From contig NZ_JAXIVS010000006.1 in the NCBI RefSeq assembly GCF_034259325.1, positions 372,001-436,000 on the forward strand: a stretch of DNA of 64,000 bases, written 5' to 3'. This stretch comes from Hyalangium ruber. GTDB lineage: Bacteria > Myxococcota > Myxococcia > Myxococcales > Myxococcaceae. Positions 1 to 64,000 of this stretch are shown here, piece after piece. The notes beneath the pieces are model-generated. The model did not search any database. It had not been told where the DNA came from and worked only from the letters and a program-made list of their open reading frames with translations. Position 1 is the first letter of the stretch. The number at the start of each line of letters is the position of its first letter. A program made the position numbers and the translations under genes.

Positions 1-2936
1 CCCGAGGTCAGGTTCAGGTCATCCGAGAAGCTGGTGCCCGTCACGCCCGTGGCGATGCGGTTGCTCGCCGACGGGGTGAAGCCCGGGGCGGTGCTCCGGT
101 AGATGGAGTAGCTCAGGGTGCCCGCGCAGCTCGGGGTGGCCGCGGACCAGGCCAGGTTGTTGGCGCAGGTGGAGGCCTGGGAGTTGCTGGCGGTGGTGAG
201 GCCCGCGAAGGTGGGCGCCAGCGTACACGTGCCGGAGGTCGCCGCGGAAACCTCGGTGGACGGCGCCGACTCGGCGCAGTCCACGGCGCGCACCACGTAG
301 TAGTACGTCGTGATGCCAGACACGCCGCTGTTCACGAACGGCGGGGCCGCCGCCGAGCCCACGCGCTCGTACGGACCGCCCGGGGTGATGGCGCGGTAGA
401 TGTTGTACGAGGGGGCGCCGGTGGGCGTCCAGCTCACGTCGATGCGGTTGTCGCCATTGGCCGCGGCGGTGATGCCGGTGGGCGCCGTGGGCGCCGACGC
501 GCAGCTGTTGTAGGCGACGAGCGCGAAGTCCTGGTCGAGCGCGGTGCCGCTGTTCGGCACGCCGTCCGAGTTGATGTTGGTGGCCGTCACCGTGACGGTG
601 TACGCACCCTCGGCGCCCGCGGGCAGGAAGACGCTCTCCACGTTGTTGGCCGCGTCCGCCGAGCCGCCGGTGACGGAGTTGGCGCCGGTGAAGACGTTGC
701 CGCGGTAGGTGTTCGCGCCCAGGGTGACCGTGAGGTCCAGGTTGTTGCGCCAGGCGTTGCCCGAGGTGGAGCCGGGCGCGTCCGTCCACGCCAGCGTCAC
801 GCGGAAGGGCTTGGTCGAGTCGGACACCACGCCGCTGAAGGTCCGCGTCTGGCCGGTGGCGGTGAAGAGGCTGGCCGGGCTCTGGTCATCCAGCAGGCGC
901 CGGGCGCCGTCGAACGCCATGCCCAGGTCCATCAGGCCCATGCCCTGGTTGTTGGAGAAGAGCGAGTCGTTGGCCCCCACGCCCGTCATGTAGCGGGTGG
1001 AGTTCATCAGGTAGGCCTTCGTCATCGCCGCGCTGGGCGGAGTGAAGCCCTGGTTGATGAAGTACTGGCGCACGAGCGCCGCGCCACCAGCCACCGCCGG
1101 GGTGGAGTGGCTGGTACCGGAGGAGGCCGTGAACCACTGCTGGCCGACCGGGTAGAAGTTGTTGTTGGGACCGCCGCACACGCCGTCGGCGTTGAAGCAC
1201 GAGAGCGCCTGCCCGGTGGGGTTGCCCGGGGTGGGGCTGCGCTGGCCGGCTGCCTGGGCCACGCCGCCGGAGACGTGCGTGCCGGGCGCCATGATGTCCG
1301 GCTTCTTGCGACCGTCGGAGGCGGGGCCGCGGCTGGAGAAGGCGACGATGTCGTAGAGGCTGTTGGCCTCGGTGTCCGTGGTGTTGCAGAGGTCCGGCGC
1401 GCCGAAGGCCCGCACGTTCTCGGAGGCGCCCACGGTGATGATGTTCTTCGCCGTGCCGGGAGTGCCCACCGTGTTCGCGCTCGCGCCGTCGTTGCCCGCC
1501 GCGAAGAGGATGACCATCTCCTGGTTGCCCGCGTTGGGCACCGCGGAGCCCGTGGGCTGCGCGTCACGCACCAGCGCGTCGTAGCGCTGCGCGTCGGCGT
1601 CATAGAGGTTGGAGGAGGCGCCCCAGCTGTTGGAGCTGATGCGCATGCTGTCGCGGTACGCGCGCGACTGCAGGTCCTCGTAGTCCGGGTCGGTGAAGCT
1701 GGCGGGGTCGAACACCACCGAGGAGCCCACCTTCACGAAGGGCGCCACGCCCAGGCCGTGGGTGAAGCCCGACTCGTCCGTGAAGGGCGCGCCGGTCTGG
1801 TTGGCATAGCCCGCGACGATGTGGGCGTTCAGGGTGCCGTGGCCATCGCAGCCCTGGATGGTGCTGCCGGAGTTGGCCGTACCCTCGAGGCGGGCGTAGG
1901 CCACGCGGCTGGTGCCGGTGACGTCGCCGCCCACGTAGAGGCCGAAGTGGTTGGGCGCCAGCGTGGCGTTGTCCAGGCCGCTGTCGCTCACGTCCACGCC
2001 GAAGTTGGAGGCGGTGAACTGCGCCTGGGTGAAGCCCTTGGAGGCCAGCCACCCGAGGTAGCCCGGCCCGGTGGGGCCGTTGCCGGTGATCTGCCCGGCG
2101 AGGATGACGTTCTGCCGCTCGTCGACCTTCTTCGGGGCGAGGCGCGGCATGATGGAGACCACGTCCGGACGGGTGGCGATCTCGTAGAGCTGCTCGCGCG
2201 TCAGGTGCGCCACTACGTTGATGTAGCCCAGGGCCTCCTGGAGGGTGCCGTCGCGCGACTGCAGGGTGCGGATGAGCGCCAGCGTCTCCGCGTTGGCCTC
2301 GGCATCCTGGATGAGCTGGATGGCGTAGGTCGGCGTCTTGACGGTCTGGATGGCCCGGTGCAGCTTGTAGTCATCCAGGAAGTCGCTGTTCCACTGGATG
2401 CTCGCGGTGGCAGCGGAGATGTGGTTGCGCAGCGCGCTCAGCTCGGTGGCGCTGCCGTAGACGAGATAGGCGTTGTTGGGGATGTACGTGACCACCTTGA
2501 CGCCAGTGGCCTCGAGCGCCTGGTACCACTCGGTCTTGATGGGACCGGCGAACTGCACCAGGTGCAGGCGCTTGCCGCTGGAGGGCAGCTTCATGCCGCG
2601 CAGCGACTGGCCGTGCTCCGAGGCGGTGTTGATGACGCCCGCGTTCAGCAGCAGGTCGTCATAGTCATCGCGCAGCTCCACGCCGGCCTCTTCCGGCAGG
2701 GAGGCCAGCGCCTTGTCATCGACCTGAACCAGCTTGTAGGCGCCGTAGTCGGCGATCAGCTGGACGCTGGCGCCGCGCTGCTCGAGCTGCGCGGCCTGCT
2801 CCGCGGTGAGCTGCACCTTGTGAGAGGCCGGGTTCGGGCGGTAGCCCTCGGGCTCCGGAGTCCCGGACGCGCTGCCCGAGCCCTCGCAAGCCACCATCGC
2901 CAATAGCCAAAGCGCCCCGAGCACACGCGTGCCCAT
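1..2936 (-). CDS. Secreted subtilisin-like serine protease (S8), 3' end outside the window
   Basis: Reading from an ATG at 2936, the frame stays open to the left edge (978 residues seen, no stop). It starts with a lipoprotein-type signal ending MVAC (Cys about residue 17), followed by an uncatalytic N-terminal region to about residue 300. The S8 catalytic elements are all visible: Asp318 in a DSG motif, His366 in DGHGT, oxyanion Asn482 in AAGND and Ser609 in GTSHSTP. After the protease domain come a beta-rich domain and at least two fibronectin-III-like modules (from about residue 810), the last cut by the window edge. The enzyme should act outside the cytoplasm, probably lipid-anchored or surface-exposed, degrading extracellular protein. 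Family assignment is firm; substrate is unknown. The N-terminal region before Asp318 is long and may be an intramolecular chaperone. Confidence 0.9.
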   Translation of the reverse strand, partial: MGTRVLGALWLLAMVACEGSGSASGTPEPEGYRPNPASHKVQLTAEQAAQLEQRGASVQLIADYGAYKLVQVDDKALASLPEEAGVELRDDYDDLLLNAGVINTASEHGQSLRGMKLPSSGKRLHLVQFAGPIKTEWYQALEATGVKVVTYIPNNAYLVYGSATELSALRNHISAATASIQWNSDFLDDYKLHRAIQTVKTPTYAIQLIQDAEANAETLALIRTLQSRDGTLQEALGYINVVAHLTREQLYEIATRPDVVSIMPRLAPKKVDERQNVILAGQITGNGPTGPGYLGWLASKGFTQAQFTASNFGVDVSDSGLDNATLAPNHFGLYVGGDVTGTSRVAYARLEGTANSGSTIQGCDGHGTLNAHIVAGYANQTGAPFTDESGFTHGLGVAPFVKVGSSVVFDPASFTDPDYEDLQSRAYRDSMRISSNSWGASSNLYDADAQRYDALVRDAQPTGSAVPNAGNQEMVILFAAGNDGASANTVGTPGTAKNIITVGASENVRAFGAPDLCNTTDTEANSLYDIVAFSSRGPASDGRKKPDIMAPGTHVSGGVAQAAGQRSPTPGNPTGQALSCFNADGVCGGPNNNFYPVGQQWFTASSGTSHSTPAVAGGAALVRQYFINQGFTPPSAAMTKAYLMNSTRYMTGVGANDSLFSNNQGMGLMDLGMAFDGARRLLDDQSPASLFTATGQTRTFSGVVSDSTKPFRVTLAWTDAPGSTSGNAWRNNLDLTVTLGANTYRGNVFTGANSVTGGSADAANNVESVFLPAGAEGAYTVTVTATNINSDGVPNSGTALDQDFALVAYNSCASAPTAPTGITAAANGDNRIDVSWTPTGAPSYNIYRAITPGGPYERVGSAAAPPFVNSGVSGITTYYYVVRAVDCAESAPSTEVSAATSGTCTLAPTFAGLTTASNSQASTCANNLAWSAATPSCAGTLSYSIYRSTAPGFTPSASNRIATGVTGTSFSDDLNLTS

Positions 2937-3310
2937 GGCGCGACCGCCCGTTCCGGGAGGCCGGGTCGAAGAAATCCTCATCTATGTCCCCGAGTTGCGA
3001 ACGCTCCTCCGCGTGCGGGAGAAGAGCGCTGCTGTGAATTCGGCGCCGTGGGAGATCTCGGAAAGAGAAATCCGCAAGGTCGCACGCAAAAAACCAGTAA
3101 CACGAAAAGCGTCGAATTTTCAAATGGTCAACATTTGCCAGCAACATCAAATCGCGCAGCGCGGCATGGCTTGAAAAAGGAAAAACATGTCTTGGCTGAT
3201 AACCCTGTCACCTAAGCGGTTGAACTCGCTCAACCTCACGGGTTTTGCTGGGATGAACGAGTGGGCAGTCGGGTGCATTCGGGCATCGACGCCACGGGGC
3301 TGAAGCGCCT
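2937..3310. promoter_or_regulatory. Divergent intergenic region between protease and octahaem cytochrome
   Basis: This 374-bp stretch separates two divergently transcribed genes, so it must hold promoters for both. Its middle (about 3060-3205) is clearly more AT-rich than the surrounding DNA. A TTGAAA at 3171 is a possible -35 for the rightward gene, but the nearest -10-like GATAAC (3198) is spaced too far for a good sigma-70 match. No credible gene was found in it. Confidence 0.4.
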
Positions 3311-5179
3311 ATGCATCGAGGCATGAAGCCCGTCGGCGCGCACTTGCGCGGCCCATACCTCGCCTGGGGGCTTGGCCTGGCGCTGCTGGGAGTGGTGGCC
3401 GGCGCCGCGCTCCGGGCCACCGTCGCCGAGGTGCGTACGCCCGTGGCGCTCGCGGACGTGGCGTATACGGGCTCCGCGTCGTGCCGGCCGTGCCACCCGG
3501 ACCACTACGCGAGCTGGCGGCGCACCTTCCACCGGACGATGACGCAGGAGGCCTCGCCCACCGCGGTGCTGGGGGACTTCAGCGGCGTGAGCTTCACGTA
3601 CGCGGGGGTCACCTCGCGCTTCCTGCGCGAGGGCGAGGGCTTCGTCATCGAGACGCTGGACGGGCAGGGCCAGCTGCGCCGGCAGGCCGTGGCGCGTACC
3701 GTGGGCTCCCGGCGCGTGCAGCAGTACCTGGTACGTGAGGACGACCGCTTCATCCGCCTGCCGGTGGCCTGGGACATCGCGCAGCGGCGTTGGTTCCACC
3801 TCACGGGTGGTTTCCTGGATCCAGATGGCACGGACTTCAACGCGCACCGCGCGCTGTGGAATGCCAACTGTATCTTCTGTCACAACGTGAAGGCGCAGCC
3901 CGGCTACGACTGGGAGCGATCCCGGTTCGACAGCCACGTGGCGGAGCTCGGCATCGCCTGTGAGGCCTGCCATGGGCCCGGCACCGAGCACGTGGCCCGC
4001 AACGCCTCGCCGCTGCGCCGTTATTACCTGCATGCCTCCGAGAAGGAGGACCGGTCGATCGTCAACCCGCTGCGCCTGGATGCGCTGCGGCGCATTCAGG
4101 TCTGTGGCCACTGCCACGGCCAGCGCCTGCCGTCTCCGGTCAGTCGCATCCGCCAGTTTCTCTCCGAGGGCGATCCGTACACCGCGGGGGAGGACCTCTC
4201 CACGTACACCCGGCCGCTCTACCGCGAGAGCCACTTGGAGGGAGTGAATGTGGCGCTGCGCTTCTGGAAGGACGGGACGCCGCGACTCACCGCCTATGAG
4301 TACCAGGGGCTGCTGCTGACCAAGGACTTCCAGCGCGGCGGGCTGACGTGCCAGCACTGCCACACCATGCATGGAGGCGACCCCAAGGGGATGATCACCC
4401 AGGCCATGCGCGGGCCCGCGGCCTGCCAGAGCTGTCATCCGGCCATCGTCGCGCGCGCCGCCGAGCACAGCCGGCACCGCGAGGGCTCCTCGGGCACGGA
4501 CTGCTACGCCTGTCACATGCCGAAGGTGACCTACGGAATCCTGGAGGTGCATCCCACGCATCGGATCCAGGTGCCGGACCCCGCGCGCGCCTGGTGGCAC
4601 GAGATGCCGGAGGCCTGCACGCTCTGCCACACCGACCGGAGCGCGCGGTGGGCGGAGCAGACCCTGCGCGAGCAGCAGGGGCGGGCGCCCGCCGAGGATC
4701 TGCCGACGGATCCAGCCTTCGAGGTGGCCGAGAGCGTGCGCACGCTCCTCTCGGGGGATGTGGTGCAGCGCGCGGTGGCGGCGTCGGCGCTCGGGGATGA
4801 GCGCAGCGCCATGACGCAGCCGGTGGCGCGGCTGTGGGCCGTTCCGTTCCTCGTGCAGGCGCTCGAAGACAACTATCCCTCGATCCGCCGCATGGCGTGG
4901 CGCTCGATCGAGACGCTCGTGGCCCGCGCCGGAGAGGCACGGCCCGAGCTCACGAGCTCCGCCGCGCGGCTTCCGCGCTTCGATCCCCAGGCCTCCGCCG
5001 AGGAGCGCGCCCGCGTGGTGCAAGCCTGGCGGCAGTGGTGGGCGGCACTGGACACGCGTGATATTCCGCGCCCCGATGCGGCGGTCCCACTGGATGCCTC
5101 GTTGGAGCCGCTCCCCACGGTCATCGAGCAGCTCCTGCGCAGGCGCGCGGCGCAACCTCCCATCCAGATAGGCGAGTGA
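3311..5179 (+). CDS. Octahaem c-type cytochrome with helical C-terminal tail
   Basis: The 622-residue protein has one N-terminal membrane segment (about residues 16-38) and eight CxxCH haem-attachment motifs: CRPCH (C58), CIFCH, CEACH, CGHCH, CQHCH, CQSCH, CYACH and CTLCH. This places it among multihaem cytochromes of the c554/doubled-CXXCH type, located on the outer face of the inner membrane and carrying electrons. After the last haem (about residue 450) a haem-free Arg/Ala-rich tail resembles HEAT-type helical repeats. The next gene starts one base after the stop codon and encodes a small integral membrane protein, suggesting a two-gene redox unit. No motif identifies a specific reductase activity, so electron acceptor or substrate is unknown. 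A second ATG lies four codons downstream and is an alternative start. Confidence 0.85.
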   Translation: MHRGMKPVGAHLRGPYLAWGLGLALLGVVAGAALRATVAEVRTPVALADVAYTGSASCRPCHPDHYASWRRTFHRTMTQEASPTAVLGDFSGVSFTYAGVTSRFLREGEGFVIETLDGQGQLRRQAVARTVGSRRVQQYLVREDDRFIRLPVAWDIAQRRWFHLTGGFLDPDGTDFNAHRALWNANCIFCHNVKAQPGYDWERSRFDSHVAELGIACEACHGPGTEHVARNASPLRRYYLHASEKEDRSIVNPLRLDALRRIQVCGHCHGQRLPSPVSRIRQFLSEGDPYTAGEDLSTYTRPLYRESHLEGVNVALRFWKDGTPRLTAYEYQGLLLTKDFQRGGLTCQHCHTMHGGDPKGMITQAMRGPAACQSCHPAIVARAAEHSRHREGSSGTDCYACHMPKVTYGILEVHPTHRIQVPDPARAWWHEMPEACTLCHTDRSARWAEQTLREQQGRAPAEDLPTDPAFEVAESVRTLLSGDVVQRAVAASALGDERSAMTQPVARLWAVPFLVQALEDNYPSIRRMAWRSIETLVARAGEARPELTSSAARLPRFDPQASAEERARVVQAWRQWWAALDTRDIPRPDAAVPLDASLEPLPTVIEQLLRRRAAQPPIQIGE

Positions 5180-5180
5180 C

Positions 5181-5636
5181 GTGACTCCTCAGACAAAGAC
5201 GGAGGCTCCCCAAGTCGAGGGCCGCGCCCGAATCCACGCCCGCTTCGGCTGGACGCTGCTGCTCCTCTCGCTGGTGTTCGGCACTGGCCTGGAAGGGCTG
5301 GAGGGCTTTCGCTGGGCGCCGCTGGTGGGCGACGCGTTGACGCAGCGGCTGTGGTCGCTCGCCCACTTCCACGGGGCGGCGCTGGGGCTGCTCAATCTCA
5401 TCTATGTGCAGTGGGCGGATACGCAGGCGCTCGGAGCGGCGACCCTTACGCGGGCATCCCGGACGCTGTTGCTGGGCAGCGCCGCGCTGCCGCTGGGCTT
5501 CCTGCTCGGAGGCTTCGCCCATCCCGAGGGAGACCCTTCCTTCGGCATCTTCCTGGCGCCGGTGGGGGCCTTGCTCGTGCTCTACACCGTGGCCGCACAG
5601 ACCGTGGCGGCGTGGCGCGGCCCTCAGGGGCGCTGA
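5181..5636 (+). CDS. Small integral membrane protein, partner of the octahaem cytochrome
   Basis: A 151-residue protein starting at GTG 5181, one base after the cytochrome stop, so translation is probably coupled. It has about four hydrophobic segments (roughly residues 22-42, 58-76, 92-112 and 122-142). A His-x-His pair (AHFHGAALG, about residue 61) sits near the second segment and could be a metal or haem ligand. I do not recognise a family. The tight coupling suggests a quinol-side or anchoring partner, but that is inference. Its last 13 bases overlap the 3' end of the convergent glycosyltransferase gene. Confidence 0.65.
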   Translation: MTPQTKTEAPQVEGRARIHARFGWTLLLLSLVFGTGLEGLEGFRWAPLVGDALTQRLWSLAHFHGAALGLLNLIYVQWADTQALGAATLTRASRTLLLGSAALPLGFLLGGFAHPEGDPSFGIFLAPVGALLVLYTVAAQTVAAWRGPQGR

Positions 5637-7456
5637 TAGACGATGATCTGCGGCGTCTCGTCCAGGTAGAGCCCTGTCACGGGCGTCCGCGTGCCGAACG
5701 CCTGCCAGATGTTCATCTCGTGCTCGCGGAACTCCTGGTGGTACTGGTACGCCACGAGGTCCGCGTCGGCGGGGCTCCACACCATCCGCAGGTCCTTCCG
5801 CAGCATGCCGTTCTGCTGGTAGTGCCCGAAGGAGTGGCCCGTCACCTCGTGCAGGTACACGCGCGAGTTGGGCTTCGCGTGCTCGTTGATCCACGGCAGC
5901 ACGCCCGTCACGTGGCTGGACCAGAACTGTCGCTGCATCCCTAGGGACGCCGCGCCGGGAATCCCGCCCGCCAGCTCCGAGTAGAACGCGGTGCCGTAGG
6001 GGAAGCTGCGCACCAGCCCGATGAGCGCTGGCGCCATCAGCAGCGCGAACACCGGCGCCGCCACCGCCGCGAAGGGCAGGGTGGGGCGATGGACGCGCAG
6101 GCGCTCCACCACCGCCGCGCAGCCGCGCGTCACCGCCACTCCCGCGAGGATTCCCAGGAAGGGCATGGACGGCAGCCAGTGCTTCACCCCTCCGAAGTGG
6201 GGCACCTGGGGGTGGCTGATGATGAGGATCGACGCCACCGCGTTCACCGCCACCAGCACCTCGACCATGGACGGTCTGCTCACCCACGCGCGCGTGCGCG
6301 CCGGCAGGCTCAGCAACCCGCGCCCCACCAGGGCGAGCCAGCCCGTCACCATGGGGACGAAGAGGCTCGTGGGCACCGTGAGCGCCGTCTTCACCACCAC
6401 GTAGGACCAGGGGAACGGTGGCGCCCGCATGAGATCGCCCAGGTAGAACCAGGCGTAGTGCTCGTGCTTGGCGTGGAAGGCCAGGTACCACGCCACCCGC
6501 TCCACCGGGTGGTGCCAGAGGTAGGGCCAGTGCAGATAGAAGAGCACCGGTCCGAATACCGCCATCGTCGCCACCGGAGTCAGCGCCCGTGCCGTGGGCT
6601 CGCTGGCGCGCCGCAGCTCCCCGAGTACCCAGTAGGCGCCCGCCGCGAGCCCCACGAAGAGCAGCACGTGCGGGCTGAGCAGCAGGAACTTCCGCTGGAA
6701 CTTCTCCGGCCCCAGCGCCACGAAGAGCAGCCCGTAGAGGAGCGACACCGCCGCGAACAGGCCCACGAAGCGCCACAGCCCCTCGCGCGCCGCGGGCTGC
6801 CCGACGCTCTCCTTCCACGCGCGCCACAGCGCGAAGGGCACGAGCACGAAGGGCATGAAGAGCGCGTTGTGCTTGGTGGCGATGGCCACTCCGAACGCCA
6901 CGCCGCACAGCACGCCCCAGCGCCGCTCCTCCATCGCCCGCCAGAAGGCGTAGACGACGAGCAGCCACATGGCCGCCACCGGCATGTCGAAGGCGGCCAG
7001 CTCCGCGTTGAAGGAGTGGCGCGGCACCAGCAAGAAGGAGAGGGCGGCGAAGAGGCCCACCGCGCGCCCGTAGAGCGCGCTGCCCAGCAGGAACGTCAGC
7101 GCCGGCACCAGCGCCGCCATCAGCAGGGCCGGGAGCCGCAGGGCCGAAGCCGGCCGCAGCCACCCCAGCCCCTTGTGGAACAGCAGGTGCGAGAGCCCGT
7201 AGAGCTCCTTCATCAACGCCGGGTGCTCGTGGTTGACGTCGTACGCGCGGACGATGGCAGCGTCCGTGAGCGCCGTCGCGGGCGACCGGAAGAGCTGCTG
7301 GAACCAGCCCGCGTAGCTCTCCGCGGCGACGAAGTAGATGCCCTCGTCCCGCACGAAGCCCACCGCCGGCTCGGTGAGGAAGAGCGCGACGAATGCGAGA
7401 ATCGCCAGCGCCCACGCGATGCGCCGCTCGTCCCGTGTCGGGGCTCTCCCGCGCAT
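5624..7456 (-). CDS. PMT/ArnT-like polytopic glycosyltransferase
   Basis: The 610-residue product has about a dozen hydrophobic segments and an early acidic RDEGIY motif (about residue 36) in the first periplasmic loop, as in the GT39/GT83 dolichyl- or undecaprenyl-phosphate-sugar transferases (protein mannosyltransferases, ArnT). A soluble C-terminal domain follows the last membrane segment. Such enzymes move a sugar from a polyprenyl phosphate carrier onto lipid or protein at the periplasmic face. ATG 7456 is chosen because it overlaps the stop of the upstream gene as TGATG, a typical coupled junction; longer upstream extension would run through that gene. Acceptor is unknown. Confidence 0.8.
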   Translation of the reverse strand: MRGRAPTRDERRIAWALAILAFVALFLTEPAVGFVRDEGIYFVAAESYAGWFQQLFRSPATALTDAAIVRAYDVNHEHPALMKELYGLSHLLFHKGLGWLRPASALRLPALLMAALVPALTFLLGSALYGRAVGLFAALSFLLVPRHSFNAELAAFDMPVAAMWLLVVYAFWRAMEERRWGVLCGVAFGVAIATKHNALFMPFVLVPFALWRAWKESVGQPAAREGLWRFVGLFAAVSLLYGLLFVALGPEKFQRKFLLLSPHVLLFVGLAAGAYWVLGELRRASEPTARALTPVATMAVFGPVLFYLHWPYLWHHPVERVAWYLAFHAKHEHYAWFYLGDLMRAPPFPWSYVVVKTALTVPTSLFVPMVTGWLALVGRGLLSLPARTRAWVSRPSMVEVLVAVNAVASILIISHPQVPHFGGVKHWLPSMPFLGILAGVAVTRGCAAVVERLRVHRPTLPFAAVAAPVFALLMAPALIGLVRSFPYGTAFYSELAGGIPGAASLGMQRQFWSSHVTGVLPWINEHAKPNSRVYLHEVTGHSFGHYQQNGMLRKDLRMVWSPADADLVAYQYHQEFREHEMNIWQAFGTRTPVTGLYLDETPQIIVYQRP

Positions 7457-8424
7457 CACGCTCCCTCTCCCGGCGCCCCGAGCGCGAACACGTCCAGGCA
7501 CACGTGCCGCGCCTCCGAGTTGTCCGCCTGCGTCCACACCTTCACCGTGCGCGGCGCTCCTGGCGGTAGCGGGCGCTCCGCCTTCTGCCACCCGCTCAGC
7601 CCCTGCGGCACTGCCACGTCCAGCAGCCGCTCGCCGGTGCTCGCATCGTCCACGCCCATGTGGACGGTGCTCAGGTGGGGGCGCCCGAAGGCGTACTCGA
7701 AGGTGATGCCGCCCTCGAGCCGCAGCCCCGTCCCGCCGGGCACTCCGTCGAACTCCGCCACCAGGCGCTCGTTTCCTCCCGGTGGGTGCATCCACAGGCA
7801 GCGGCGCGGCTCATAGAGGCTCTCGTGCCACTCCGGCGCCATATAAAGGTGCGGGGGGCCCGGGCACCGGTGCGCCGTCCCATCGAAGGGGCAGGGCCGC
7901 CGAACGCCCTCCGGAGACTCCAGGTAGACGCGGGCGCGCGCATACGCCTCGGAGGCCACGAAGCGGTGCGGGCGGTAGCGACCGTTCTGGTACAGCGTGA
8001 GCGTGAGCGTGCCCGCCCGCAGCGGAGCTCCCTGCACGGTCCGGTACGGCAGGAAGGCCGAGAGGAACTCCGCCTCGTGCGCGTTGGGCAGCTCCGGCTG
8101 GCCCAGCACCCAGACGCGCGGGTGCGCCTTCAGGTCGTCCCGGTCCGAGCCGTAGTAGCCGTAGATGGGGACCTGGGGCGGCAGGAGCAGCCGCGCGCGC
8201 TCCGTCCACCAGGGGAAGAGCAGCACCGCGTCCCCTGGCCGAAGCTGCGCCTGGAGGTGCTCCCGGACGGCCTGGTAGTTCGCCTCCGTAGGCAGGCGCC
8301 CCGGCAGCCGCAGGTAGAAGACGAGGCACAGCAGCGCCACGAGGAGCAGCAGCCCCAGTTCGACGAAGGGCAGGGCGCGCGGGAGCGGACTGGGAGCACC
8401 GTGCTCGGGCTTCAGGTGCTCCAC
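7456..8424 (-). CDS. Membrane-anchored hypothetical protein coupled to the glycosyltransferase
   Basis: A 322-residue protein with one N-terminal transmembrane helix (about residues 20-41) and a long exported domain. No family was recognised with certainty. The C-terminal half looks beta-rich, with several Cys residues (RRPCPF, HRCPGP, RRCLWM, HVCLDV) that may form disulfides. Its stop codon overlaps the start of the glycosyltransferase, and its start lies 18 bases after carG, so the four minus-strand genes may be one transcript. It could supply or modify the acceptor of the transferase; this is inferred only from position. Confidence 0.7.
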   Translation of the reverse strand: MEHLKPEHGAPSPLPRALPFVELGLLLLVALLCLVFYLRLPGRLPTEANYQAVREHLQAQLRPGDAVLLFPWWTERARLLLPPQVPIYGYYGSDRDDLKAHPRVWVLGQPELPNAHEAEFLSAFLPYRTVQGAPLRAGTLTLTLYQNGRYRPHRFVASEAYARARVYLESPEGVRRPCPFDGTAHRCPGPPHLYMAPEWHESLYEPRRCLWMHPPGGNERLVAEFDGVPGGTGLRLEGGITFEYAFGRPHLSTVHMGVDDASTGERLLDVAVPQGLSGWQKAERPLPPGAPRTVKVWTQADNSEARHVCLDVFALGAPGEGA

Positions 8425-8442
8425 GGCCAGCTCCTCAACGGC

Positions 8443-8955
8443 TCAGGACTTGGCCAGGCGGATCTTCTGCTCGCTCTTCTCACGGCAGAACGTACAGAAG
8501 GTGGGCTCTCCCCCGGCGAACGAGGGCGTCCACGGCGGGTACATGGAGCAGCGCGGATCCAGGCAGTGGTGCAGCTCCCACAGGTGGCCGAGCTGGTGCA
8601 GCGCCAGCCGCGCCACGTGCTTGTAGCCCGTCTCCAGGTCCTTGTACGGGTTGCTGGAGATGATCGCCTTGTCCTTGCCGAAGCGCGAGAAGCCGTTGGT
8701 GGGCGCCTTCCCACTGGGCAGCTCCCGCTCCTTCAGCTTGCGCGATGTCAGGTAGAGGACCTTGTCGTCCTTGTAGGCCCGCACGGCCTTCACCTGGTCC
8801 AGCACCTTCTCACTGTCCAGCGGCTCGGAGAAGCCCGCGGGCAGCTCCGCGCTGCCCGAGTGCTCGCTGCCCACGCCGAACGCCGTGTAGAGCGTCCGGC
8901 TGAACTTGGCCAGCTGCTTGTCGTCGTACTCGTCCAGCGTCACCACGCGAATCAC
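8443..8955 (-). CDS. carG: CarG, zinc-binding archaemetzincin-like transcription factor partner of CarD
   Basis: The 170-residue product carries the archaemetzincin-type zinc signature, H120-x3-H124-x5-H130-C131-x4-C136-x-M138 and C154-x2-C157, but the catalytic Glu of HExxH is Gln (HQLGH, Q121) and the usual Gly is Glu127. It should therefore bind zinc structurally without peptidase activity. This is what is known for Myxococcus xanthus CarG, which works with CarD in light-induced carotenogenesis and fruiting-body development. Gene order supports this: it follows carD by 25 bases on the same strand. CarG binds CarD rather than DNA in M. xanthus; the same is inferred here. Confidence 0.9.
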   Translation of the reverse strand: MIRVVTLDEYDDKQLAKFSRTLYTAFGVGSEHSGSAELPAGFSEPLDSEKVLDQVKAVRAYKDDKVLYLTSRKLKERELPSGKAPTNGFSRFGKDKAIISSNPYKDLETGYKHVARLALHQLGHLWELHHCLDPRCSMYPPWTPSFAGGEPTFCTFCREKSEQKIRLAKS

Positions 8956-8980
8956 GGGGCATCACCTCGGTCGGCTCGGG

Positions 8981-9931
8981 CTACTCGGTCTCTCCCTCGG
9001 GCTTCTTCTTGGGCGGACGGCCCCGCTTCTTCGGCGCCGCCGGTGCCGCGGCCTCACCCTCGGGCTTCGGCTTGGGCGGGCGGCCTCGCTTCTTCGGTGC
9101 CGCCGGCGCCGCCGCGGCCTCACCCTCGGGCTTCGGCTTGGGCGGACGGCCGCGCTTGCGCTTCGGGGCCTCGCCCTCCGCGCCTGCCTCCGCGGCCGGG
9201 GCCTCGTCCGACTTGGCGGCCTTCTTGCGACCCTTGGGCGCACCTTCCTCGTCGCCGCCCTCCTCCTCGCCACCCTCCTCCTCGGCGGGAGCCTCTTCCT
9301 CTTCGGCGGGAGCCTCCTCGTCCGGCGGCAGGTCCAGGTCGCCGTCGAGCCCGAGCAGGTCGCCCTCCAGGCCCAGGTCCTCGTCCTCGCCGCGCTGCTT
9401 GAACTCCTCCGCGGTGCGCTTGGGCCGCTCGCGGCCCGGCGGGAAGAGGACGATGTCGATCGAGTCCTCGGCGTTGACCTCGGGGATGTTCAGCGCGGCG
9501 GCCACCTCGGACACCAGCAGGTGGCGCGCGTTGTCGTACAGCTCGCGCTCCTTGGTGGGCAGCGGCCGCAGCTCGCTGAGCACCTGCAGGCCCTTGACGA
9601 CCTCGGCCAGGCCGAGGATTCCGCCAGCGGTCATCCGGTCCTGGTTGGTGCGCGCGCGCAGCTTCCAGTCCAGGTCCGCCTTGTCACTGTCGGAGCGGAG
9701 GAACGAGTAGATGGCCTCCACCTCCTCGGCGGTGGCGACCTTGCGCACCCCGATGGCCGTCACCTTGGCCTGGGGCACCATCACCACCGCGCCATCTTCT
9801 TCCCGGCGCATGGTGACGAAGGTCAGCTTCTGACCCGCCACCTCCTTCACATCGATGGCAGAGACGAGGCAGACACCCTGGTTGGGGTAGACCACCCGGT
9901 CGCCGACCGCGAGCTGGAGTCCTTCTGGCAT
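8981..9931 (-). CDS. carD: CarD, global regulator with CdnL-like N-domain and HMGA-like AT-hook tail
   Basis: From ATG 9931 (preceded by a GAGGGGG ribosome site) the product is 316 residues. The first about 165 residues form a CarD_CdnL/TRCF-type RNA-polymerase-binding domain (GDRVVYPNQG near the start). An acidic Glu-rich stretch follows, and the C-terminus has three perfect AT-hook cores (RGRPP) in Lys-rich surroundings, with a degenerate fourth basic patch (KGRKK) before them. This architecture is that of myxobacterial CarD, which binds AT-rich DNA through the hooks and RNA polymerase beta subunit through the N-domain to act at ECF-sigma promoters. The 16-codon longer reading frame was rejected because it lacks a ribosome site and the conserved domain begins at this ATG. 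Confidence 0.93.
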   Translation of the reverse strand: MPEGLQLAVGDRVVYPNQGVCLVSAIDVKEVAGQKLTFVTMRREEDGAVVMVPQAKVTAIGVRKVATAEEVEAIYSFLRSDSDKADLDWKLRARTNQDRMTAGGILGLAEVVKGLQVLSELRPLPTKERELYDNARHLLVSEVAAALNIPEVNAEDSIDIVLFPPGRERPKRTAEEFKQRGEDEDLGLEGDLLGLDGDLDLPPDEEAPAEEEEAPAEEEGGEEEGGDEEGAPKGRKKAAKSDEAPAAEAGAEGEAPKRKRGRPPKPKPEGEAAAAPAAPKKRGRPPKPKPEGEAAAPAAPKKRGRPPKKKPEGETE

Positions 9932-10002
9932 GTCCCCCTCGTGAGCGAGAGCAACGAGCGCGAGCGCCGGTCGTAGCACGAGCGGCGCCAGAAGCCACGA
10001 GA

Positions 10003-10206
10003 TTACCTGCCAAGTGCCGCCGTGCGCGCATCCGCGGCCTGGGCCTTCAGCAAGCTATGCATCACTTCGGCGAGCCGCGAGTCCACGTGGGCGTTGACCT
10101 CGGAGTCGCTCGGCACGCTCTCCGGCTGGGCCGCCACGCGAGAGGACAACCCCACCGTCGCCGCCACCGCCACCCCGAGCACCATGAGCGTCAGCCACTT
10201 CTTCAT
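10003..10206 (-). CDS. Small exported protein of unknown function
   Basis: A 67-residue product starting at ATG 10206, preceded by GGGAG at a suitable distance. Residues 1-26 form a clear signal peptide (two Lys, hydrophobic core, cleavage near RVAAQ). The mature part is only about 40 residues, Ala- and Ser-rich and probably helical. It has no cysteine and no recognised domain. It lies upstream of carD on the same strand, 71 bases away, and could be co-transcribed with it. It is a plausible real gene because start, ribosome site and signal peptide agree. Confidence 0.6.
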   Translation of the reverse strand: MKKWLTLMVLGVAVAATVGLSSRVAAQPESVPSDSEVNAHVDSRLAEVMHSLLKAQAADARTAALGR

Positions 10207-10341
10207 GTGAAGTCTCCCGTCGCGCCGCGCCAAGGGGCGGGCCTCATGCGCGACAGGGTAGGGAAGCTGCGGGGTTGATCAATTTTTCGGCTACAGGATG
10301 CGCCATGGCGCTACAGGCGGCCACACGACTGCCTGGGTGCT

Positions 10342-12600
10342 TCAGCAGCCTTCCGGACGAGGGCCAGCCACCAGGCGCACCTCGACCGGGAGGCCCCCGG
10401 CATTGTCCTCCAGGTCATCATCCGGGAAGGTGAAGCGCAGCGAAGTCACCCCGCTGAAGCGGGTGGCCCGCCCCGTCTCCACCACCTGCGCCGGAGGCCC
10501 CTTCTTCCAGGCCCCCCCTTCCGGCGCGACGCACCCCTTGTCCTGGAGGACGAGCACCCGGCCCACGGCCTCTCCTTCCACGCCTCGGGTCTGCGCGGGG
10601 CGCGCCGTGTCGCGCAGGCGGACCTCATAGGTGGTGGCGGCATCCAGGCCGGTCAGGGTGAAGCTCTCCTCGAGGCGCGGCGTCACCGCGTGCTGGCGCG
10701 CGTCCACCATCACGGTGACGCCCGTGTCGCTCTGCGTCTCGCGCACGTGGACGCGGATGCTGCCCGTGTTGTCCGCCGTGGTGGCGTCCGGCACGAAGAG
10801 GTAGAGGGCGAACGCGTTGCGCACGCGGATCTCCTCGGGCCCCACGAGGCCGAAGGACTCTCGCGCCCGCAGCGCGGTGCCGCCCTCCAGGTAATAGGCC
10901 ACCGTGGAGAGGGTGGCCCCCGCCGGGTGGCCATGCTTCAGCGTCCCCTCGGTGCGCAGCGAGTACGTGCGCGAGGGGTCCAGGCGCAGCCGGGCGGCGG
11001 AGGAGGGTGGCACGCGGAAGGCGTGCCCCGCCGCGCGGAGCTCGAAGTTGGGCAGGGGGAAGCGGCCCTCGTAGGCCAGGCGCTGGGCGGAGGCCTGGGT
11101 GGTGGTGCCCGTGGAGGACTTCAGGGAGGCGGGAGGCCGCGCGGGGCGAAGCTGGGCGCGCACGGCCAGGGTGGTGCCCTCTTCGGCCTGGACGCGCTGG
11201 CTCCAGGACTCCATGCCGATGGCGTGAACCTCCAGCAGGTGCTCGCGGTCCGCCGACAGGGGGATGAGCGTGGGCGTGTGGGCGGGCTGCAACTGGCCAT
11301 CCACCCAGACGGAGGCCCCTTGGGGCGTGGAGGTGATCTCCACGTCGAACGTCGCATCCTCCTCATTCGAGAGGAGGATGCCCGTGGCCACCAGCAGGGC
11401 GAGGGCGGGAACGCCCAGCACCACCCAGGGCGGCAGCCAGGAGCGCTTGCGGGGGGGCTCTGGCCGCACAGGGGGCGGCGGCGCGAGCGTGGGGATGCGC
11501 GAGAGCGAGGGCGGCCGGGGCGGGGGCTCGAGCGGGCCCTTGCCCCACAGGTCGAGCTGCGCCAGGAAGTCAGGCGGCAGGCGGATGGGCCGACCCTCGG
11601 ACACGAGCTCCGACTCGAAGAGGTAGGCCATGAAGTGCGCCAGGGCGCTGCCGGGGAAGTCTGGCACCACCGTGTGCAGGTACTTCTCGAGCGCCTCGCT
11701 GAAGGCCTGCGCCGTGGGGTAGCGCTGCTCGCGCTCCACCGCCATGGCCGTGAGGATGATGCGCTCCAGCTCCACGGGCAGGCCCGGGTTCACGGCGCGT
11801 GGGGGCGGAAAGTCACCCCGGGCGATGCGCTCGAGCACCTCCATGCGCTCGCCCTGCCAGGGCAGCTTCCCGCAGAGCATCTCGTAGAGCACCACGCCCG
11901 CGGCGAAGATGTCGGTGCGCGAGTCCAGCTCGCGGCCTCGCGCCTGCTCCGGCGCGAAGTACAGGTACTTGCCCTGGGCGGCCGTCTCCTCGGACTCGAG
12001 CCGGCTGGCCATCCGCGCCCGGGCGATGCCGAAGTCCACCAGCTTGACCTGGCCCTCGTAGCCGAGCAGCACGTTCTGCGGGCTGACGTCCCGGTGGATG
12101 ATGTGGAGCGGTCGCCCGCTCTCGTCCAGCCGGTTGTGCGCGTACGCCAGGCCCTGGAGCATGTCGATGGCCACGCGCAGCGCCAGCGGCACCGGCAGCA
12201 CCCGCAGCTCCTTGTTCCGCGCGCGGCGCATGACGCGCGACAGCGTCTGGCCGTGCACGAACTCCAGGGCCAGGTAGTACTCGCCGTCCACCTCTCCGAA
12301 GTCGAGCACCTGGGCGATGTTGCCGTGGCTCAGCCCCACGGCGATGCGCGCCTCGTTGATGAACATCGAGACGAAGTCGCTGTTGCCCGCGTAGTGGGGG
12401 AGGATCTTCTTGATGACCACGTGCCGGGTGACGCCGGCGGCCGCCGTCATTCGCGCACGGTAGAGCTCCGCCATCCCGCCCACCGCGATGCGGTCGAGCA
12501 GTTGGTACTTGCCGAACTCCTGGCCCTCGGCCGGCAGCAGCACGTTCTTCCTGGCTCCTTTGGGGACCCCCCCCGGGGTACTCCGCCCACTGGATGCCAT
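10342..12600 (-). CDS. Transmembrane Ser/Thr protein kinase with PEGA domain
   Basis: The 752-residue product has a Hanks-type kinase domain (about residues 31-310): glycine loop AVGGMAE, catalytic Lys64 (VVIK), Glu83, HRD at 169-171 with Asn176, and DFG at 189-191. All catalytic residues are present, so it should be active. A proline-rich linker leads to one transmembrane helix (about 392-410). The extracytoplasmic part starts with a PEGA-like domain (STPQGASVWVDG) and continues with a beta-rich sensor region with only two or three Cys. It probably senses an envelope signal and phosphorylates cytoplasmic targets. ATG 12600 is used; a GTG one codon upstream (12603) is possible. The start lies head to head with the phosphatase gene. 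Confidence 0.9.
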   Translation of the reverse strand: MASSGRSTPGGVPKGARKNVLLPAEGQEFGKYQLLDRIAVGGMAELYRARMTAAAGVTRHVVIKKILPHYAGNSDFVSMFINEARIAVGLSHGNIAQVLDFGEVDGEYYLALEFVHGQTLSRVMRRARNKELRVLPVPLALRVAIDMLQGLAYAHNRLDESGRPLHIIHRDVSPQNVLLGYEGQVKLVDFGIARARMASRLESEETAAQGKYLYFAPEQARGRELDSRTDIFAAGVVLYEMLCGKLPWQGERMEVLERIARGDFPPPRAVNPGLPVELERIILTAMAVEREQRYPTAQAFSEALEKYLHTVVPDFPGSALAHFMAYLFESELVSEGRPIRLPPDFLAQLDLWGKGPLEPPPRPPSLSRIPTLAPPPPVRPEPPRKRSWLPPWVVLGVPALALLVATGILLSNEEDATFDVEITSTPQGASVWVDGQLQPAHTPTLIPLSADREHLLEVHAIGMESWSQRVQAEEGTTLAVRAQLRPARPPASLKSSTGTTTQASAQRLAYEGRFPLPNFELRAAGHAFRVPPSSAARLRLDPSRTYSLRTEGTLKHGHPAGATLSTVAYYLEGGTALRARESFGLVGPEEIRVRNAFALYLFVPDATTADNTGSIRVHVRETQSDTGVTVMVDARQHAVTPRLEESFTLTGLDAATTYEVRLRDTARPAQTRGVEGEAVGRVLVLQDKGCVAPEGGAWKKGPPAQVVETGRATRFSGVTSLRFTFPDDDLEDNAGGLPVEVRLVAGPRPEGC

Positions 12601-12657
12601 CACATGGGCGGGCAGAAGGTATCATGCGGAGACGAACGTTCTGTCCCGAGAGCTTCC

Positions 12658-13647
12658 TTGAACTTGCCTGCTCGCTGTCTCGCCCTCGCCGCCCTGCTCA
12701 CGTCCTCCCTGGCCTTGGCGGGTCCCGCCGTCCTCCTGTCTCCCGTCATCGGACGGACTGACAGTGTGGTGCTCCAAGGACGGGTATTGAAGGAGGCGCC
12801 CACGAAGGGCAGCTCCGTGCTCTCGCGCAACCTGCGCCGCCTCACCGCGCCCAACTGGAAGGGTGCCAAGGTGGAGGTGTCCTTCCTGGGGGTCACCACC
12901 GTGGTGACGAGCGGGCACGACGGCGCCTTCGAGGTGAACCTCCAGCCGCCCCAGGGCACCCCGTTCCCCTCTGGCTTCTATGTGGCGGAGGCGAAGGTGG
13001 CCGGCGCCAGCGCCCGCGCGCGCGTGGAGGTCGTCGCCGACACTGCCCCGTTCCTCGTCATCTCCGACTTCGATGACACGCTGGCCATCAGCCATGTCAT
13101 CCGGCCGACGAAGCTGATGGAGAACGCGCTTCTCAAGGACTCGGACACGCAGGAGGTGGTGCCCGGCATGTCGGCCTTCTACGGGTGCTTGAAGGCTCCG
13201 ACGTCGCCCTCCTTCGCCCTGGTGAGCGGCTCGCCCGTGCAGTACGGCGCGCGCATCGGTGATTTCCTCGGTCGCCACAGCTTCCCCGCCTTCGGCCTGT
13301 ACTTGAGGGATCTGGGCCCGAGCACGTTGTCCAACTACAAGCAGCCCGTCATCCGCCGGCTGCTGCGCCAGTTCTCCCAGCCCGTGGTGCTGGTGGGAGA
13401 CTCGGGCGAGAAGGACCCGGAGATCTACGCGCAGATCCGCGAGGAGTTCCCCGGGCGCGTGAAGGCCATCTACATCCGCAACGCCGGCCGCACGGAGAAC
13501 GCGAGCCGCTTCACGGACATGATCCTCTTCGGAGAGGCGCGCGAGGCCGCCGAGCACGCCGCGAAGAACGGGCTGGCCGACGCCGCCTGTGTCGCCGGGG
13601 CCTTCCCCGCGCCGGTGCCCTCCACCGCCGAGAGCACCACGCCATGA
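12658..13647 (+). CDS. Exported App1-like (phosphatidate phosphatase-type) HAD protein
   Basis: From TTG 12658 the product is 329 residues and begins with a compact signal peptide (cleavage near LALAG). A transthyretin-like beta region (about 45-120) precedes an App1/HAD catalytic domain with the motif SDFDDT (Asp pair of the HAD nucleophile loop), SGSP as the second motif and VGDSGEKDPE as the acidic third motif. App1-family enzymes hydrolyse phosphatidate; in bacteria the substrate is mostly untested. An in-frame ATG at 12604 would add 18 residues, but it gives an overlong polar N-region and lies only three bases from the divergent kinase start, so TTG is preferred. The stop overlaps the next gene as ATGA. 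Confidence 0.8.
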   Translation: MNLPARCLALAALLTSSLALAGPAVLLSPVIGRTDSVVLQGRVLKEAPTKGSSVLSRNLRRLTAPNWKGAKVEVSFLGVTTVVTSGHDGAFEVNLQPPQGTPFPSGFYVAEAKVAGASARARVEVVADTAPFLVISDFDDTLAISHVIRPTKLMENALLKDSDTQEVVPGMSAFYGCLKAPTSPSFALVSGSPVQYGARIGDFLGRHSFPAFGLYLRDLGPSTLSNYKQPVIRRLLRQFSQPVVLVGDSGEKDPEIYAQIREEFPGRVKAIYIRNAGRTENASRFTDMILFGEAREAAEHAAKNGLADAACVAGAFPAPVPSTAESTTP

Positions 13648-14444
13648 GGAGGGCCGCGCCGGGGCTGCTCCTGGCGGGGATGCTCCTGGGGGCCGGGTGT
13701 CGGGAGGAGAAGCCGGCCGAACCGCTCTCCTCGCTGGCGCCTCCTCCGCTGGCTCCGCTCACCGCGAGCCCGAACGACGCGGGGAGCGAGGACGATGCCC
13801 TGTTCCGCGTGGCGCACGCGGAGGTGTTCGGCGAGGAGGTGCCGAAGGAGGCGCTGCGGCTGGAACTGGCGGGAGAGTCCGCCCGGCTCGCCGCGGAGGA
13901 CTTCACGGCCTCCAAGCCCGAGGAGGCCGCGCGGCTGGCCGAGCGCGTGAAGGACAAGGCCGTGCTCGTGGTGCCGGACGCGGACACCTTCCTCGCGCAG
14001 ACCTCGGAGCTGCTGCAGGCCCTGAGGGACTCGGCGGGCGAGGTGTGGCTGAAGCACCCGGACGCGCCGGTGGCCTACCGGCTCGTGCTGCGAGATGAGG
14101 AGGGCTTCCGCGAGTGGCTCGCCGAGGTGGCGCCCGGAAAGCTGCGCATCATCCAGCGCGCAGACGGCTTCGAGCTGTCCACCAGCGTGGGCAAGCTGCC
14201 CGGAGGAGACCCCAACGGGCCCTCCGTGCCCGTGCGCGGCGGCAAGCAGGACATCGCCACGCTGCGCCGAGGGCTGGAGCGGCTCAAGGGGCGCTTCAAG
14301 ACGGCCGAGGACATCTGCCTGGTGCCCTCCTTCGGCACCGAGGTGGCTCAAGCGGCGCGGGCACTCAGCGGCGTGTACACCGCGCCCGGCGAGCCCCTCT
14401 TCGAGACGCTCTGTCTGGTGTACCCCACGCCCCCACACCGCTGA
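13644..14444 (+). CDS. Lipoprotein with two ExbD/TolR-like segments, function unknown
   Basis: A 266-residue protein translationally coupled to the phosphatase (ATGA). It has a lipoprotein signal with lipobox LGAGC (Cys19). A low-complexity linker rich in Pro, Ala and Ser leads to a periplasmic domain. Around residues 110-150 and 175-255 there are segments resembling the ExbD/TolR fold (KAVLVVPDAD, VPVRGGKQDIATLR), but the N-terminal membrane anchor with catalytic Asp of true ExbD is absent. It may be an envelope sensor or a partner of the phosphatase; the ExbD resemblance is weak and by eye. Confidence 0.65.
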   Translation: MRRAAPGLLLAGMLLGAGCREEKPAEPLSSLAPPPLAPLTASPNDAGSEDDALFRVAHAEVFGEEVPKEALRLELAGESARLAAEDFTASKPEEAARLAERVKDKAVLVVPDADTFLAQTSELLQALRDSAGEVWLKHPDAPVAYRLVLRDEEGFREWLAEVAPGKLRIIQRADGFELSTSVGKLPGGDPNGPSVPVRGGKQDIATLRRGLERLKGRFKTAEDICLVPSFGTEVAQAARALSGVYTAPGEPLFETLCLVYPTPPHR

Positions 14445-14452
14445 GGCACAGG

Positions 14453-14473
14453 GGAGGAGGCGAGGGCTCCTCC
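14453..14473 (+). terminator. GC-rich hairpin after the App1/lipoprotein pair
   Basis: GGAGGAG and CTCCTCC form a perfect 7-bp stem with a 7-nt loop, just after the lipoprotein stop. There is no U tract, so it is at best a weak or factor-dependent terminator. Confidence 0.3.
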
Positions 14474-14567
14474 GGCCAAGGGTTGGGTTGTGAAGGGGCG
14501 GGGTAGCCGGTACTACCGCTATGCCGCGACGCGCCGTACCTTGCCCGCGCCAGGGAGGTTGAATTCG

Positions 14568-16376
14568 ATGGTTGCCATTCCCGAGTCCTCGCCGTCGTCG
14601 GAGCTGCCCACGGGCGGAGCGTTCCTCCTGCAGGAGGTGGGCTCCACCCGCATCGTCAGCCCGGAGACGTTCACCGAGGAGCAGCGCCTCTATCTGAAGA
14701 CGGCCCTGCAATTCAGCCGCGAGCAGGTGATGCCCCAGTCGGACCGCATCGAGGCGAAGGACAACGCGCTCCTCAGGGAGCTGCTGCGGCGCGCCGGGGA
14801 GCTGGGGCTGTTGATGACCGACATCCCCGAGGCCTACGGGGGCATGGGGCTCGACAAGACGACGTCCCTGCTGCTGGCCGAGTGCATGAGCCTGCAGGGC
14901 TCGTGGTCGGTCACCTTCGGTGCGCACGTGGGCATCGGCACGCTGCCCATCGTCTGGTTCGGCAACGAGGCGCAGAAGGCGAAGTACCTGCCGCAGCTCG
15001 CCACGGGAGAGAAGGTGGCGGCGTACGCCCTCACCGAGCAGGGCAGCGGCAGCGACGCGCTGGGGGCGAAGACCAAGGCGGTGCTGTCGGCGGACGGCAC
15101 GCATTACGTGCTCAACGGCTCGAAGCTCTACATCACCAACGCGGGCTTCGCGGACGTGTTCGTGGTGTTCGCCAAGGTGAACGGCGACAAGTTCACCGGC
15201 TTCATCGTGGAGCGCGACACGCCTGGGTTCACCGTGGGGCCCGAGGAGCACAAGATGGGCATCCGCGGCTCCTCCACGTGCCCGCTCTTCTTCGAGGACG
15301 CGCGTGTGCCGGTGGAGAACGTGCTGGGCGAGGTGGGGCGCGGGCACAAGATCGCCTTCAACATCCTCAACTACGGGCGGCTGAAGCTGGGCGCGGGCGT
15401 AGTGGGCGGGATGAAGCTCGCCATCGAGGACACGGTGCGCTTCGCCCAGGAGCGCAAGCAGTTCAACACGCCCATCGTGCGCTTCCCGCTCTTGCGGGAG
15501 AAGTTCGCGCGCATGGCCACGCTCACCTACGCGCTGGAGTCGATGACGTACCGCACTGCGGGCCTGGTGGACGCGAAGCTGTCCGGGAAGGAGCGGCAGG
15601 CGAAGGACTACGACGCGCACGTCATCGCCGCCATCGAGGAGTACGCCATCGAGTCGTCCATCATGAAGGTGTTCGGCTCGGAGGCGCTCGGCCACGTGGT
15701 GGACGACGCGGTGCAGATCCACGGCGGCGCGGGCTACATCGAGGAGTACCCCATCGAGCGTGCCTACCGCGACGCGCGCATCAACCGCATCTTCGAGGGC
15801 ACCAACGAGATCAACCGCATGTTGATCAGCGGGCTGCTGCTCAAGCGCGCGGTGAAGGGCGAGCTGCCGCTGCTCGCGGTGGCGCAGTCGGTGGAGGACG
15901 AGCTCACCCACGGCACGTTGCCCCGGGCGCGGCACGAGGACGCGCTGTCGGCGGAGGAGCGGGCCGCCGAGTGCCTCAAGCGCATGGCCCTCTACGGCCT
16001 GAAGACGGCGGCGGAGACGTTCGGCACCGAGCTGGAGCAGCACCAGGAGGTGCTCGCGGGGCTCTCGGACGTGGTGATGGACGCGTTCGCGCTCGACACG
16101 ATGGTGACGCGCACGCGCCAGGGCGTCGATGCCAAGGGGGCGATGGACCCGGCCCGGGTGGCGATGACACGGCTGTTCGGCATGGAGGCGATGACGCGCT
16201 CGTTCGATCGGACCCGGCGGGCGCTGTGCGCCTCGGCGCAGGGCGAGGCGCTCCAGGCACACCTGGCGAAGCTGGCCCCGCTGCAGGTCTTCACCCCGTA
16301 CAACCCCGCGGAGCTGCGCGAGGCGGTGGTGACGGCGGTGGAGCAGGCCGGCGGCTATCCGCGTTCGGCGGCCTAG
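14568..16376 (+). CDS. Acyl-CoA dehydrogenase (long-chain, FadE/ACADVL-like)
   Basis: A 602-residue flavoenzyme expected to oxidise acyl-CoA to enoyl-CoA in fatty acid breakdown. ATG 14568 follows AGGGAGG with 9-base spacing, so the 26-codon upstream extension was rejected. The N-terminal and middle domains include the FAD/substrate signature ALTEQGSGSDA and GSKLYITNAG. The C-terminal domain has IHGGAGYIEEYPIERAYRDA and the catalytic-base region FEGTNEINRM. At about 600 residues it is longer than short-chain dehydrogenases (about 380) and matches very-long-chain members with an extra C-terminal domain. It is transcribed alone and converges on the PilZ gene, leaving 9 bases between stops. The chain-length preference is inferred from size only. 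Confidence 0.9.
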   Translation: MVAIPESSPSSELPTGGAFLLQEVGSTRIVSPETFTEEQRLYLKTALQFSREQVMPQSDRIEAKDNALLRELLRRAGELGLLMTDIPEAYGGMGLDKTTSLLLAECMSLQGSWSVTFGAHVGIGTLPIVWFGNEAQKAKYLPQLATGEKVAAYALTEQGSGSDALGAKTKAVLSADGTHYVLNGSKLYITNAGFADVFVVFAKVNGDKFTGFIVERDTPGFTVGPEEHKMGIRGSSTCPLFFEDARVPVENVLGEVGRGHKIAFNILNYGRLKLGAGVVGGMKLAIEDTVRFAQERKQFNTPIVRFPLLREKFARMATLTYALESMTYRTAGLVDAKLSGKERQAKDYDAHVIAAIEEYAIESSIMKVFGSEALGHVVDDAVQIHGGAGYIEEYPIERAYRDARINRIFEGTNEINRMLISGLLLKRAVKGELPLLAVAQSVEDELTHGTLPRARHEDALSAEERAAECLKRMALYGLKTAAETFGTELEQHQEVLAGLSDVVMDAFALDTMVTRTRQGVDAKGAMDPARVAMTRLFGMEAMTRSFDRTRRALCASAQGEALQAHLAKLAPLQVFTPYNPAELREAVVTAVEQAGGYPRSAA

Positions 16377-16385
16377 CGGTCCACC

Positions 16386-17102
16386 TCAGGGCATGCGCGA
16401 GAGGGCTTCCTGGCCGAAGCTCACCCGGGCCCACCAGGGGCCCGGCGGCAGCGCGTCCAGGGACAGCAGCGCCTCCAGCCGCTCAGCGGAGTCCTTCGGC
16501 AGATCCTTGAAGCTGACCCCGAAGACGGGCGTGACCGGCGAGTGCGCCCGGAACGCCGTGGACGTCCACATCACCTCGCCCGGCAGCAGCAGCGGCCCCG
16601 GCGCCAGCTCCATCTCCAGCAGGAACGGCGTGCCCACCTTCACCATGGCGGGCAGGGCCGGCGCATCCACCTCCATGCCCACGCCGCCGCGCGAGATGTC
16701 CCGCACATAGAAGGCCGGCGAGAAGGGCGTGGCCTCGATGGCGCGCACGTTGAGCGGCACGCGCGGGTGGCGACGCAGCTTCTCGTGCTCCTGCGCGAAG
16801 ATGCGCTGCAGCACCGCGTCCAGGGCCGCCCGGTCCACGCTCGTGGCGTACTTCACCGTCAGGTGGTAGCGCCCGCCGGGGCGCGGGGTGACATTCACCA
16901 CCTCGCCCACCACCTCCACGGACTCGGCTACCCCCTCGGCCTGCATCTCGAACACGAAGCGCGTGCCCCGCGTCAGGCTGCGCCGCGTCTCCAGGGTGAC
17001 GCTGCCCTGCCCGACACTTCGGGTGTACTCATCGATGAGGGCCTCGGGCGTCTTGTAGGACACCTTCAGGCGAACGCTGGAGTCGTGCGGCGAAATCTGC
17101 AT
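16386..17102 (-). CDS. PilZ-domain protein, probable c-di-GMP receptor
   Basis: A 238-residue protein starting at ATG 17102. It appears to have two PilZ-fold halves. The first (about residues 5-105) is a myxobacterial degenerate PilZ-like domain. The second contains the c-di-GMP signature: an RxxxR motif (RRHPR, about residue 115) and, some 27 residues later, DISRGG (D/NxSxxG type). It therefore probably binds c-di-GMP and may affect motility or polysaccharide production. No enzymatic domain is attached. It lies downstream of the minus-strand lipoprotein gene but is separated from it by a strong terminator, so it should have its own promoter in 17103-17136, a very short space. Confidence 0.85.
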   Translation of the reverse strand: MQISPHDSSVRLKVSYKTPEALIDEYTRSVGQGSVTLETRRSLTRGTRFVFEMQAEGVAESVEVVGEVVNVTPRPGGRYHLTVKYATSVDRAALDAVLQRIFAQEHEKLRRHPRVPLNVRAIEATPFSPAFYVRDISRGGVGMEVDAPALPAMVKVGTPFLLEMELAPGPLLLPGEVMWTSTAFRAHSPVTPVFGVSFKDLPKDSAERLEALLSLDALPPGPWWARVSFGQEALSRMP

Positions 17103-17137
17103 GTGTGGGCTCGCTCGATACTCTCTGGCGGGTCGCC

Positions 17138-17180
17138 AAAAAAAACAAGGCCGGGCCCCCCTCACGGGTAGCCCGGCCTT
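17138..17180 (-). terminator. Intrinsic terminator of the minus-strand lipoprotein gene
   Basis: AAGGCCGGGC (17147-17156) pairs perfectly with GCCCGGCCTT (17171-17180) around a 14-nt loop. On the minus strand the stem is followed by TTG then eight T, a classical rho-independent signal about 30 bases after the stop at 17209. Confidence 0.9.
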
Positions 17181-17208
17181 TTCCTGTTGGGCCGTCAGGC
17201 CCGGTTCA

Positions 17209-17847
17209 TCACGAGTTACCGTCGTCCTCTTCGGCCACGGGCAGCTCCGCGCCCGCGGTGATGGTGATGGACTCGTTGGCGTAGGCGTAGCTGCCGGAGC
17301 CGGTGGAGATCTTGCCGTCGAGCTTGATCGTCACCGAGCCCGAGGTGGCGTTCGTGGCCGACACGTCGATGGTCTGGGTCACGTCCGCGTCGAGGAAGTC
17401 GTCGATCTCACCGCTGATCTCGATCTTGCCCTTCATCTTCAGCTCGACCTTGGCGGAGGTGAAGCCATCGGAGACGGCCTTGAACTCCATGGTCATCTTG
17501 CCGTCGAACTCGTTGACGCCGTCCTCGTTGCAGCTGTTGTACTCGAGGTCGTACTTGAAGCTGAGGTCGGTGCCGCCGCCCGTGCCGTTCGTGTCCAGGT
17601 CGAGCTTGAGCTTGACCGAGCCGCTCTTGGCGCAGTCGACCTCGACCTCGGCGTTGATGGTGTCCGCGGCGCTGGCGAGCGCGCGCAGCAGGTTGCCGTT
17701 ACCGCCCTGGGCGGCCGGCTGGCTGGCCTCGAACAGGGCCTGGGCGGCGCCCTGCTTGCCGCCACCGATCTTGGCGCCGCTACCACCACAAGCCACCAGG
17801 GCCGTGGTGGCCGCGGCGAGAAGCGAAAGACGAATGAAGCGCGTCAT
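17209..17847 (-). CDS. Lipoprotein of unknown function
   Basis: A 212-residue product from ATG 17847, preceded by AGGAGG at 8 bases. The signal peptide ends in the lipobox LVAC (Cys about 20) followed by GGSG, so it is probably an outer-membrane lipoprotein. The mature part is rich in Asp, Lys, Thr and Ser, alternates polar and hydrophobic residues as in a beta-sandwich, and contains two Cys (VDCAK, NSCNE). No family recognised. It is monocistronic: own ribosome site, own terminator, and divergent from mraZ. Confidence 0.75.
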   Translation of the reverse strand: MTRFIRLSLLAAATTALVACGGSGAKIGGGKQGAAQALFEASQPAAQGGNGNLLRALASAADTINAEVEVDCAKSGSVKLKLDLDTNGTGGGTDLSFKYDLEYNSCNEDGVNEFDGKMTMEFKAVSDGFTSAKVELKMKGKIEISGEIDDFLDADVTQTIDVSATNATSGSVTIKLDGKISTGSGSYAYANESITITAGAELPVAEEDDGNS

Positions 17848-18044
17848 GTACTGAGCCTCCTGAAGGGGCGGTGCGCTGGCACGGCCCCGGTCGACTCGCC
17901 CCCCCGGCGGGACGAGATTCCTGCCCACCCAATGGGCGGGTGTTGACGGGTTAGCAGAGCGTGCGACCCAGGGTCAACGCGTACACCGCTCCCGGTGTGC
18001 CCACTCGGGCCGCGCGTCAGCTCGTTCCATGCCTGTTGCATTTC

Positions 18045-18073
18045 TTGACCCGGTGGGAGGCGGCGCGTATTTT
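18045..18073 (+). promoter_or_regulatory. Predicted sigma-70-type promoter of the dcw operon
   Basis: TTGACC (18045-18050) and TATTTT (18068-18073) are separated by exactly 17 bp, in an otherwise very GC-rich region. Transcription would start around 18080, about 85 bases before the mraZ start codon. Confidence 0.7.
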
Positions 18074-18083
18074 CCGCGGCCCG

Positions 18084-18113
18084 GTGGCAAGAAGTGGCAA
18101 GCAGTGGCGAGAA
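18084..18113 (+). promoter_or_regulatory. Three 10-bp-phased GTGGC repeats, probable MraZ operator
   Basis: GTGGCAAGAA, GTGGCAAGCA and GTGGCGAGAA stand directly end to end. MraZ of other bacteria binds short direct repeats (TGGG-type in E. coli, AAAGTG-type in mycoplasmas) spaced one helical turn apart upstream of mraZ, and regulates its own operon. The copies here lie just downstream of the predicted -10 box, where a bound MraZ ring would block transcription. Identification rests on spacing, position and core similarity. Confidence 0.65.
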
Positions 18114-18163
18114 ATCCCATGCCGGGGTGGGGCGGTGGCTCGCTCTGAGGGGAAGCGCTCCGC

Positions 18164-18613
18164 GTGTTCCGAGGCGTCTATGAGCACCAGATCGACGCGA
18201 AGGGGCGCACCAGCCTCCCGGCCCGGCTGCGCGAGACGCTGGTGGGCGCCTACGACGAGCGGCTCATCCTCACCACGGCGTTGGATCCGTGCCTGCACGC
18301 CTACCCGGTGCGGGAGTGGGAGGCGCTGGAGAACGCGCTGGGCAAGCGCAACCCCATGGAGCCAGGGGTGAAGACGCTGATGCGCCTCTACGTGGCCAGC
18401 GCCCAGGAGTGCCCGCTCGACAAGATGGGGCGGGTGCTCATCCCGCCGCCGCTGCGCTCGCACGCGGGGCTGGAGAAGGACGTGGTGTGGGTGGGGATGG
18501 TGAAGGTGATGGAGGTTTGGAGCCGCGCTGGCTGGGCCAAGGCCCAGGAAGACGCGCGTGCCGCGGTGGACTCGGCGGACGTGGCGCGAGTGCTCGCGGA
18601 GCTTCGGCAGTAG
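18164..18613 (+). CDS. mraZ: MraZ, transcriptional regulator of the dcw cluster
   Basis: The 149-residue product has the two SpoVT-AbrB-like halves of MraZ, each with the DxxGR-type signature: [14 protein letters not shown] near the start and [13 protein letters not shown] around residue 87. The length is normal for the family (about 140-150). The start is GTG 18164 behind GAGGGG. MraZ forms rings that bind phased repeats upstream of its own gene, matching the repeats at 18084-18113. It is the first gene of the operon. Confidence 0.95.
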
Positions 18614-18659
18614 CCAATTTCTCGACGGCGCAAGGAAAACCCGTGAGGGTGGGGACAGT

Positions 18660-19043
18660 ATGAACTGGATGTCGGAGGCAAGGCAGAGCACCGAAGTGGT
18701 CGCCAGCGGCGACCGCGTGGAGACGTTGATGCTGGAGGGCGAGTTGGGCGAGCGGGAGCTGGCACAAGTGTCCGAGGAGCTCTTCCGCCGGCTGCAGCGC
18801 GGGCTGCGGCAGATGGTGCTCGACTTCAGCGAGGTGCCGCACCTGAACTACCGCGGCGTGAAGCTGCTGGTGGGCAGCGCCGAGTCGTTCCGCCGGGCCG
18901 GTGGCGACGTGAAGCTGGCGGGCCTCTCGCCGTACCTGGCCGCCATCTTCCGCGCGGCGGGCGCGCACGCCAGCTTCGAGATGTATCCGCACATGAACGA
19001 TGCGCGAGCCGCCTTCGCGCTCTCTCGGGCGCCGTTCGTCTAG
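18660..19043 (+). CDS. STAS-domain protein inserted between mraZ and rsmH
   Basis: A 127-residue protein from ATG 18660, behind a purine-rich GAGGGTGGGG site; the reading frame upstream of this ATG overlaps mraZ and is not used. It has the anti-sigma-factor-antagonist (STAS) fold pattern: a hydrophobic strand with [16 protein letters not shown] (residues about 57-72), followed by helix AESFRRAGG and strand VKLAGLS. At the site where SpoIIAA-type proteins have the phosphorylated Ser (DSxG), this protein has NYRG, so it should not be controlled by Ser phosphorylation. STAS proteins usually bind switch-kinases or lipids. Its place within dcw suggests a role in division or envelope control, but no partner kinase is visible in the window. 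Confidence 0.85.
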
Positions 19044-19054
19044 GACGCGCTTCC

Positions 19055-19960
19055 TTGGCCTTCAGCCACCAGACCGTCCTGCTGGAAGAGACGGTGCAGC
19101 TGCTGCAACCCGGAGCGGGCAAGGTGATCATCGACGGCACACTGGGTGGCGGTGGCCATACGGAGGCGCTCCTGGCTCGGGGCGCCACCGTCATTGGCGT
19201 GGACCGCGATCCGGTGGCGCTCGCCGCCGCCACCTCCCGGCTCGGTGCCCAGGAGCGCTTCCAGGCGCGCCAGGGCAACTTCGGGGAGCTGCTCCGGGTG
19301 GCCGCGGATGTGTTGCCGGTGGACGGGGTGCTGGTGGATCTGGGTGTGTCCTCGCCCCAGCTGGACGAGGCCGAGCGCGGCTTCTCCTTCAACAAGGACG
19401 GGCCGCTGGACATGCGCATGGGCGCCGAGGGGCGCACCGCCGCGGAGCTGATCGCCGAGGAGGACGAGCGAGAGCTGGCCCGCATCATCTATGAGCTGGG
19501 CGAGGAGTCCTTCTCGCGGCCCATCGCCCGCGAGCTCAAGCGCGCCCTGCCCACGCGCACGCTGGAGGCCGCCGAGGTCGTCAAGCGCGCGGTGCCGCGC
19601 AAGGCCTGGCCCAAGCGCATCCACGTGGCGACCAAGACGTTCCAGGCGCTGCGCATGGCCGTCAACGGCGAGCTGGAGGCGCTGGATGCGCTGCTGTCCG
19701 CGCTGCCCACGCTGCTCAAGGTGGGCGGGCGCGCGGCGGTCATCTCCTTCCACTCGCTCGAGGATCGCAAGGTGAAGGAGGCGTTCCGCGCGCTGGTGGG
19801 CGCCTGCCGCTGCCCGCCGGGCCTGCCGGTGTGCGCCTGCGGTGGCCAGGGCGACTTCGCCGCGGTCACGAAGAAGGCCGTCTCCGCCTCGGAGGTCGAG
19901 CTGGAGGCCAACCCCCGTTCTCGTAGCGCGCACCTGCGCGTAGTGGAGAAGATCCGATGA
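19055..19960 (+). CDS. rsmH: RsmH, 16S rRNA (cytosine-1402-N4)-methyltransferase
   Basis: A 301-residue SAM-dependent methyltransferase (MraW), using a TTG start at 19055, 11 bases after the STAS stop. Motifs seen: HQTVLLEE at the N-terminus, SAM-binding DGTLGGGGH (about residue 27), [15 protein letters not shown] and the C-terminal [12 protein letters not shown]. It methylates C1402 of 16S rRNA in the P site. Near the C-terminus a Cys cluster ([12 protein letters not shown]) may be a metal-binding site, as in many homologues. The stop overlaps ftsL by ATGA. Confidence 0.95.
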
Positions 19961-20352
19961 CCCAGGTGAATTCGCGCAATGCCGTGTCGGTGGGTCGCGT
20001 GCTGGTACATCTGTTGCCGGCGGTGCTGCTCTTCGCCCTGTTCGCCGCGGTGGGCATCCTCCACGTCACCAGCCGGGTGCTGGTGGTGGACATGGGCTAC
20101 CGGCTGTCCAAGGCCGAGACCGAGAGCCGCACGCTGACGCGCGAGAACGATCGGCTCAAGCTGGAGCTGGCCACGCTCAAGGCGCCCACGCGGCTGGAGA
20201 AGCTGGCCCGGGAGCAGCTCGGCATGGCGATGCCCGCGGGCTCGGCGGTGGTGGCGCTGCCTCCGGAGCTGCCCGGCGCCAAGCGCAATGGCCGGCCCGA
20301 GGCGCGCACCCCGGCTACCGTGCGCGTGGCCGAGCGGGGGAACGCTCGGTGA
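19957..20352 (+). CDS. ftsL: FtsL-like division protein
   Basis: A 131-residue bitopic protein: a short cytoplasmic N-terminus, one transmembrane helix (about residues 17-40) and a periplasmic coiled coil ([27 protein letters not shown]) with a conserved [16 protein letters not shown] segment. The basic, Pro/Ala-rich C-terminal tail (about 100-131) is longer than in E. coli. The position between rsmH and ftsI and the topology identify it as FtsL, which with FtsB and FtsQ recruits and activates FtsW-FtsI. Sequence alone is weakly conserved in this family. Confidence 0.85.
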
Positions 20353-22367
20353 AGGATCTCAAGGCCTCGCGGGCTCCGGAGTCCAACACTCGCTGGCTGA
20401 AGCTGCGGGTGATGCTGCTGGGAGGGCTCTTCCTGAGCCTCCTGGCGCTGGCCTTCGGTCGCGCCGCGTACCTGCAGATCCACCAGGGTGACAAGCTGAA
20501 GGATCTCGCCCGGGACCAGTACGTCCGGCAGATCGAAATCCCCGCCCGTCGCGGCGACATCTTCGACCGGCGCGGTACGCCGCTGGCTCAGAGCGTGGAG
20601 GTGGACTCCATCTGGGTGGACCCCTCGATGCTGGAGGACGTGCGCAAGGCCTCGCGCGCGATGGCCAAGGCGCTGAAGCTCAACGCCGGGGAGAGCGAGG
20701 ACCTGCAGGCGCGGCTTCAGCGGGGCAAGCGCTTCGCGTGGGTGAAGCGCCAGGCGAAGCCTCAAGAGGTGGAGGCGGTGAAGGCCCTCGGGCTGTCAGG
20801 GCTGGGCTTCACCAAGGAGCCCAAGCGCTTCTACCCGCAGCGGGAGCTGGCCGCGCAGGTGGTGGGCATGGTGGGCACCGACGGGCGCGGCCTGGAGGGG
20901 CTGGAGCTGGCCTTCAACGACGAGCTGTCCGGGCAGAACTCGCGCCTGTCGGGCTTCCGCGACGCCAAGGGGCGCAAGCTGCTGGTACAGGGCTCCTCGG
21001 ACCCCATCGAGCAGGAGGGCGCCTCCGTCACGCTGACGCTGGACCGGCACCTGCAATACGTGGCCGAGAAGGCGCTGGGGCGCGCGGTGGAGGACGCCAA
21101 GGCGGTGGCAGGCACCGTGGTGGTGCTCGATCCGAAGACGGGCGAGCTGCTCGCGCTGGCCAACAACCCGCGCTTCAACCCCAACACGCCCGAGTCCCTG
21201 CAGCGCGACACCCTGCGCAACCGCGCCGCGCTGGACGCCTTCGAGCCAGGCTCGACGATGAAGGCCTTCGTCGTCGCCGCCGCGCTGGAGGAGAACGCCA
21301 TCCGCGCCGATGAGCCCTTCTTCTGTGAGAACGGGGCGTGGAAGATCGGCCGCCACACCATCAACGACACCCACTCCTACGCCTGGCTCACGGCCAAGAG
21401 CATCCTCCAGGTCTCCTCCAACATCTGCTCGGCCAAGATTGGCCAGGCGCTGGGGCGCGAGCGGCTGGTGCGCTACTACCAGGCGTTCGGCTTCACCGAG
21501 CGCACGGGCCTCGCGCTGCCCGGCGAGGGCAAGGGCGTCATTCCCTTCCCCAAGGCCGAGGTGGCGCTGGCCACCCAGTCCTTCGGCCAGGGCATGACGG
21601 CCACCGCGGTGCAGATCGCCGCCGGCTACGGCGCCCTCGCCAATGACGGCGTGCTGATGCGGCCCTATCTCGTCTCCAAGGTGGTGGACCCAGACGGGGT
21701 GGTGCTGCTCGAGAACCGCCCCACCGAGATACGCCGCGCCGTGTCATCCAAGGTGGCACGTCAGGTGGTGAACATGCTCGAGAGCGTGGTGCTCAAGGAA
21801 GGAACCGCTCCGAAGGCGGCCATGGAGGAATACCGCGTCGCTGGAAAGACGGGCACGGCGCAGAAGGCGGATCCCGTTGCTCGGGGGTACTCCGACAAGC
21901 GGATCGCTTCCTTCATTGGTGTTGTACCAGCCGAGAATCCGCGCGCCGTCATACTCGTAGTGGTGGACGAGCCGAAGACGGACGTGTACGGGGGACTCGT
22001 GGCTGCCCCCGCCTTCAAGGAAATCGCTACCGCCGCCATGGCGCACCTGGCCGTGCCGCCATCGCGCACGGTCACGCCAGAAGTGGCGGTAGCGCCGGTC
22101 GCGCCCCCGGTGGTGAAGGCCTCTCCCAACCCCAAGCCCGCCCCCGCAAGGCCCGTCGTGGCCGAGCAGGCGGTGGAGGGGGACGGCACGGTGCGAGTGC
22201 CGGATGTTCAGGGACAGGCTGGGCGCGAGGCCGTGGTGAAACTGCTCGCCGCGGCGCTGGAGCCACAGTTGTTGGGCAGTGGACGCGTGGTATCGCAGAC
22301 CCCCGCCGCCGGTGCGCTGGTGGAAAAGGGGGCACGGGTGACGCTGGAGCTGGCGGCGCGGCCATGA
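20349..22367 (+). CDS. ftsI: Penicillin-binding protein 3 (FtsI) with a C-terminal PASTA domain
   Basis: A 672-residue septal transpeptidase beginning with GTG 20349 (GTGA overlap with ftsL). It has an N-terminal membrane anchor (about residues 19-40), a PBP dimerisation domain (RRGDIFDR) and the transpeptidase motifs: SxxK at Ser302 (GSTMK), SSN at 356-358 and KTG at 500-502. The C-terminus adds a PASTA domain (VRVPDVQGQ... GARVTLEL), absent from E. coli FtsI but found in Gram-positive division PBPs. A Pro-rich linker (about 565-605) joins the two. It crosslinks septal peptidoglycan with FtsW. Confidence 0.95.
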   Translation: MKDLKASRAPESNTRWLKLRVMLLGGLFLSLLALAFGRAAYLQIHQGDKLKDLARDQYVRQIEIPARRGDIFDRRGTPLAQSVEVDSIWVDPSMLEDVRKASRAMAKALKLNAGESEDLQARLQRGKRFAWVKRQAKPQEVEAVKALGLSGLGFTKEPKRFYPQRELAAQVVGMVGTDGRGLEGLELAFNDELSGQNSRLSGFRDAKGRKLLVQGSSDPIEQEGASVTLTLDRHLQYVAEKALGRAVEDAKAVAGTVVVLDPKTGELLALANNPRFNPNTPESLQRDTLRNRAALDAFEPGSTMKAFVVAAALEENAIRADEPFFCENGAWKIGRHTINDTHSYAWLTAKSILQVSSNICSAKIGQALGRERLVRYYQAFGFTERTGLALPGEGKGVIPFPKAEVALATQSFGQGMTATAVQIAAGYGALANDGVLMRPYLVSKVVDPDGVVLLENRPTEIRRAVSSKVARQVVNMLESVVLKEGTAPKAAMEEYRVAGKTGTAQKADPVARGYSDKRIASFIGVVPAENPRAVILVVVDEPKTDVYGGLVAAPAFKEIATAAMAHLAVPPSRTVTPEVAVAPVAPPVVKASPNPKPAPARPVVAEQAVEGDGTVRVPDVQGQAGREAVVKLLAAALEPQLLGSGRVVSQTPAAGALVEKGARVTLELAARP

Positions 22368-22418
22368 GACCGCACCAGCCCAGGCCCCGGGCTTGCAGTT
22401 GCGTGTGAAGGGGAAAAG

Positions 22419-23942
22419 ATGAAGCTGACGGATGTCCTCGCAGGGTGTGGAGCCGAGCAGATCTCGGGCGGTCGTTCCTCGGTGGATGTCACTGGGGTGA
22501 CGCAGGACTCGCGGCGCGTGAAGGCCGGCGACCTCTTCGTGGCCGTGCCGGGGACGAAGGAAGACGGGGCCCAGTACGTGGGGGAGGCGGTTTCCCGCGG
22601 CGCGGTGGCCGTGCTCTCCGAGAAGCCGGTGCCCTCCTCGCAGGTGCCATTCTTCAAGGTGAGCAGCTCTCGCAAGGCGCTGGCGCTCATCGCGGCGAAC
22701 TTCTACGGGCGGCCCGCGCAGCAGCTCACGCTGCTGGGCGTCACCGGTACCAACGGCAAGACGACGACCAGCTACCTGCTGGAGGCGATCAGCACCGCGG
22801 CCTACTCGTCCACGGGCGTCATCGGCACGCTGGGCTACAAGGTCGCCGGGCGCACGGTGGAGCTGGCCAACACCACGCCGGACGCGCTGGAGCTGCACCG
22901 CATCCTTCGGGAGATGGTGGACTCGGGCGTGGAGACGGTGGTGATGGAGGTGTCGAGCCACGCCCTGGTGCAGGAGCGGGTACACGGGCTGACCTTCAAG
23001 GCGGCGGCGTTCACCAACCTGAGCCGGGACCACCTCGACTACCACAAGGACATCGAGGAGTACTTCCAGGCCAAGCGCCGGCTGTTCGGCGAGCACCTGT
23101 CGCCCACGGGCGTCGCGGTGGTGAACGGGGACGACACGTACGCCGCTCGCATCTACAACGAGCTGCGCGGCCAGAAGCGCATGGCGTGGAAGTTCAGCCG
23201 CCTGGGCGCTGGGGAGATCTCCGCCACGGACGTCTCCTACTCGCTGCAGGGCATCAAGGCGACGCTGAAGACGCCCGCCGGTGACATCCCGGTGAAGAGC
23301 CGGCTGGTGGGGCCGCACAACCTGGAGAACATCCTGGCGGCCGCGGGCGTGGCGCTGGGAGCGGGCATCGCCCGGCGCGATGTGCAGACGGGCATCGAGC
23401 GCATGGGCAAGGTGGCCGGCCGCATGGAGCGCGTGGAGAACTACATGCCGGGGCCCGCGCCCGCGGTGCTGGTGGACTACGCGCACACGGACGACGCGCT
23501 CAAGCGCGCGCTGGAGGCCTCGCGCTCGCTGGCCAAGGGCCGCGTCATCGTCGTGTTCGGCTGCGGCGGGGACCGGGACAAGGGCAAGCGCCCGCTGATG
23601 GGCACGGCGGCGGCCGAGGGGGCAGACCTGGTCGTCGTGACCAGCGACAACCCGCGCACCGAGGATCCGGAGGAGATCATCTCGCAGGTGACGCCGGGCC
23701 TGGAGAAGGGCGGCCTGCGCCGCATCTCCGCGGGCAAGGCCAAGAGCGGCGAGAAGGGCTACCTGGTGGACGCGGATCGCCGCGCCGCCATCGAGTCGGC
23801 CATCGGCCTGGCGACCGCGGACGACGTGGTGCTCATCGCGGGCAAGGGCCACGAGACGTACCAGATCATCGGCTCCGAGAAGCGGCAGTTCGATGACCGG
23901 GAAGCGGCGACCAAGGCCCTGGCGAGCCGTCCTCCCGCCTAA
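22419..23942 (+). CDS. murE: MurE, UDP-MurNAc-L-Ala-D-Glu:meso-DAP ligase
   Basis: A 507-residue Mur ligase with ATP loop GVTGTNGKTTTSYLL, central-domain signature SSHALVQERV and, in the C-terminal domain, DNPRTEDP (about residue 410), the arrangement linked to meso-diaminopimelate selection rather than lysine. It adds the third residue of the stem peptide in the cytoplasm. ATG 22419 follows AAGGGG. The gap of 51 bases after ftsI is the largest in the 5' half of the operon but contains no terminator. Confidence 0.95.
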   Translation: MKLTDVLAGCGAEQISGGRSSVDVTGVTQDSRRVKAGDLFVAVPGTKEDGAQYVGEAVSRGAVAVLSEKPVPSSQVPFFKVSSSRKALALIAANFYGRPAQQLTLLGVTGTNGKTTTSYLLEAISTAAYSSTGVIGTLGYKVAGRTVELANTTPDALELHRILREMVDSGVETVVMEVSSHALVQERVHGLTFKAAAFTNLSRDHLDYHKDIEEYFQAKRRLFGEHLSPTGVAVVNGDDTYAARIYNELRGQKRMAWKFSRLGAGEISATDVSYSLQGIKATLKTPAGDIPVKSRLVGPHNLENILAAAGVALGAGIARRDVQTGIERMGKVAGRMERVENYMPGPAPAVLVDYAHTDDALKRALEASRSLAKGRVIVVFGCGGDRDKGKRPLMGTAAAEGADLVVVTSDNPRTEDPEEIISQVTPGLEKGGLRRISAGKAKSGEKGYLVDADRRAAIESAIGLATADDVVLIAGKGHETYQIIGSEKRQFDDREAATKALASRPPA

Positions 23943-23968
23943 GCGAAGCGCGACGCGCCGGACTGCTC

Positions 23969-25372
23969 ATGGCCGCTCAATTCTCCGACGAAGAGGTGGT
24001 GAAGGCGACCGGCGCGAGCCGGCGCCTCGGCAACGCTCCGACGGTGTACTCGGCGGTCTGCACGGACACGCGAGCGCTGACGCCGGGCTGCCTCTTCGTG
24101 GCACTGCAGGGTGAGCGCTTCGACGCGCACACCTTCCTGTCGCAGGCTCGGGCGGGTGGAGCGGCCGGCGCGGTGGTGCGGGATGACCGCACGCTGCCGC
24201 CGTTGCCGGGGACCTTTCCCCTCTACGCGGTGGAGGACACGCAGGCGGCCCTGGGCGCGCTGGCGCGCTTCCACCGTCAGCGCTTCCGCATCCCCGTGGC
24301 GGCGGTGGGCGGCTCCAACGGGAAGACGACGACCAAGGAGATGGTGGGCGCCATCCTCGCCACGCGCGGGTCGGCGCTGAAGACGGAGGGCAACCTCAAC
24401 AACGAGGTGGGCGTACCGCTCACGCTCTTCCGTCTGGAGCCCACGCACGTGGCGGCCGTCATCGAGGTGGGGATGAACCACCCCGGTGAAATCACGCGCC
24501 TGACGCGCGTCGTCCAGCCAGACGCGGGCCTCATCACCGTGGTGCAGCCCGAGCACCTCGAGGGGCTGGGCAGCATCCAGGGCGTGGCGGAGGCGGAGGG
24601 CGAGCTGTTCCGCGAGCTGAGCCCCGAGGCGGTGGCGGTGGTGAACCTGGATGACCCGCTCATCCCGGGGCAGGCGACGCGCTCGAAGGCGCGCAAGCTC
24701 ACCTTCGGCCGGGCGGAGGACGCGGACGTGCGGCTGGTGAAGGTGGCGACGCTGGGGCGCGAGGGCCTCATCGCCATGGTGCGCCACGCGGGCAAGGACT
24801 GGCCGGTGCGGCTGCACTTCATCGGCGAGCACAACGCGCTCAACGCCACCGGGGCCTTCGCCACGGCGCTGGCGCTGGGCTACTCGCCCGAGGAGTGCGT
24901 GAAGGGCCTGGAGACGGCGCGGCCGTACTCGCGGCGCCTCAATGTGGTGGACGGGCTGTACGGAATCACGGTGGTGGACGACTGCTACAACGCCAACCCC
25001 GCGTCGATGACGGCGGCGCTGGACACGTTGCACACGCTGGTGCCGGCGGGTGGGCGCGCGGTGGCGGTGCTCGGGGACATGTTGGAGCTGGGCCCCGGCG
25101 AGCTGAGCGAGCATGAGGCGCTGGGCACGGAGGCGTCCGGCAAGGCGCAGCTCGTGGCCTTTTTCGGCCCGCGCTCGAAAGAGGGTTTCCAGGCGGCCAA
25201 GAGCCTGGGTGACGCGGCGGCGCACTTCGTGGACGTGGCGCCGCTGCTGGACTGGCTGAAGCCCCGGCTGAAGGCAGGAGATGTGGTCCTGGTGAAGGGC
25301 AGCCGAGGCATGAAGCTGGAGCGGGTGGTGGCGGCCCTCACGGGCGCCGCGGCACCCGGAGGTGCTCACTAG
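23969..25372 (+). CDS. murF: MurF, UDP-MurNAc-tripeptide:D-Ala-D-Ala ligase
   Basis: A 467-residue Mur ligase with ATP loop VGGSNGKTTTKEM (about residue 111), VGMNHPGEI, and the C-terminal-domain motif VVDDCYNANPASM. It adds D-Ala-D-Ala to the UDP-MurNAc-tripeptide. The stop overlaps the mraY start by one base. Confidence 0.95.
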   Translation: MAAQFSDEEVVKATGASRRLGNAPTVYSAVCTDTRALTPGCLFVALQGERFDAHTFLSQARAGGAAGAVVRDDRTLPPLPGTFPLYAVEDTQAALGALARFHRQRFRIPVAAVGGSNGKTTTKEMVGAILATRGSALKTEGNLNNEVGVPLTLFRLEPTHVAAVIEVGMNHPGEITRLTRVVQPDAGLITVVQPEHLEGLGSIQGVAEAEGELFRELSPEAVAVVNLDDPLIPGQATRSKARKLTFGRAEDADVRLVKVATLGREGLIAMVRHAGKDWPVRLHFIGEHNALNATGAFATALALGYSPEECVKGLETARPYSRRLNVVDGLYGITVVDDCYNANPASMTAALDTLHTLVPAGGRAVAVLGDMLELGPGELSEHEALGTEASGKAQLVAFFGPRSKEGFQAAKSLGDAAAHFVDVAPLLDWLKPRLKAGDVVLVKGSRGMKLERVVAALTGAAAPGGAH

Positions 25373-26550
25373 TGCTGTTCCTGCTGTACGAGTGGATCAA
25401 GGACACGGAAGCGGGCCGGATCCTCAACTTCCTGCGCTACCCCACCTTCCGCATCGTCGCGGCGGGGATGTTCGCGCTGGTGATGGGGATGCTGATTGGC
25501 CCCAAGCTCATCGCGCGCCTGCGCCTGAAGCAGCATGGCCAGAGCAACGTGCGCGAGGACACGCCGGACTCGCACCAGAAGAAGAAGGGCACGCCCACCA
25601 TGGGCGGCCAGCTCATCCTGCTGTGCATCGGCACGGGCACGCTCCTGTTCGCGGACCTGAAGAGCCGCGCCGTGTGGGTGATGCTGCTGCTGACCTTCGG
25701 CTACGGCTTCATCGGCTTCCTGGATGACTGGCTCAAGCTGTCCAAGCGCAACTCCAAGGGGTTGGCCGGGCGTAAGAAGATGCTGCTGCAGACCTTCTTC
25801 TACCTGGTCGCCATCTTCGGGTTGATGTGTACGTGGACGAAGGCGGACGGCTCCTTCGGCCCCACGCTGCTCATCAGCACCAAGTTGACGCTGCCCTTCA
25901 TCCCGTCGCACTGGTTCAGCCCGGACCTGGGCTGGCTCTACGTGGTGTTCGGCTGGTTCGTGATTGTGGGCACCTCCAACGCGGTGAACCTCACCGACGG
26001 TCTGGACGGCCTGGCGATTGTGCCCACCATCATCGCCGCCACCACCTTCGCCATCCTCTGCTACGTGGCGGGCACCACGCTGCACATCGCCGACTCGCAG
26101 ACGGTGAACGGGGTGTCGCGCATCGTCGCCACGCCGCTGTACCAGTACCTGGGCATCCTCCAGGTGCCGGGCGGCGCGGAGCTGGCCGTGTTCTGCGCCA
26201 GCATCGTGGGCGCGGGCATCTCCTTCCTCTGGTTCAACACCTACCCGGCCTCGGTGTTCATGGGCGACGTGGGCTCGCTGGCGCTGGGTGGCGCGCTGGG
26301 CGGGCTGGCGGTGCTCTCGAAGAACGAAGTGGTATCGGCCATCATCCACGGCATCTTCTTCGCCGAGGCCCTGAGCGTGATGATTCAGGTCATCTCGTTC
26401 AAGACGACGGGCAAGCGCGTCTTCAAGATGGCCCCGGTGCATCACCACTTCGAGCTCAAGGGCATGGCCGAGCCGAAGATCATCGTCCGTTTCTGGATCG
26501 TCGCCATCTTGTGTGGCGCCGTGGCGCTGCTGTCCCTGAAGCTGCGCTAG
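25372..26550 (+). CDS. mraY: MraY, phospho-MurNAc-pentapeptide transferase
   Basis: A 392-residue polytopic membrane enzyme forming lipid I from UDP-MurNAc-pentapeptide and undecaprenyl phosphate. It has about ten hydrophobic segments, the acidic motifs GFLDDWLKL and NLTDGLDGLA, the loop motif FMGDVGSLALG, and the HHHFELKG motif near the end (HHHFE), all MraY hallmarks. Start is GTG 25372, overlapping the last base of the murF stop. The central loop around residues 215-265 is somewhat longer than in E. coli (392 versus 360 residues). Confidence 0.95.
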   Translation: MLFLLYEWIKDTEAGRILNFLRYPTFRIVAAGMFALVMGMLIGPKLIARLRLKQHGQSNVREDTPDSHQKKKGTPTMGGQLILLCIGTGTLLFADLKSRAVWVMLLLTFGYGFIGFLDDWLKLSKRNSKGLAGRKKMLLQTFFYLVAIFGLMCTWTKADGSFGPTLLISTKLTLPFIPSHWFSPDLGWLYVVFGWFVIVGTSNAVNLTDGLDGLAIVPTIIAATTFAILCYVAGTTLHIADSQTVNGVSRIVATPLYQYLGILQVPGGAELAVFCASIVGAGISFLWFNTYPASVFMGDVGSLALGGALGGLAVLSKNEVVSAIIHGIFFAEALSVMIQVISFKTTGKRVFKMAPVHHHFELKGMAEPKIIVRFWIVAILCGAVALLSLKLR

Positions 26551-26561
26551 GAGTTTCAGCC

Positions 26562-27929
26562 ATGTCGGTTTCGCTGTCCGGTCAGAAGGTGGGGGTGTTC
26601 GGGCTTGCGAAGAGTGGGGTGGCGGCCATCCGGCTGCTGCTCGCGCACGGAGCCCAGGTCACCGCGATCGACGCGCGCGACGAGGCCGCGCTGGGCGAGG
26701 TGGCCCGCGAGCTCGCGTCGAAGGGCGTCACGCTGGCGTTGGGGCCCACGCCGCCCGGGTTGCTGGAGGCGCAGTCCCTGCTGGTGGTGAGCCCCGGTGT
26801 GCCGCTGACGCTGCCGGAGCTGAAGGCCGCGCGCGCCGCGGGCATCCCCATGTGGGGCGAGATCGAGCTGGCCTGGCGCCTGCTCTCGCACGTGCCGCTC
26901 ATCGGCATCACCGGCACCAACGGCAAGAGCACCACCACGGCGCTCACCGCAGAGCTGTTCGCCAAGGGCGGAGGCCGCACCTTCGTGGGCGGCAACCTCG
27001 GGCGACCGCTGGCCGAAGGCGCGCTGACTCCGAAGGACTGGGACACGCTGGTGGTGGAGCTGTCGAGCTTCCAGCTCGAGGGCATCGACCAGATGCGCCC
27101 CAAGGGCGCGGCCATCCTCAACCTCACGCCGGACCACCTGGACCGGTACGAGAGCCACGAGGCCTATGGCGCCGCCAAGGCGCGCATCTTCCTCAACCAG
27201 CGCGAGGGGGACTTCGCGGTGGTGAACGCGGACGACCCGCACGTCATGCGGCTGGCGCTCCAGGCGAAGGTGCCCGTGTACGGCTTCAGCCTCATGGGGC
27301 TGCCGGAGCCGGGAGGCCCGAAGCTTGCGGGGCTCGCGGTGGCGCGGCCGGGCGGCTTCCGCCTGGACTTCCTGGGCGAGGCGTTCGCGCTGACCAACCG
27401 GGCGCTGCGAGGCTCGCACAACGTGCAGAACGCCATGGCGGCGGCGATGCTGGCGCGGCTGGGCGGCGTGCCTCGCGAGGCGGTGCAGGCCGGGCTCGAC
27501 AGCTACCCGGGCCTGCCCCACCGCTTGGAGAGCGTGCGGATGCTCGATGGCGTGGAGTGGGTGAACGACTCCAAGGCCACCAACGTGGACTCGGTGCTGG
27601 TGGCGTTGCGGACCTTCGCGGGCAACCTGCTGCTCATCGCGGGAGGCAAGGGGAAGGGCGCACCCTATGAGCCCATGGTGGAGGAGAGCCGGGGCAAGGT
27701 GAAGACGGTGCTCACCATCGGCCAGGACGCGCCCACCCTCGCCACCGCCTATGAGGGCGAGGTGACGGTGGAGGCGTGCGGCACGCTGGAGGCGGCCGTG
27801 CGCAGGGCACACGAGCTGGCGAAGCCCGGAGACACGGTGCTGCTGTCGCCGGCGTGCGCGTCGTACGATCAGTTCAAGAACTTCGAGGACCGGGGCGACA
27901 CGTTCAAACGCCTCGTGCAGGCGCTCTGA
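26562..27929 (+). CDS. murD: MurD, UDP-MurNAc-L-Ala:D-Glu ligase
   Basis: A 455-residue Mur ligase adding D-Glu to UDP-MurNAc-L-Ala. The N-terminal nucleotide-binding motif is VGVFGLAKSGVAA; the ATP loop is ITGTNGKSTTTAL; ELSSFQLEGI and the C-terminal WVNDSKATN and LSPACASYDQFKNFEDRGD are the diagnostic motifs. ATG 26562, eleven bases after mraY, is the start; the longer frame upstream lies inside mraY. Confidence 0.95.
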   Translation: MSVSLSGQKVGVFGLAKSGVAAIRLLLAHGAQVTAIDARDEAALGEVARELASKGVTLALGPTPPGLLEAQSLLVVSPGVPLTLPELKAARAAGIPMWGEIELAWRLLSHVPLIGITGTNGKSTTTALTAELFAKGGGRTFVGGNLGRPLAEGALTPKDWDTLVVELSSFQLEGIDQMRPKGAAILNLTPDHLDRYESHEAYGAAKARIFLNQREGDFAVVNADDPHVMRLALQAKVPVYGFSLMGLPEPGGPKLAGLAVARPGGFRLDFLGEAFALTNRALRGSHNVQNAMAAAMLARLGGVPREAVQAGLDSYPGLPHRLESVRMLDGVEWVNDSKATNVDSVLVALRTFAGNLLLIAGGKGKGAPYEPMVEESRGKVKTVLTIGQDAPTLATAYEGEVTVEACGTLEAAVRRAHELAKPGDTVLLSPACASYDQFKNFEDRGDTFKRLVQAL

Positions 27930-27939
27930 GGGACAGGCC

Positions 27940-29100
27940 ATGAAGACAACCTCCGCGGCGCCTGTCCGGTTCGATCCTCTCTTGCTGTGCGCCGTGCTGG
28001 CGCTCGTGGCGCTGGGGCTGGTGATGGTGTACTCGGCCAGCGCCATCCTCGCGCAGGACAAGCAGGGCGACAGCCTCTACTTCCTCAAGCGCCAGCTCAT
28101 GGCCGCCGGCATGGGCGTGGTGGCCATGGCGGTGGCGATGAAGGTGGGCTGGCGGCGACTGGCGCGCCTGGCCTGGCCGCTACTCATTGTCACCCTCATC
28201 CTGCTGGTGCTGGTGCTGATTCCGGGAATCGGCACCACGGCGGGCGGCGCGCGGCGCTGGATTCGCTTCCCTGGCTTCGGCCTGCAGCCGGCCGAAGTGG
28301 CCAAGTTCGCCTGGGTCGTCTACCTCTCCTATTCGCTGGCCAAGAAGCGCGAAAAGGTGGCCACCTTCTCCGTGGGCTTCCTGCCCCACCTGCTGCTGTG
28401 TGGCGTGCTGGTGGCCCTGTGCATGCGCCAGCCGGACTTCGGCAGCTCCGTGCTGCTCGTGTTCCTGCTCTTCGTGCTGCTGTTCGCGGCGGGCACCAAG
28501 CTGAGCTACCTGGTGGGCTCGGTGCTGCTGGCGCTGCCGCTGGCGTACGTGGCCATCGCCTCCAGCCCCTACCGCATGAAGCGCGTGACGGCCTTCCTGG
28601 ACCCATGGGCCCACCGGCATGACGTGGGCTACCAGGTGGCCGAGTCGCTCATGTCCATCGGCTCGGGTGGGCTCACCGGCCTGGGGTTGGGAGACGGGCG
28701 ACAGAAGCTCTTCTTCCTGCCCGAGGCGCACACCGACTTCATCTTCGCCATCATCGGCGAGGAGCTGGGGCTCATCGGCGTGACGCTGCTGGTGGCGCTC
28801 TACGCCGTCGTCATCTGGCGCGGGGTGCGCATCAGCCTGGCGGCGCCGGAGACTTTCGGCACGTACCTGGGGCTGGGCCTCACCTCCATCATCGCCTTCC
28901 AGGCGGCGGTGAACATGTGCGTGGCCATGGGGCTGCTGCCCACGAAGGGGCTGACGCTTCCATTCGTCTCTTACGGAGGCACCTCGCTGCTGGTGCTGAT
29001 GGGGGCGGCGGGGGTGCTGTTGTCACTGAGCGCGAACACACAGGGCGCGGGCAATCGAGCTACCCGCGTAGGCAGCGAGATGCGGGAGGTCACGGCGTGA
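27940..29100 (+). CDS. ftsW: FtsW, septal peptidoglycan glycosyltransferase (SEDS)
   Basis: A 386-residue SEDS protein with about ten transmembrane segments. Motifs seen: MVYSAS in the first helix, GARRWIRF and QPAE (the latter before the fourth helix), catalytic-loop region with GYQ and EAHTDFIFAIIGEELG, and the C-terminal PFVSYGGTSLL. It polymerises lipid II at the septum with FtsI. The stop TGA overlaps the GTG of murG (GTGA). Confidence 0.95.
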   Translation: MKTTSAAPVRFDPLLLCAVLALVALGLVMVYSASAILAQDKQGDSLYFLKRQLMAAGMGVVAMAVAMKVGWRRLARLAWPLLIVTLILLVLVLIPGIGTTAGGARRWIRFPGFGLQPAEVAKFAWVVYLSYSLAKKREKVATFSVGFLPHLLLCGVLVALCMRQPDFGSSVLLVFLLFVLLFAAGTKLSYLVGSVLLALPLAYVAIASSPYRMKRVTAFLDPWAHRHDVGYQVAESLMSIGSGGLTGLGLGDGRQKLFFLPEAHTDFIFAIIGEELGLIGVTLLVALYAVVIWRGVRISLAAPETFGTYLGLGLTSIIAFQAAVNMCVAMGLLPTKGLTLPFVSYGGTSLLVLMGAAGVLLSLSANTQGAGNRATRVGSEMREVTA

Positions 29101-30248
29101 AGGTCCTCATCGCCGGTGGAGGAACGGGCGGGCACCTCTTTCCAGGCATCGCCTTGGCGGAAGAGGTGGTGACGCGCCACCACCGCAACGAGGTGGTCTT
29201 CGTGGGCACCGAGCGGGGCCTCGAGGCGAAGGTGGTGCCGCAGGCGGGCTTCCCGCTGGAGTTCATCCGGGCGCGCGGCCTCAAGGGCAAGGGCCTGGGT
29301 CAGCTCATCAAGGGCCTGCTGGCGCTGCCGCTGGCCTTCATCGAGTCCTTTCGCATCCTCCAGAAGCACAAGCCGGACGTGGTGGTGGGCGTGGGCGGCT
29401 ATGCCAGCGGGCCGGTGGTGATGGCCGCTTGGCTGCTGGGCATCCCCACGGCGGTGCAGGAGCAGAACGCGCTGCCGGGGCTCACCAACAAGCTGCTCGG
29501 CAAGGTGGTGAAGGTGGTGTTCACCGCCTTCGATGAGGCGCGGCGCTTCTTCCCCGAGGGCAAGGTGCAGCTCGTGGGCAACCCCATCCGCCGCAAGCTG
29601 ATGGACAACTACCTGCGCTCGCACGTGGCGCACGAGCGCTTCGCCATCCTCGTCTTCGGCGGCAGCCTGGGCGCCAAGGGCGTCAACCAGCGCGTGGTGG
29701 AGGCGCTGGAGCACCTCGTGGACCTGAAGGACCAGATCCACTTCCTGCACCAGACGGGCAAGAACGACCTGGAGATGGTGCGCAAGGGCTACGCGGACAA
29801 GGGCTTCCAGGCCGAGGTGGTGGAGTTCATCGACGATATGTCCGACGCCTACGCCAGGGCGGATCTCGTCGTGTGCCGGGCGGGCGCCACCACGCTGGCG
29901 GAGCTCACCGTGTGCAAGAAGGCCAGCATCCTCGTGCCCTTCCCGTACGCCACGGACAACCACCAGGAAGTGAACGCCCGGGCGCTGGTGGAGGCGGGCG
30001 CGGCGGTGATGTTCCGCGAGTCCGAGCTCACCGGGCAGAAGCTGGCCGAGCAGATCCGCCTCCTCAAGCAGGAGCCGGCGCGCCTCAAGCAGATGGAGAA
30101 GAAGGCGGGCCTGCTAGGCCGGCCCGAGGCGTCCAAGGAGCTGGCGGACGTGTGTGTGGACCTGATGGTGCATGCCTACGGGCCCAACGGGCGGGATCGT
30201 CCGGCGAAGGCCGAGACGCAGAAGGATCCAGGAGCGAGTAAGCCATGA
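29097..30248 (+). CDS. murG: MurG, lipid II-forming GlcNAc transferase
   Basis: A 383-residue GT28-family enzyme starting at GTG 29097. It has [11 protein letters not shown] at the N-terminus, GVGGYASGP, and the C-terminal donor-site motifs VFGGSLGA and [10 protein letters not shown]. It transfers GlcNAc from UDP-GlcNAc to lipid I on the inner membrane face. A C-terminal extension of about 20 polar residues (ending DPGASKP) is longer than in E. coli. The start choice follows from the GTGA overlap with ftsW. Confidence 0.95.
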
Positions 30249-31672
30249 CGAAGGCCGGCGGTAAGCCCCAGAGCCTCTTCAAGACGCGCCACGCGGCGCA
30301 GGTACACTTCGTGGGCATCGGCGGCATCGGCATGAGCGGCATCGCCGAGGTGCTGCTCAACCTGGGCTACCGGGTGTCGGGCTCCGACCTGAAGGGCAGT
30401 GAAATCACCAAGCGCCTGGCGGCCATGGGCGCCACCATCTACGAGGGCCACAAGGCGCAGAACCTCGTGCAGGCCGACGTGGTGGTCATCTCCTCGGCGG
30501 TGAAGAAGGACAACCCCGAGGTGGTGACGGCGCGCCAGCGGAAGATCCCCGTCATTCCGCGCGCGGAGATGCTCGCCGAGCTGATGCGCCTGAAGTACGC
30601 GGTGGCGGTGGCCGGCAGCCACGGGAAGACGACGACCACCTCCATGGTGGCCACGGTGCTCTCGGCGGCGGGGCTGGACCCGACGGCGGTGGTGGGCGGC
30701 AAGGTGAACGTGCTCGACTCCAACGCCAAGCTCGGCAAGAGCGAGCTGATGGTGGTGGAGGCGGACGAGAGCGACGGCAGCTTCCTCAAGCTGCACCCCG
30801 CCATCGCCGTGGTGACGAACATCGACCCGGAGCACATGGACCACTACGGGACGCTGGACGTGCTGCAGACGGCCTTCGTGGAGTTCTGCAACCGCGTGCC
30901 CTTCTACGGGCTCAACGTCCTGTGCCTGGACCACCCCAACGTGCAGAACCTGCTGCCCCGGCTGGAGAAGCGCGTCGTCACCTACGGCAGCTCGCACATG
31001 GCGGACTACCGGCTGGAGGGCATCACCCTCGAGGGCTTCACCACGCGCTTCACCGCCTTCCGGCGCGACGAGCCGCTGGGCGAGTTCCGCGTGCGCATGG
31101 TGGGCGCGCACAACGCGCTCAACGCGCTGGCCGTCATCGCCGTGGCCGAGGAGATGGAAATCCCCCTGGACACCGTGCGCGGGGCGCTGGCGGAGTTCGG
31201 CGGCGTGCAGCGGCGCTTCACCGTGCGCGGCGAGGTGAACGGCATCACCGTGGTGGATGACTACGGGCACCACCCCACCGAGGTGATGGCCACGCTTGCG
31301 GGCGCGCGGCGGGCCTTCGGGCGGCGCGTGGTGGTGGCCTTCCAGCCCCACCGCTACACGCGCACGCATGACCTGATGAAGGAGTTCGCCACCGCGTTCA
31401 ACGACGCGGACGTGCTCTTTGTCACCAGCGTCTACGCGGCGGGCGAGGAGCGCATCCCCGGCGCCACGGGCGACGCGCTGGCCGAGGCCATCCGCGCCCA
31501 CGGTCACAGGGACGTGACGTACGTGGAAAAGCGCGTGGACGTGCCCGCCGCAGTAGCGCCGCGCCTGCGCGAGGGCGACATCGTCCTCACGCTGGGCGCT
31601 GGCGACATCACCCAGGTGGGCCCGGACCTGCTGACCCTGCTGGGCAAGAGCGGAGTGGCCAAGGGCGGGTGA
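30245..31672 (+). CDS. murC: MurC, UDP-MurNAc:L-Ala ligase
   Basis: A 475-residue Mur ligase with the N-terminal motif [18 protein letters not shown] loop [26 protein letters not shown] and the C-terminal [12 protein letters not shown]. It adds L-Ala, the first stem residue. ATGA overlap with murG (30245-30248). Confidence 0.95.
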
Positions 31673-31679
31673 GAAGGGT

Positions 31680-32612
31680 ATGGCCGCGCTCATGACATCC
31701 TCCCTTCCGGAGCGGGTCGCGCTTTTGGGCGGCTGTGAGGTGAAGGCGAGCGAGCCGCTCGCGCCCCTCACCAGCGTCCGGGTGGGCGGCCCTGCGGAGG
31801 CGCTCGTTCGTCCGCGCAGCCCCGAGGCGCTCGTGGCGCTGCTGAAGCTGGCGCGTGAGGAGGGTGTCCCCGTCACCATCCTCGGCGGCGGAGCCAACAC
31901 GCTGGTGGGCGACGGCGGCGTGAAGGGCCTCACCCTTCGCCTGCCAGGAGACCTCTTTCCCGAGGTGGTCGAGGTCGGCGCGGAGGAGGGGAGGCTCACG
32001 CTCGGTGCGGGCGCGGCCATCGTCCGGCTCATCAACCTGATGCGGGCCAACGGCCTGGTGGGCGCGGAGTTCCTCGCCGGCATCCCCGGCACGCTCGGCG
32101 GCGCGGTGTCCATGAACGCCGGCACCAAGAACGGCGAGTGCTTCCGTGTCGTGGAGGCCGTGGAGGTCGCCACCGCGGGCGGGGTGGAGTGGCTGGAGAA
32201 GGCGCGGATTCCGCATGCCTATCGGCACTCGGAGCTGCCCCCGGGCAGCGTGGTGACGCGGGTGCGCTTCCGACTGCCCAAGGGGGACCTGGTGGCCTCC
32301 AAGCAGGCCATGGACAAGGACCTGGGCTACCGCAAGAGCACCCAGCCCCTGAGCCAGCCCAACTTCGGCAGCGTCTTCACCAACCCGCCGGGTGACTTCG
32401 CCGGGCGCCTCATTGAGTTGGTAAACCTCAAGGGCCACACCTTGGGGCGCGCGCAGGTGTCCACGCTGCACGCCAATTGGATCGTCAACCTGGGCGGAGC
32501 CACCGCCCGCGACGTCCTCGGGCTCATCACCCTGATGCAGGAGCGGGTGCGGACCGAGACGGGCGTCGAGCTCAAACCCGAAGTCAAGCGAGTGGGAGAG
32601 TTCCTTCCGTGA
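31680..32612 (+). CDS. murB: MurB, UDP-GlcNAc-enolpyruvate reductase (type II-like)
   Basis: A 310-residue FAD enzyme reducing UDP-GlcNAc-enolpyruvate to UDP-MurNAc with NADPH. Motifs: TSVRVGGPAEALV, ILGGGANTLVGDGGVKG, AGIPGTLGGAVSMNAG (FAD binding) and YRHSELPPG. In the C-terminal part, QPNFGSVFTNP provides the catalytic Ser region, and the length fits the shorter type II form. The stop overlaps ddl (GTGA). Confidence 0.95.
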   Translation: MAALMTSSLPERVALLGGCEVKASEPLAPLTSVRVGGPAEALVRPRSPEALVALLKLAREEGVPVTILGGGANTLVGDGGVKGLTLRLPGDLFPEVVEVGAEEGRLTLGAGAAIVRLINLMRANGLVGAEFLAGIPGTLGGAVSMNAGTKNGECFRVVEAVEVATAGGVEWLEKARIPHAYRHSELPPGSVVTRVRFRLPKGDLVASKQAMDKDLGYRKSTQPLSQPNFGSVFTNPPGDFAGRLIELVNLKGHTLGRAQVSTLHANWIVNLGGATARDVLGLITLMQERVRTETGVELKPEVKRVGEFLP

Positions 32613-33544
32613 CCCAGACCGAGCTGAAGAACAAGCGCATTGGTGTCCTCATGGGCGGCCTGTCCGAGGAGCGCGACGTCTCCCTGCGCACCGGCGCCGC
32701 GGTGTCCAAGGCGCTGCGCTCGCTCGGGTATGACGTGGTGGACGTCGACGTGGGCAAGGACCTGCCCGCGAAGCTCGCGGCCGAGAAGGTGGAGGTGGCC
32801 TGGCTGGCGCTCCACGGCCGCTACGGCGAGGACGGCTGCATCCAGGGCCTGCTCGAGTCCCTCTTCGTTCCCTACACCGGCAGCGGTGTGCTCGCCTCGG
32901 CGCTGGGCATGGAGAAGGTCTTCGCCAAGCAGATGTTCACCACCCACGGCATCCCCACGCCTCCTTATAAGGTGTTCACCGAGGCCCAGGCCGCCCGTGC
33001 GGCGGTCGACTCCCTGCCGTTCCCGTTCCCGGTGGTCGTGAAGCCCAGCCGCGAGGGCAGCAGCGTGGGCGTTCACGTCTGCAAGACGAAGGAGGCCTAC
33101 CTGGCCGCCGTGGATGACGCCTCCAAGTACGCGGGCTTCCTCCTCGTCGAGCGCTTCATCAAGGGGCGCGAGGTGCAGGGCGCCGTGCTGGATGACGAGG
33201 CCCTGGGCGTCATCGAAGTGGTCGTCGCGCGGGAGTTCTACGACCAGGAGGCCAAGTACAAGGCCGGAAGTGGAACGCAGTATCTCTTCCCAGCACCCCT
33301 GCCCGCAGATCAGTATGCGCGGGTGAACGAGGTGTGCCTCGGCGCCCACAAGGCGCTGGGGTGCCGAGGGGCGTCGCGCTCCGACGTCATCGTCACCGAG
33401 GGAGGAGAAGTATTCGTGCTGGAGACCAACACGTTGCCGGGCATGACCGAGACCAGCCTGCTGCCGAAGATCGCCGCGGGGCGGGGTATCGACTTCCCAA
33501 CGTTGTGCGAGCGGATTCTCCTCGGGGCCGCGCTCAAGGCCTGA
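32609..33544 (+). CDS. ddl: D-alanine-D-alanine ligase
   Basis: A 311-residue ATP-grasp enzyme starting at GTG 32609, overlapping the murB stop. Motifs: GVLMGGLSEERDVSLRTG, ALHGRYGEDG, VVVKPSREGSSVGV (ATP-grasp) and VLETNTLPGMTETSLLPK at the C-terminus. It makes the D-Ala-D-Ala used by MurF. The N-terminal part of longer upstream frames overlaps murB and is not used. Confidence 0.95.
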   Translation: MTQTELKNKRIGVLMGGLSEERDVSLRTGAAVSKALRSLGYDVVDVDVGKDLPAKLAAEKVEVAWLALHGRYGEDGCIQGLLESLFVPYTGSGVLASALGMEKVFAKQMFTTHGIPTPPYKVFTEAQAARAAVDSLPFPFPVVVKPSREGSSVGVHVCKTKEAYLAAVDDASKYAGFLLVERFIKGREVQGAVLDDEALGVIEVVVAREFYDQEAKYKAGSGTQYLFPAPLPADQYARVNEVCLGAHKALGCRGASRSDVIVTEGGEVFVLETNTLPGMTETSLLPKIAAGRGIDFPTLCERILLGAALKA

Positions 33545-33576
33545 GCAGCGCCAACCGCCCGATTTTCCTCCCACCC

Positions 33577-33593
33577 CTGGGGTTTTCCCCCAG
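33577..33593 (+). other. Short hairpin between ddl and ftsQ
   Basis: CTGGGG and CCCCAG form a 6-bp stem around a T-rich loop, in the 129-bp ddl-ftsQ gap, the longest gap in the cluster before ftsA. It lacks a T tract after the stem and probably does not end transcription; a pause or attenuator role is speculation. Confidence 0.25.
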
Positions 33594-33673
33594 CCCGGCA
33601 GATACAGCGACGTACCTGTAGCCAAAAACTGGCGCGGCGATCCAACCGCGCGCAGCATGCGGACCTCTTTTCC

Positions 33674-34528
33674 ATGGCCTTTGGCAAGTCCCGAAATCGC
33701 CGCCGTCAGGACACCGCCCAGAAGAAGGACGCGGTGAAGGGCGCCGTGCGCACGCACGGGGCCTCGGTGGGCAAGGGGCTGTTGGCGGCGGTGCTGACCG
33801 CCGGGCTGGTGTGGGGTGGGGTGGAAGTGCGCAGCTGGGCGCTGTCGTCTCCGCGCTTCCAGCTTCAGGAGGTGAGCTTCACCGGCCTGTCGCGCGCCTC
33901 GCGCGCGGAGCTGGTGCGCCTGTCCGGCCTGGCGCCGGGACAGAACCTGTTCGCCATGGACGTGGCGACGCTCGAGCGGGCCATGCTCCAGCACCCGTGG
34001 GTGCGGGGCGTGGAGGTGACGCGGCACTTCCCGGCCACCGTCTCGGTGCAGGTGGTGGAGCACGCGCCGGCGGCGCTGGTGGTGCTGGGGGATTTGTACG
34101 TGCTGGACGATGAGGGCGAGCCCTTCAAGCGGGTGACTCCGGGCGATGGGTTGGACCTGCCGCTCGTCACCGGCGTGGAGCGCGACGCCTACGTGAAGGA
34201 TCCCGACGGGGTGCGCGAGCGGATGCGCGCGGCGCTGGCGGTGGCGCACTCCTACGCGGCGCTCAAGCCGGGCCGCCACGAGCGGCTGTCCGAGGTGCGG
34301 CTGGAGGGCGCGGCGCTGGCGCTGGTGACGATGGCGGGGCAGGAAGTGCGGATGGGCGAGGGGGATGCGGACGCCAAGCTCTCGCGGCTGGCGCGCGTGC
34401 GGCGCGAGCTGAGCACGCGGGGACTGAGCGCGGATGTGATTCACCTGGACAACCGGGCTCGGCCCGGCTGGGTGGCAGTGAAGCTTTCGAACTCCGCCTC
34501 CGAGAGGAGCGGGGTCTCGACGCGGTAA
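33674..34528 (+). CDS. ftsQ: FtsQ, division scaffold protein with POTRA domain
   Basis: A 284-residue bitopic protein with a basic cytoplasmic N-terminus of about 33 residues (KSRNRRRQ), one transmembrane helix (about 34-54), a POTRA domain (FQLQEVSFTGLSRASRAELVRLSGL) and the FtsQ beta domain (HPWVRGVEVTRHFPATVSVQVVEHAPAAL). It links FtsL/FtsB to the divisome. ATG 33674 lies 129 bases after ddl. Confidence 0.93.
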   Translation: MAFGKSRNRRRQDTAQKKDAVKGAVRTHGASVGKGLLAAVLTAGLVWGGVEVRSWALSSPRFQLQEVSFTGLSRASRAELVRLSGLAPGQNLFAMDVATLERAMLQHPWVRGVEVTRHFPATVSVQVVEHAPAALVVLGDLYVLDDEGEPFKRVTPGDGLDLPLVTGVERDAYVKDPDGVRERMRAALAVAHSYAALKPGRHERLSEVRLEGAALALVTMAGQEVRMGEGDADAKLSRLARVRRELSTRGLSADVIHLDNRARPGWVAVKLSNSASERSGVSTR

Positions 34529-34574
34529 GGGCACGCCCTTTCACGAGAGTGGGGGCACCGGGGAGGCAGTGGTC

Positions 34575-35807
34575 ATGGCGAAGCAGAAGTCTGGGGAGAT
34601 CATCGTCGGCCTCGACATCGGCACGACGAAGATCTGCGCGATCGTCGGGGAGCTCACCGACAGCGGCATCGACATCATCGGGATCGGCACCCACCCCTCC
34701 AAGGGATTGCGCAAGGGCGTCGTGGTCAACATCGAGGCGACCGTGGCCTCCATCCGCCGCGCGGTGGAGGAGGCCGAGCTGATGGCCGGCGCGGAGATCT
34801 CCCACGTGTACACCGGCATCGCCGGTGGCCACATCAAGGGCTTCAACTCCCAGGGCATCGTCGCGGTGAAGGACAAGGAGGTCCGCGAGGCGGACATCGC
34901 CCGCGTCATCGACGCGGCCAAGGCGGTGGCCATTCCCCTGGACCGCGAGGTGATTCACGTCCTGCCCCAGGAGTTCATCATCGACGACCAGGGCGGAATC
35001 AAAGAGCCGCTCGGCATGGCGGGCGTGCGCCTGGAGGCCAAGGTCCACATCGTCACGGGCGCCGTCTCCAGCGCGCAGAACATCGTGAAGTGCGCCAACC
35101 GCACCGGCCTCAACGTCTCCGACATCGTCCTGCAGCCGCTGGCCTCCGCCGAGGCGGTGCTGGGCGAGGAGGAGAAGGAGCTGGGCGTGTGCCTGGTGGA
35201 CATCGGCGGCGGCACCACCGACATCGCCATCTTCGTGGGCGGCTCCATCGTCCACACCGCCGTCATCGCCCTGGGCGGCAACAACCTCACCAGTGACATC
35301 GCCATCGGCCTGCGCACCCCGGCGCACGAGGCAGAGCGCATCAAGCAGAAGTTCGGGTGCGCGCTCTCTTCCATGGTGAACAAGGATGAGACCATCGAGG
35401 TGCCGAGCGTGGGCGGCCGCCAGCCGCGCGTGCTCGGCCGGCAGATCCTCTGCGAGATCCTCGAGCCGCGCGTGGAGGAGATCTTCCAGCTCGTCCACCG
35501 CGAGATCCAGAAGTGCGGCTACGAGGATCTGCTCGCCTCGGGCGTGGTGATCACCGGTGGCTCGACGCTGCTGGCGGGCATGCCGGAGCTGGCCGAAGAG
35601 GTGCTCGGACTGCCAGTGCGCCGCGGTATGCCTCGCGGTATCGGCGGCCTGGTAGACGTGGTGAAGAGCCCCATGTACGCGACCGGCGTGGGCCTGGTCG
35701 TCTACGGCGCTCGCCACCTCGACCGCCGCATGTTCCGGATTCGCGAAGAGAACGTGTACAAGAAGGTCAAAGGCCGCATGCGTGAGTGGCTGGAGGAAAT
35801 TTTCTAG
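34575..35807 (+). CDS. ftsA: FtsA, actin-like membrane tether of FtsZ
   Basis: A 410-residue actin-fold ATPase with phosphate-1 motif VGLDIGTTKICAIVGE, phosphate-2 VDIGGGTTDIAIF, and adenosine motif GVVITGGSTLLAGM. The C-terminus MREWLEEIF is an amphipathic membrane-targeting helix. It should anchor FtsZ to the inner membrane. ATG 34575 is chosen because GGAGG lies 8 bases upstream; a GTG two codons earlier is too close to that site. It is the last gene before the terminator; ftsZ, its partner, is 15.3 kb away instead of adjacent. Confidence 0.95.
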   Translation: MAKQKSGEIIVGLDIGTTKICAIVGELTDSGIDIIGIGTHPSKGLRKGVVVNIEATVASIRRAVEEAELMAGAEISHVYTGIAGGHIKGFNSQGIVAVKDKEVREADIARVIDAAKAVAIPLDREVIHVLPQEFIIDDQGGIKEPLGMAGVRLEAKVHIVTGAVSSAQNIVKCANRTGLNVSDIVLQPLASAEAVLGEEEKELGVCLVDIGGGTTDIAIFVGGSIVHTAVIALGGNNLTSDIAIGLRTPAHEAERIKQKFGCALSSMVNKDETIEVPSVGGRQPRVLGRQILCEILEPRVEEIFQLVHREIQKCGYEDLLASGVVITGGSTLLAGMPELAEEVLGLPVRRGMPRGIGGLVDVVKSPMYATGVGLVVYGARHLDRRMFRIREENVYKKVKGRMREWLEEIF

Positions 35808-35838
35808 TCCCGCTGCGCACCAAAACCCGGAAGTCAAG

Positions 35839-35873
35839 AAGAGGGATCCCCAAGTGGGATCCCTCTTTTTTTT
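35839..35873 (+). terminator. Perfect rho-independent terminator after ftsA
   Basis: AAGAGGGATCCC (35839-35850) and GGGATCCCTCTT (35856-35867) form a perfect 12-bp stem around a 5-nt loop, followed by a T run to 35873. It lies about 30 bases after the ftsA stop and points in the operon direction only. It should end the mraZ-ftsA transcript. Confidence 0.95.
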
Positions 35874-35890
35874 GATCAACATTTCCCGAG

Positions 35891-35942
35891 TACAATCTTT
35901 GACGAAACGCTTCAGGTAGGAAGCTCTCATCCCACTTCCTAC
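35891..35942 (+). promoter_or_regulatory. Putative promoter elements and inverted repeat upstream of the giant gene
   Basis: After the terminator there is a TACAAT (35891-35896, -10-like, though its -35 would fall in the T run) and a TTGACG (35899-35904, -35-like, without a good -10 at 17 bp). A perfect 8-bp inverted repeat GTAGGAAG/CTTCCTAC (35916-35923 and 35935-35942, 11-bp spacer) could be an operator or a leader hairpin. The region is AT-richer than its surroundings, but the exact promoter cannot be fixed. Confidence 0.35.
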
Positions 35943-36021
35943 GTCGGTACCCATCTTCGATCGACTTCGGATACGAGCAGGCCAGTCGGGGACGCTCCAT
36001 CCGGTCTTGGTACATCCAACT

Positions 36022-39000
36022 ATGACGGTTTCCCTCACGTCTCCTCTTCGCTCCACTCACCGCCGCGTACTGGCGTCCGTGCTCCTGCTGGGAGTGCTGG
36101 GCATCGCCTGCGGCCAGGAGCCTCAGAACCCTGGTGCCGCCGCCGAGCAGCAGGAGGCACAGCCCGCTGCTCGCGCGGACACGTTGAAGGGCGCCTGGCT
36201 GGTGGCGCCGGACAAGAACGTGGCGTGGATGGTGGCGCCGGACGCGAACCTCCAGTTGGAGATCACCGAGTCGGCCGATCCGATCGTGGAGGGCGCGAAC
36301 GTCACCTACAGCCTCAACATCGTGAACCTGGGGCCGAACGCGGCGACCAGCCCGTCGGTGGCGGTGAACCTGCCCGCCGGCTCGTTCTTCGGCAACGTCG
36401 ATGCGGGGGGCTGGAACTGCAGCACCCCGGGGAACATCTACGTCTGGACCTGCACGCTGTCGTCGCTGGCGGTGAACGTCCCGCAGCTCATCAAGTTCAC
36501 CATGCAGGCGCCCTTCCAGGACGACGTGCTGCTCAGCATGAACGCCACGATCTCCTCGCAGACGACGGACCCCATTCCGGGCAACAACACCGACGCGGAG
36601 GAGACGGTCGTCGGCGCGAACGATGCGCCGGTGAACACGTCGCCCATGACGCAGTCGACCCCCGAGGACGTGCCGATCATCTTCTCGACCGCCAACGGCA
36701 ACCGCGTCTTCACCGCCGACCCCGATGTCTTCAATCGCAAGTTGCGGACGACCGTGCAGATCACCGGGGGAACCGCCCGCGGCACGCTGACGCTCAGCCG
36801 GACCACGGGACTGACGTTCCTGAATGGCGACGGCACCAACGATCCTTCTCAGCAGTTCGAGGCAACGCTGGCCGATACCAACGCCGCGCTGGAGGGAATG
36901 CGCTTCACTCCGGCCCAGGACTACTACGGCAACACGTCCATGGTCTTCTCGGTGTTGGACCTGGGCAACAGCGGTCTGGGAGGCGTCAAGACGGCCACTC
37001 GGTTCACCGAGATCAACGTCACGCCCAACGTGCCGGATCCGCCGAACGCGAACGATGACACCTTCGCGGTGCCCGGCGAGGCGGTGAACTACCCGCTGGA
37101 CGTGCTGGCCAACGACACGTACCTGCCGGATCCACCCGAGCCGCTGGCCGTCACCGCCGTCACCCAGCCGGCCAACGGCACGGTGACCTTCACGGCGACG
37201 GGGGTGCTCTTCACTCCGGCACCGGGTTTCCGGGGCCCCACGACGTTCACGTACACGATCACCGATTCGACCAACCTGACGGACACCGCCACGGTCACCG
37301 TGACGGTGGGCAGCCCCAACAACCCGCCCACGGCCACCGACGACGCCTTCACGGTGGCCGAGGACAGCCCGGCCACCCCGTTCAACGTGCTGGCCAACGA
37401 CACGTTCGCGCCGGACACGGGTGAGACGTTGACGGTGACGGCGGTGACCCAGCCGGCCAACGGCTCGGTGACCTTCACGCCGGCCAACGTCAGCTTCACG
37501 CCGGCGCCCAACTTCACGGGCACCACGACGTTCACGTACACGATCTCCGATGGCCGGGGCGGCACGGCGACGGCCACGGTGACGGTGACGGTGACGAACG
37601 TGAATGACCCGCCGGTGGCCACCAACGACACCTTCACGGTGGCCGAGGACAGTGGCGCCACGGTGCTCAACGTGTTGGCCAACGACTCCTTCGCGCCGGA
37701 CCCGAGCGAGACGCTGACGGTGACGGCGGTGACCCAGCCGGCCAACGGCACGGTGACGCTCACGGGTGGCGTGGTGAGTTTCTCGCCAGCGCCCGAGTTC
37801 AGCGGCACCACGAGCTTCACGTACACGATCTCCGACGGCAACGGTGGCACGGCGACGGCGACGGTGACGGTGACGGTGACGCCGGTGAACGACCCGCCGG
37901 TGGCCAACCCCGACAACTACACGGTGGCCGAGGACAGCCCGGCCACTCCGTTCAACGTGCTGGCCAACGACACCACGGGACCGGAGACGGGCGAGACGCT
38001 GAGCATCACCGGCGTCACCCAGCCGGCCAACGGCACGGTGACCTTCACGGCCACCAACGTCAGCTTCACGCCGGCGCCCAACTTCTTTGGCACCACGACG
38101 TTCACGTACACCCTGGCCGACAACCACGGCGCCACGGCACCTGGCACGGTGACGGTGACGGTGACGCCGGTGAACGACCCGCCCGATGCGGTGAATGACA
38201 CCTTCACCGTGGGCGCCAACAGCGGCGCCACGGTGCTGGACGTGCTGGCCAACGACTCCTTCGCGCCGGACTCGGGTGAGACGCTGACGGTGACGGCGGT
38301 GACCCAGCCGGCCAACGCCTCGGTGACGCTGACCGGCGGCGTGGTGCGCTTCACGCCGAACGCGGGCTTCCGCGGTAACACGAACTTCACGTACACGATC
38401 TCCGACGGCAACGGCGGCACGGATACGGCCACCGTCGTCGTCTCGGTGTCGAACAACCCGCCGGTGGCCAACGCCGACACCCTCACGGTGGCCGAGGACA
38501 GCGGGAACACGCCGCTGGACGTGCTGGCCAACGACAGCACGGCGCCGGATGTCGGGGAGACGCTCTCCATCACGGCCGTGACCCAGCCGGCCAACGGTAC
38601 GGTCATCTTCACGCCTTCGAGCCTGACCTTCCGGCCCGCGCTCAACTTCAACGGCACCACGACGTTCACCTATACGGTGTCCGACGGCAGCGGCGGCACG
38701 GCGACGGCGACGGTGACGGTGACGGTGACGCCGGTGAACGACCCGCCCGACGCCCAGAACGACAGCTTCTCGGTGCCGCGCAACAGCGGTGCCACGCCGC
38801 TCAACGTGCTGGCCAACGACACCTCGGCGCCGGACGGCCCGGAGACGCTGACGGTGACGGCGGTGACCCAGCCGGCCAACGGCACGGTGACCTTCACGCC
38901 GACCGGCGTCAGCTTCACGCCCGCGGCGAACTTCACGGGCACCACGACGTTCACGTACACGATCTCCGACGGCAACGGTGGCACGGATACGGCCACGGTG

Positions 39001-42000
39001 ACGATGACGGTCACCACCGTGAACGCTCCGCCCGAGGCCAACGACGACAGCTTCACGGTGGCCGAGGACAGCGGCCAGACGACGTTCAACGTGCTGGCCA
39101 ACGACACCACGGGGCCGGATGCGGGCGAGACGCTCACCATCTCCGCGGTGACCCAGCCGGCCAACGGCACGGTGACCTTCACGGGCATCAACGTGCGCTT
39201 CACGCCCACGGCCAACTTCAACGGCACCACGGCGTTCACGTACACGATCTCCGACGGTAACGGCGGCACGGACACGGCGAACGTCACGGTGACGGTGACG
39301 CCGGTCAATGACCCGCCCGACGCGGTGAATGACGCCTTCACGGTGAACGAGGACAGCGGGGCCACGGTGCTCGACGTGCTGGCCAACGACAGCACGGCGC
39401 CGGACACGGGCGAGACGCTGACGGTGACGGCGGTGACGCAGCCTGCCAACGGCACGGTGACGCTGACCGGTGGCGTGGTGCGCTTCACGCCGGCCGATGG
39501 CTACAGCGGCACGACGAACTTCAACTACACGGTGTCCGACGGCACCAGCACGGACACGGCAACGGTGACGGTGACGGTGACGCCGGTCAATGACCCGCCC
39601 ACCGCCAACAACGACAACTTCACGGTGGCCGAGGACAGCACCGCCACCACGCTCAACGTGCTGGCCAACGACTCGTCGGCGCCGGACACGGGCGAGACGC
39701 TGACGGTGACGGCGGTGACCCAGCCGGCCAACGGTACGGTGACCTTCACCGCCTCCAACGTCAGCTTCACCCCCACGGCCAACTTCCATGGCACCACGAC
39801 GTTCACGTACACGATCTCGGATGGGAACGGCGGCACGGCGACGGCGACAGTGACGGTGACGGTGACGTCGGTGAACGACGCGCCCGATGCGGTCAATGAC
39901 ACCTTCTCGGTGGCCGAGGACAGCGGGGCCACGGTGCTGGCGGTACTGACCAACGACACCATCTCGCCGGACACGGGCGAGACGCTGACGGTGACGGCGG
40001 TGACCCAGCCGGCCAATGGCTCGGTGACGCTGACCGGTGGCGTGGTGCGCTTCACGCCGGCTCTCAACTTCAACGGCACCACGACGTTCACGTACACCAT
40101 CTCCGACGGCAACGGCGGCACCGATACGGCGACGGTGACGGTGACGGTGACGCCGGTGAACGACGCGCCCGACGCGGTGAACGACATCTTCACGGTGGCC
40201 GAGAACAGCCCTGCCACTCCGTTCAACGTGTTGGCCAACGACACCACGGCGCCGGATACGGGCGAGACGCTCACCATCACCGAGGTGACCCAGCCGGCCA
40301 ACGGCACGGTGACCTTCACGGCCACCAACGTCAGCTTCACCCCCGAGGCGAGCTTCAGCGGCACCACGACGTTCACGTACACGGTGTCCGACGGTAACGG
40401 CGGCACGGATACGGCGACGGTGACGGTGACGGTGACGCCGGTGAACGACCCGCCGACGGCCAACGACGACAGCTACACGGTGGCCGAGGACAGCGGGACC
40501 ACGACGTTCGACGTCCTGGTCAACGACAGCACGGAGCCGGACGTGGGCGAGACGCTCACCATCACGGCGGTGACCCAGCCGGCCAACGGCTCGGTGGTCT
40601 TCAACGCCGCCAACGTGCGCTTCACTCCGGCCGCCAACTTCCATGGCACCACGAGCTTCACGTACACGGTGTCAGACGGCACCAGCACGGATACGGCGAC
40701 GGTGACGGTGTCGGTGACCCCGGTCAACGACCCGCCTGACGCGGTGAACGATGCCTTCACGGTGGGTGAGGACAGCGCGGCCACGATGCTGGATGTGCTG
40801 GCCAACGACACGTCCGCGCCGGACACGGGCGAGACGCTCACGGTCACGCAGGTGACTCAGCCGGCGGACGGCACGGTGACCTTCACGGCCGACGGCGTCA
40901 CCTTCACGCCCAACGCCAACTTCAACGGTACGACGAGCTTCACGTACCGGATCGTCGACGGTAACGGCGGCACGGACACGGCGACCGTCACGGTGACGGT
41001 GACGCCGGTGAACGACCCGCCCGACGCGGTGAACGACACCCGCACGGTGGCCGAGGACAGCGCCCCCACGGTGGTCAACGTGCTGGCCAATGACACGAGC
41101 GCGCCCGACGTGGGCGAGACGTTGACGGTGACGGCGGTGACGCAGCCGGCCAACGGCACGGTGACGCTCACGGGCGGCGTGGTGAGCTTCCAGCCCGCGC
41201 CCAACTTCAACGGTACGACGAGCTTCACGTACACCATCTCCGATGGAAACGGCGGCACGGACACTGCGACGGTGACAGTGACGGTGACGCCGGTGAACGA
41301 TCCGCCCGACGCGGTGGACGACAGCTACTCGGTGCTCGAGGACAGCCCCGCCACGACGTTCAACGTGCTGGCCAACGACAGCATTGCGCCGGACACGGGC
41401 GAGACGCTCACCATCACCTCGGTGACTCAGCCGGCCAACGGCTCGGCTTCGTTCACCGGGACCACCGTGAGCTTCACCCCGGCGCCGGGCTTTACCGGCA
41501 TCACGACGTTCACGTACACGGTGTCGGACGGCCACGGTGGCACCGACACGGCCACGGTGACCGTCGACGTCGGCAACGAGAACGATCCGCCGGACGCGCT
41601 GGACGACACGTACACGGTGGCCGAGGACAGCGGCGAGACGACGTTCGCGGTGCTGAACAACGACACCACGGCGCCAGACACGGGCGAGACGCTGACCATC
41701 ATCGCGGTGACGCAGCCTGCCAACGGCACGGTGACCTTCACGGGCACCAACGTGAGCTTCACGCCTGCGGCCAACTTCAACGGCACCACGACGTTCACGT
41801 ACACGGTGTCGGACGGTAACGGCGGCACGGACACGGCCCAGGTGACGGTGACGGTGACCCCGGTCAACGACCCGCCCGAGGCCAACGACGACAGCTTCTC
41901 GGTGGCCGAGGACAGCGCGGCCACGGTGCTCAACGTGCTGGCCAACGACACCACGGGGCCCGAGACGACCGAGACGTTGACGGTGACGGCGGTGACCCAG

Positions 42001-45000
42001 CCGGCCAACGGCACGGTGACCTTCACGGCCTTCAACGTGAGCTTCACGCCGACGGCCAACTTCGCGGGCACCACGACGTTCACGTACACGGTGTCCGACG
42101 GCACCAACACGGATACGGCGACCGTCACGGTGACGGTGACGCCGGTGAACGATCCGCCCGATGCGGTGAACGACACCTTCACGGTGGCCGAGAGCAGCGG
42201 CGCCACGCCGCTCACCGTGCTGGCCAATGACAGCATCGCGCCAGACATGGGCGAGACGCTCACCATCACCTCGGTGACCCAGCCGACCCACGCCACGGTG
42301 ACCATCACCGGCTCCACCATCACCTTCACGCCGGCGCCCAGCTACTTCGGCATCGTGACGTTCACGTACACGGTGTCGGACGGCAATGGCGGCAGCGACA
42401 CGGCGACCGTCACGGTGACGGTGACGCCGGTCAATGACCCGCCGACGGCCAACGACGACAGCTTCACGGTGGCCGAGGACAGTGTCGACGTGGTGCTCAA
42501 CGTGCTGGCCAACGACAGCACGGCGCCGGACACGGGCGAGACGCTCACCATCACGGCGGTGAGCACGCCGGCCAACGGCACGGTGACCTTCACGGCCAAC
42601 GCCGTGCGCTTCACGCCCACGGCCAACTTCAACGGCACCACGACGTTCACGTACACGGTGTCCGACGGCAACGGCGGCACGGACACGGCGACCGTCACGG
42701 TGACGGTGACGCCGGTCAACGATCTGCCCACCGCCAATGACGACAGCTTCTCGGTAGCGGAGGACAGCGGGGCCACGTCGTTCGACGTGCTGGCCAACGA
42801 CACCACGGTGCCGGATACGGGCGAGACGCTCACCATCACCTCGGTGACGCAGCCGGCCAGCGGCACGGTGACCATCACCGGAGCCACCCTCAGCTTCACG
42901 CCGGCGCCCAACTTCAACGGCACCGTGACGTTCACGTACGCGGTCTCGGACGGGAACGTCGGTACGGACACGGCGACGGTGACGGTGACGGTGACGCCGG
43001 AGAACGACGCGCCGACCGCGGATGACGACAGCTTCACGGTGGCGGAGGACAGCGGGGCCACGTCGCTCAACGTGCTGCTCAACGACACCACGGCGCCGGA
43101 CACGGGCGAGACGCTCATCATCACGGCGGTGACTCAGCCGGCCAACGGCACGGTGACCTTCACGGACACCAGCGTCGTCTTCACGCCTGCGCCCAACTTC
43201 TTCGGCACCGCGTTCTTCAGCTACACGGTGTCCGATGGGACCAGCACGGACACGGCCACGGTGACGGTGACGGTGACGCCGGAGAACGATGCGCCCAACG
43301 CCAACAACGACAGCTTCACGGTGGCCCAGGACAGTGGGGCCACGGTGCTGGATGTGCTGGCCAACGACACGGCGGCGCCAGACGTGGGCGAGACGCTCAT
43401 CGTCACGGCGGTGACCCAGTCGGCCAACGGCACGGTGACCTTCACCGGCTCCAACGTGAGCTTCACGCCGGCGGCAGGCTTCAACGGCCCCACGACCTTC
43501 ACGTATACGATCTCCGACGGCAACGGGGGCAGCGACACGGCCACCGTGACGGTGCTGGTCGGCAGCTCGAACAACGCGCCGACGGCCAACAACGACAGCT
43601 ACACGGTGGACGAGGACAGCGGCGCCACGGCGCTCGACGTGCTGGCCAACGACAGCACCGCGCCGGATACGGGCGAGACGCTCTCCATCACGGCGGTGAC
43701 CCAGCCGCTCAATGGCACGGTGACCTTCACCGCCTCCACCCTCAGCTTCACGCCGGCGGCCAACTTCAACGGCACCGTGACGTTCACGTACACGGTGTCC
43801 GATGGCAATGGCGGCAGCGACACGGCCCAGGTGACGGTGACGGTGCGTCCGGTGAACGATGCGCCGACGGCCAACGACGACAGCTTCTCGGTGGCCGAGG
43901 ACAGCGTGGCCACGGTGCTCAACGTGCTGGGCAACGACTCCGTGGTTCCGGATACGGGGGAGACGCTGACGGTGACGGCGGTGACTCAGCCCGCCAACGG
44001 CACGGTGACGCTGGCCAGCGGCGTGGTGCGCTTCGCTCCGGCGGCCAACTTCAACGGCACCACGACGTTCACGTACACGGTGTCCGATGGAAACGGCGGC
44101 ACGGCGACGGCGACGGTGACGGTGACGGTGACGCCGGTCAACGATGCGCCGACGGCGATCAACGACACCTTCGTGGTGGCCGAGGACAGCCCGGCCACTC
44201 CGTTCAACGTGCTGGCCAACGACAGCACGGCGCCGGACACGGGTGAGACGCTCACCATCACGGCGGTGACGCAGCCGGCCAACGGCGTGGTGACCTTCAC
44301 GGGCACCAACGTGAGCTTCACGCCGGCGCCCAACTTCAACGGCTCCACGACGTTCACCTACACGGTGTCCGACGGCAACGGCGGCACGGCGACGGCGACG
44401 GTGGGGGTGACGGTGACGCCGGTCAACGATCCGCCGACGGCCACCGACGACACCTTCACGGTGGCGGTGAACAGCGGAGCCACGGTGCTCGACGTGCTCA
44501 TCAACGACACGATCGCGCCGGACACGGGCGAGACGCTGACGGTGACGGCGGTGACGCAGCCTGCCAACGGCACGGTGACGCTGACCGGCGGCCTGGTGCG
44601 CTTCACGCCGAACACGGGCTTCACCGGCAGCACGACGTTCACGTACACCATCTCCGACGGCAACGGCGGCACGGCGACGGCGACCGTCACGGTGACCATC
44701 TCCGGCACGAACAACCCGCCGGTGGCCAACGACGACAGCTTCACGGTCGCCGAGGACAGCACGGTCACGGAGTTCGACGTGCTGGCCAACGACACCACGA
44801 CGCCTGACACGGGGGAGACGCTCACCATCACGGCGGTGACGCAGCCGACGGGCGGCACGGTGACCTTCACGGGCACCAACGTGAGCTTCACGCCGACGGC
44901 CAACTTCAGCGGCACCACGACGTTCACGTACACGGTGTCCGACGGCAACGGCGGTACGGACTCGGCCGTGGTGACGGTGACGGTGACGCCGGTGAATGAC

Positions 45001-48000
45001 GCGCCGACCGCCAACGACGACAGCTACACGGTGGACGAGGACAGTACGCCCACGGTGCTGGATGTGCTGGCCAACGACACGATCGCGCCGGACACGGGCG
45101 AGACGCTCACGGTCCTCTCGGTGACCCAGCCTGCCAACGGCACGGTGACGCTCACGGGAGGCCTGGTGCGCTTCGCCCCCGCGGCCAACTTCTTTGGCAC
45201 GGCGACCTTCACCTACCGGATCTCCGATGGCAACGGTGGCGAGGACGAGGCGACCGTCACGGTCACGGTCACTCCGACCAACGATGCGCCCAATGCGGTG
45301 GATGACGTCCTCACGGTGAGCGAGGACCGCCCGCCCACGGTGGTCAACGTGCTGGGCAACGACACGGCGGCCCCGGACGTGGGCGAGACGCTGACGGTGG
45401 TGGCGGTGACTCAGCCTGCCAACGGCACGGTGACGCTGATCGGCGGCGTGGTGCGCTTCACGCCCGCGCCCAACTTCTTCGGCACCACGAGCTTCACGTA
45501 CACCATCTCCGACGGCAACGGCGGCACGGACACGGCCACGGTGACGGTGACGGTGACGCCGGTCGCCGATCCGCCCAACGCCAACGACGACAGCTTCACG
45601 GTGGCGGTGAACAGCGTGGGCAACGTGCTCGACGTGCTGGTCAACGACACGATCGCGCCGGACGTGGGGGAGACGCTGACGGTGACGGCGGTGAGCCAGC
45701 CTGCCAACGGCACGGTGACACTGGTCGGCGGAGTAGTGCGCTTCACGCCGAACGCGGGCTTCGCCGGGACCACGACGTTCACGTACACCATCTCCGATGG
45801 CAGCGAGTTCACCGATACGGCGACGGTGACGGTGACGGTCTCTGGCACGAACAACCCGCCGCATGCCAACGACGACAGCTTCACGGTGGCCGAGAACAGC
45901 CCGGCCACGGTGCTGGACGTGCTGGCCAACGACACCACGACGCCGGACGTGGGCGAGACGCTGACGGTGGTGGCGGTGACGCAGCCGACGGGCGGTACGG
46001 TGACGCTGACCGGTGGCGTGGTGCGCTTCACGCCCAACCCGGGCTTCAGCGGCATCACGACGTTCTCGTACACGGTGTCCGACGGCAATGGCGGCACGGA
46101 CTCCGCCACGGTGACGGTGAACGTCACGGGTGACAACGACCCGCCGGTGGCCAACGACGACAACTACACGGTGGCTGAGGACAGCCTGGCCACGACGTTC
46201 AACGTGCTGGTCAACGACACCACCGCTCCGGACGTGGGCGAGACGCTGACCATCACAGGGGTGACGCAGCCTGCCAACGGCACGGTGACCTTCACGGGCA
46301 CCAACGTCAGCTTCAGGCCTGCGGCCAACTTCAACGGCACCACGACGTTCACGTACACAGTGTCCGACGGCAACGGCCTCGAGGACTCGGCCGTGGTGAC
46401 GGTGACGGTGACGCCGGTGAACGATGCGCCGACGGCCAATGACGACACCTTCACGGTGGCGGTGAACAGCGGAGCCACGGTGCTCGACGTGCTCCTCAAC
46501 GACACGATCGCGCCGGACACGGGTGAGACGCTGACGGTGACGGCGGTGACGCAGCCGGCGGGCGGCACGGTGACGCTGACCGGTGGCGTGGTGCGCTTCA
46601 CGCCGAACACGGGCTTCAGTGGTCCCACGACGTTCACGTACACGGTGTCCGACGGCAATGGCGGCACGGACGTCGCCACGGTGACGGTGAACGTCACTGG
46701 CTCCAACAACCCGCCGGTGGCCAACGACGACAGCTACACGGTGGCCGAGGACAGCCCGGCCACGACGTTCGAGGTGCTGGCCAACGACACCACGCCGGAC
46801 GTCGGCGAGACGCTGACCATCATCGCGGTGACGCAGCCGGCGAACGGCACGGTGACCTTCACGGGCACCAACGTGCGCTTCACGCCGGCAGCCAACTTCA
46901 ACGGCACCACGACGTTCACGTACACGGTGTCCGACGGCAACGGCCTCGAGGACTCGGCCGTGGTGACGGTGACGGTGACGCCGGTGAACGATGCGCCGGT
47001 GGCCAACGACGACACCTTCACGGTGGCCGAGGACAGCGCGGCCACGGTGTTGGACGTGCTGGCCAACGACACGTTCGCGCCGGACACGGGTGAGACGCTG
47101 ACGGTGACGGAGGTCACCCAGCCGGCCGAGGGCGGTACGGTGACGCTGACGGCTGACGAGGTGAGCTTCACGCCGGCGGCCAACTACAGTGGCACCGTGA
47201 CCTTCACGTACACGGTCTCCGACGGCAACGGCCTCGAGGACACGGCCGAGGTCACGGTGACGGTGACGGAGGTGAACGACAACCCCGACGCCGTGGACGA
47301 TGCCTTCACGGTGGCCGAGAACAGCAGCGCCACGGTGCTGGACGTGCTGGCCAACGACACGTTCGCGCCGGACACGGGCGAGACGCTGACGGTGACGGCG
47401 GTGACGCAGCCTGCCAATGGCACGGTGACGTTGACGGCGGGCGTGGTGCGCTTCACGCCGGCCACTGACTTCGTGGGCACCACGACGTTCACGTACACCA
47501 TCTCCGATGGCCGAGGCGGCACGGACACGGCCACGGTGACGGTGAACGTCACCGGCGACGGCAACCTTCCGCCGGTGGCCAACGACGACAGCTTCACGGT
47601 GGCCGAGAACAGCGGGCCGACGGTGCTCGATGTGCTGGCCAACGACACCACGCCGGACGTGGGCGAGACGCTGACGGTGACGGCGGTGAGCCAGCCTGCC
47701 AATGGCACGGTGACGTTGACGGCGGGCGTGGTGCGCTTCACGCCGGCCACCGACTTCGTGGGTACCACGACGTTCACGTACACCCTCTCCGATGGCCGAG
47801 GCGGCACGGACACGGCCACGGTGACGGTGACGGTCATCGATGGCGATGGTCCGCCGGCGGCCAACGACGACAGCTTTACGGTGGCCGAGGACAGCGGGCC
47901 GACGGTGCTCGATGTGCTGGCCAACGACACCGCGCCAGACGCGGGCGAGACGCTGACGGTGACGGCGGTGACCCAGCCGGCCAATGGCACGGTGACGCTG

Positions 48001-50766
48001 ACCGCGGGTGTGGTGACCTTCACGCCTGCGGCCAACTTCAACGGCACCACGACGTTCACGTACACGGTGTCCGACGGCAGCGGTGGCACGGATACGGCCG
48101 TGGTGACCGTGACGGTGACGCCGGTGAACGACCCGCCGACGGCCAACGACGACACCTTCACGGTGGACCCGAACGGCGGGGCGACGGAGCTCGACGTGCT
48201 GGCCAACGACACGATCGCGCCGGACACGGGCGAAACGCTGACGGTGACGGCGGTGACGCAGCCGAGCGAGGGTGGCTCGGTAGCCATCGCCACGGATGGC
48301 TCGGCCGTGGTGTTCACGCCGGTCCCGGGCTTCACCGACCCCGTGACGTTCACGTACACGGTGTCCGACGGCAACGGCGGCACGGACACGGCCACCGTAA
48401 CCGTGAACATGTCCTCGGACACGGAGGATACCGATGGCGACGGTCTGCCTGACGACCTCGAGACGGGGACCGGCACGGATCCGAACGACGACGACACGGA
48501 CAACGATGGCCTGCTGGATGGCAACGAGGACGCCAACCACAACGGTGTCGTCGATGAGGGGGAGACGGATCCGCGCAAGTTCGACACGGACGAGGATGGT
48601 CTCAGCGATGGTCTGGAGCGCGGCCTGGCCCAGCCCGAGGGCGAGGACACCGACCCGGCGATCTTCACGCCGGACGCGGACCCGAGCACGGAGACTGATC
48701 CGCTCGTCGCGGACACCGATGAGGATGGCCTCTCCGATGGGGAGGAGGACAAGAACCACAACGGCCGTGTTGACTCGGGCGAGACGGATCCGAACAACCC
48801 GGACACCGACGGTGGTGGTGCGAATGACGGCATCGAAGTCGACGGCGGCACCGATCCGCTGGATGACACCGATGACTTCATCATTGGTGGTGGCGGCTGC
48901 GCCTCGACGGGGGCCTCCAGCCTCCTGCCGCTGGCGCTGCTGCTCGGCCTGCCGCTGCTGAGGCGGCGTCGGGCCGCCAGCGGCTCCCACCCGGTCTCGC
49001 GGTTCGGGGCCGGGGGGATGCTGGTGCTGCTCGCCGTCTTCCTGGCGGTGCCTGCCCACGCGCAGCCCACGACCAGCCCGGTCTCCCGGAAGATCGACGT
49101 GCAGCAGTACAAGCCGGCTCCTGGCTCCCAGGACCTGCTGGGCCTGCACAGCGCGAAGGTGGGGCAGCACCTGGGCTGGAACGTGGGCGCCTCGGTGAAC
49201 TACGCGACCGATCCGCTCACCGCCACCGACCCGCGCTCGGACGAGGTGTACAAGCTGGTGTCCAGCCAGCTCACGGTCGATCTGCTGGGCGCCATCGCCC
49301 TCTTCGATCGCTTCGAGCTGGGGGTGGGCCTGCCCATCACCTCGCAGTCCGCCGGGACGCCTCCTCCGGGGCTGCCGTTCACGGGTGATGACGTGAGCGG
49401 GACGGGCGTGGGCAACCTGCGCCTGGTGCCCAAGGCCCACCTGTTCTCCTCGGGTGGAGTACACGTGGGCGCGGCGCTGCCCCTGGTCCTGCCCACGGGC
49501 TCGGACTTCCGTGGCGGCGCCTTCACCGTCCAGCCGCGGGTGCTCGGTGAGTGGAACAGCTCCGGCGGCCTGCGCGTGCTGGCCAACCTGGGCCTCAACC
49601 TCCGGCCCAAGGAGCAGCTGCGCAACCTGGTCGTCTCCAACGAGCTCGCCTACGGCGTGGGCGCCGAGGTGCCCTTCAGCCGCCAGCTCGCCGCCGGCGG
49701 CATGCTGGTCGGCGCCATGGGGCTCGGACAGGAGGGCTCCGAGGAGAGTCCGCTGGAGCTGCTGGCCACGGTGAAGTACCGCATCTCGGATGCGCTCTCC
49801 GCGCACCTGGGCGGCGGCCGGGGCCTCAGCAGCGGTTATGGCTCGCCGGGCTTCCGCGCCTTCGCGGGGGTGACCTGGGTGGCTCCGGGAGGAAGCTCCC
49901 AGGCCGCTCCCAAGGTCGAGCCGAAGCCCGAGGCCCCGCCGCAGCCCAAGGCGCCGGTGGACACGGACGGCGATGGGCTCCCGGACGACAAGGACCTCTG
50001 CCCTCAGGAGGCCGAGGACAAGGACGGCTTCGAGGACGAGAACGGCTGTCCCGACCCGGACAATGACAAGGACGGCCTGTTGGACGCGGCGGACGCGTGC
50101 GTGAACGAGCCGGAGACGAAGAACGGCTACGAGGACGCGGACGGCTGCCCCGACACGGTCCCGGACACGGACGGTGATGGGCTCACGGACGACAAGGACC
50201 GCTGCCCGCGCGAGCCCGAGGACAAGGATGGCTTCGAGGACGAGGACGGTTGCGCCGATCCGGACAACGACCGGGACGGTGTCGCCGACGCGGCCGACAA
50301 GTGCCCCAACGAGCCGGAGACCATCAACGGCGTGAAGGACGAGGACGGCTGCCCGGACAAGGGCAAGGTGAAGGTGCTCGTCGAGGGCGAGAAGGTCGTC
50401 ATCCTCGAGAAGGTCTTCTTCGCCAACAGCAAGGCCACCATCCTCCCGAAGTCCTTCCCCCTGCTGAAGCAGGTGGCGCAGGTGCTGCGCGCCAACCCGC
50501 AGATCGAGAAGCTGCGGGTGGAGGGGCACACCGACGACAAGGGCGATGACGGGCAGAACCTGACCCTCTCCAAGAGCCGCGCGGAGGCCGTGCGCGAGCG
50601 CCTCATCCTGGAGGGCATCGAGGCGGACCGCCTGGAGGCGGTGGGCTTCGGCGAGGCCCGCCCGATCGCCAGCAACAAGACCGCCAAGGGCCGCGAGGAC
50701 AACCGCCGCGTCGAGTTCTCCGTCACCAAGATCAAGGCCAAGGAGGTCGAGGTCGAGCAGCCCTGA
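36022..50766 (+). CDS. Giant tandem-95 repeat surface protein with MYXO-CTERM tail, in frame with an OmpA-family protein
   Basis: One open frame of 4914 residues lies between ftsA and ftsZ. ATG 36022 gives a lipoprotein-like signal (LGIAC, Cys30), then a DUF11-like domain (about 77-196), a cadherin-like domain (about 200-335), 40 repeats of about 95 residues (339-4129), Asp-rich calcium-type repeats (about 4134-4290) and a MYXO-CTERM tail (GGGGC, Cys4293, hydrophobic stretch, RRRR ending 4317). With no stop, a second signal peptide begins at Met4333 (cleavage after AHA), followed by a beta-barrel-like region, thrombospondin type-3 repeats and an OmpA peptidoglycan-binding domain (GHTDDKG, NRRVEF). 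The first half is probably a surface adhesin or recognition protein, the second an outer-membrane protein anchored to the wall. They could be one precursor, or two genes whose stop was lost. A TTG five codons upstream (36007) is an alternative start. Neither start has a clear ribosome site. Confidence 0.85.
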   Translation: MTVSLTSPLRSTHRRVLASVLLLGVLGIACGQEPQNPGAAAEQQEAQPAARADTLKGAWLVAPDKNVAWMVAPDANLQLEITESADPIVEGANVTYSLNIVNLGPNAATSPSVAVNLPAGSFFGNVDAGGWNCSTPGNIYVWTCTLSSLAVNVPQLIKFTMQAPFQDDVLLSMNATISSQTTDPIPGNNTDAEETVVGANDAPVNTSPMTQSTPEDVPIIFSTANGNRVFTADPDVFNRKLRTTVQITGGTARGTLTLSRTTGLTFLNGDGTNDPSQQFEATLADTNAALEGMRFTPAQDYYGNTSMVFSVLDLGNSGLGGVKTATRFTEINVTPNVPDPPNANDDTFAVPGEAVNYPLDVLANDTYLPDPPEPLAVTAVTQPANGTVTFTATGVLFTPAPGFRGPTTFTYTITDSTNLTDTATVTVTVGSPNNPPTATDDAFTVAEDSPATPFNVLANDTFAPDTGETLTVTAVTQPANGSVTFTPANVSFTPAPNFTGTTTFTYTISDGRGGTATATVTVTVTNVNDPPVATNDTFTVAEDSGATVLNVLANDSFAPDPSETLTVTAVTQPANGTVTLTGGVVSFSPAPEFSGTTSFTYTISDGNGGTATATVTVTVTPVNDPPVANPDNYTVAEDSPATPFNVLANDTTGPETGETLSITGVTQPANGTVTFTATNVSFTPAPNFFGTTTFTYTLADNHGATAPGTVTVTVTPVNDPPDAVNDTFTVGANSGATVLDVLANDSFAPDSGETLTVTAVTQPANASVTLTGGVVRFTPNAGFRGNTNFTYTISDGNGGTDTATVVVSVSNNPPVANADTLTVAEDSGNTPLDVLANDSTAPDVGETLSITAVTQPANGTVIFTPSSLTFRPALNFNGTTTFTYTVSDGSGGTATATVTVTVTPVNDPPDAQNDSFSVPRNSGATPLNVLANDTSAPDGPETLTVTAVTQPANGTVTFTPTGVSFTPAANFTGTTTFTYTISDGNGGTDTATVTMTVTTVNAPPEANDDSFTVAEDSGQTTFNVLANDTTGPDAGETLTISAVTQPANGTVTFTGINVRFTPTANFNGTTAFTYTISDGNGGTDTANVTVTVTPVNDPPDAVNDAFTVNEDSGATVLDVLANDSTAPDTGETLTVTAVTQPANGTVTLTGGVVRFTPADGYSGTTNFNYTVSDGTSTDTATVTVTVTPVNDPPTANNDNFTVAEDSTATTLNVLANDSSAPDTGETLTVTAVTQPANGTVTFTASNVSFTPTANFHGTTTFTYTISDGNGGTATATVTVTVTSVNDAPDAVNDTFSVAEDSGATVLAVLTNDTISPDTGETLTVTAVTQPANGSVTLTGGVVRFTPALNFNGTTTFTYTISDGNGGTDTATVTVTVTPVNDAPDAVNDIFTVAENSPATPFNVLANDTTAPDTGETLTITEVTQPANGTVTFTATNVSFTPEASFSGTTTFTYTVSDGNGGTDTATVTVTVTPVNDPPTANDDSYTVAEDSGTTTFDVLVNDSTEPDVGETLTITAVTQPANGSVVFNAANVRFTPAANFHGTTSFTYTVSDGTSTDTATVTVSVTPVNDPPDAVNDAFTVGEDSAATMLDVLANDTSAPDTGETLTVTQVTQPADGTVTFTADGVTFTPNANFNGTTSFTYRIVDGNGGTDTATVTVTVTPVNDPPDAVNDTRTVAEDSAPTVVNVLANDTSAPDVGETLTVTAVTQPANGTVTLTGGVVSFQPAPNFNGTTSFTYTISDGNGGTDTATVTVTVTPVNDPPDAVDDSYSVLEDSPATTFNVLANDSIAPDTGETLTITSVTQPANGSASFTGTTVSFTPAPGFTGITTFTYTVSDGHGGTDTATVTVDVGNENDPPDALDDTYTVAEDSGETTFAVLNNDTTAPDTGETLTIIAVTQPANGTVTFTGTNVSFTPAANFNGTTTFTYTVSDGNGGTDTAQVTVTVTPVNDPPEANDDSFSVAEDSAATVLNVLANDTTGPETTETLTVTAVTQPANGTVTFTAFNVSFTPTANFAGTTTFTYTVSDGTNTDTATVTVTVTPVNDPPDAVNDTFTVAESSGATPLTVLANDSIAPDMGETLTITSVTQPTHATVTITGSTITFTPAPSYFGIVTFTYTVSDGNGGSDTATVTVTVTPVNDPPTANDDSFTVAEDSVDVVLNVLANDSTAPDTGETLTITAVSTPANGTVTFTANAVRFTPTANFNGTTTFTYTVSDGNGGTDTATVTVTVTPVNDLPTANDDSFSVAEDSGATSFDVLANDTTVPDTGETLTITSVTQPASGTVTITGATLSFTPAPNFNGTVTFTYAVSDGNVGTDTATVTVTVTPENDAPTADDDSFTVAEDSGATSLNVLLNDTTAPDTGETLIITAVTQPANGTVTFTDTSVVFTPAPNFFGTAFFSYTVSDGTSTDTATVTVTVTPENDAPNANNDSFTVAQDSGATVLDVLANDTAAPDVGETLIVTAVTQSANGTVTFTGSNVSFTPAAGFNGPTTFTYTISDGNGGSDTATVTVLVGSSNNAPTANNDSYTVDEDSGATALDVLANDSTAPDTGETLSITAVTQPLNGTVTFTASTLSFTPAANFNGTVTFTYTVSDGNGGSDTAQVTVTVRPVNDAPTANDDSFSVAEDSVATVLNVLGNDSVVPDTGETLTVTAVTQPANGTVTLASGVVRFAPAANFNGTTTFTYTVSDGNGGTATATVTVTVTPVNDAPTAINDTFVVAEDSPATPFNVLANDSTAPDTGETLTITAVTQPANGVVTFTGTNVSFTPAPNFNGSTTFTYTVSDGNGGTATATVGVTVTPVNDPPTATDDTFTVAVNSGATVLDVLINDTIAPDTGETLTVTAVTQPANGTVTLTGGLVRFTPNTGFTGSTTFTYTISDGNGGTATATVTVTISGTNNPPVANDDSFTVAEDSTVTEFDVLANDTTTPDTGETLTITAVTQPTGGTVTFTGTNVSFTPTANFSGTTTFTYTVSDGNGGTDSAVVTVTVTPVNDAPTANDDSYTVDEDSTPTVLDVLANDTIAPDTGETLTVLSVTQPANGTVTLTGGLVRFAPAANFFGTATFTYRISDGNGGEDEATVTVTVTPTNDAPNAVDDVLTVSEDRPPTVVNVLGNDTAAPDVGETLTVVAVTQPANGTVTLIGGVVRFTPAPNFFGTTSFTYTISDGNGGTDTATVTVTVTPVADPPNANDDSFTVAVNSVGNVLDVLVNDTIAPDVGETLTVTAVSQPANGTVTLVGGVVRFTPNAGFAGTTTFTYTISDGSEFTDTATVTVTVSGTNNPPHANDDSFTVAENSPATVLDVLANDTTTPDVGETLTVVAVTQPTGGTVTLTGGVVRFTPNPGFSGITTFSYTVSDGNGGTDSATVTVNVTGDNDPPVANDDNYTVAEDSLATTFNVLVNDTTAPDVGETLTITGVTQPANGTVTFTGTNVSFRPAANFNGTTTFTYTVSDGNGLEDSAVVTVTVTPVNDAPTANDDTFTVAVNSGATVLDVLLNDTIAPDTGETLTVTAVTQPAGGTVTLTGGVVRFTPNTGFSGPTTFTYTVSDGNGGTDVATVTVNVTGSNNPPVANDDSYTVAEDSPATTFEVLANDTTPDVGETLTIIAVTQPANGTVTFTGTNVRFTPAANFNGTTTFTYTVSDGNGLEDSAVVTVTVTPVNDAPVANDDTFTVAEDSAATVLDVLANDTFAPDTGETLTVTEVTQPAEGGTVTLTADEVSFTPAANYSGTVTFTYTVSDGNGLEDTAEVTVTVTEVNDNPDAVDDAFTVAENSSATVLDVLANDTFAPDTGETLTVTAVTQPANGTVTLTAGVVRFTPATDFVGTTTFTYTISDGRGGTDTATVTVNVTGDGNLPPVANDDSFTVAENSGPTVLDVLANDTTPDVGETLTVTAVSQPANGTVTLTAGVVRFTPATDFVGTTTFTYTLSDGRGGTDTATVTVTVIDGDGPPAANDDSFTVAEDSGPTVLDVLANDTAPDAGETLTVTAVTQPANGTVTLTAGVVTFTPAANFNGTTTFTYTVSDGSGGTDTAVVTVTVTPVNDPPTANDDTFTVDPNGGATELDVLANDTIAPDTGETLTVTAVTQPSEGGSVAIATDGSAVVFTPVPGFTDPVTFTYTVSDGNGGTDTATVTVNMSSDTEDTDGDGLPDDLETGTGTDPNDDDTDNDGLLDGNEDANHNGVVDEGETDPRKFDTDEDGLSDGLERGLAQPEGEDTDPAIFTPDADPSTETDPLVADTDEDGLSDGEEDKNHNGRVDSGETDPNNPDTDGGGANDGIEVDGGTDPLDDTDDFIIGGGGCASTGASSLLPLALLLGLPLLRRRRAASGSHPVSRFGAGGMLVLLAVFLAVPAHAQPTTSPVSRKIDVQQYKPAPGSQDLLGLHSAKVGQHLGWNVGASVNYATDPLTATDPRSDEVYKLVSSQLTVDLLGAIALFDRFELGVGLPITSQSAGTPPPGLPFTGDDVSGTGVGNLRLVPKAHLFSSGGVHVGAALPLVLPTGSDFRGGAFTVQPRVLGEWNSSGGLRVLANLGLNLRPKEQLRNLVVSNELAYGVGAEVPFSRQLAAGGMLVGAMGLGQEGSEESPLELLATVKYRISDALSAHLGGGRGLSSGYGSPGFRAFAGVTWVAPGGSSQAAPKVEPKPEAPPQPKAPVDTDGDGLPDDKDLCPQEAEDKDGFEDENGCPDPDNDKDGLLDAADACVNEPETKNGYEDADGCPDTVPDTDGDGLTDDKDRCPREPEDKDGFEDEDGCADPDNDRDGVADAADKCPNEPETINGVKDEDGCPDKGKVKVLVEGEKVVILEKVFFANSKATILPKSFPLLKQVAQVLRANPQIEKLRVEGHTDDKGDDGQNLTLSKSRAEAVRERLILEGIEADRLEAVGFGEARPIASNKTAKGREDNRRVEFSVTKIKAKEVEVEQP
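37036..48410 (+). repeat. Array of 40 tandem repeats, about 284 bp each
   Basis: I split the translation at each (D/N)xPxAxxD boundary and counted 40 units. A typical unit runs PPxANDDxFTVAEDS, then xVLANDTxAPDTGETL, VTQPANGTVT, a strand, FTPxANFNGTTTFTYT, SDGNGGTDTATVTVTV. This is the tandem-95/cadherin-like Big_9-type repeat known from giant bacterial adhesins. Conserved Asp/Asn clusters suggest calcium binding between units. Units differ in a few positions but share long identical DNA stretches, so copy number may change by recombination and may be mis-assembled from short reads. Confidence 0.92.
47401..47830 (+). repeat. Nearly identical neighbouring repeat units (37 and 38)
   Basis: The second halves of units 37 and 38 (from CAGCCTGCCAATGG near 47408 and 47691) match almost base for base over about 140 bp, including rare choices such as TTGACGGCGGGC and CCGAGGCGGC. 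They look like the most recent duplication in the array. Confidence 0.75.
48886..48972 (+). other. MYXO-CTERM sorting signal inside the giant frame
   Basis: Four Gly, Cys4293, STGAS, a hydrophobic segment of about 17 residues and an RRRR cluster match the C-terminal sorting signal of myxobacteria, normally found at the very end of a protein and processed by a myxosortase. Here it is followed by 15 more codons and then a new signal peptide instead of a stop. Confidence 0.85.
49018..50766 (+). other. OmpA-family module with its own signal peptide (possible separate gene)
   Basis: From ATG 49018 the frame encodes 582 residues that would form a complete OmpA-type protein: signal peptide cleaved after PAHA, a beta-strand-rich region of about 270 residues, four or so thrombospondin type-3 calcium repeats (DTDGDGLPDDKDLCP and relatives, about 49960-50370), and a C-terminal OmpA domain. 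Only a weak G-rich stretch precedes the ATG, so independent initiation is possible but not clear. Without experiments it cannot be said whether it is made alone, from the long precursor, or both. Confidence 0.75.
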
Positions 50767-51130
50767 TGGACTCAGCTCACAGGGGAATGTCAGACCCCTG
50801 ACCGAGACTGTCTTCGCCGACCGCCCTGCGGTTCGCGCTTCGGGGTGGATCTCCGGGGCGCTGCCGTCAGGGCGGTCGCGTTCCGGGGGCAGGGCAGGTG
50901 TCGCGCCGGGCTGAGATGAAGTCGCGATCCTGAGTCAAGATGGCGCGTGGGATCTCCGCGCCATACGGAGCAGATGTTCAGGTCGCGCGTAAGTCCCTGT
51001 CAGGACTCGGGGCTACAACGTCGTGCTACAGGCGAGTAGCGGAATACTTGCCAAAGATCCCGACTTGCTGATGATTGGTGGCCTTGGCGAACGCGTGCGG
51101 CGGTGCGCGCTTTCCGCCGAAAGGATCACC
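50767..51130 (+). promoter_or_regulatory. ftsZ upstream region with hairpin
   Basis: This 364-bp stretch has no gene. A perfect 11-bp inverted repeat, CGACCGCCCTG (50818-50828) and CAGGGCGGTCG (50868-50878), encloses 39 bases; it lacks a T tract, so it is a weak terminator or a structured leader. Since ftsA transcription stops at 35873, ftsZ needs a promoter here or read-through from the giant gene. A weak candidate is TTGCCA (51048) with GATGAT (51070), 16 bp apart. Confidence 0.45.
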
Positions 51131-52357
51131 ATGGACCAGTTCGAGCAGAACAAGCAGGCCGCGAAGATCCGTGTTGTTGGCGTGGGCGGGGCGGGGTGCA
51201 ACGCGGTCAACACGATGATCATGGCCAAGCTGGAACGGGTCGACTTCATCGCCGCCAACACCGACGTCCAGGCGCTGGCCGCCAACAACGCTCCGACGCG
51301 GCTGCAGCTCGGACAGACGCTGACCAAGGGCCTGGGCGCGGGCGCCAACCCGGAGATGGGTCGCGAGGCCGCCCTGGAGTCCAAGGAGCAGATCGCCGCC
51401 GTGCTCGAGGGCGCGGACATGGTGTTCGTCACCGCCGGTATGGGCGGTGGCACCGGCACGGGGGCCGCCCCCATCATCGCCGACATCGCCAAGAGCCTGG
51501 GTTGCCTCACGGTGGGCGTGGTGACCAAGCCCTTCCTGTTCGAGGGCAACAAGCGCCGCAAGCAGGCCGAGCAGGGCCTCGTGGAGCTCAAGGCCGCGGT
51601 GGACACCCTCATCACCATCCCCAACCAGCGGCTGCTGACGCTCTCCACCGAGCCCATGCCGCTCCTGGAGACGTTCAAGCGCGCCGATGAGGTGCTGCTC
51701 AACGCCGTTCAGGGCATCTCGGACCTCATCCAGTACCACGGCTACATCAACGTGGACTTCGCGGATGTGAAGACCATCATGAGCGACAAGGGCCTGGCGC
51801 TCATGGGCACCGGCCGCTCCTCGGGCAACCAGCGCGCGCTCAACGCCATGCAGCAGGCCATCTCCAGCCCGCTGCTGGAGGACATCTCCATCGACGGCGC
51901 CACCGGCCTGCTCATCAATATTACTGGCGGCCGCGACATGACCCTGCAGGAGGTCAACGAGGCCCTCACGCTGGTGCATGACGCCGCCGACGGCGAGGCG
52001 GAGATCATCTTCGGCTCGCTCATCGACGAGGACATCAAGGACGAGGTGAAGATCACCATCATCGCCACGGGCTTCGTCCACCGCGAGGCGGCGCGTCAGC
52101 AGGCCCGTTCGGTGGCGGTAACGCCCACGCCGGTGCCGCTCGTCACCCGCCCGGCGCCCTCGGTGCTCAGCGCCGCCCGCGAGGAAGTGGCCAGCCTGGT
52201 CCCCGCCAAGGCCGGCAGCCGCTCCATGTCCTCCACGGAGAACAAGGCCCTCAGCACCCGCACGGCGGTGGTGAAGGACGCGGCGCTGCCGCTGGACGAG
52301 GATCAGTTCGACATCCCCACCTTCCTGCGTCGGCAGGGGCAGACGGAGATGCCGTAA
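51131..52357 (+). CDS. ftsZ: FtsZ, tubulin-like division GTPase
   Basis: A 408-residue protein forming the cytokinetic ring. It contains [13 protein letters not shown], the GTP-binding signature [10 protein letters not shown], the T7-loop region NVDFADV, a linker of about 60 residues, and the C-terminal peptide [10 protein letters not shown] that binds FtsA and other partners. ATG 51131 follows AAGGAT at 7 bases; the 36-codon upstream extension lacks family similarity and was rejected. Unlike in most bacteria it is not next to ftsA, and no terminator follows; the downstream gene converges with 15 bases between stops. Confidence 0.96.
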
Positions 52358-52372
52358 GGGAGTAGGGCTGCG

Positions 52373-52759
52373 CTAGCCGCGGGGGAGGCGGGCCACGCTC
52401 GCCTCATCCCGGCCGGAGAGCGCGTCACTGCGCGAGAAGAGGGTGTCGAGCTCCTCGTACACCTCTTCGATGCGCTCGGGCAGGCGCGGGGGAGGCACCA
52501 CGCCCTCACCGGCCAGCAGGTCCACCAGGGTGGTGGCGCGCTGCAGCAACTGCCGCGCCTTGAGCAGGGCTCGGCCCATCTGCGTGCCTTGCGGCGAGAA
52601 GAGCGTACCGCCCTGGTAGAGAGTCTCCAGCGCCACGCGGTTGGCCGCCATGCGGTCCGCCAGCCGAGCGCGGTACAGCTCCAGCCGCCGCTCGCGCCGA
52701 GCACCCAGGAGATCCAGCACCGTTCCCGCACCTGTGTCGTTCTGCTTCACGGGGCGCAA
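52373..52759 (-). CDS. Small helical protein, hypothetical
   Basis: A 128-residue soluble protein, charged and leucine-rich (RRERRLELYRARLADRMAANR), predicted largely helical, perhaps with a coiled coil. No family recognised. It starts at TTG 52759 or a GTG at 52750; neither has a clear ribosome site. Downstream it converges on ftsZ. It is long for a random frame in this composition and its codon third positions are GC-rich, but confidence remains moderate. Confidence 0.5.
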   Translation of the reverse strand: MRPVKQNDTGAGTVLDLLGARRERRLELYRARLADRMAANRVALETLYQGGTLFSPQGTQMGRALLKARQLLQRATTLVDLLAGEGVVPPPRLPERIEEVYEELDTLFSRSDALSGRDEASVARLPRG

Positions 52760-52904
52760 GGTACGCCAGGGCCGAGGGCCGCCGCAACGGTGCGACGGAG
52801 CTGTGCGGGCCTGTACGAAGGTGTGACGAGCCCTCGCCTGCTCGCTTGTCAGGCCTGGGGGCGGGGATTAGGTTGGCCGGCCTTCCGAGCCCAGGGTGCC
52901 AGCC

Positions 52905-54254
52905 ATGTTCAAGAAGCTGCTCATCGCCAACCGGGGTGAGATCTCCCGCCGAATCGGTGCCGTGGCCCGAGGCATGGGGATCTCCACCGTCGCCATCTAC
53001 TCCGACGCCGACGCGGAGCTGCCCTTCGTGAAGGAGGCGGACGAGGCGGTGCGCATCGGCCCCGCGCCCGCCAAGGACAGCTACCTGAACATCCCCGCCA
53101 TCCTCGAGGCGGCGAAGAAGACGGGCGCCGAGGCGGTACACCCCGGCTACGGCTTCGTCTCGGAGAACGCCGAGTTCGCCACCGCGTGCAAGGAGGCCGG
53201 CATCGTCTTCGTGGGCCCTCCGCCCGAGGCCATGCTGCGGATGAAGGACAAGAGCCAGGCGCGCAAGCTGGTGGCGGCCGCGGGCGTGCCCGTGGTGCCC
53301 GGCAGCGAGGACGTGGTGCCGGACGTGCAGAGCGCGCTCGCGGGCGCCGAGCGCATCGGCTACCCGGTGCTCTGCAAGGCGGCGGGCGGCGGCGGTGGCA
53401 TCGGCATGGCCGCGGCGAAGGATCCGGCCGAGCTGGAGAAGGTCTACCGCCAGTGTACGGACCGGGCGAAGGCAGCCTTCGGCCGCGAGGGCGTCTACCT
53501 GGAGCGCTACTTCCCGGCGCCGCGTCACATCGAGGTGCAGATCCTCGGCGACCACCACGGCCACCTCATCCACTGCCTGGAGCGCGAGTGCTCCATCCAG
53601 CGGCGCCACCAGAAGGTGGTGGAGGAGGCGCCCTCGCCGCTGTTCGCGGGCGGCAAGAACGCGGAGCTGACCGAGAAGCTGTTCACCGCGGCGGTGACAG
53701 CGGCCAAGGCGTTCGGCTACGCCAACGCCGGCACGGTGGAGTTCCTCTACTCTGAGGGCAACGTCTACTTCATCGAGATGAACGCCCGGCTCCAGGTGGA
53801 GCACCCGGTGACGGAGCTGACCACGGGGCTGGACCTGATCGGCTGGCAGCTGCGCATCGCCTCCGGAGAGCGCCTCACGGTGCGCCAGGAGGACGTGAAG
53901 CGGCGCGGGGCGGCGCTCGAGTTCCGCATCTACGCGGAGGATCCGGTGAAGTTCTTCCCGTCCCCAGGGCCGCTCAAGGTGTTCGTGCCGCCCACGGGCG
54001 AGGGTGTGCGCCTGGACTCGGGCTACGCCGAGGGCAACACCGTCACGCCGAACTACGATCCGATGATCGCCAAGCTCATCGTCTCGGGTGACACGCGGGA
54101 GCAGGCCATCGAGCGCTCCATCCGGGCGCTGGAGTCCTTCCGCATCGAAGGCATCAAGACGAACATCCCGCTGCACCTGCGCATCCTCAAGGATCCGGCC
54201 TTCCGCGCCGGCGAGCTGGATACGCGCTTCCTGGAGCACCACGCGAAGCCTTAG
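52905..54254 (+). CDS. Biotin carboxylase subunit
   Basis: A 449-residue ATP-grasp enzyme that carboxylates biotin on a carrier protein. Motifs: KKLLIANRGEISRRI at the N-terminus, VHPGYGFVSENAEFA, ATP loop AAGGGGGIGM, ERECSIQRRHQKVVEEAPSP, and FIEMNARLQVEHPVTE. It resembles AccC and the alpha chains of acyl-CoA carboxylases such as propionyl-, acetyl- or methylcrotonyl-CoA carboxylase. It lacks a fused biotinyl domain; instead, a separate 70-residue carrier follows. No carboxyltransferase gene is visible in the window. ATG 52905 is preferred over a GTG three codons earlier. Confidence 0.9.
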   Translation: MFKKLLIANRGEISRRIGAVARGMGISTVAIYSDADAELPFVKEADEAVRIGPAPAKDSYLNIPAILEAAKKTGAEAVHPGYGFVSENAEFATACKEAGIVFVGPPPEAMLRMKDKSQARKLVAAAGVPVVPGSEDVVPDVQSALAGAERIGYPVLCKAAGGGGGIGMAAAKDPAELEKVYRQCTDRAKAAFGREGVYLERYFPAPRHIEVQILGDHHGHLIHCLERECSIQRRHQKVVEEAPSPLFAGGKNAELTEKLFTAAVTAAKAFGYANAGTVEFLYSEGNVYFIEMNARLQVEHPVTELTTGLDLIGWQLRIASGERLTVRQEDVKRRGAALEFRIYAEDPVKFFPSPGPLKVFVPPTGEGVRLDSGYAEGNTVTPNYDPMIAKLIVSGDTREQAIERSIRALESFRIEGIKTNIPLHLRILKDPAFRAGELDTRFLEHHAKP

Positions 54255-54323
54255 GCTGCGCGCGGCAGAGCGGACCCTTCCAACACTTCGGCGCCGTGAG
54301 GGCGCGCGAGGAGGCAACAGCAC

Positions 54324-54536
54324 ATGGCGGACGTGGCGGCGCACATCACGGGCACGGTGTGGAAGATCGAGGTGAAGGTGGGCCAGAAGGTCTCCTCCGG
54401 GGAAACCCTCGTCATCCTCGAGTCGATGAAGATGGAGATGCCGGTGGAGGCCACCGAGGACGGCACCGTGAAGGAGATCCGCTGCAAGGAGTCCCAGCCG
54501 GTCAACGAGGGCGATGTCCTCGTGGTGCTCGGCTAG
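54324..54536 (+). CDS. Free-standing biotinyl (carrier) protein
   Basis: A 70-residue protein that is essentially a single biotinyl-lipoyl domain, with the biotinylation motif ESMKMEMP (Lys about 35). It lies 69 bases after the biotin carboxylase gene and probably serves as its carrier. Such small carriers occur in actinobacterial and anaerobic carboxylases; E. coli AccB is more than twice as long. The start of the next gene follows by 19 bases. Confidence 0.88.
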   Translation: MADVAAHITGTVWKIEVKVGQKVSSGETLVILESMKMEMPVEATEDGTVKEIRCKESQPVNEGDVLVVLG

Positions 54537-54555
54537 GCCCGCGCGCGGGGGGAGC

Positions 54556-55326
54556 ATGGAGTCGACTGTCGAAGTAGAGGACCGGGAGGACGGCATCCGC
54601 GTCCTGACGCTCGTCAACCCGACGCGCCGCAACGCGCTGGATGACGAGATGCTGGACCAGCTGGATGCGGCGCTCTCGGTGCCTTCCCACGTGCGCGCCT
54701 TCCTGGTGCGAGGGGCGGGCGGCACCTTCTGCTCCGGCTATGACCTGACGGTGCTCGGGCCGCCCACGGGCGACGGGCGGCTGCCGGACGACACGCTGAT
54801 GGGGTTCCTCTCCCGCCTGGAGCGGCACCCGCTGCCCAGCGTGGCCCAGGTGCAGGGGGCTGCCTTCGGCGCGGGCTTCGACCTGGCCTCGGCGTGCGAC
54901 TTCCGGGTGGGCACGCCGCAGACCGTCTTCTGCATGCCTCCAGCGCGGCTGGGCGTCGTCTACTCGGTGGAGGGCATGTCGCGCGTGGCGCGGCTGGTGG
55001 GCGTGGCCCGCGCCAAGGCCATCTTCCTCACCGCGCAGAAGGTGGATGGGGAGACGGCGCTCGCCTGGGGGCTGCTGGACGAGTGCTACGCGGCCGACCG
55101 GGTCGAGGACGGCGCCCTGGAGCTGTGCCGCACGCTGGCCGCCAACGCGCCCCTGGCCGTGTCCGGGATGAAGGAAGTGCTGGGGCTGATGAGCCAGCAC
55201 ACGCTCTCGCAGGAGCAGCTGTCGCGGGCCAGGGCCTTGCGCACGGCGGCCTTCCAGAGTGAAGACCTCAAGGAGGGTAAGGCGGCGTTCCTCGAGAAAC
55301 GCTCGCCTCGCTTCCAGGGCCGCTGA
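54556..55326 (+). CDS. Enoyl-CoA hydratase/isomerase (crotonase) family protein
   Basis: A 256-residue crotonase-fold protein. The oxyanion-hole segments are visible (GAGGTFCSGYDL and QGAAFGAGFDLASACDFRVG). At the position of one catalytic Glu of the hydratase (GAGxGLAxxCD region) and in the next segment, AARLGVVYS, the residues differ from enoyl-CoA hydratases, so the reaction may be isomerase-, hydrolase- or decarboxylase-like. ATG 54556 follows a G-rich site. It is in a short operon with biotin carboxylase and carrier, suggesting acyl-CoA metabolism. Confidence 0.82.
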   Translation: MESTVEVEDREDGIRVLTLVNPTRRNALDDEMLDQLDAALSVPSHVRAFLVRGAGGTFCSGYDLTVLGPPTGDGRLPDDTLMGFLSRLERHPLPSVAQVQGAAFGAGFDLASACDFRVGTPQTVFCMPPARLGVVYSVEGMSRVARLVGVARAKAIFLTAQKVDGETALAWGLLDECYAADRVEDGALELCRTLAANAPLAVSGMKEVLGLMSQHTLSQEQLSRARALRTAAFQSEDLKEGKAAFLEKRSPRFQGR

Positions 55327-55336
55327 GGCGCCCCGC

Positions 55337-55930
<594 letters not shown>

Positions 55931-55996
55931 AGCGTCTCCTCGCCTGAGGTTGAAAGACTCGGTTGAAGGTCCGGGCCAAAGCCGGGACCCACGGTA

Positions 55997-57742
55997 CTAC
56001 GGAGGGGTCGTTTTGGACGTCTCGTAGTTGCTCAGGATTTCGCGAACCCTCGGCGCGCTGGGGTCGTTGGGGGCCAGCTGCAGGAACTTGCGGTAGTGCT
56101 CGGCCGCCTTGTCCGGCTTGGAGAGGCGGGCGTACAGGGCCGCCAGCAGCTTGTGGCACTTGGGATTCTTGTCATCCAGCTCCGCGCACTTGGAGGCCAG
56201 CACCAGGGACTGGTCGTACTGCTTGGCGTTCCAGAGCTTCAGCGCGTCTTCCTGCGCGGTCTTGGCCTGCTCCTCCGCCGAGGGCCCCAGGGGCGGCTTG
56301 GGCGGAGTCGGCGTCGGAGGCTTGGGCGCCTCGACCACCTTGGGGGGAGTCGCCTTGCGCGCCGCCTCGATGTCGGCGCGGAGCTGATCGCGCTTGGCGA
56401 CGAACACCGTGGTGGCCGCGGCGCGACTCAGCGCCTGCTCGGCCTCGTCGAGCTTCTTGGCCTCGAGCGCCTTGCGAGCCGCGGTGAGCTCCTGGTCGAC
56501 CTTCTTCTCGGCCTCGATGCGGGTCAGCAGGGGCTGGACCTCTTCGGGCCACGAGCCGTCCGGCTTCTTGACGGGGCTGAGGTCGTCCTCGGCCTGGTCG
56601 AGCTTGCCTTCGGACAGGGCTGCCTCGGCGCTCTGAATCCGCGCCTGCAGCGCCTTGGCGGCGTTGGCTGCCGCGGTGGCGGCGGCATTGGCGGGGGGCG
56701 GCTCGGTGGGCGGAGGCTGATCCGGCTGCCGAGGCTCGTCCGGAGGGGGCTCCGGCTGCGGATCCCGCTGGACGGTCTCGGGAGGCTGAGGCGGCTGGGG
56801 CGTCGTGCTGGAGCCCTTGAAGAGCTCGGGCTTGAGGACGAAGGCGATGGCGCCGCCACCGAGCAGCAGCAGGCCCACCAGGCCCAGCACCATCGGCAGC
56901 TTCGAGCGGCCTCCGGAAGCGATCGCTCCGGCTGCCTCTCCTGCCGCCACGAAGCGCAGCTTCACATGGCCCAGCTCGACGACGTCCCCATTGGACAGCG
57001 AGGCCTGGGCGTAGCTCTCACCGTTGACGGTCAGCCCGTTGGCCGACTGCATGTCGATGACGCGCCACTCGCCGTTGTCCTCGCGGACGATCTTCGCGTG
57101 GGTGCGCGACAGCGATCGGTGGTCGATGACGATGTCGTTGTCATCGGTACGGCCGATCCGCATCTCCGTGCGGATGCAGGCGAACTCCTGGCCCTTGAGT
57201 TCGGCGCTCACCACCACGAGCCGGGGCGCGTCCTCGGCCTCCAGTTCCTGGACCTTGCGCGTCCGGGTGGACTCCACCTGGTCCATGCGGATGATGGAGG
57301 TGGAGTGCCGACGTGCGTCCCCAGGGGCGCCCGCGGCGGCGGGCTCTTCCTCCTGGACGGGCGTCTCCAGCTCCGTCTCCGGCTCGGAGCCGTGAGGATC
57401 GCTGGGCTCGTCATTGGCAGCCGGGCGACGGGAGGCGCTCGCGGCGGCGGCCGCTTCGCTCTGCAGGGCCAGATCGTAATCACCGATCTGGATCAGATCG
57501 CCGTCCTTGACGGTCGACTGCCCGCTGATGCGCTCGCCGTTGATGCGCGTCCCATTGGAACTGCCTAGATCCTCCACCACGACATGCCCGTTGACTCGCA
57601 GCAGGCGTGCGTGGCGGCGGGACACGTTTCGGTCCGACAGGCGGATGGTGTTGCCTTCCTGTCGGCCGATCGTGATCTCTTCGCGGGCGAAGGGAACAAC
57701 GGTCTTGCGCCCCTCGTCGTCTTCGATGATGAGCTTCAGCAC
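55997..57742 (-). CDS. Double-FHA membrane protein with TPR-like C-terminus
   Basis: A 581-residue protein. Two forkhead-associated domains sit in the N-terminal half (IGRQEGNTI/SRRHA/SSNGT, about 24-75; IGRTDDNDI/SRTHA/SANGL, about 195-250), so it probably binds phospho-threonine peptides made by Ser/Thr kinases. A transmembrane segment (about 285-305) follows, then a long Pro/Ala-rich region and a coiled-coil/TPR-like tail (ALKLWNAKQYDQSLVLASKCAELDDKNPKCHKLLA and AEHYRKFLQLAPND). The C-terminal part would lie outside the cytoplasm if the single helix spans the membrane. Such proteins are common in myxobacteria as kinase outputs. Confidence 0.87.
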   Translation of the reverse strand: MLKLIIEDDEGRKTVVPFAREEITIGRQEGNTIRLSDRNVSRRHARLLRVNGHVVVEDLGSSNGTRINGERISGQSTVKDGDLIQIGDYDLALQSEAAAAASASRRPAANDEPSDPHGSEPETELETPVQEEEPAAAGAPGDARRHSTSIIRMDQVESTRTRKVQELEAEDAPRLVVVSAELKGQEFACIRTEMRIGRTDDNDIVIDHRSLSRTHAKIVREDNGEWRVIDMQSANGLTVNGESYAQASLSNGDVVELGHVKLRFVAAGEAAGAIASGGRSKLPMVLGLVGLLLLGGGAIAFVLKPELFKGSSTTPQPPQPPETVQRDPQPEPPPDEPRQPDQPPPTEPPPANAAATAAANAAKALQARIQSAEAALSEGKLDQAEDDLSPVKKPDGSWPEEVQPLLTRIEAEKKVDQELTAARKALEAKKLDEAEQALSRAAATTVFVAKRDQLRADIEAARKATPPKVVEAPKPPTPTPPKPPLGPSAEEQAKTAQEDALKLWNAKQYDQSLVLASKCAELDDKNPKCHKLLAALYARLSKPDKAAEHYRKFLQLAPNDPSAPRVREILSNYETSKTTPP

Positions 57743-57915
57743 GGGTCGGATCCGCTTACAGCTATAGCAGAAGGGGCTGAACCGTTACAAGGCATGCATC
57801 CCCTCCAAACGAAAGGGCTTTTTCGGATTGTTGATGGGAAGTCGGCACCGTTGTCCATCCGACAGGTGGCCGAACTGCCCGGCTCCTTGGGAGGGCAGCA
57901 GGAGATCCAACCCGC

Positions 57916-59520
57916 GTGAGTCCCCCAGCGTCAACTCCCCCGTTCGGCAAAGTCGAGGCCGGGCCCGATGACAGAGGGCTGCTGGCGCGGCTGCCGTGGG
58001 TGACGCTGGGCCTGGCGCTGATCAACCTGGCCGCTTACGCCTTCACCGCCGCCGCGGGCCCGCTCGATGTAGACGCCATGGTGCGGTTTGGCGCCAAGGT
58101 AGGTCCGCTCATTACAGAGGCGGGGCAGCCGTGGCGGTTGTTGACGGCGAACCTGCTGCACCGGGATGGGGCGCACCTGGGGCTCAACGTGCTGGTGCTG
58201 GTGGCGGTGGGCGCGGTGCTGGAGAGCGCGTACCGGCGGCTGGACTACGCGGCGCTGCTGCTGGCCTCGGGGCTGGCGACGATGACCAGCTCGTTGCTGT
58301 GGGCCGAAGAGGTGAGCGTGGGCGCCTCGGGTATGGCGTACGGGTGCGTGGGGGCGCTCATCGTCCTGGGGCGTCGGCACCGCGCGCTGCTGTCTCCGCT
58401 GGCCCGGCGCATGGCGGGGGAGGGCGTGCTGCCCACGGTGCTGGTCTTCCTCTGGATGGGGTGGACCTCGGTGGGCGTGGACAACGCGGGGCACCTGGGC
58501 GGCTTCGCGGCGGGCCTGCTGGTGGGGCTCTTCCTGGTGCCTCGGAAGCTCTTGGTGGAGGAGACGCGGAGGACAGGGCTGCTGCGCGCGGGGAGCGTGG
58601 CCGTCGTGGCGCTGGTCCTCTCGGGAGTGGGGGTGCTCGGGCGCTCCTCGTGGCGGGTGGAGCGGGATGATGTGTTCGGCGTCTCGGTGGCGATGCCGGG
58701 GAGCTGGCGCCAGGGCGCCGATCGCCTGGGGCGGCTGGCCTTCTCCAACGGGCTGCCGGGCCTGGGGCGCGCCAGCTTCGCCGCGGAGGCCATCGAGGCG
58801 GGCGAGCCGGGGGACGGAGAGCTGCAGGCCCGGCGCTTCATGGAGACGACCCTCTCGCCTCAAGGCTCCCTTCCGGAGGGACAGCCTCGGGACGTGAGGG
58901 GGCCGGAGCCCGCCTGGGTGCATGGGAGACGGGCGCAGCGGGTGCGCGGGCGGCTGCACGGGCCCGAGGGCTCCTTTCAGGTGATGGCGCTCTTCGTGCC
59001 GCGCGGGGAGTTCGTCTACCAGCTCGTCTTCACCTGGCCGGAGGCCTTTCCCCGCTATGACCGGGTGGTGGCGCGGATGGCGGCGGAGCTGCGGCTGGAG
59101 GAGCCCGCCACGCTGCGGGAGGCGCGGGCGCGTGCGCTGCTCGTGCCGGGAGTGGGGGAGCCGCTTCATACGTTGGGCGCGGCGCTGCGGCGGTGGGGGC
59201 GACCGGCGGAGGCCGTGGAGCCGCTCCTGGCCTCCGTGAAGCTGGCCCCCTCGCGCGTGGAGACGCGGGTGGAGCTGGCGCGGGCCTTCTTCGAGTCGGG
59301 GCATGTGGAGGAGGGCTGCCACGCCTCGGAGGAGGCGCTGGTGTACGGGCCGACGGTGACGGTGGCGCTCGAGGCGGGGGTGCGGTGCGAGCTGGCGCGA
59401 GGAGATATGGCGCGGGCACTGCAACGGTTGGAGGAGGCTCGGCGCGTGGATCCGTTGGATCCGCGGCTGCGCGCGGCGGAGGCCGCTCTTCGCGCGACGG
59501 TGGAGGCGGGAGGCCGTTAG
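57916..59520 (+). CDS. Rhomboid-family intramembrane serine protease with long C-terminal domain
   Basis: A 534-residue protein from GTG 57916. The rhomboid core occupies residues 28-220: HRDGAHLGLN (His82, His87, Asn91), catalytic Ser138 in GASG and His193 in AGHLGG. It should cleave transmembrane segments of membrane proteins. After the core, a further membrane segment (about 222-240) leads to a 290-residue soluble region. Its first part is beta-rich; the last about 110 residues look like TPR helices (VEPLLASVKLAPSRVETRVELARAFFESGHVEEG). Such a tail is uncommon and may select substrates. It is divergent from the FHA gene (173 bp apart). Confidence 0.88.
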   Translation: MSPPASTPPFGKVEAGPDDRGLLARLPWVTLGLALINLAAYAFTAAAGPLDVDAMVRFGAKVGPLITEAGQPWRLLTANLLHRDGAHLGLNVLVLVAVGAVLESAYRRLDYAALLLASGLATMTSSLLWAEEVSVGASGMAYGCVGALIVLGRRHRALLSPLARRMAGEGVLPTVLVFLWMGWTSVGVDNAGHLGGFAAGLLVGLFLVPRKLLVEETRRTGLLRAGSVAVVALVLSGVGVLGRSSWRVERDDVFGVSVAMPGSWRQGADRLGRLAFSNGLPGLGRASFAAEAIEAGEPGDGELQARRFMETTLSPQGSLPEGQPRDVRGPEPAWVHGRRAQRVRGRLHGPEGSFQVMALFVPRGEFVYQLVFTWPEAFPRYDRVVARMAAELRLEEPATLREARARALLVPGVGEPLHTLGAALRRWGRPAEAVEPLLASVKLAPSRVETRVELARAFFESGHVEEGCHASEEALVYGPTVTVALEAGVRCELARGDMARALQRLEEARRVDPLDPRLRAAEAALRATVEAGGR

Positions 59521-59530
59521 AGTCAGGGGC

Positions 59531-60313
59531 ATGCGCAAGGCCTCACTTCCCCTGTGCCGTCTGACCCTGGTGCTGGCGCTGCTCGCGTTCCTGCCAGCGC
59601 GCGCCGAGGAGTCCGCGGCGGACATCGCCCGCAAGAGCCGCGAGCGCGGTGCTCTCAACCTGTTGGGCCTGAGCGCCCAGCTCAAGCTCACCACCGCGAG
59701 CAAGGGGGGCAAGAGCAAGGAGCAGGTGCTGACCACCACGGCGCGGAAGATCGGCGAGCGCACCCATTCGCTCGTGCGCTTCCAGCAGCCCGCGGGGGTG
59801 GCGGGCGTGGCCGTCCTCACCGTGGAGGGTGCCAAGGGCGAGGCGTCGGAGATCTCCCTGTACCTGCCGAAGCTCAAGCGGGTGCGGAAGGTGGCGCGCA
59901 CGCAGCGCGGCCAGTCTTTCATGGACACGGACTTTTCCTACGCGGACCTCGGCGGCACGGGCGGCGAGACGGATGACGCGATGAAGAAGGTGGGCGAGTC
60001 CAAGGTGCTGGATCGCCTGGCCTGGGTGCTCGTTGGCAAGGCGGGGCCGGACTCTCCCTATGGAGAGGTGAAGGTCTACGTGGACCAGGAGACCTATGTC
60101 CCCACTCAGGTGGAGTACACCGACAAGGAGGGCAAGCCCTTCAAGGTGTACCGGGCCGCCCAGCTCAAGAAGTTCAAGGACCGCGTCATCGCCTCCCGCT
60201 CCTCCATGGAGAACCTGCAGACGGGCTCGGTGACGACCCTCGAGGTGCTCCAACTGGAGGAGGCGCAGCTGGGGGAGGAGGCCTTCACCGAGCGGGCGCT
60301 GGAGCGCGGTTGA
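59531..60313 (+). CDS. LolA-like outer-membrane lipoprotein-sorting protein
   Basis: A 260-residue periplasmic protein with a signal peptide cleaved near ARAEE. The body matches the LolA/LolB-fold family usually found beside RND exporters: it alternates strands around KERTHSLVRFQQPAGVAG-like text and ends with conserved SFMDTDFSYADL. The role would be to carry lipid or lipoprotein across the periplasm. It is coupled to the next gene by a TTGA overlap. It lies 10 bases after the rhomboid stop and could be in the same transcript. Confidence 0.82.
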   Translation: MRKASLPLCRLTLVLALLAFLPARAEESAADIARKSRERGALNLLGLSAQLKLTTASKGGKSKEQVLTTTARKIGERTHSLVRFQQPAGVAGVAVLTVEGAKGEASEISLYLPKLKRVRKVARTQRGQSFMDTDFSYADLGGTGGETDDAMKKVGESKVLDRLAWVLVGKAGPDSPYGEVKVYVDQETYVPTQVEYTDKEGKPFKVYRAAQLKKFKDRVIASRSSMENLQTGSVTTLEVLQLEEAQLGEEAFTERALERG

Positions 60314-61821
60314 GTCGCACGCTCGCGCTCGTGCTCGTGCTCCTGTCCGCGAGCGCGCTGGCCACCGAAGAGGACGCTGGGACGCCAGGGGCCATCGAGG
60401 ACTTCGAGCCCGCTCCGCCACCCCTGGAAGAGGTTGCCTCCACGCCGGTGGCGGGCCCCACGGTTCAGGTGAGTGGGAGCCTGCGCCTCCAGGCCGGTGT
60501 GGATACCGGCTTCGAGCCTCAGCGGAGCGATGGGCTCTCCGAGCGTGTGGTGGATGGGCGGGGACGGGCGGCGCTCGCCACGGACGTGAAGCTCAGCCCC
60601 TCGCTGCGGCTGCTCGTCGAAGGGCGAGCCCTCTGGCGCGCGAACGCGGAAGACGGGCTGGAGCGCGCCAAGGCCTTCTTCGAGCCCACGCTAGGAGAGG
60701 CGTTCCTCGACCTCTACACGCCGCGCGTGGACTTCCGGGTGGGGCAGCAGACGCTGGCCTTTGGCGCGAACGCGGCCTTTGCTCCCACCGACGTGCTCAA
60801 CCCGAGAGACCTGCGCGAGAGCCTCGCGCTCACCGAGCCGGAGGACACGAAGCTGCCCGTCTTCGCGGCGCGGGCGCTGGGCTCGGTGGGGCCGCTCTCC
60901 CTCACCGTGGCCTGGGTGCCCTTCTTCACCCCGCACCGCTACAACGTCTTCGGCCAGGACGAGGCTCTGGTTCAACCGGGCCTCGGCCAGGGACTGCCCC
61001 TCTCGGTGGACTCCTCCATCGAGGATGCGCTGCAGCCCCGCCTCTTGGAGACGGAACGGCCGCAGGCGTTCCCGTACCTCGGGGACGTGGGCCTGCGGGT
61101 GACCTCCGACCTGGGCGGTGTCCGCGTGGGCGGCTCCTGGGTGTGGGGGAACGAGAAGCTGCCGCAGGTGGAGCTGGATCCAGAGCTGGAGGCCCTGCTG
61201 CGCGCCCAGGAGCGTGGCGAGACCCCCGATACCGCGCTCCTGCTGTCCGTGCAGGAGCGGCTGCGCTCGGGAGAGACGCTCGTCACCGGGCGCTACGCGC
61301 GACAGCACGTATTCGGGGTGGAGGCCACGGCCCTGCTGGAGACGGTCCAGCTCGATCTCGACGTGGGCTTCAGCCCCGCGCAGACCTTCACCGACGAGCG
61401 GCTGCGCCCGCTGCGCAAGCCCTCGGTGACCTGGGTATTGGGCGTGTCCCAGGCGGAGGACTCCGATCTCGTCTACTCCGTCACCTACCTGGGCCTGGCG
61501 GTGCCGCGCGTGGCGGCGGGCGAGCTGCTCGTGCTGCTGGAGCCGGGCACCGCGCGCGGGCAGCCCCGGACCACCTTCTTCCACTTGCTGGTGGCGGACG
61601 CGACCTACACCCTGAGCGGCGGCGACTGGGAGCTGGGGCTTCGCGGCACCTTCGAGCCGGTGCAGCGCTCCTTCACGCTCGCGCCTCGGGTGAACTGGCG
61701 CGTCACCGAGCGGCTGAGCGTGGGGCTCGCGGCGGAGGTCTATGCCGGCAAGCCCTACAGCCCCCTGGGGTACTTCGGGCGGAACGATCAGCTCCTCGGC
61801 TCGGTCCGGCTGACGCTGTAG
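60310..61821 (+). CDS. Predicted outer-membrane beta-barrel protein
   Basis: A 503-residue protein starting at TTG 60310, overlapping the LolA-like stop. It has a signal peptide (cleavage near ALATEE), an acidic Pro-rich linker and about 420 residues of alternating hydrophobic/polar strands ending in a Leu (VRLTL), typical for a barrel. Features such as RQHVFGVEATALLETVQLDLDVG support strands. LolA-like plus porin-like pairs of this type resemble DUF1302/RND-associated modules, but no RND gene is in the window. Confidence 0.72.
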   Translation: MSRTLALVLVLLSASALATEEDAGTPGAIEDFEPAPPPLEEVASTPVAGPTVQVSGSLRLQAGVDTGFEPQRSDGLSERVVDGRGRAALATDVKLSPSLRLLVEGRALWRANAEDGLERAKAFFEPTLGEAFLDLYTPRVDFRVGQQTLAFGANAAFAPTDVLNPRDLRESLALTEPEDTKLPVFAARALGSVGPLSLTVAWVPFFTPHRYNVFGQDEALVQPGLGQGLPLSVDSSIEDALQPRLLETERPQAFPYLGDVGLRVTSDLGGVRVGGSWVWGNEKLPQVELDPELEALLRAQERGETPDTALLLSVQERLRSGETLVTGRYARQHVFGVEATALLETVQLDLDVGFSPAQTFTDERLRPLRKPSVTWVLGVSQAEDSDLVYSVTYLGLAVPRVAAGELLVLLEPGTARGQPRTTFFHLLVADATYTLSGGDWELGLRGTFEPVQRSFTLAPRVNWRVTERLSVGLAAEVYAGKPYSPLGYFGRNDQLLGSVRLTL

Positions 61822-61827
61822 CCCGCC

Positions 61828-62742
61828 TCAGAGCGAGCTGAAGGTCCGCACCAGCAGCCGGGCGCCCACGGCCCACTCCGTCCGCCGCGCGAGCCCCGCA
61901 TCCTTATATGTGTAGGTGCCATAGGCCTGCAGCCACAGGGGCTGGTCGTTCACGGCGAACAGGATGCGCTCCAGGCTCGCGTCCGCGCGGACACGGAAGC
62001 GTCGCCCTCCCTCGAAGCTGTTGATCCATCCCCCCAGGCCCGAGGCGCGCACCGTCCACCAGCCGTCCTCCGTCTCGTACCCCGTCTCGACCAGCGCGGA
62101 GGTGAAGGGCGACAGCTCCTGCTCCAGCTCACCGTCCGGCATGCGCCGCAGCGAGTGGCTCGCCGCGGGGCCGAAGCCCAGCCACAGCCTGCCCGTCACT
62201 GAGCGGATGGGGTCCAGCAGCAGCGCCGCCCGCCCGGTCTCCACCGTCAGCCCCGGCCCTTCCCACGTGCGCCGCTCCAGGTGCCCCGCGCGCACCGCGA
62301 GCGTGACGTCGAACGGGAAGGGGATGCGAATGGGCTTCGAGGTGGGAATGAGGATGAAGCCCTCCTCCAGGTGACGGCGGAACGTGCCCTCATACAAGGT
62401 GGTGGTGAGCCCCCTCCGCGTGGAGTTCGGCGTGGCCTCGGTGACGAGGAGGCGATGGGTGTTGAACCAGAGCATGCCCTTGCTCCGGCTGGTCCGCTCG
62501 GTGCGCAGGAGGATGCCCGCGTGCAGCGTGGGGTCCGCCCGCCCATCCCATACCCGCAGCCCCGTGCCCAGCAGCAGGGCATTGCCTGGGTCGAAGCAGG
62601 TGGGGAAGGGCCGCCCCTCGTCGTCCATCCCAGAGCAAGGGTCCACCTCGGCCCGCGCGGGGACCTGCGGCGCGGAGGCCGCCGTCCCCCCGGGAGCCGG
62701 GGGCAGGGCGAGCAGCAGGGTGGCGAGGCCGAGCGCGAGCAT
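61828..62742 (-). CDS. Secreted envelope protein, tandem relative of its upstream neighbour
   Basis: A 304-residue protein from ATG 62742 with an N-terminal signal peptide (MLALGLATLLLALPPAPG). The mature part has repeated beta-strands, with one early Cys pair (DPCSG, PTCFD). The segment ERILFAVNDQPLWL near the end matches the ELILLAINDQPVSL segment of the next gene, and both end in strand-rich sequence of similar length. I infer tandem duplication. Function unknown; probably a small outer-membrane protein. Confidence 0.68.
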   Translation of the reverse strand: MLALGLATLLLALPPAPGGTAASAPQVPARAEVDPCSGMDDEGRPFPTCFDPGNALLLGTGLRVWDGRADPTLHAGILLRTERTSRSKGMLWFNTHRLLVTEATPNSTRRGLTTTLYEGTFRRHLEEGFILIPTSKPIRIPFPFDVTLAVRAGHLERRTWEGPGLTVETGRAALLLDPIRSVTGRLWLGFGPAASHSLRRMPDGELEQELSPFTSALVETGYETEDGWWTVRASGLGGWINSFEGGRRFRVRADASLERILFAVNDQPLWLQAYGTYTYKDAGLARRTEWAVGARLLVRTFSSL

Positions 62743-62754
62743 GCCGTCGAGTTC

Positions 62755-64000
62755 CTAGCGAGCGCTGGCCAGCGGTGCGCTGCGACGTGCCGGCGCCCAC
62801 AGCGAGACACGCAGGCCCGCCTGGCCGGACCACTCCCACGTCGGGTCCAGGTTGGGGAAGTCGTTGCGCCAACCGCCCCGCCCATCCACCACCAGGCTCA
62901 CCGGCTGGTCGTTGATGGCCAGGAGGATGAGCTCGTAGCCCGCGCGGAACTTCAGGCGCTCGGGGCGCAGCGGACGGCCCTCCACCCGGTCGGCCAGCAG
63001 TACCTTCTCCGCCTCGACGGAGAAGAGCAGGTGGTGGAAGCCATCCGTGTCCAGGGTGATGTCACCCTCCAGCGCGGCGGTGGGCACCAGGGTGGTGATG
63101 CCGTGCGTCCGGTCTCGCTCGATGCCGGGGCCCACGCGCAGCCGCACATAGGAGACCAAGTCGCGCGAGTGCCACAGGTCCAACGTGCCGTGCATGGCGC
63201 CCCAGGTGAGCAGGCTCAGCTCGGCGTCTCCGCGCTCGATGCTCTCCTGGTGCAGCAGTTCGACCCAGGCCCCCAGGTTGAGCCCCAGGTCCCAGCGGCG
63301 CGGCTTGCCGAAGAACGTGGTGACGCGGAAGAGCGGCACCCGGCGCTCGACGTTGAAGTCGTAGCGCAGCAGCGTCACGTCCAGGCTCGGCTCTCCGAGG
63401 TACAGCTCGGTCTCCAGGAAGGTGAACCGGTGCAGCCGGTGGTCCTCCTCTCCGCCGGGGATCTCGGTCTGGATGCCGAAGTCCACCCGGATGCGGTCCC
63501 GGGTGACGTCGTCGCCGCGGAAGAGGGGCGCCCAGGCGCCGCCGAGCCAGATGCGCCGGTGCAGGTCGAAGTTGAACTGCATCACCCGGCCCTGCTCGTC
63601 GCGGTACCAGCCCGGCGGGGCCTCGGCGATGGAGGGGACGAAGCGGTAGCCCTCCCGGGTGCGCGTGGCGGCGCTGGTCTCGTAGCGCTCGCAGAAGGAG
63701 GCGCGCAGCAGGGGCCGGTCCGTCTCCACGCCGTCCGGGTCCAGCTCGGAGTTGGGGGCGATGAGGCACCGCCGCGTCATCGGGTCGCACTGCATCCGGT
63801 ACTCCCCGGAGGGAACCTCCTTGGTGGGAGGCAGCCGGGTACACACCACCGGCTGGTCATAGCGCAGCGAGGGACGTGGCTCCTCCGGAGTCATCGTGAA
63901 ACCCGGTGGGTCGTCCTCCGAGAGGTCGGGAGCCGACGTGGAGGGTAGGTCCGGCGTCTGCCCGGTGGGGCTCTGCTCCTGCTGAGGTGTCTCTGCCTGG
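62755..64000 (-). CDS. Envelope protein, 5' end beyond the right window edge
   Basis: The frame stays open to the right edge; the visible part is 414 codons, ending at TAG 62755, 12 bases before the next gene. The N-terminal visible region is a low-complexity Gln/Pro/Thr/Glu stretch, so ATG 63894 is probably internal and the true start outside. The rest is rich in beta strands with four Cys in the first half (VVCTRL, MQCDPM, RRCLIA, SFCERY), and the C-terminal segment ELILLAINDQPVSL is shared with the downstream gene. Probably an outer-membrane or surface protein. Function unknown. Confidence 0.7.
   Translation of the reverse strand, partial: QAETPQQEQSPTGQTPDLPSTSAPDLSEDDPPGFTMTPEEPRPSLRYDQPVVCTRLPPTKEVPSGEYRMQCDPMTRRCLIAPNSELDPDGVETDRPLLRASFCERYETSAATRTREGYRFVPSIAEAPPGWYRDEQGRVMQFNFDLHRRIWLGGAWAPLFRGDDVTRDRIRVDFGIQTEIPGGEEDHRLHRFTFLETELYLGEPSLDVTLLRYDFNVERRVPLFRVTTFFGKPRRWDLGLNLGAWVELLHQESIERGDAELSLLTWGAMHGTLDLWHSRDLVSYVRLRVGPGIERDRTHGITTLVPTAALEGDITLDTDGFHHLLFSVEAEKVLLADRVEGRPLRPERLKFRAGYELILLAINDQPVSLVVDGRGGWRNDFPNLDPTWEWSGQAGLRVSLWAPARRSAPLASAR

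Follow-up and report, generated by a model that had tools for sequence, protein, structure and literature searches.

Three GTGGC units follow the predicted promoter of mraZ in the 64 kb stretch of Hyalangium ruber DNA analysed here (referred to as the window), and they very probably form an autoregulatory MraZ operator spanning the predicted site at which transcription of the dcw operon begins. A preliminary description of this DNA had proposed that the repeats might be the myxobacterial version of that operator. On sequence evidence the operator itself is very likely, but the notion of a special myxobacterial variant was not borne out; the array is an element of a known kind, real, well conserved and ordinary. 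Its recognition places the Myxococcota dcw promoter under E. coli-type regulator logic and provides a clean box consensus that can be used for annotating mraZ promoters. A broader proposition, for which we see about even chances, is that MraZ and its box rank among the most stable regulator-operator codes of bacteria, with the AAGTGGNNNN unit, repeated once per helical turn, being passed down alike in Myxococcota, the Clostridia phylum and Pseudomonadota and deleted together with the regulator gene in lineages that lose it, the promoter then being left unregulated. No description of MraZ boxes in Myxococcota was found in the literature searched, which mostly lacked subscription papers and is therefore no proof of absence.

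The predicted mraZ promoter and its repeat array

The features described below all lie on the forward strand of the window. Direct reading and a promoter scan both gave a predicted -35 element, TTGACC (18045-18050), followed 17 bp further on by a predicted -10 element, TATTTT (18068-18073), which is retained in three genomes devoid of mraZ (see below). The scan returned a single promoter-like site between 17850 and 18200, the mean for shuffled sequences (n=50) being 0.0. TATTTT is followed by ten bases and then by GTGGCaagaaGTGGCaagcaGTGGCgagaa, which contains the GTGGC copies. The first box unit, CGGTGGCAAG (18082-18091, GTGGC at 18084-18088), has the highest score in the window with the matrix presented in the next section (29.6 at 18082) and probably coincides with the transcription start, predicted at about 18080. 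It is followed without interruption by the second unit, AAGTGGCAAG (18092-18101, GTGGC at 18094-18098), and the third, CAGTGGCGAG (18102-18111, GTGGC at 18104-18108). Direct reading thus confirmed the earlier statement that three GTGGC copies, starting at 18084, 18094 and 18104, stand in exact 10-bp steps after TTGACC-17-TATTTT. Their distance to mraZ, previously given as 50 bp, is correct for an end coordinate of 18113, but the final GTGGC copy stops 55 bp short of the mraZ GTG codon (18164). The array therefore presents the features by which MraZ boxes are recognised, namely a repeated GTG(G) core in three direct copies with a 10-bp period, and it sits where such boxes are expected, near the -10 element and the putative start site of the predicted promoter that serves mraZ and the dcw cluster.

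An additional GTGGG (18053) is found inside the -35/-10 spacer, 31 bp ahead of box 1, and GTGG cores with this spacing are present in 41 of 150 Myxococcota upstream regions. It was rejected as a fourth box because the 31-bp spacing arises in at least two unrelated contexts, from the spacer GTGGG in the window and from the distance between box 3 and a ribosome-site-like AAGGTGG in Myxococcus.

The gene behind the array, mraZ (18164-18613), encodes 149 aa from its GTG start and is supported by PF02381 (E 1.1e-30, in two stretches) and by NF001482 and TIGR00242, both above their cut-offs; its product is the expected ligand of the boxes. Residues 2-125 or 2-122 of the protein were matched to solved MraZ structures with E values of 1.5e-12 to 4.9e-12, the MraZ entries in the PDB including 9qlr, 9qlg, 9r4j, 9sx6, 9sz7, 1n0e and their kin. 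A STAS-domain gene (18660-19043; PF01740, E 1.9e-14; the ATG start is our choice) occupies the interval between mraZ and the next dcw gene, rsmH (mraW; 19055-19960; PF01795, E 4.8e-99; TIGR00006 above cut-off). The succession of mraZ, STAS gene and rsmH identifies the locus as the head of a dcw (division and cell wall) cluster. STAS relatives (tblastn, E<=1e-3, irrespective of position in the locus) were detected in 50 of the 93 loci longer than 2.4 kb (L001-L036, L038, L039, L045 and 11 others), and at the same threshold none was found in any of the five Sorangium loci.

Three GTGG cores with a 10-bp period occur once in the window, while shuffled sequences contained 0.05 on average, with at least one occurrence in 4 of 100 shuffles. 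Over the full 10.77 Mb of the genome, the same bare pattern had six matches against seven for a reversed control pattern; since it is not rarer than the control, the repeat taken alone is weak evidence, and it is its conservation over 150 Myxococcota upstream regions that marks it as real. The more elaborate pattern RGTGG-AGTGG-RGTGG has the mraZ site as its sole exact match in the 10.77 Mb, and three matches with at most one mismatch, versus four for the control. This search of the organism's own genome for an MraZ regulon thus revealed no second exact site, and because the near-matches do not exceed those of the reversed control, no further MraZ targets are claimed.

Conservation in Myxococcota and loss in one genus

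MraZ was detected in 180 of the 195 Myxococcota genomes searched. The mraZ upstream regions were drawn from named genomes and from genomes of the phylum, with the gene start placed by profile. The 172 sequences comprised 168 with an mraZ match and four without (L167, L169, L170, L171). Before counting, one region with its gene start cut off (L164), one from a genome already represented (L168, same as L087) and 11 others whose last 150 bp equalled those of another region were removed, leaving 155, of which five were from Clostridia (L046-L050) and 150 were taken as Myxococcota. Two weak MraZ matches (L165, L166) were retained and scored as misses, and two of the 150 bear other record names, Proteobacteria for L035 and Comamonas for L011. 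The latter (BNCN01000001.1, titled Comamonas sp. KCTC 72670) encodes an MraZ 85% identical to that of the window behind a promoter almost identical to the Myxococcus promoter, and is probably a mislabelled myxobacterium.

The phased repeats that the preliminary description had proposed to look for upstream of other Myxococcota mraZ genes are indeed present. A strict GTGG-10-GTGG pair was found in 135 of the 150 distinct regions, compared with a mean of 1.67 and a maximum of 7 in shuffled sets (n=100), and in at least one genome of 25 of the 30 families sampled. Among the same regions, GTGG spacings of 9 and 11 bp were seen in one and five, respectively, and a spacing of 20 bp in 74. Three GTGG cores in phase occurred in 66/150 regions (shuffles, maximum 1), and at least three consecutive boxes with three of the four core letters in 140/150 when the register was fitted to maximise the score. 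Because the sequences are related, counts over the 150 regions are not independent, and a better guide is how widely the pair is distributed among families. Summed over the family table, the strict pair was present in 100 of 115 genomes, these being the best-scoring ones plus others hand-picked to cover genera; the genomes without it fall in families 3, 5, 11, 12, 16, 20, 29 and 31. The 15 regions devoid of a strict pair lacked it even within 200 bp, and most of them carry GTGT, GCGG, TTGG or ATGG at the 10-bp period.

In the fitted-register alignment each box holds 1.1-2.0 bits at each of its four core letters. The A that precedes the core holds 0.6 to 1.4 bits, and the A that comes after the fifth base holds 1.3 in boxes 1 and 2; these values are somewhat inflated by the register fitting. 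The fifth base itself is free in these two boxes. The share of T and G at the second and third place of the core is highest in box 2, and the third box tends towards GTGGATC in the other Myxococcota. Ahead of the array, all positions from -14 to -2 stay at or below 0.25 bits, and past its 3' end a weak signal of up to 0.55 bits persists where a fourth box would stand. A scoring matrix trained on the 150 regions, window included, gave a Myxococcota median of 26.1, a 5th percentile of 14.1 and a minimum of 2.9. As background, no score above 7.8 was obtained with 1000 random 180-mers from the window, and the highest score at an unrelated place in the window, on either strand, was 9.3. The promoter accompanies the boxes: TTGA[CT] lies 20-60 bp 5' of the first GTGG in 134/150 regions (taking the copy nearest 39 bp where there were several), at 38-42 bp in 87 of these, against 4/150 in a comparably wide control interval located 84-125 bp upstream.

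Both mraZ and the operator are absent from three of four searched genomes in one genus of the same family (G091-G093, corresponding to loci L167, L169 and L170; the sister genome G094 corresponds to L168). In these three genomes rsmH is present, no MraZ was found at E<=0.001, and tblastn detected no mraZ remnant near rsmH. The promoter is preserved nearly letter for letter up to ten bases past the -10 element (...TATTTTCCGCCGCCCG); beyond that point there are neither boxes nor mraZ, and the STAS gene comes next. The sister genome retains promoter and array, continuing with AAGTGGATCGGAGTGGCAAGGAGTGG and then mraZ. A single GTGG is left at the junction in the mraZ-less loci, where the three-box pattern had no match and the array scores (2.1, -1.5 and -2.0) fell within the shuffle range. 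About 96 bp beyond the junction a GTGG-10-GTGG pair occurs in L167 and GTGG-10-GCGG in L169 and L170, which was treated as chance because the matrix score is within the shuffle range.

The comparison of the three genomes with their sister shows that the array is tied to mraZ and that the promoter is retained on its own. The mraZ-less state probably derives from one shared deletion, which may have taken gene and operator in a single step; it therefore counts as one event and gives no sign of selection against an orphan operator. A lineage that has the promoter, and neither mraZ nor boxes, constitutes a natural experiment on the worth of MraZ control. Outside this genus, genome G180 has rsmH without an MraZ match, and the three-box pattern was not found at its locus (L171). 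Five others (G009, G017, G152, G164 and G181) had matches to neither MraZ nor rsmH, and perhaps are incomplete.

Probable mode of regulation and alternative explanations

For the window, we infer MraZ binding, its oligomeric form, the transcription start (about 18080) and the direction of control. MraZ bound to the boxes would lie across the transcription start, just past the -10 element, and would hinder RNA polymerase. In this way it would limit its own production as well as the expression of the downstream division and wall genes. The spacing of one unit per helical turn would fit adjacent subunits of the MraZ ring, an octamer according to the available text of PMC7761207. Repression is suggested by analogy with E. 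coli, where MraZ is reported to repress its own promoter (PMC8475190, PMC7761207) and the dcw cluster (PMC8475190). The direction is less certain than binding, since in Mycoplasma gallisepticum MraZ overexpression was accompanied by more FtsZ, as stated in the accessible part of PMC8475190. This observation could be accommodated if the array were an MraZ operator through which MraZ activates, or works both ways. Such a mode is nevertheless improbable for the window, given the repression seen at the E. coli promoter and the position of the array behind the -10 element as in E. coli, a place suited to blocking.

Other explanations would dispense with MraZ as the ligand. The possibility that the G-rich repeats fold into a G-quadruplex controlling the mraZ promoter derives from Staphylococcus aureus. 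For this species a 2025 paper (PMC11796246), in its available portion, reports such a structure in G-rich DNA lying downstream of the mraZ promoter, and notes that motifs able to form a G4 are conserved in other mraZ promoters. Upstream of E. coli mraZ there are four G-runs of at least three, and a looser two-G motif is present in 51 of the 150 Myxococcota array regions. Nonetheless, none of the 150 arrays contains four runs of at least three G, even though 135 of them keep the 10-bp phase, and across the whole 150 bp upstream four such runs are found in only 3/150 Myxococcota and in 3/35 regions of a second set (the best 30 of 79 genomes plus L046-L050, described below). The window array has GG runs only, its two-G motif beginning at 18124, behind the array. 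A quadruplex of three-G runs was therefore rejected for the Myxococcota, and the two-G form was set aside because it is non-specific in G-rich DNA, which makes this explanation very unlikely. That Myxococcota keep the phase without the three-G runs required by a classical quadruplex suggests instead that the conserved G-rich signal of mraZ promoters is the MraZ operator.

The array falls within the predicted leader or at its beginning, a location that would also be compatible with a function in RNA, as attenuator, riboswitch or binding site of an RNA-binding protein. The segment 18080-18180, though, folds worse than shuffled sequences (z +1.80, with 197 of 200 shuffles at least as good), an Rfam scan of the window matched zero families, and in two Clostridia regions (L047, L048) the phased pair lies ahead of the predicted transcript; a leader structure was rejected on the folding result, and the probability of this reading is minimal. 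Equally slight is the prospect that the array serves another regulator and is conserved at the dcw promoter by coincidence. MraZ binding at this site is a prediction from sequence, and a comparable repeat, with the core GTGTTA, serves C-proteins such as HsdC; still, the C-protein repeat, GTGTTAN5, has a period of 11 in the accessible text of PMC5282649, against 10 and a GTGGC core in the array, so that an HsdC-type operator was rejected. Moreover, the array accompanies mraZ across phyla and is missing from the genus members without mraZ, which argues against any other regulator and for the MraZ operator.

Comparison with MraZ operators of other bacteria

The preliminary description had also held that MraZ boxes in other phyla differ in their core sequences. 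This was not supported by a second set of 35 regions from the Clostridia phylum, made of 30 loci (the best 30 of 79 genomes with a match) and L046-L050. From this set L179 and L180 were excluded as repeats of L047 and L046; L202 and L203, whose printed stretches are identical, each entered the count. GTGG-10-GTGG is present in 34 of these 35 best-matching and added regions, and the Myxococcota matrix gave them a median of 26.3 (minimum -4.4), 31 of the 35 scoring above 10. The same GTGG unit and spacing occur in the E. coli K-12 mraZ promoter, TTGACA-18-TAAACT-7-GTGGGAAATTGTGGGGCAAAGTGGG (promoter elements chosen by eye), which scores 25.0, versus the Myxococcota's own median of 26.1. With the GTGG unit and its 10-bp period occurring in E. 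coli as well as in the Clostridia phylum, the idea of a core peculiar to myxobacteria is not supported.

Among the Clostridia regions, L047 and L048 have a MraZ-like box pair, 10 bp apart, inside the spacer that separates the -35-like element from the -10-like one. A pair that spans the -35-like element is found in L049 and L050; the position of the operator thus seems free, with the phase being kept. In many of the loci L184-L213 of the Clostridia phylum, AGGAAT followed by GAAT about 12-20 bases further on was noted by eye ahead of the boxes. This arrangement resembles the SigH promoter consensus; if it is one, SigH would read the dcw promoter of these bacteria.

Among the systems already described, the Mollicutes site bound by MraZ, (AAAGTGKN3)3 (Fisunov et al. 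2016, from the available text of PMC5282649), shares with the window the AAGTG core, the 10-bp unit and the three copies, but the base following GTG can be T there and is G in the window. In Burkholderia cenocepacia, according to the accessible part of PMC7761207, MraZ binds a 250-bp fragment of the mraZ promoter containing four 7-nt repeats with 3-nt spacers, located by sequence, which lie downstream of the -10 element, "as in E. coli", and cover the start site. That promoter, PmraBc, resembles the window in its period of 10 and in the placement of the repeats downstream of the -10 element, the start site being covered there; the repeats are four rather than three, and the likeness is one of layout. 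The placement just after the -10 element is therefore not special to the window either, being shared with both E. coli and B. cenocepacia. A further close counterpart is the E. coli dcw promoter, Pmra, which carries an MraZ operator (Eraso et al. 2014, as cited in the portions available of PMC7761207 and PMC8475190). Like the array of the window, that operator consists of three GTGG units in 10-bp steps, right after a sigma-70-type -10 element and before mraZ; the two differ in the fifth base of the unit, C in the window and G in E. coli, and in the gap between the -10 element and the first GTGG, 10 bp in the window and 7 in E. coli with the elements picked by eye.
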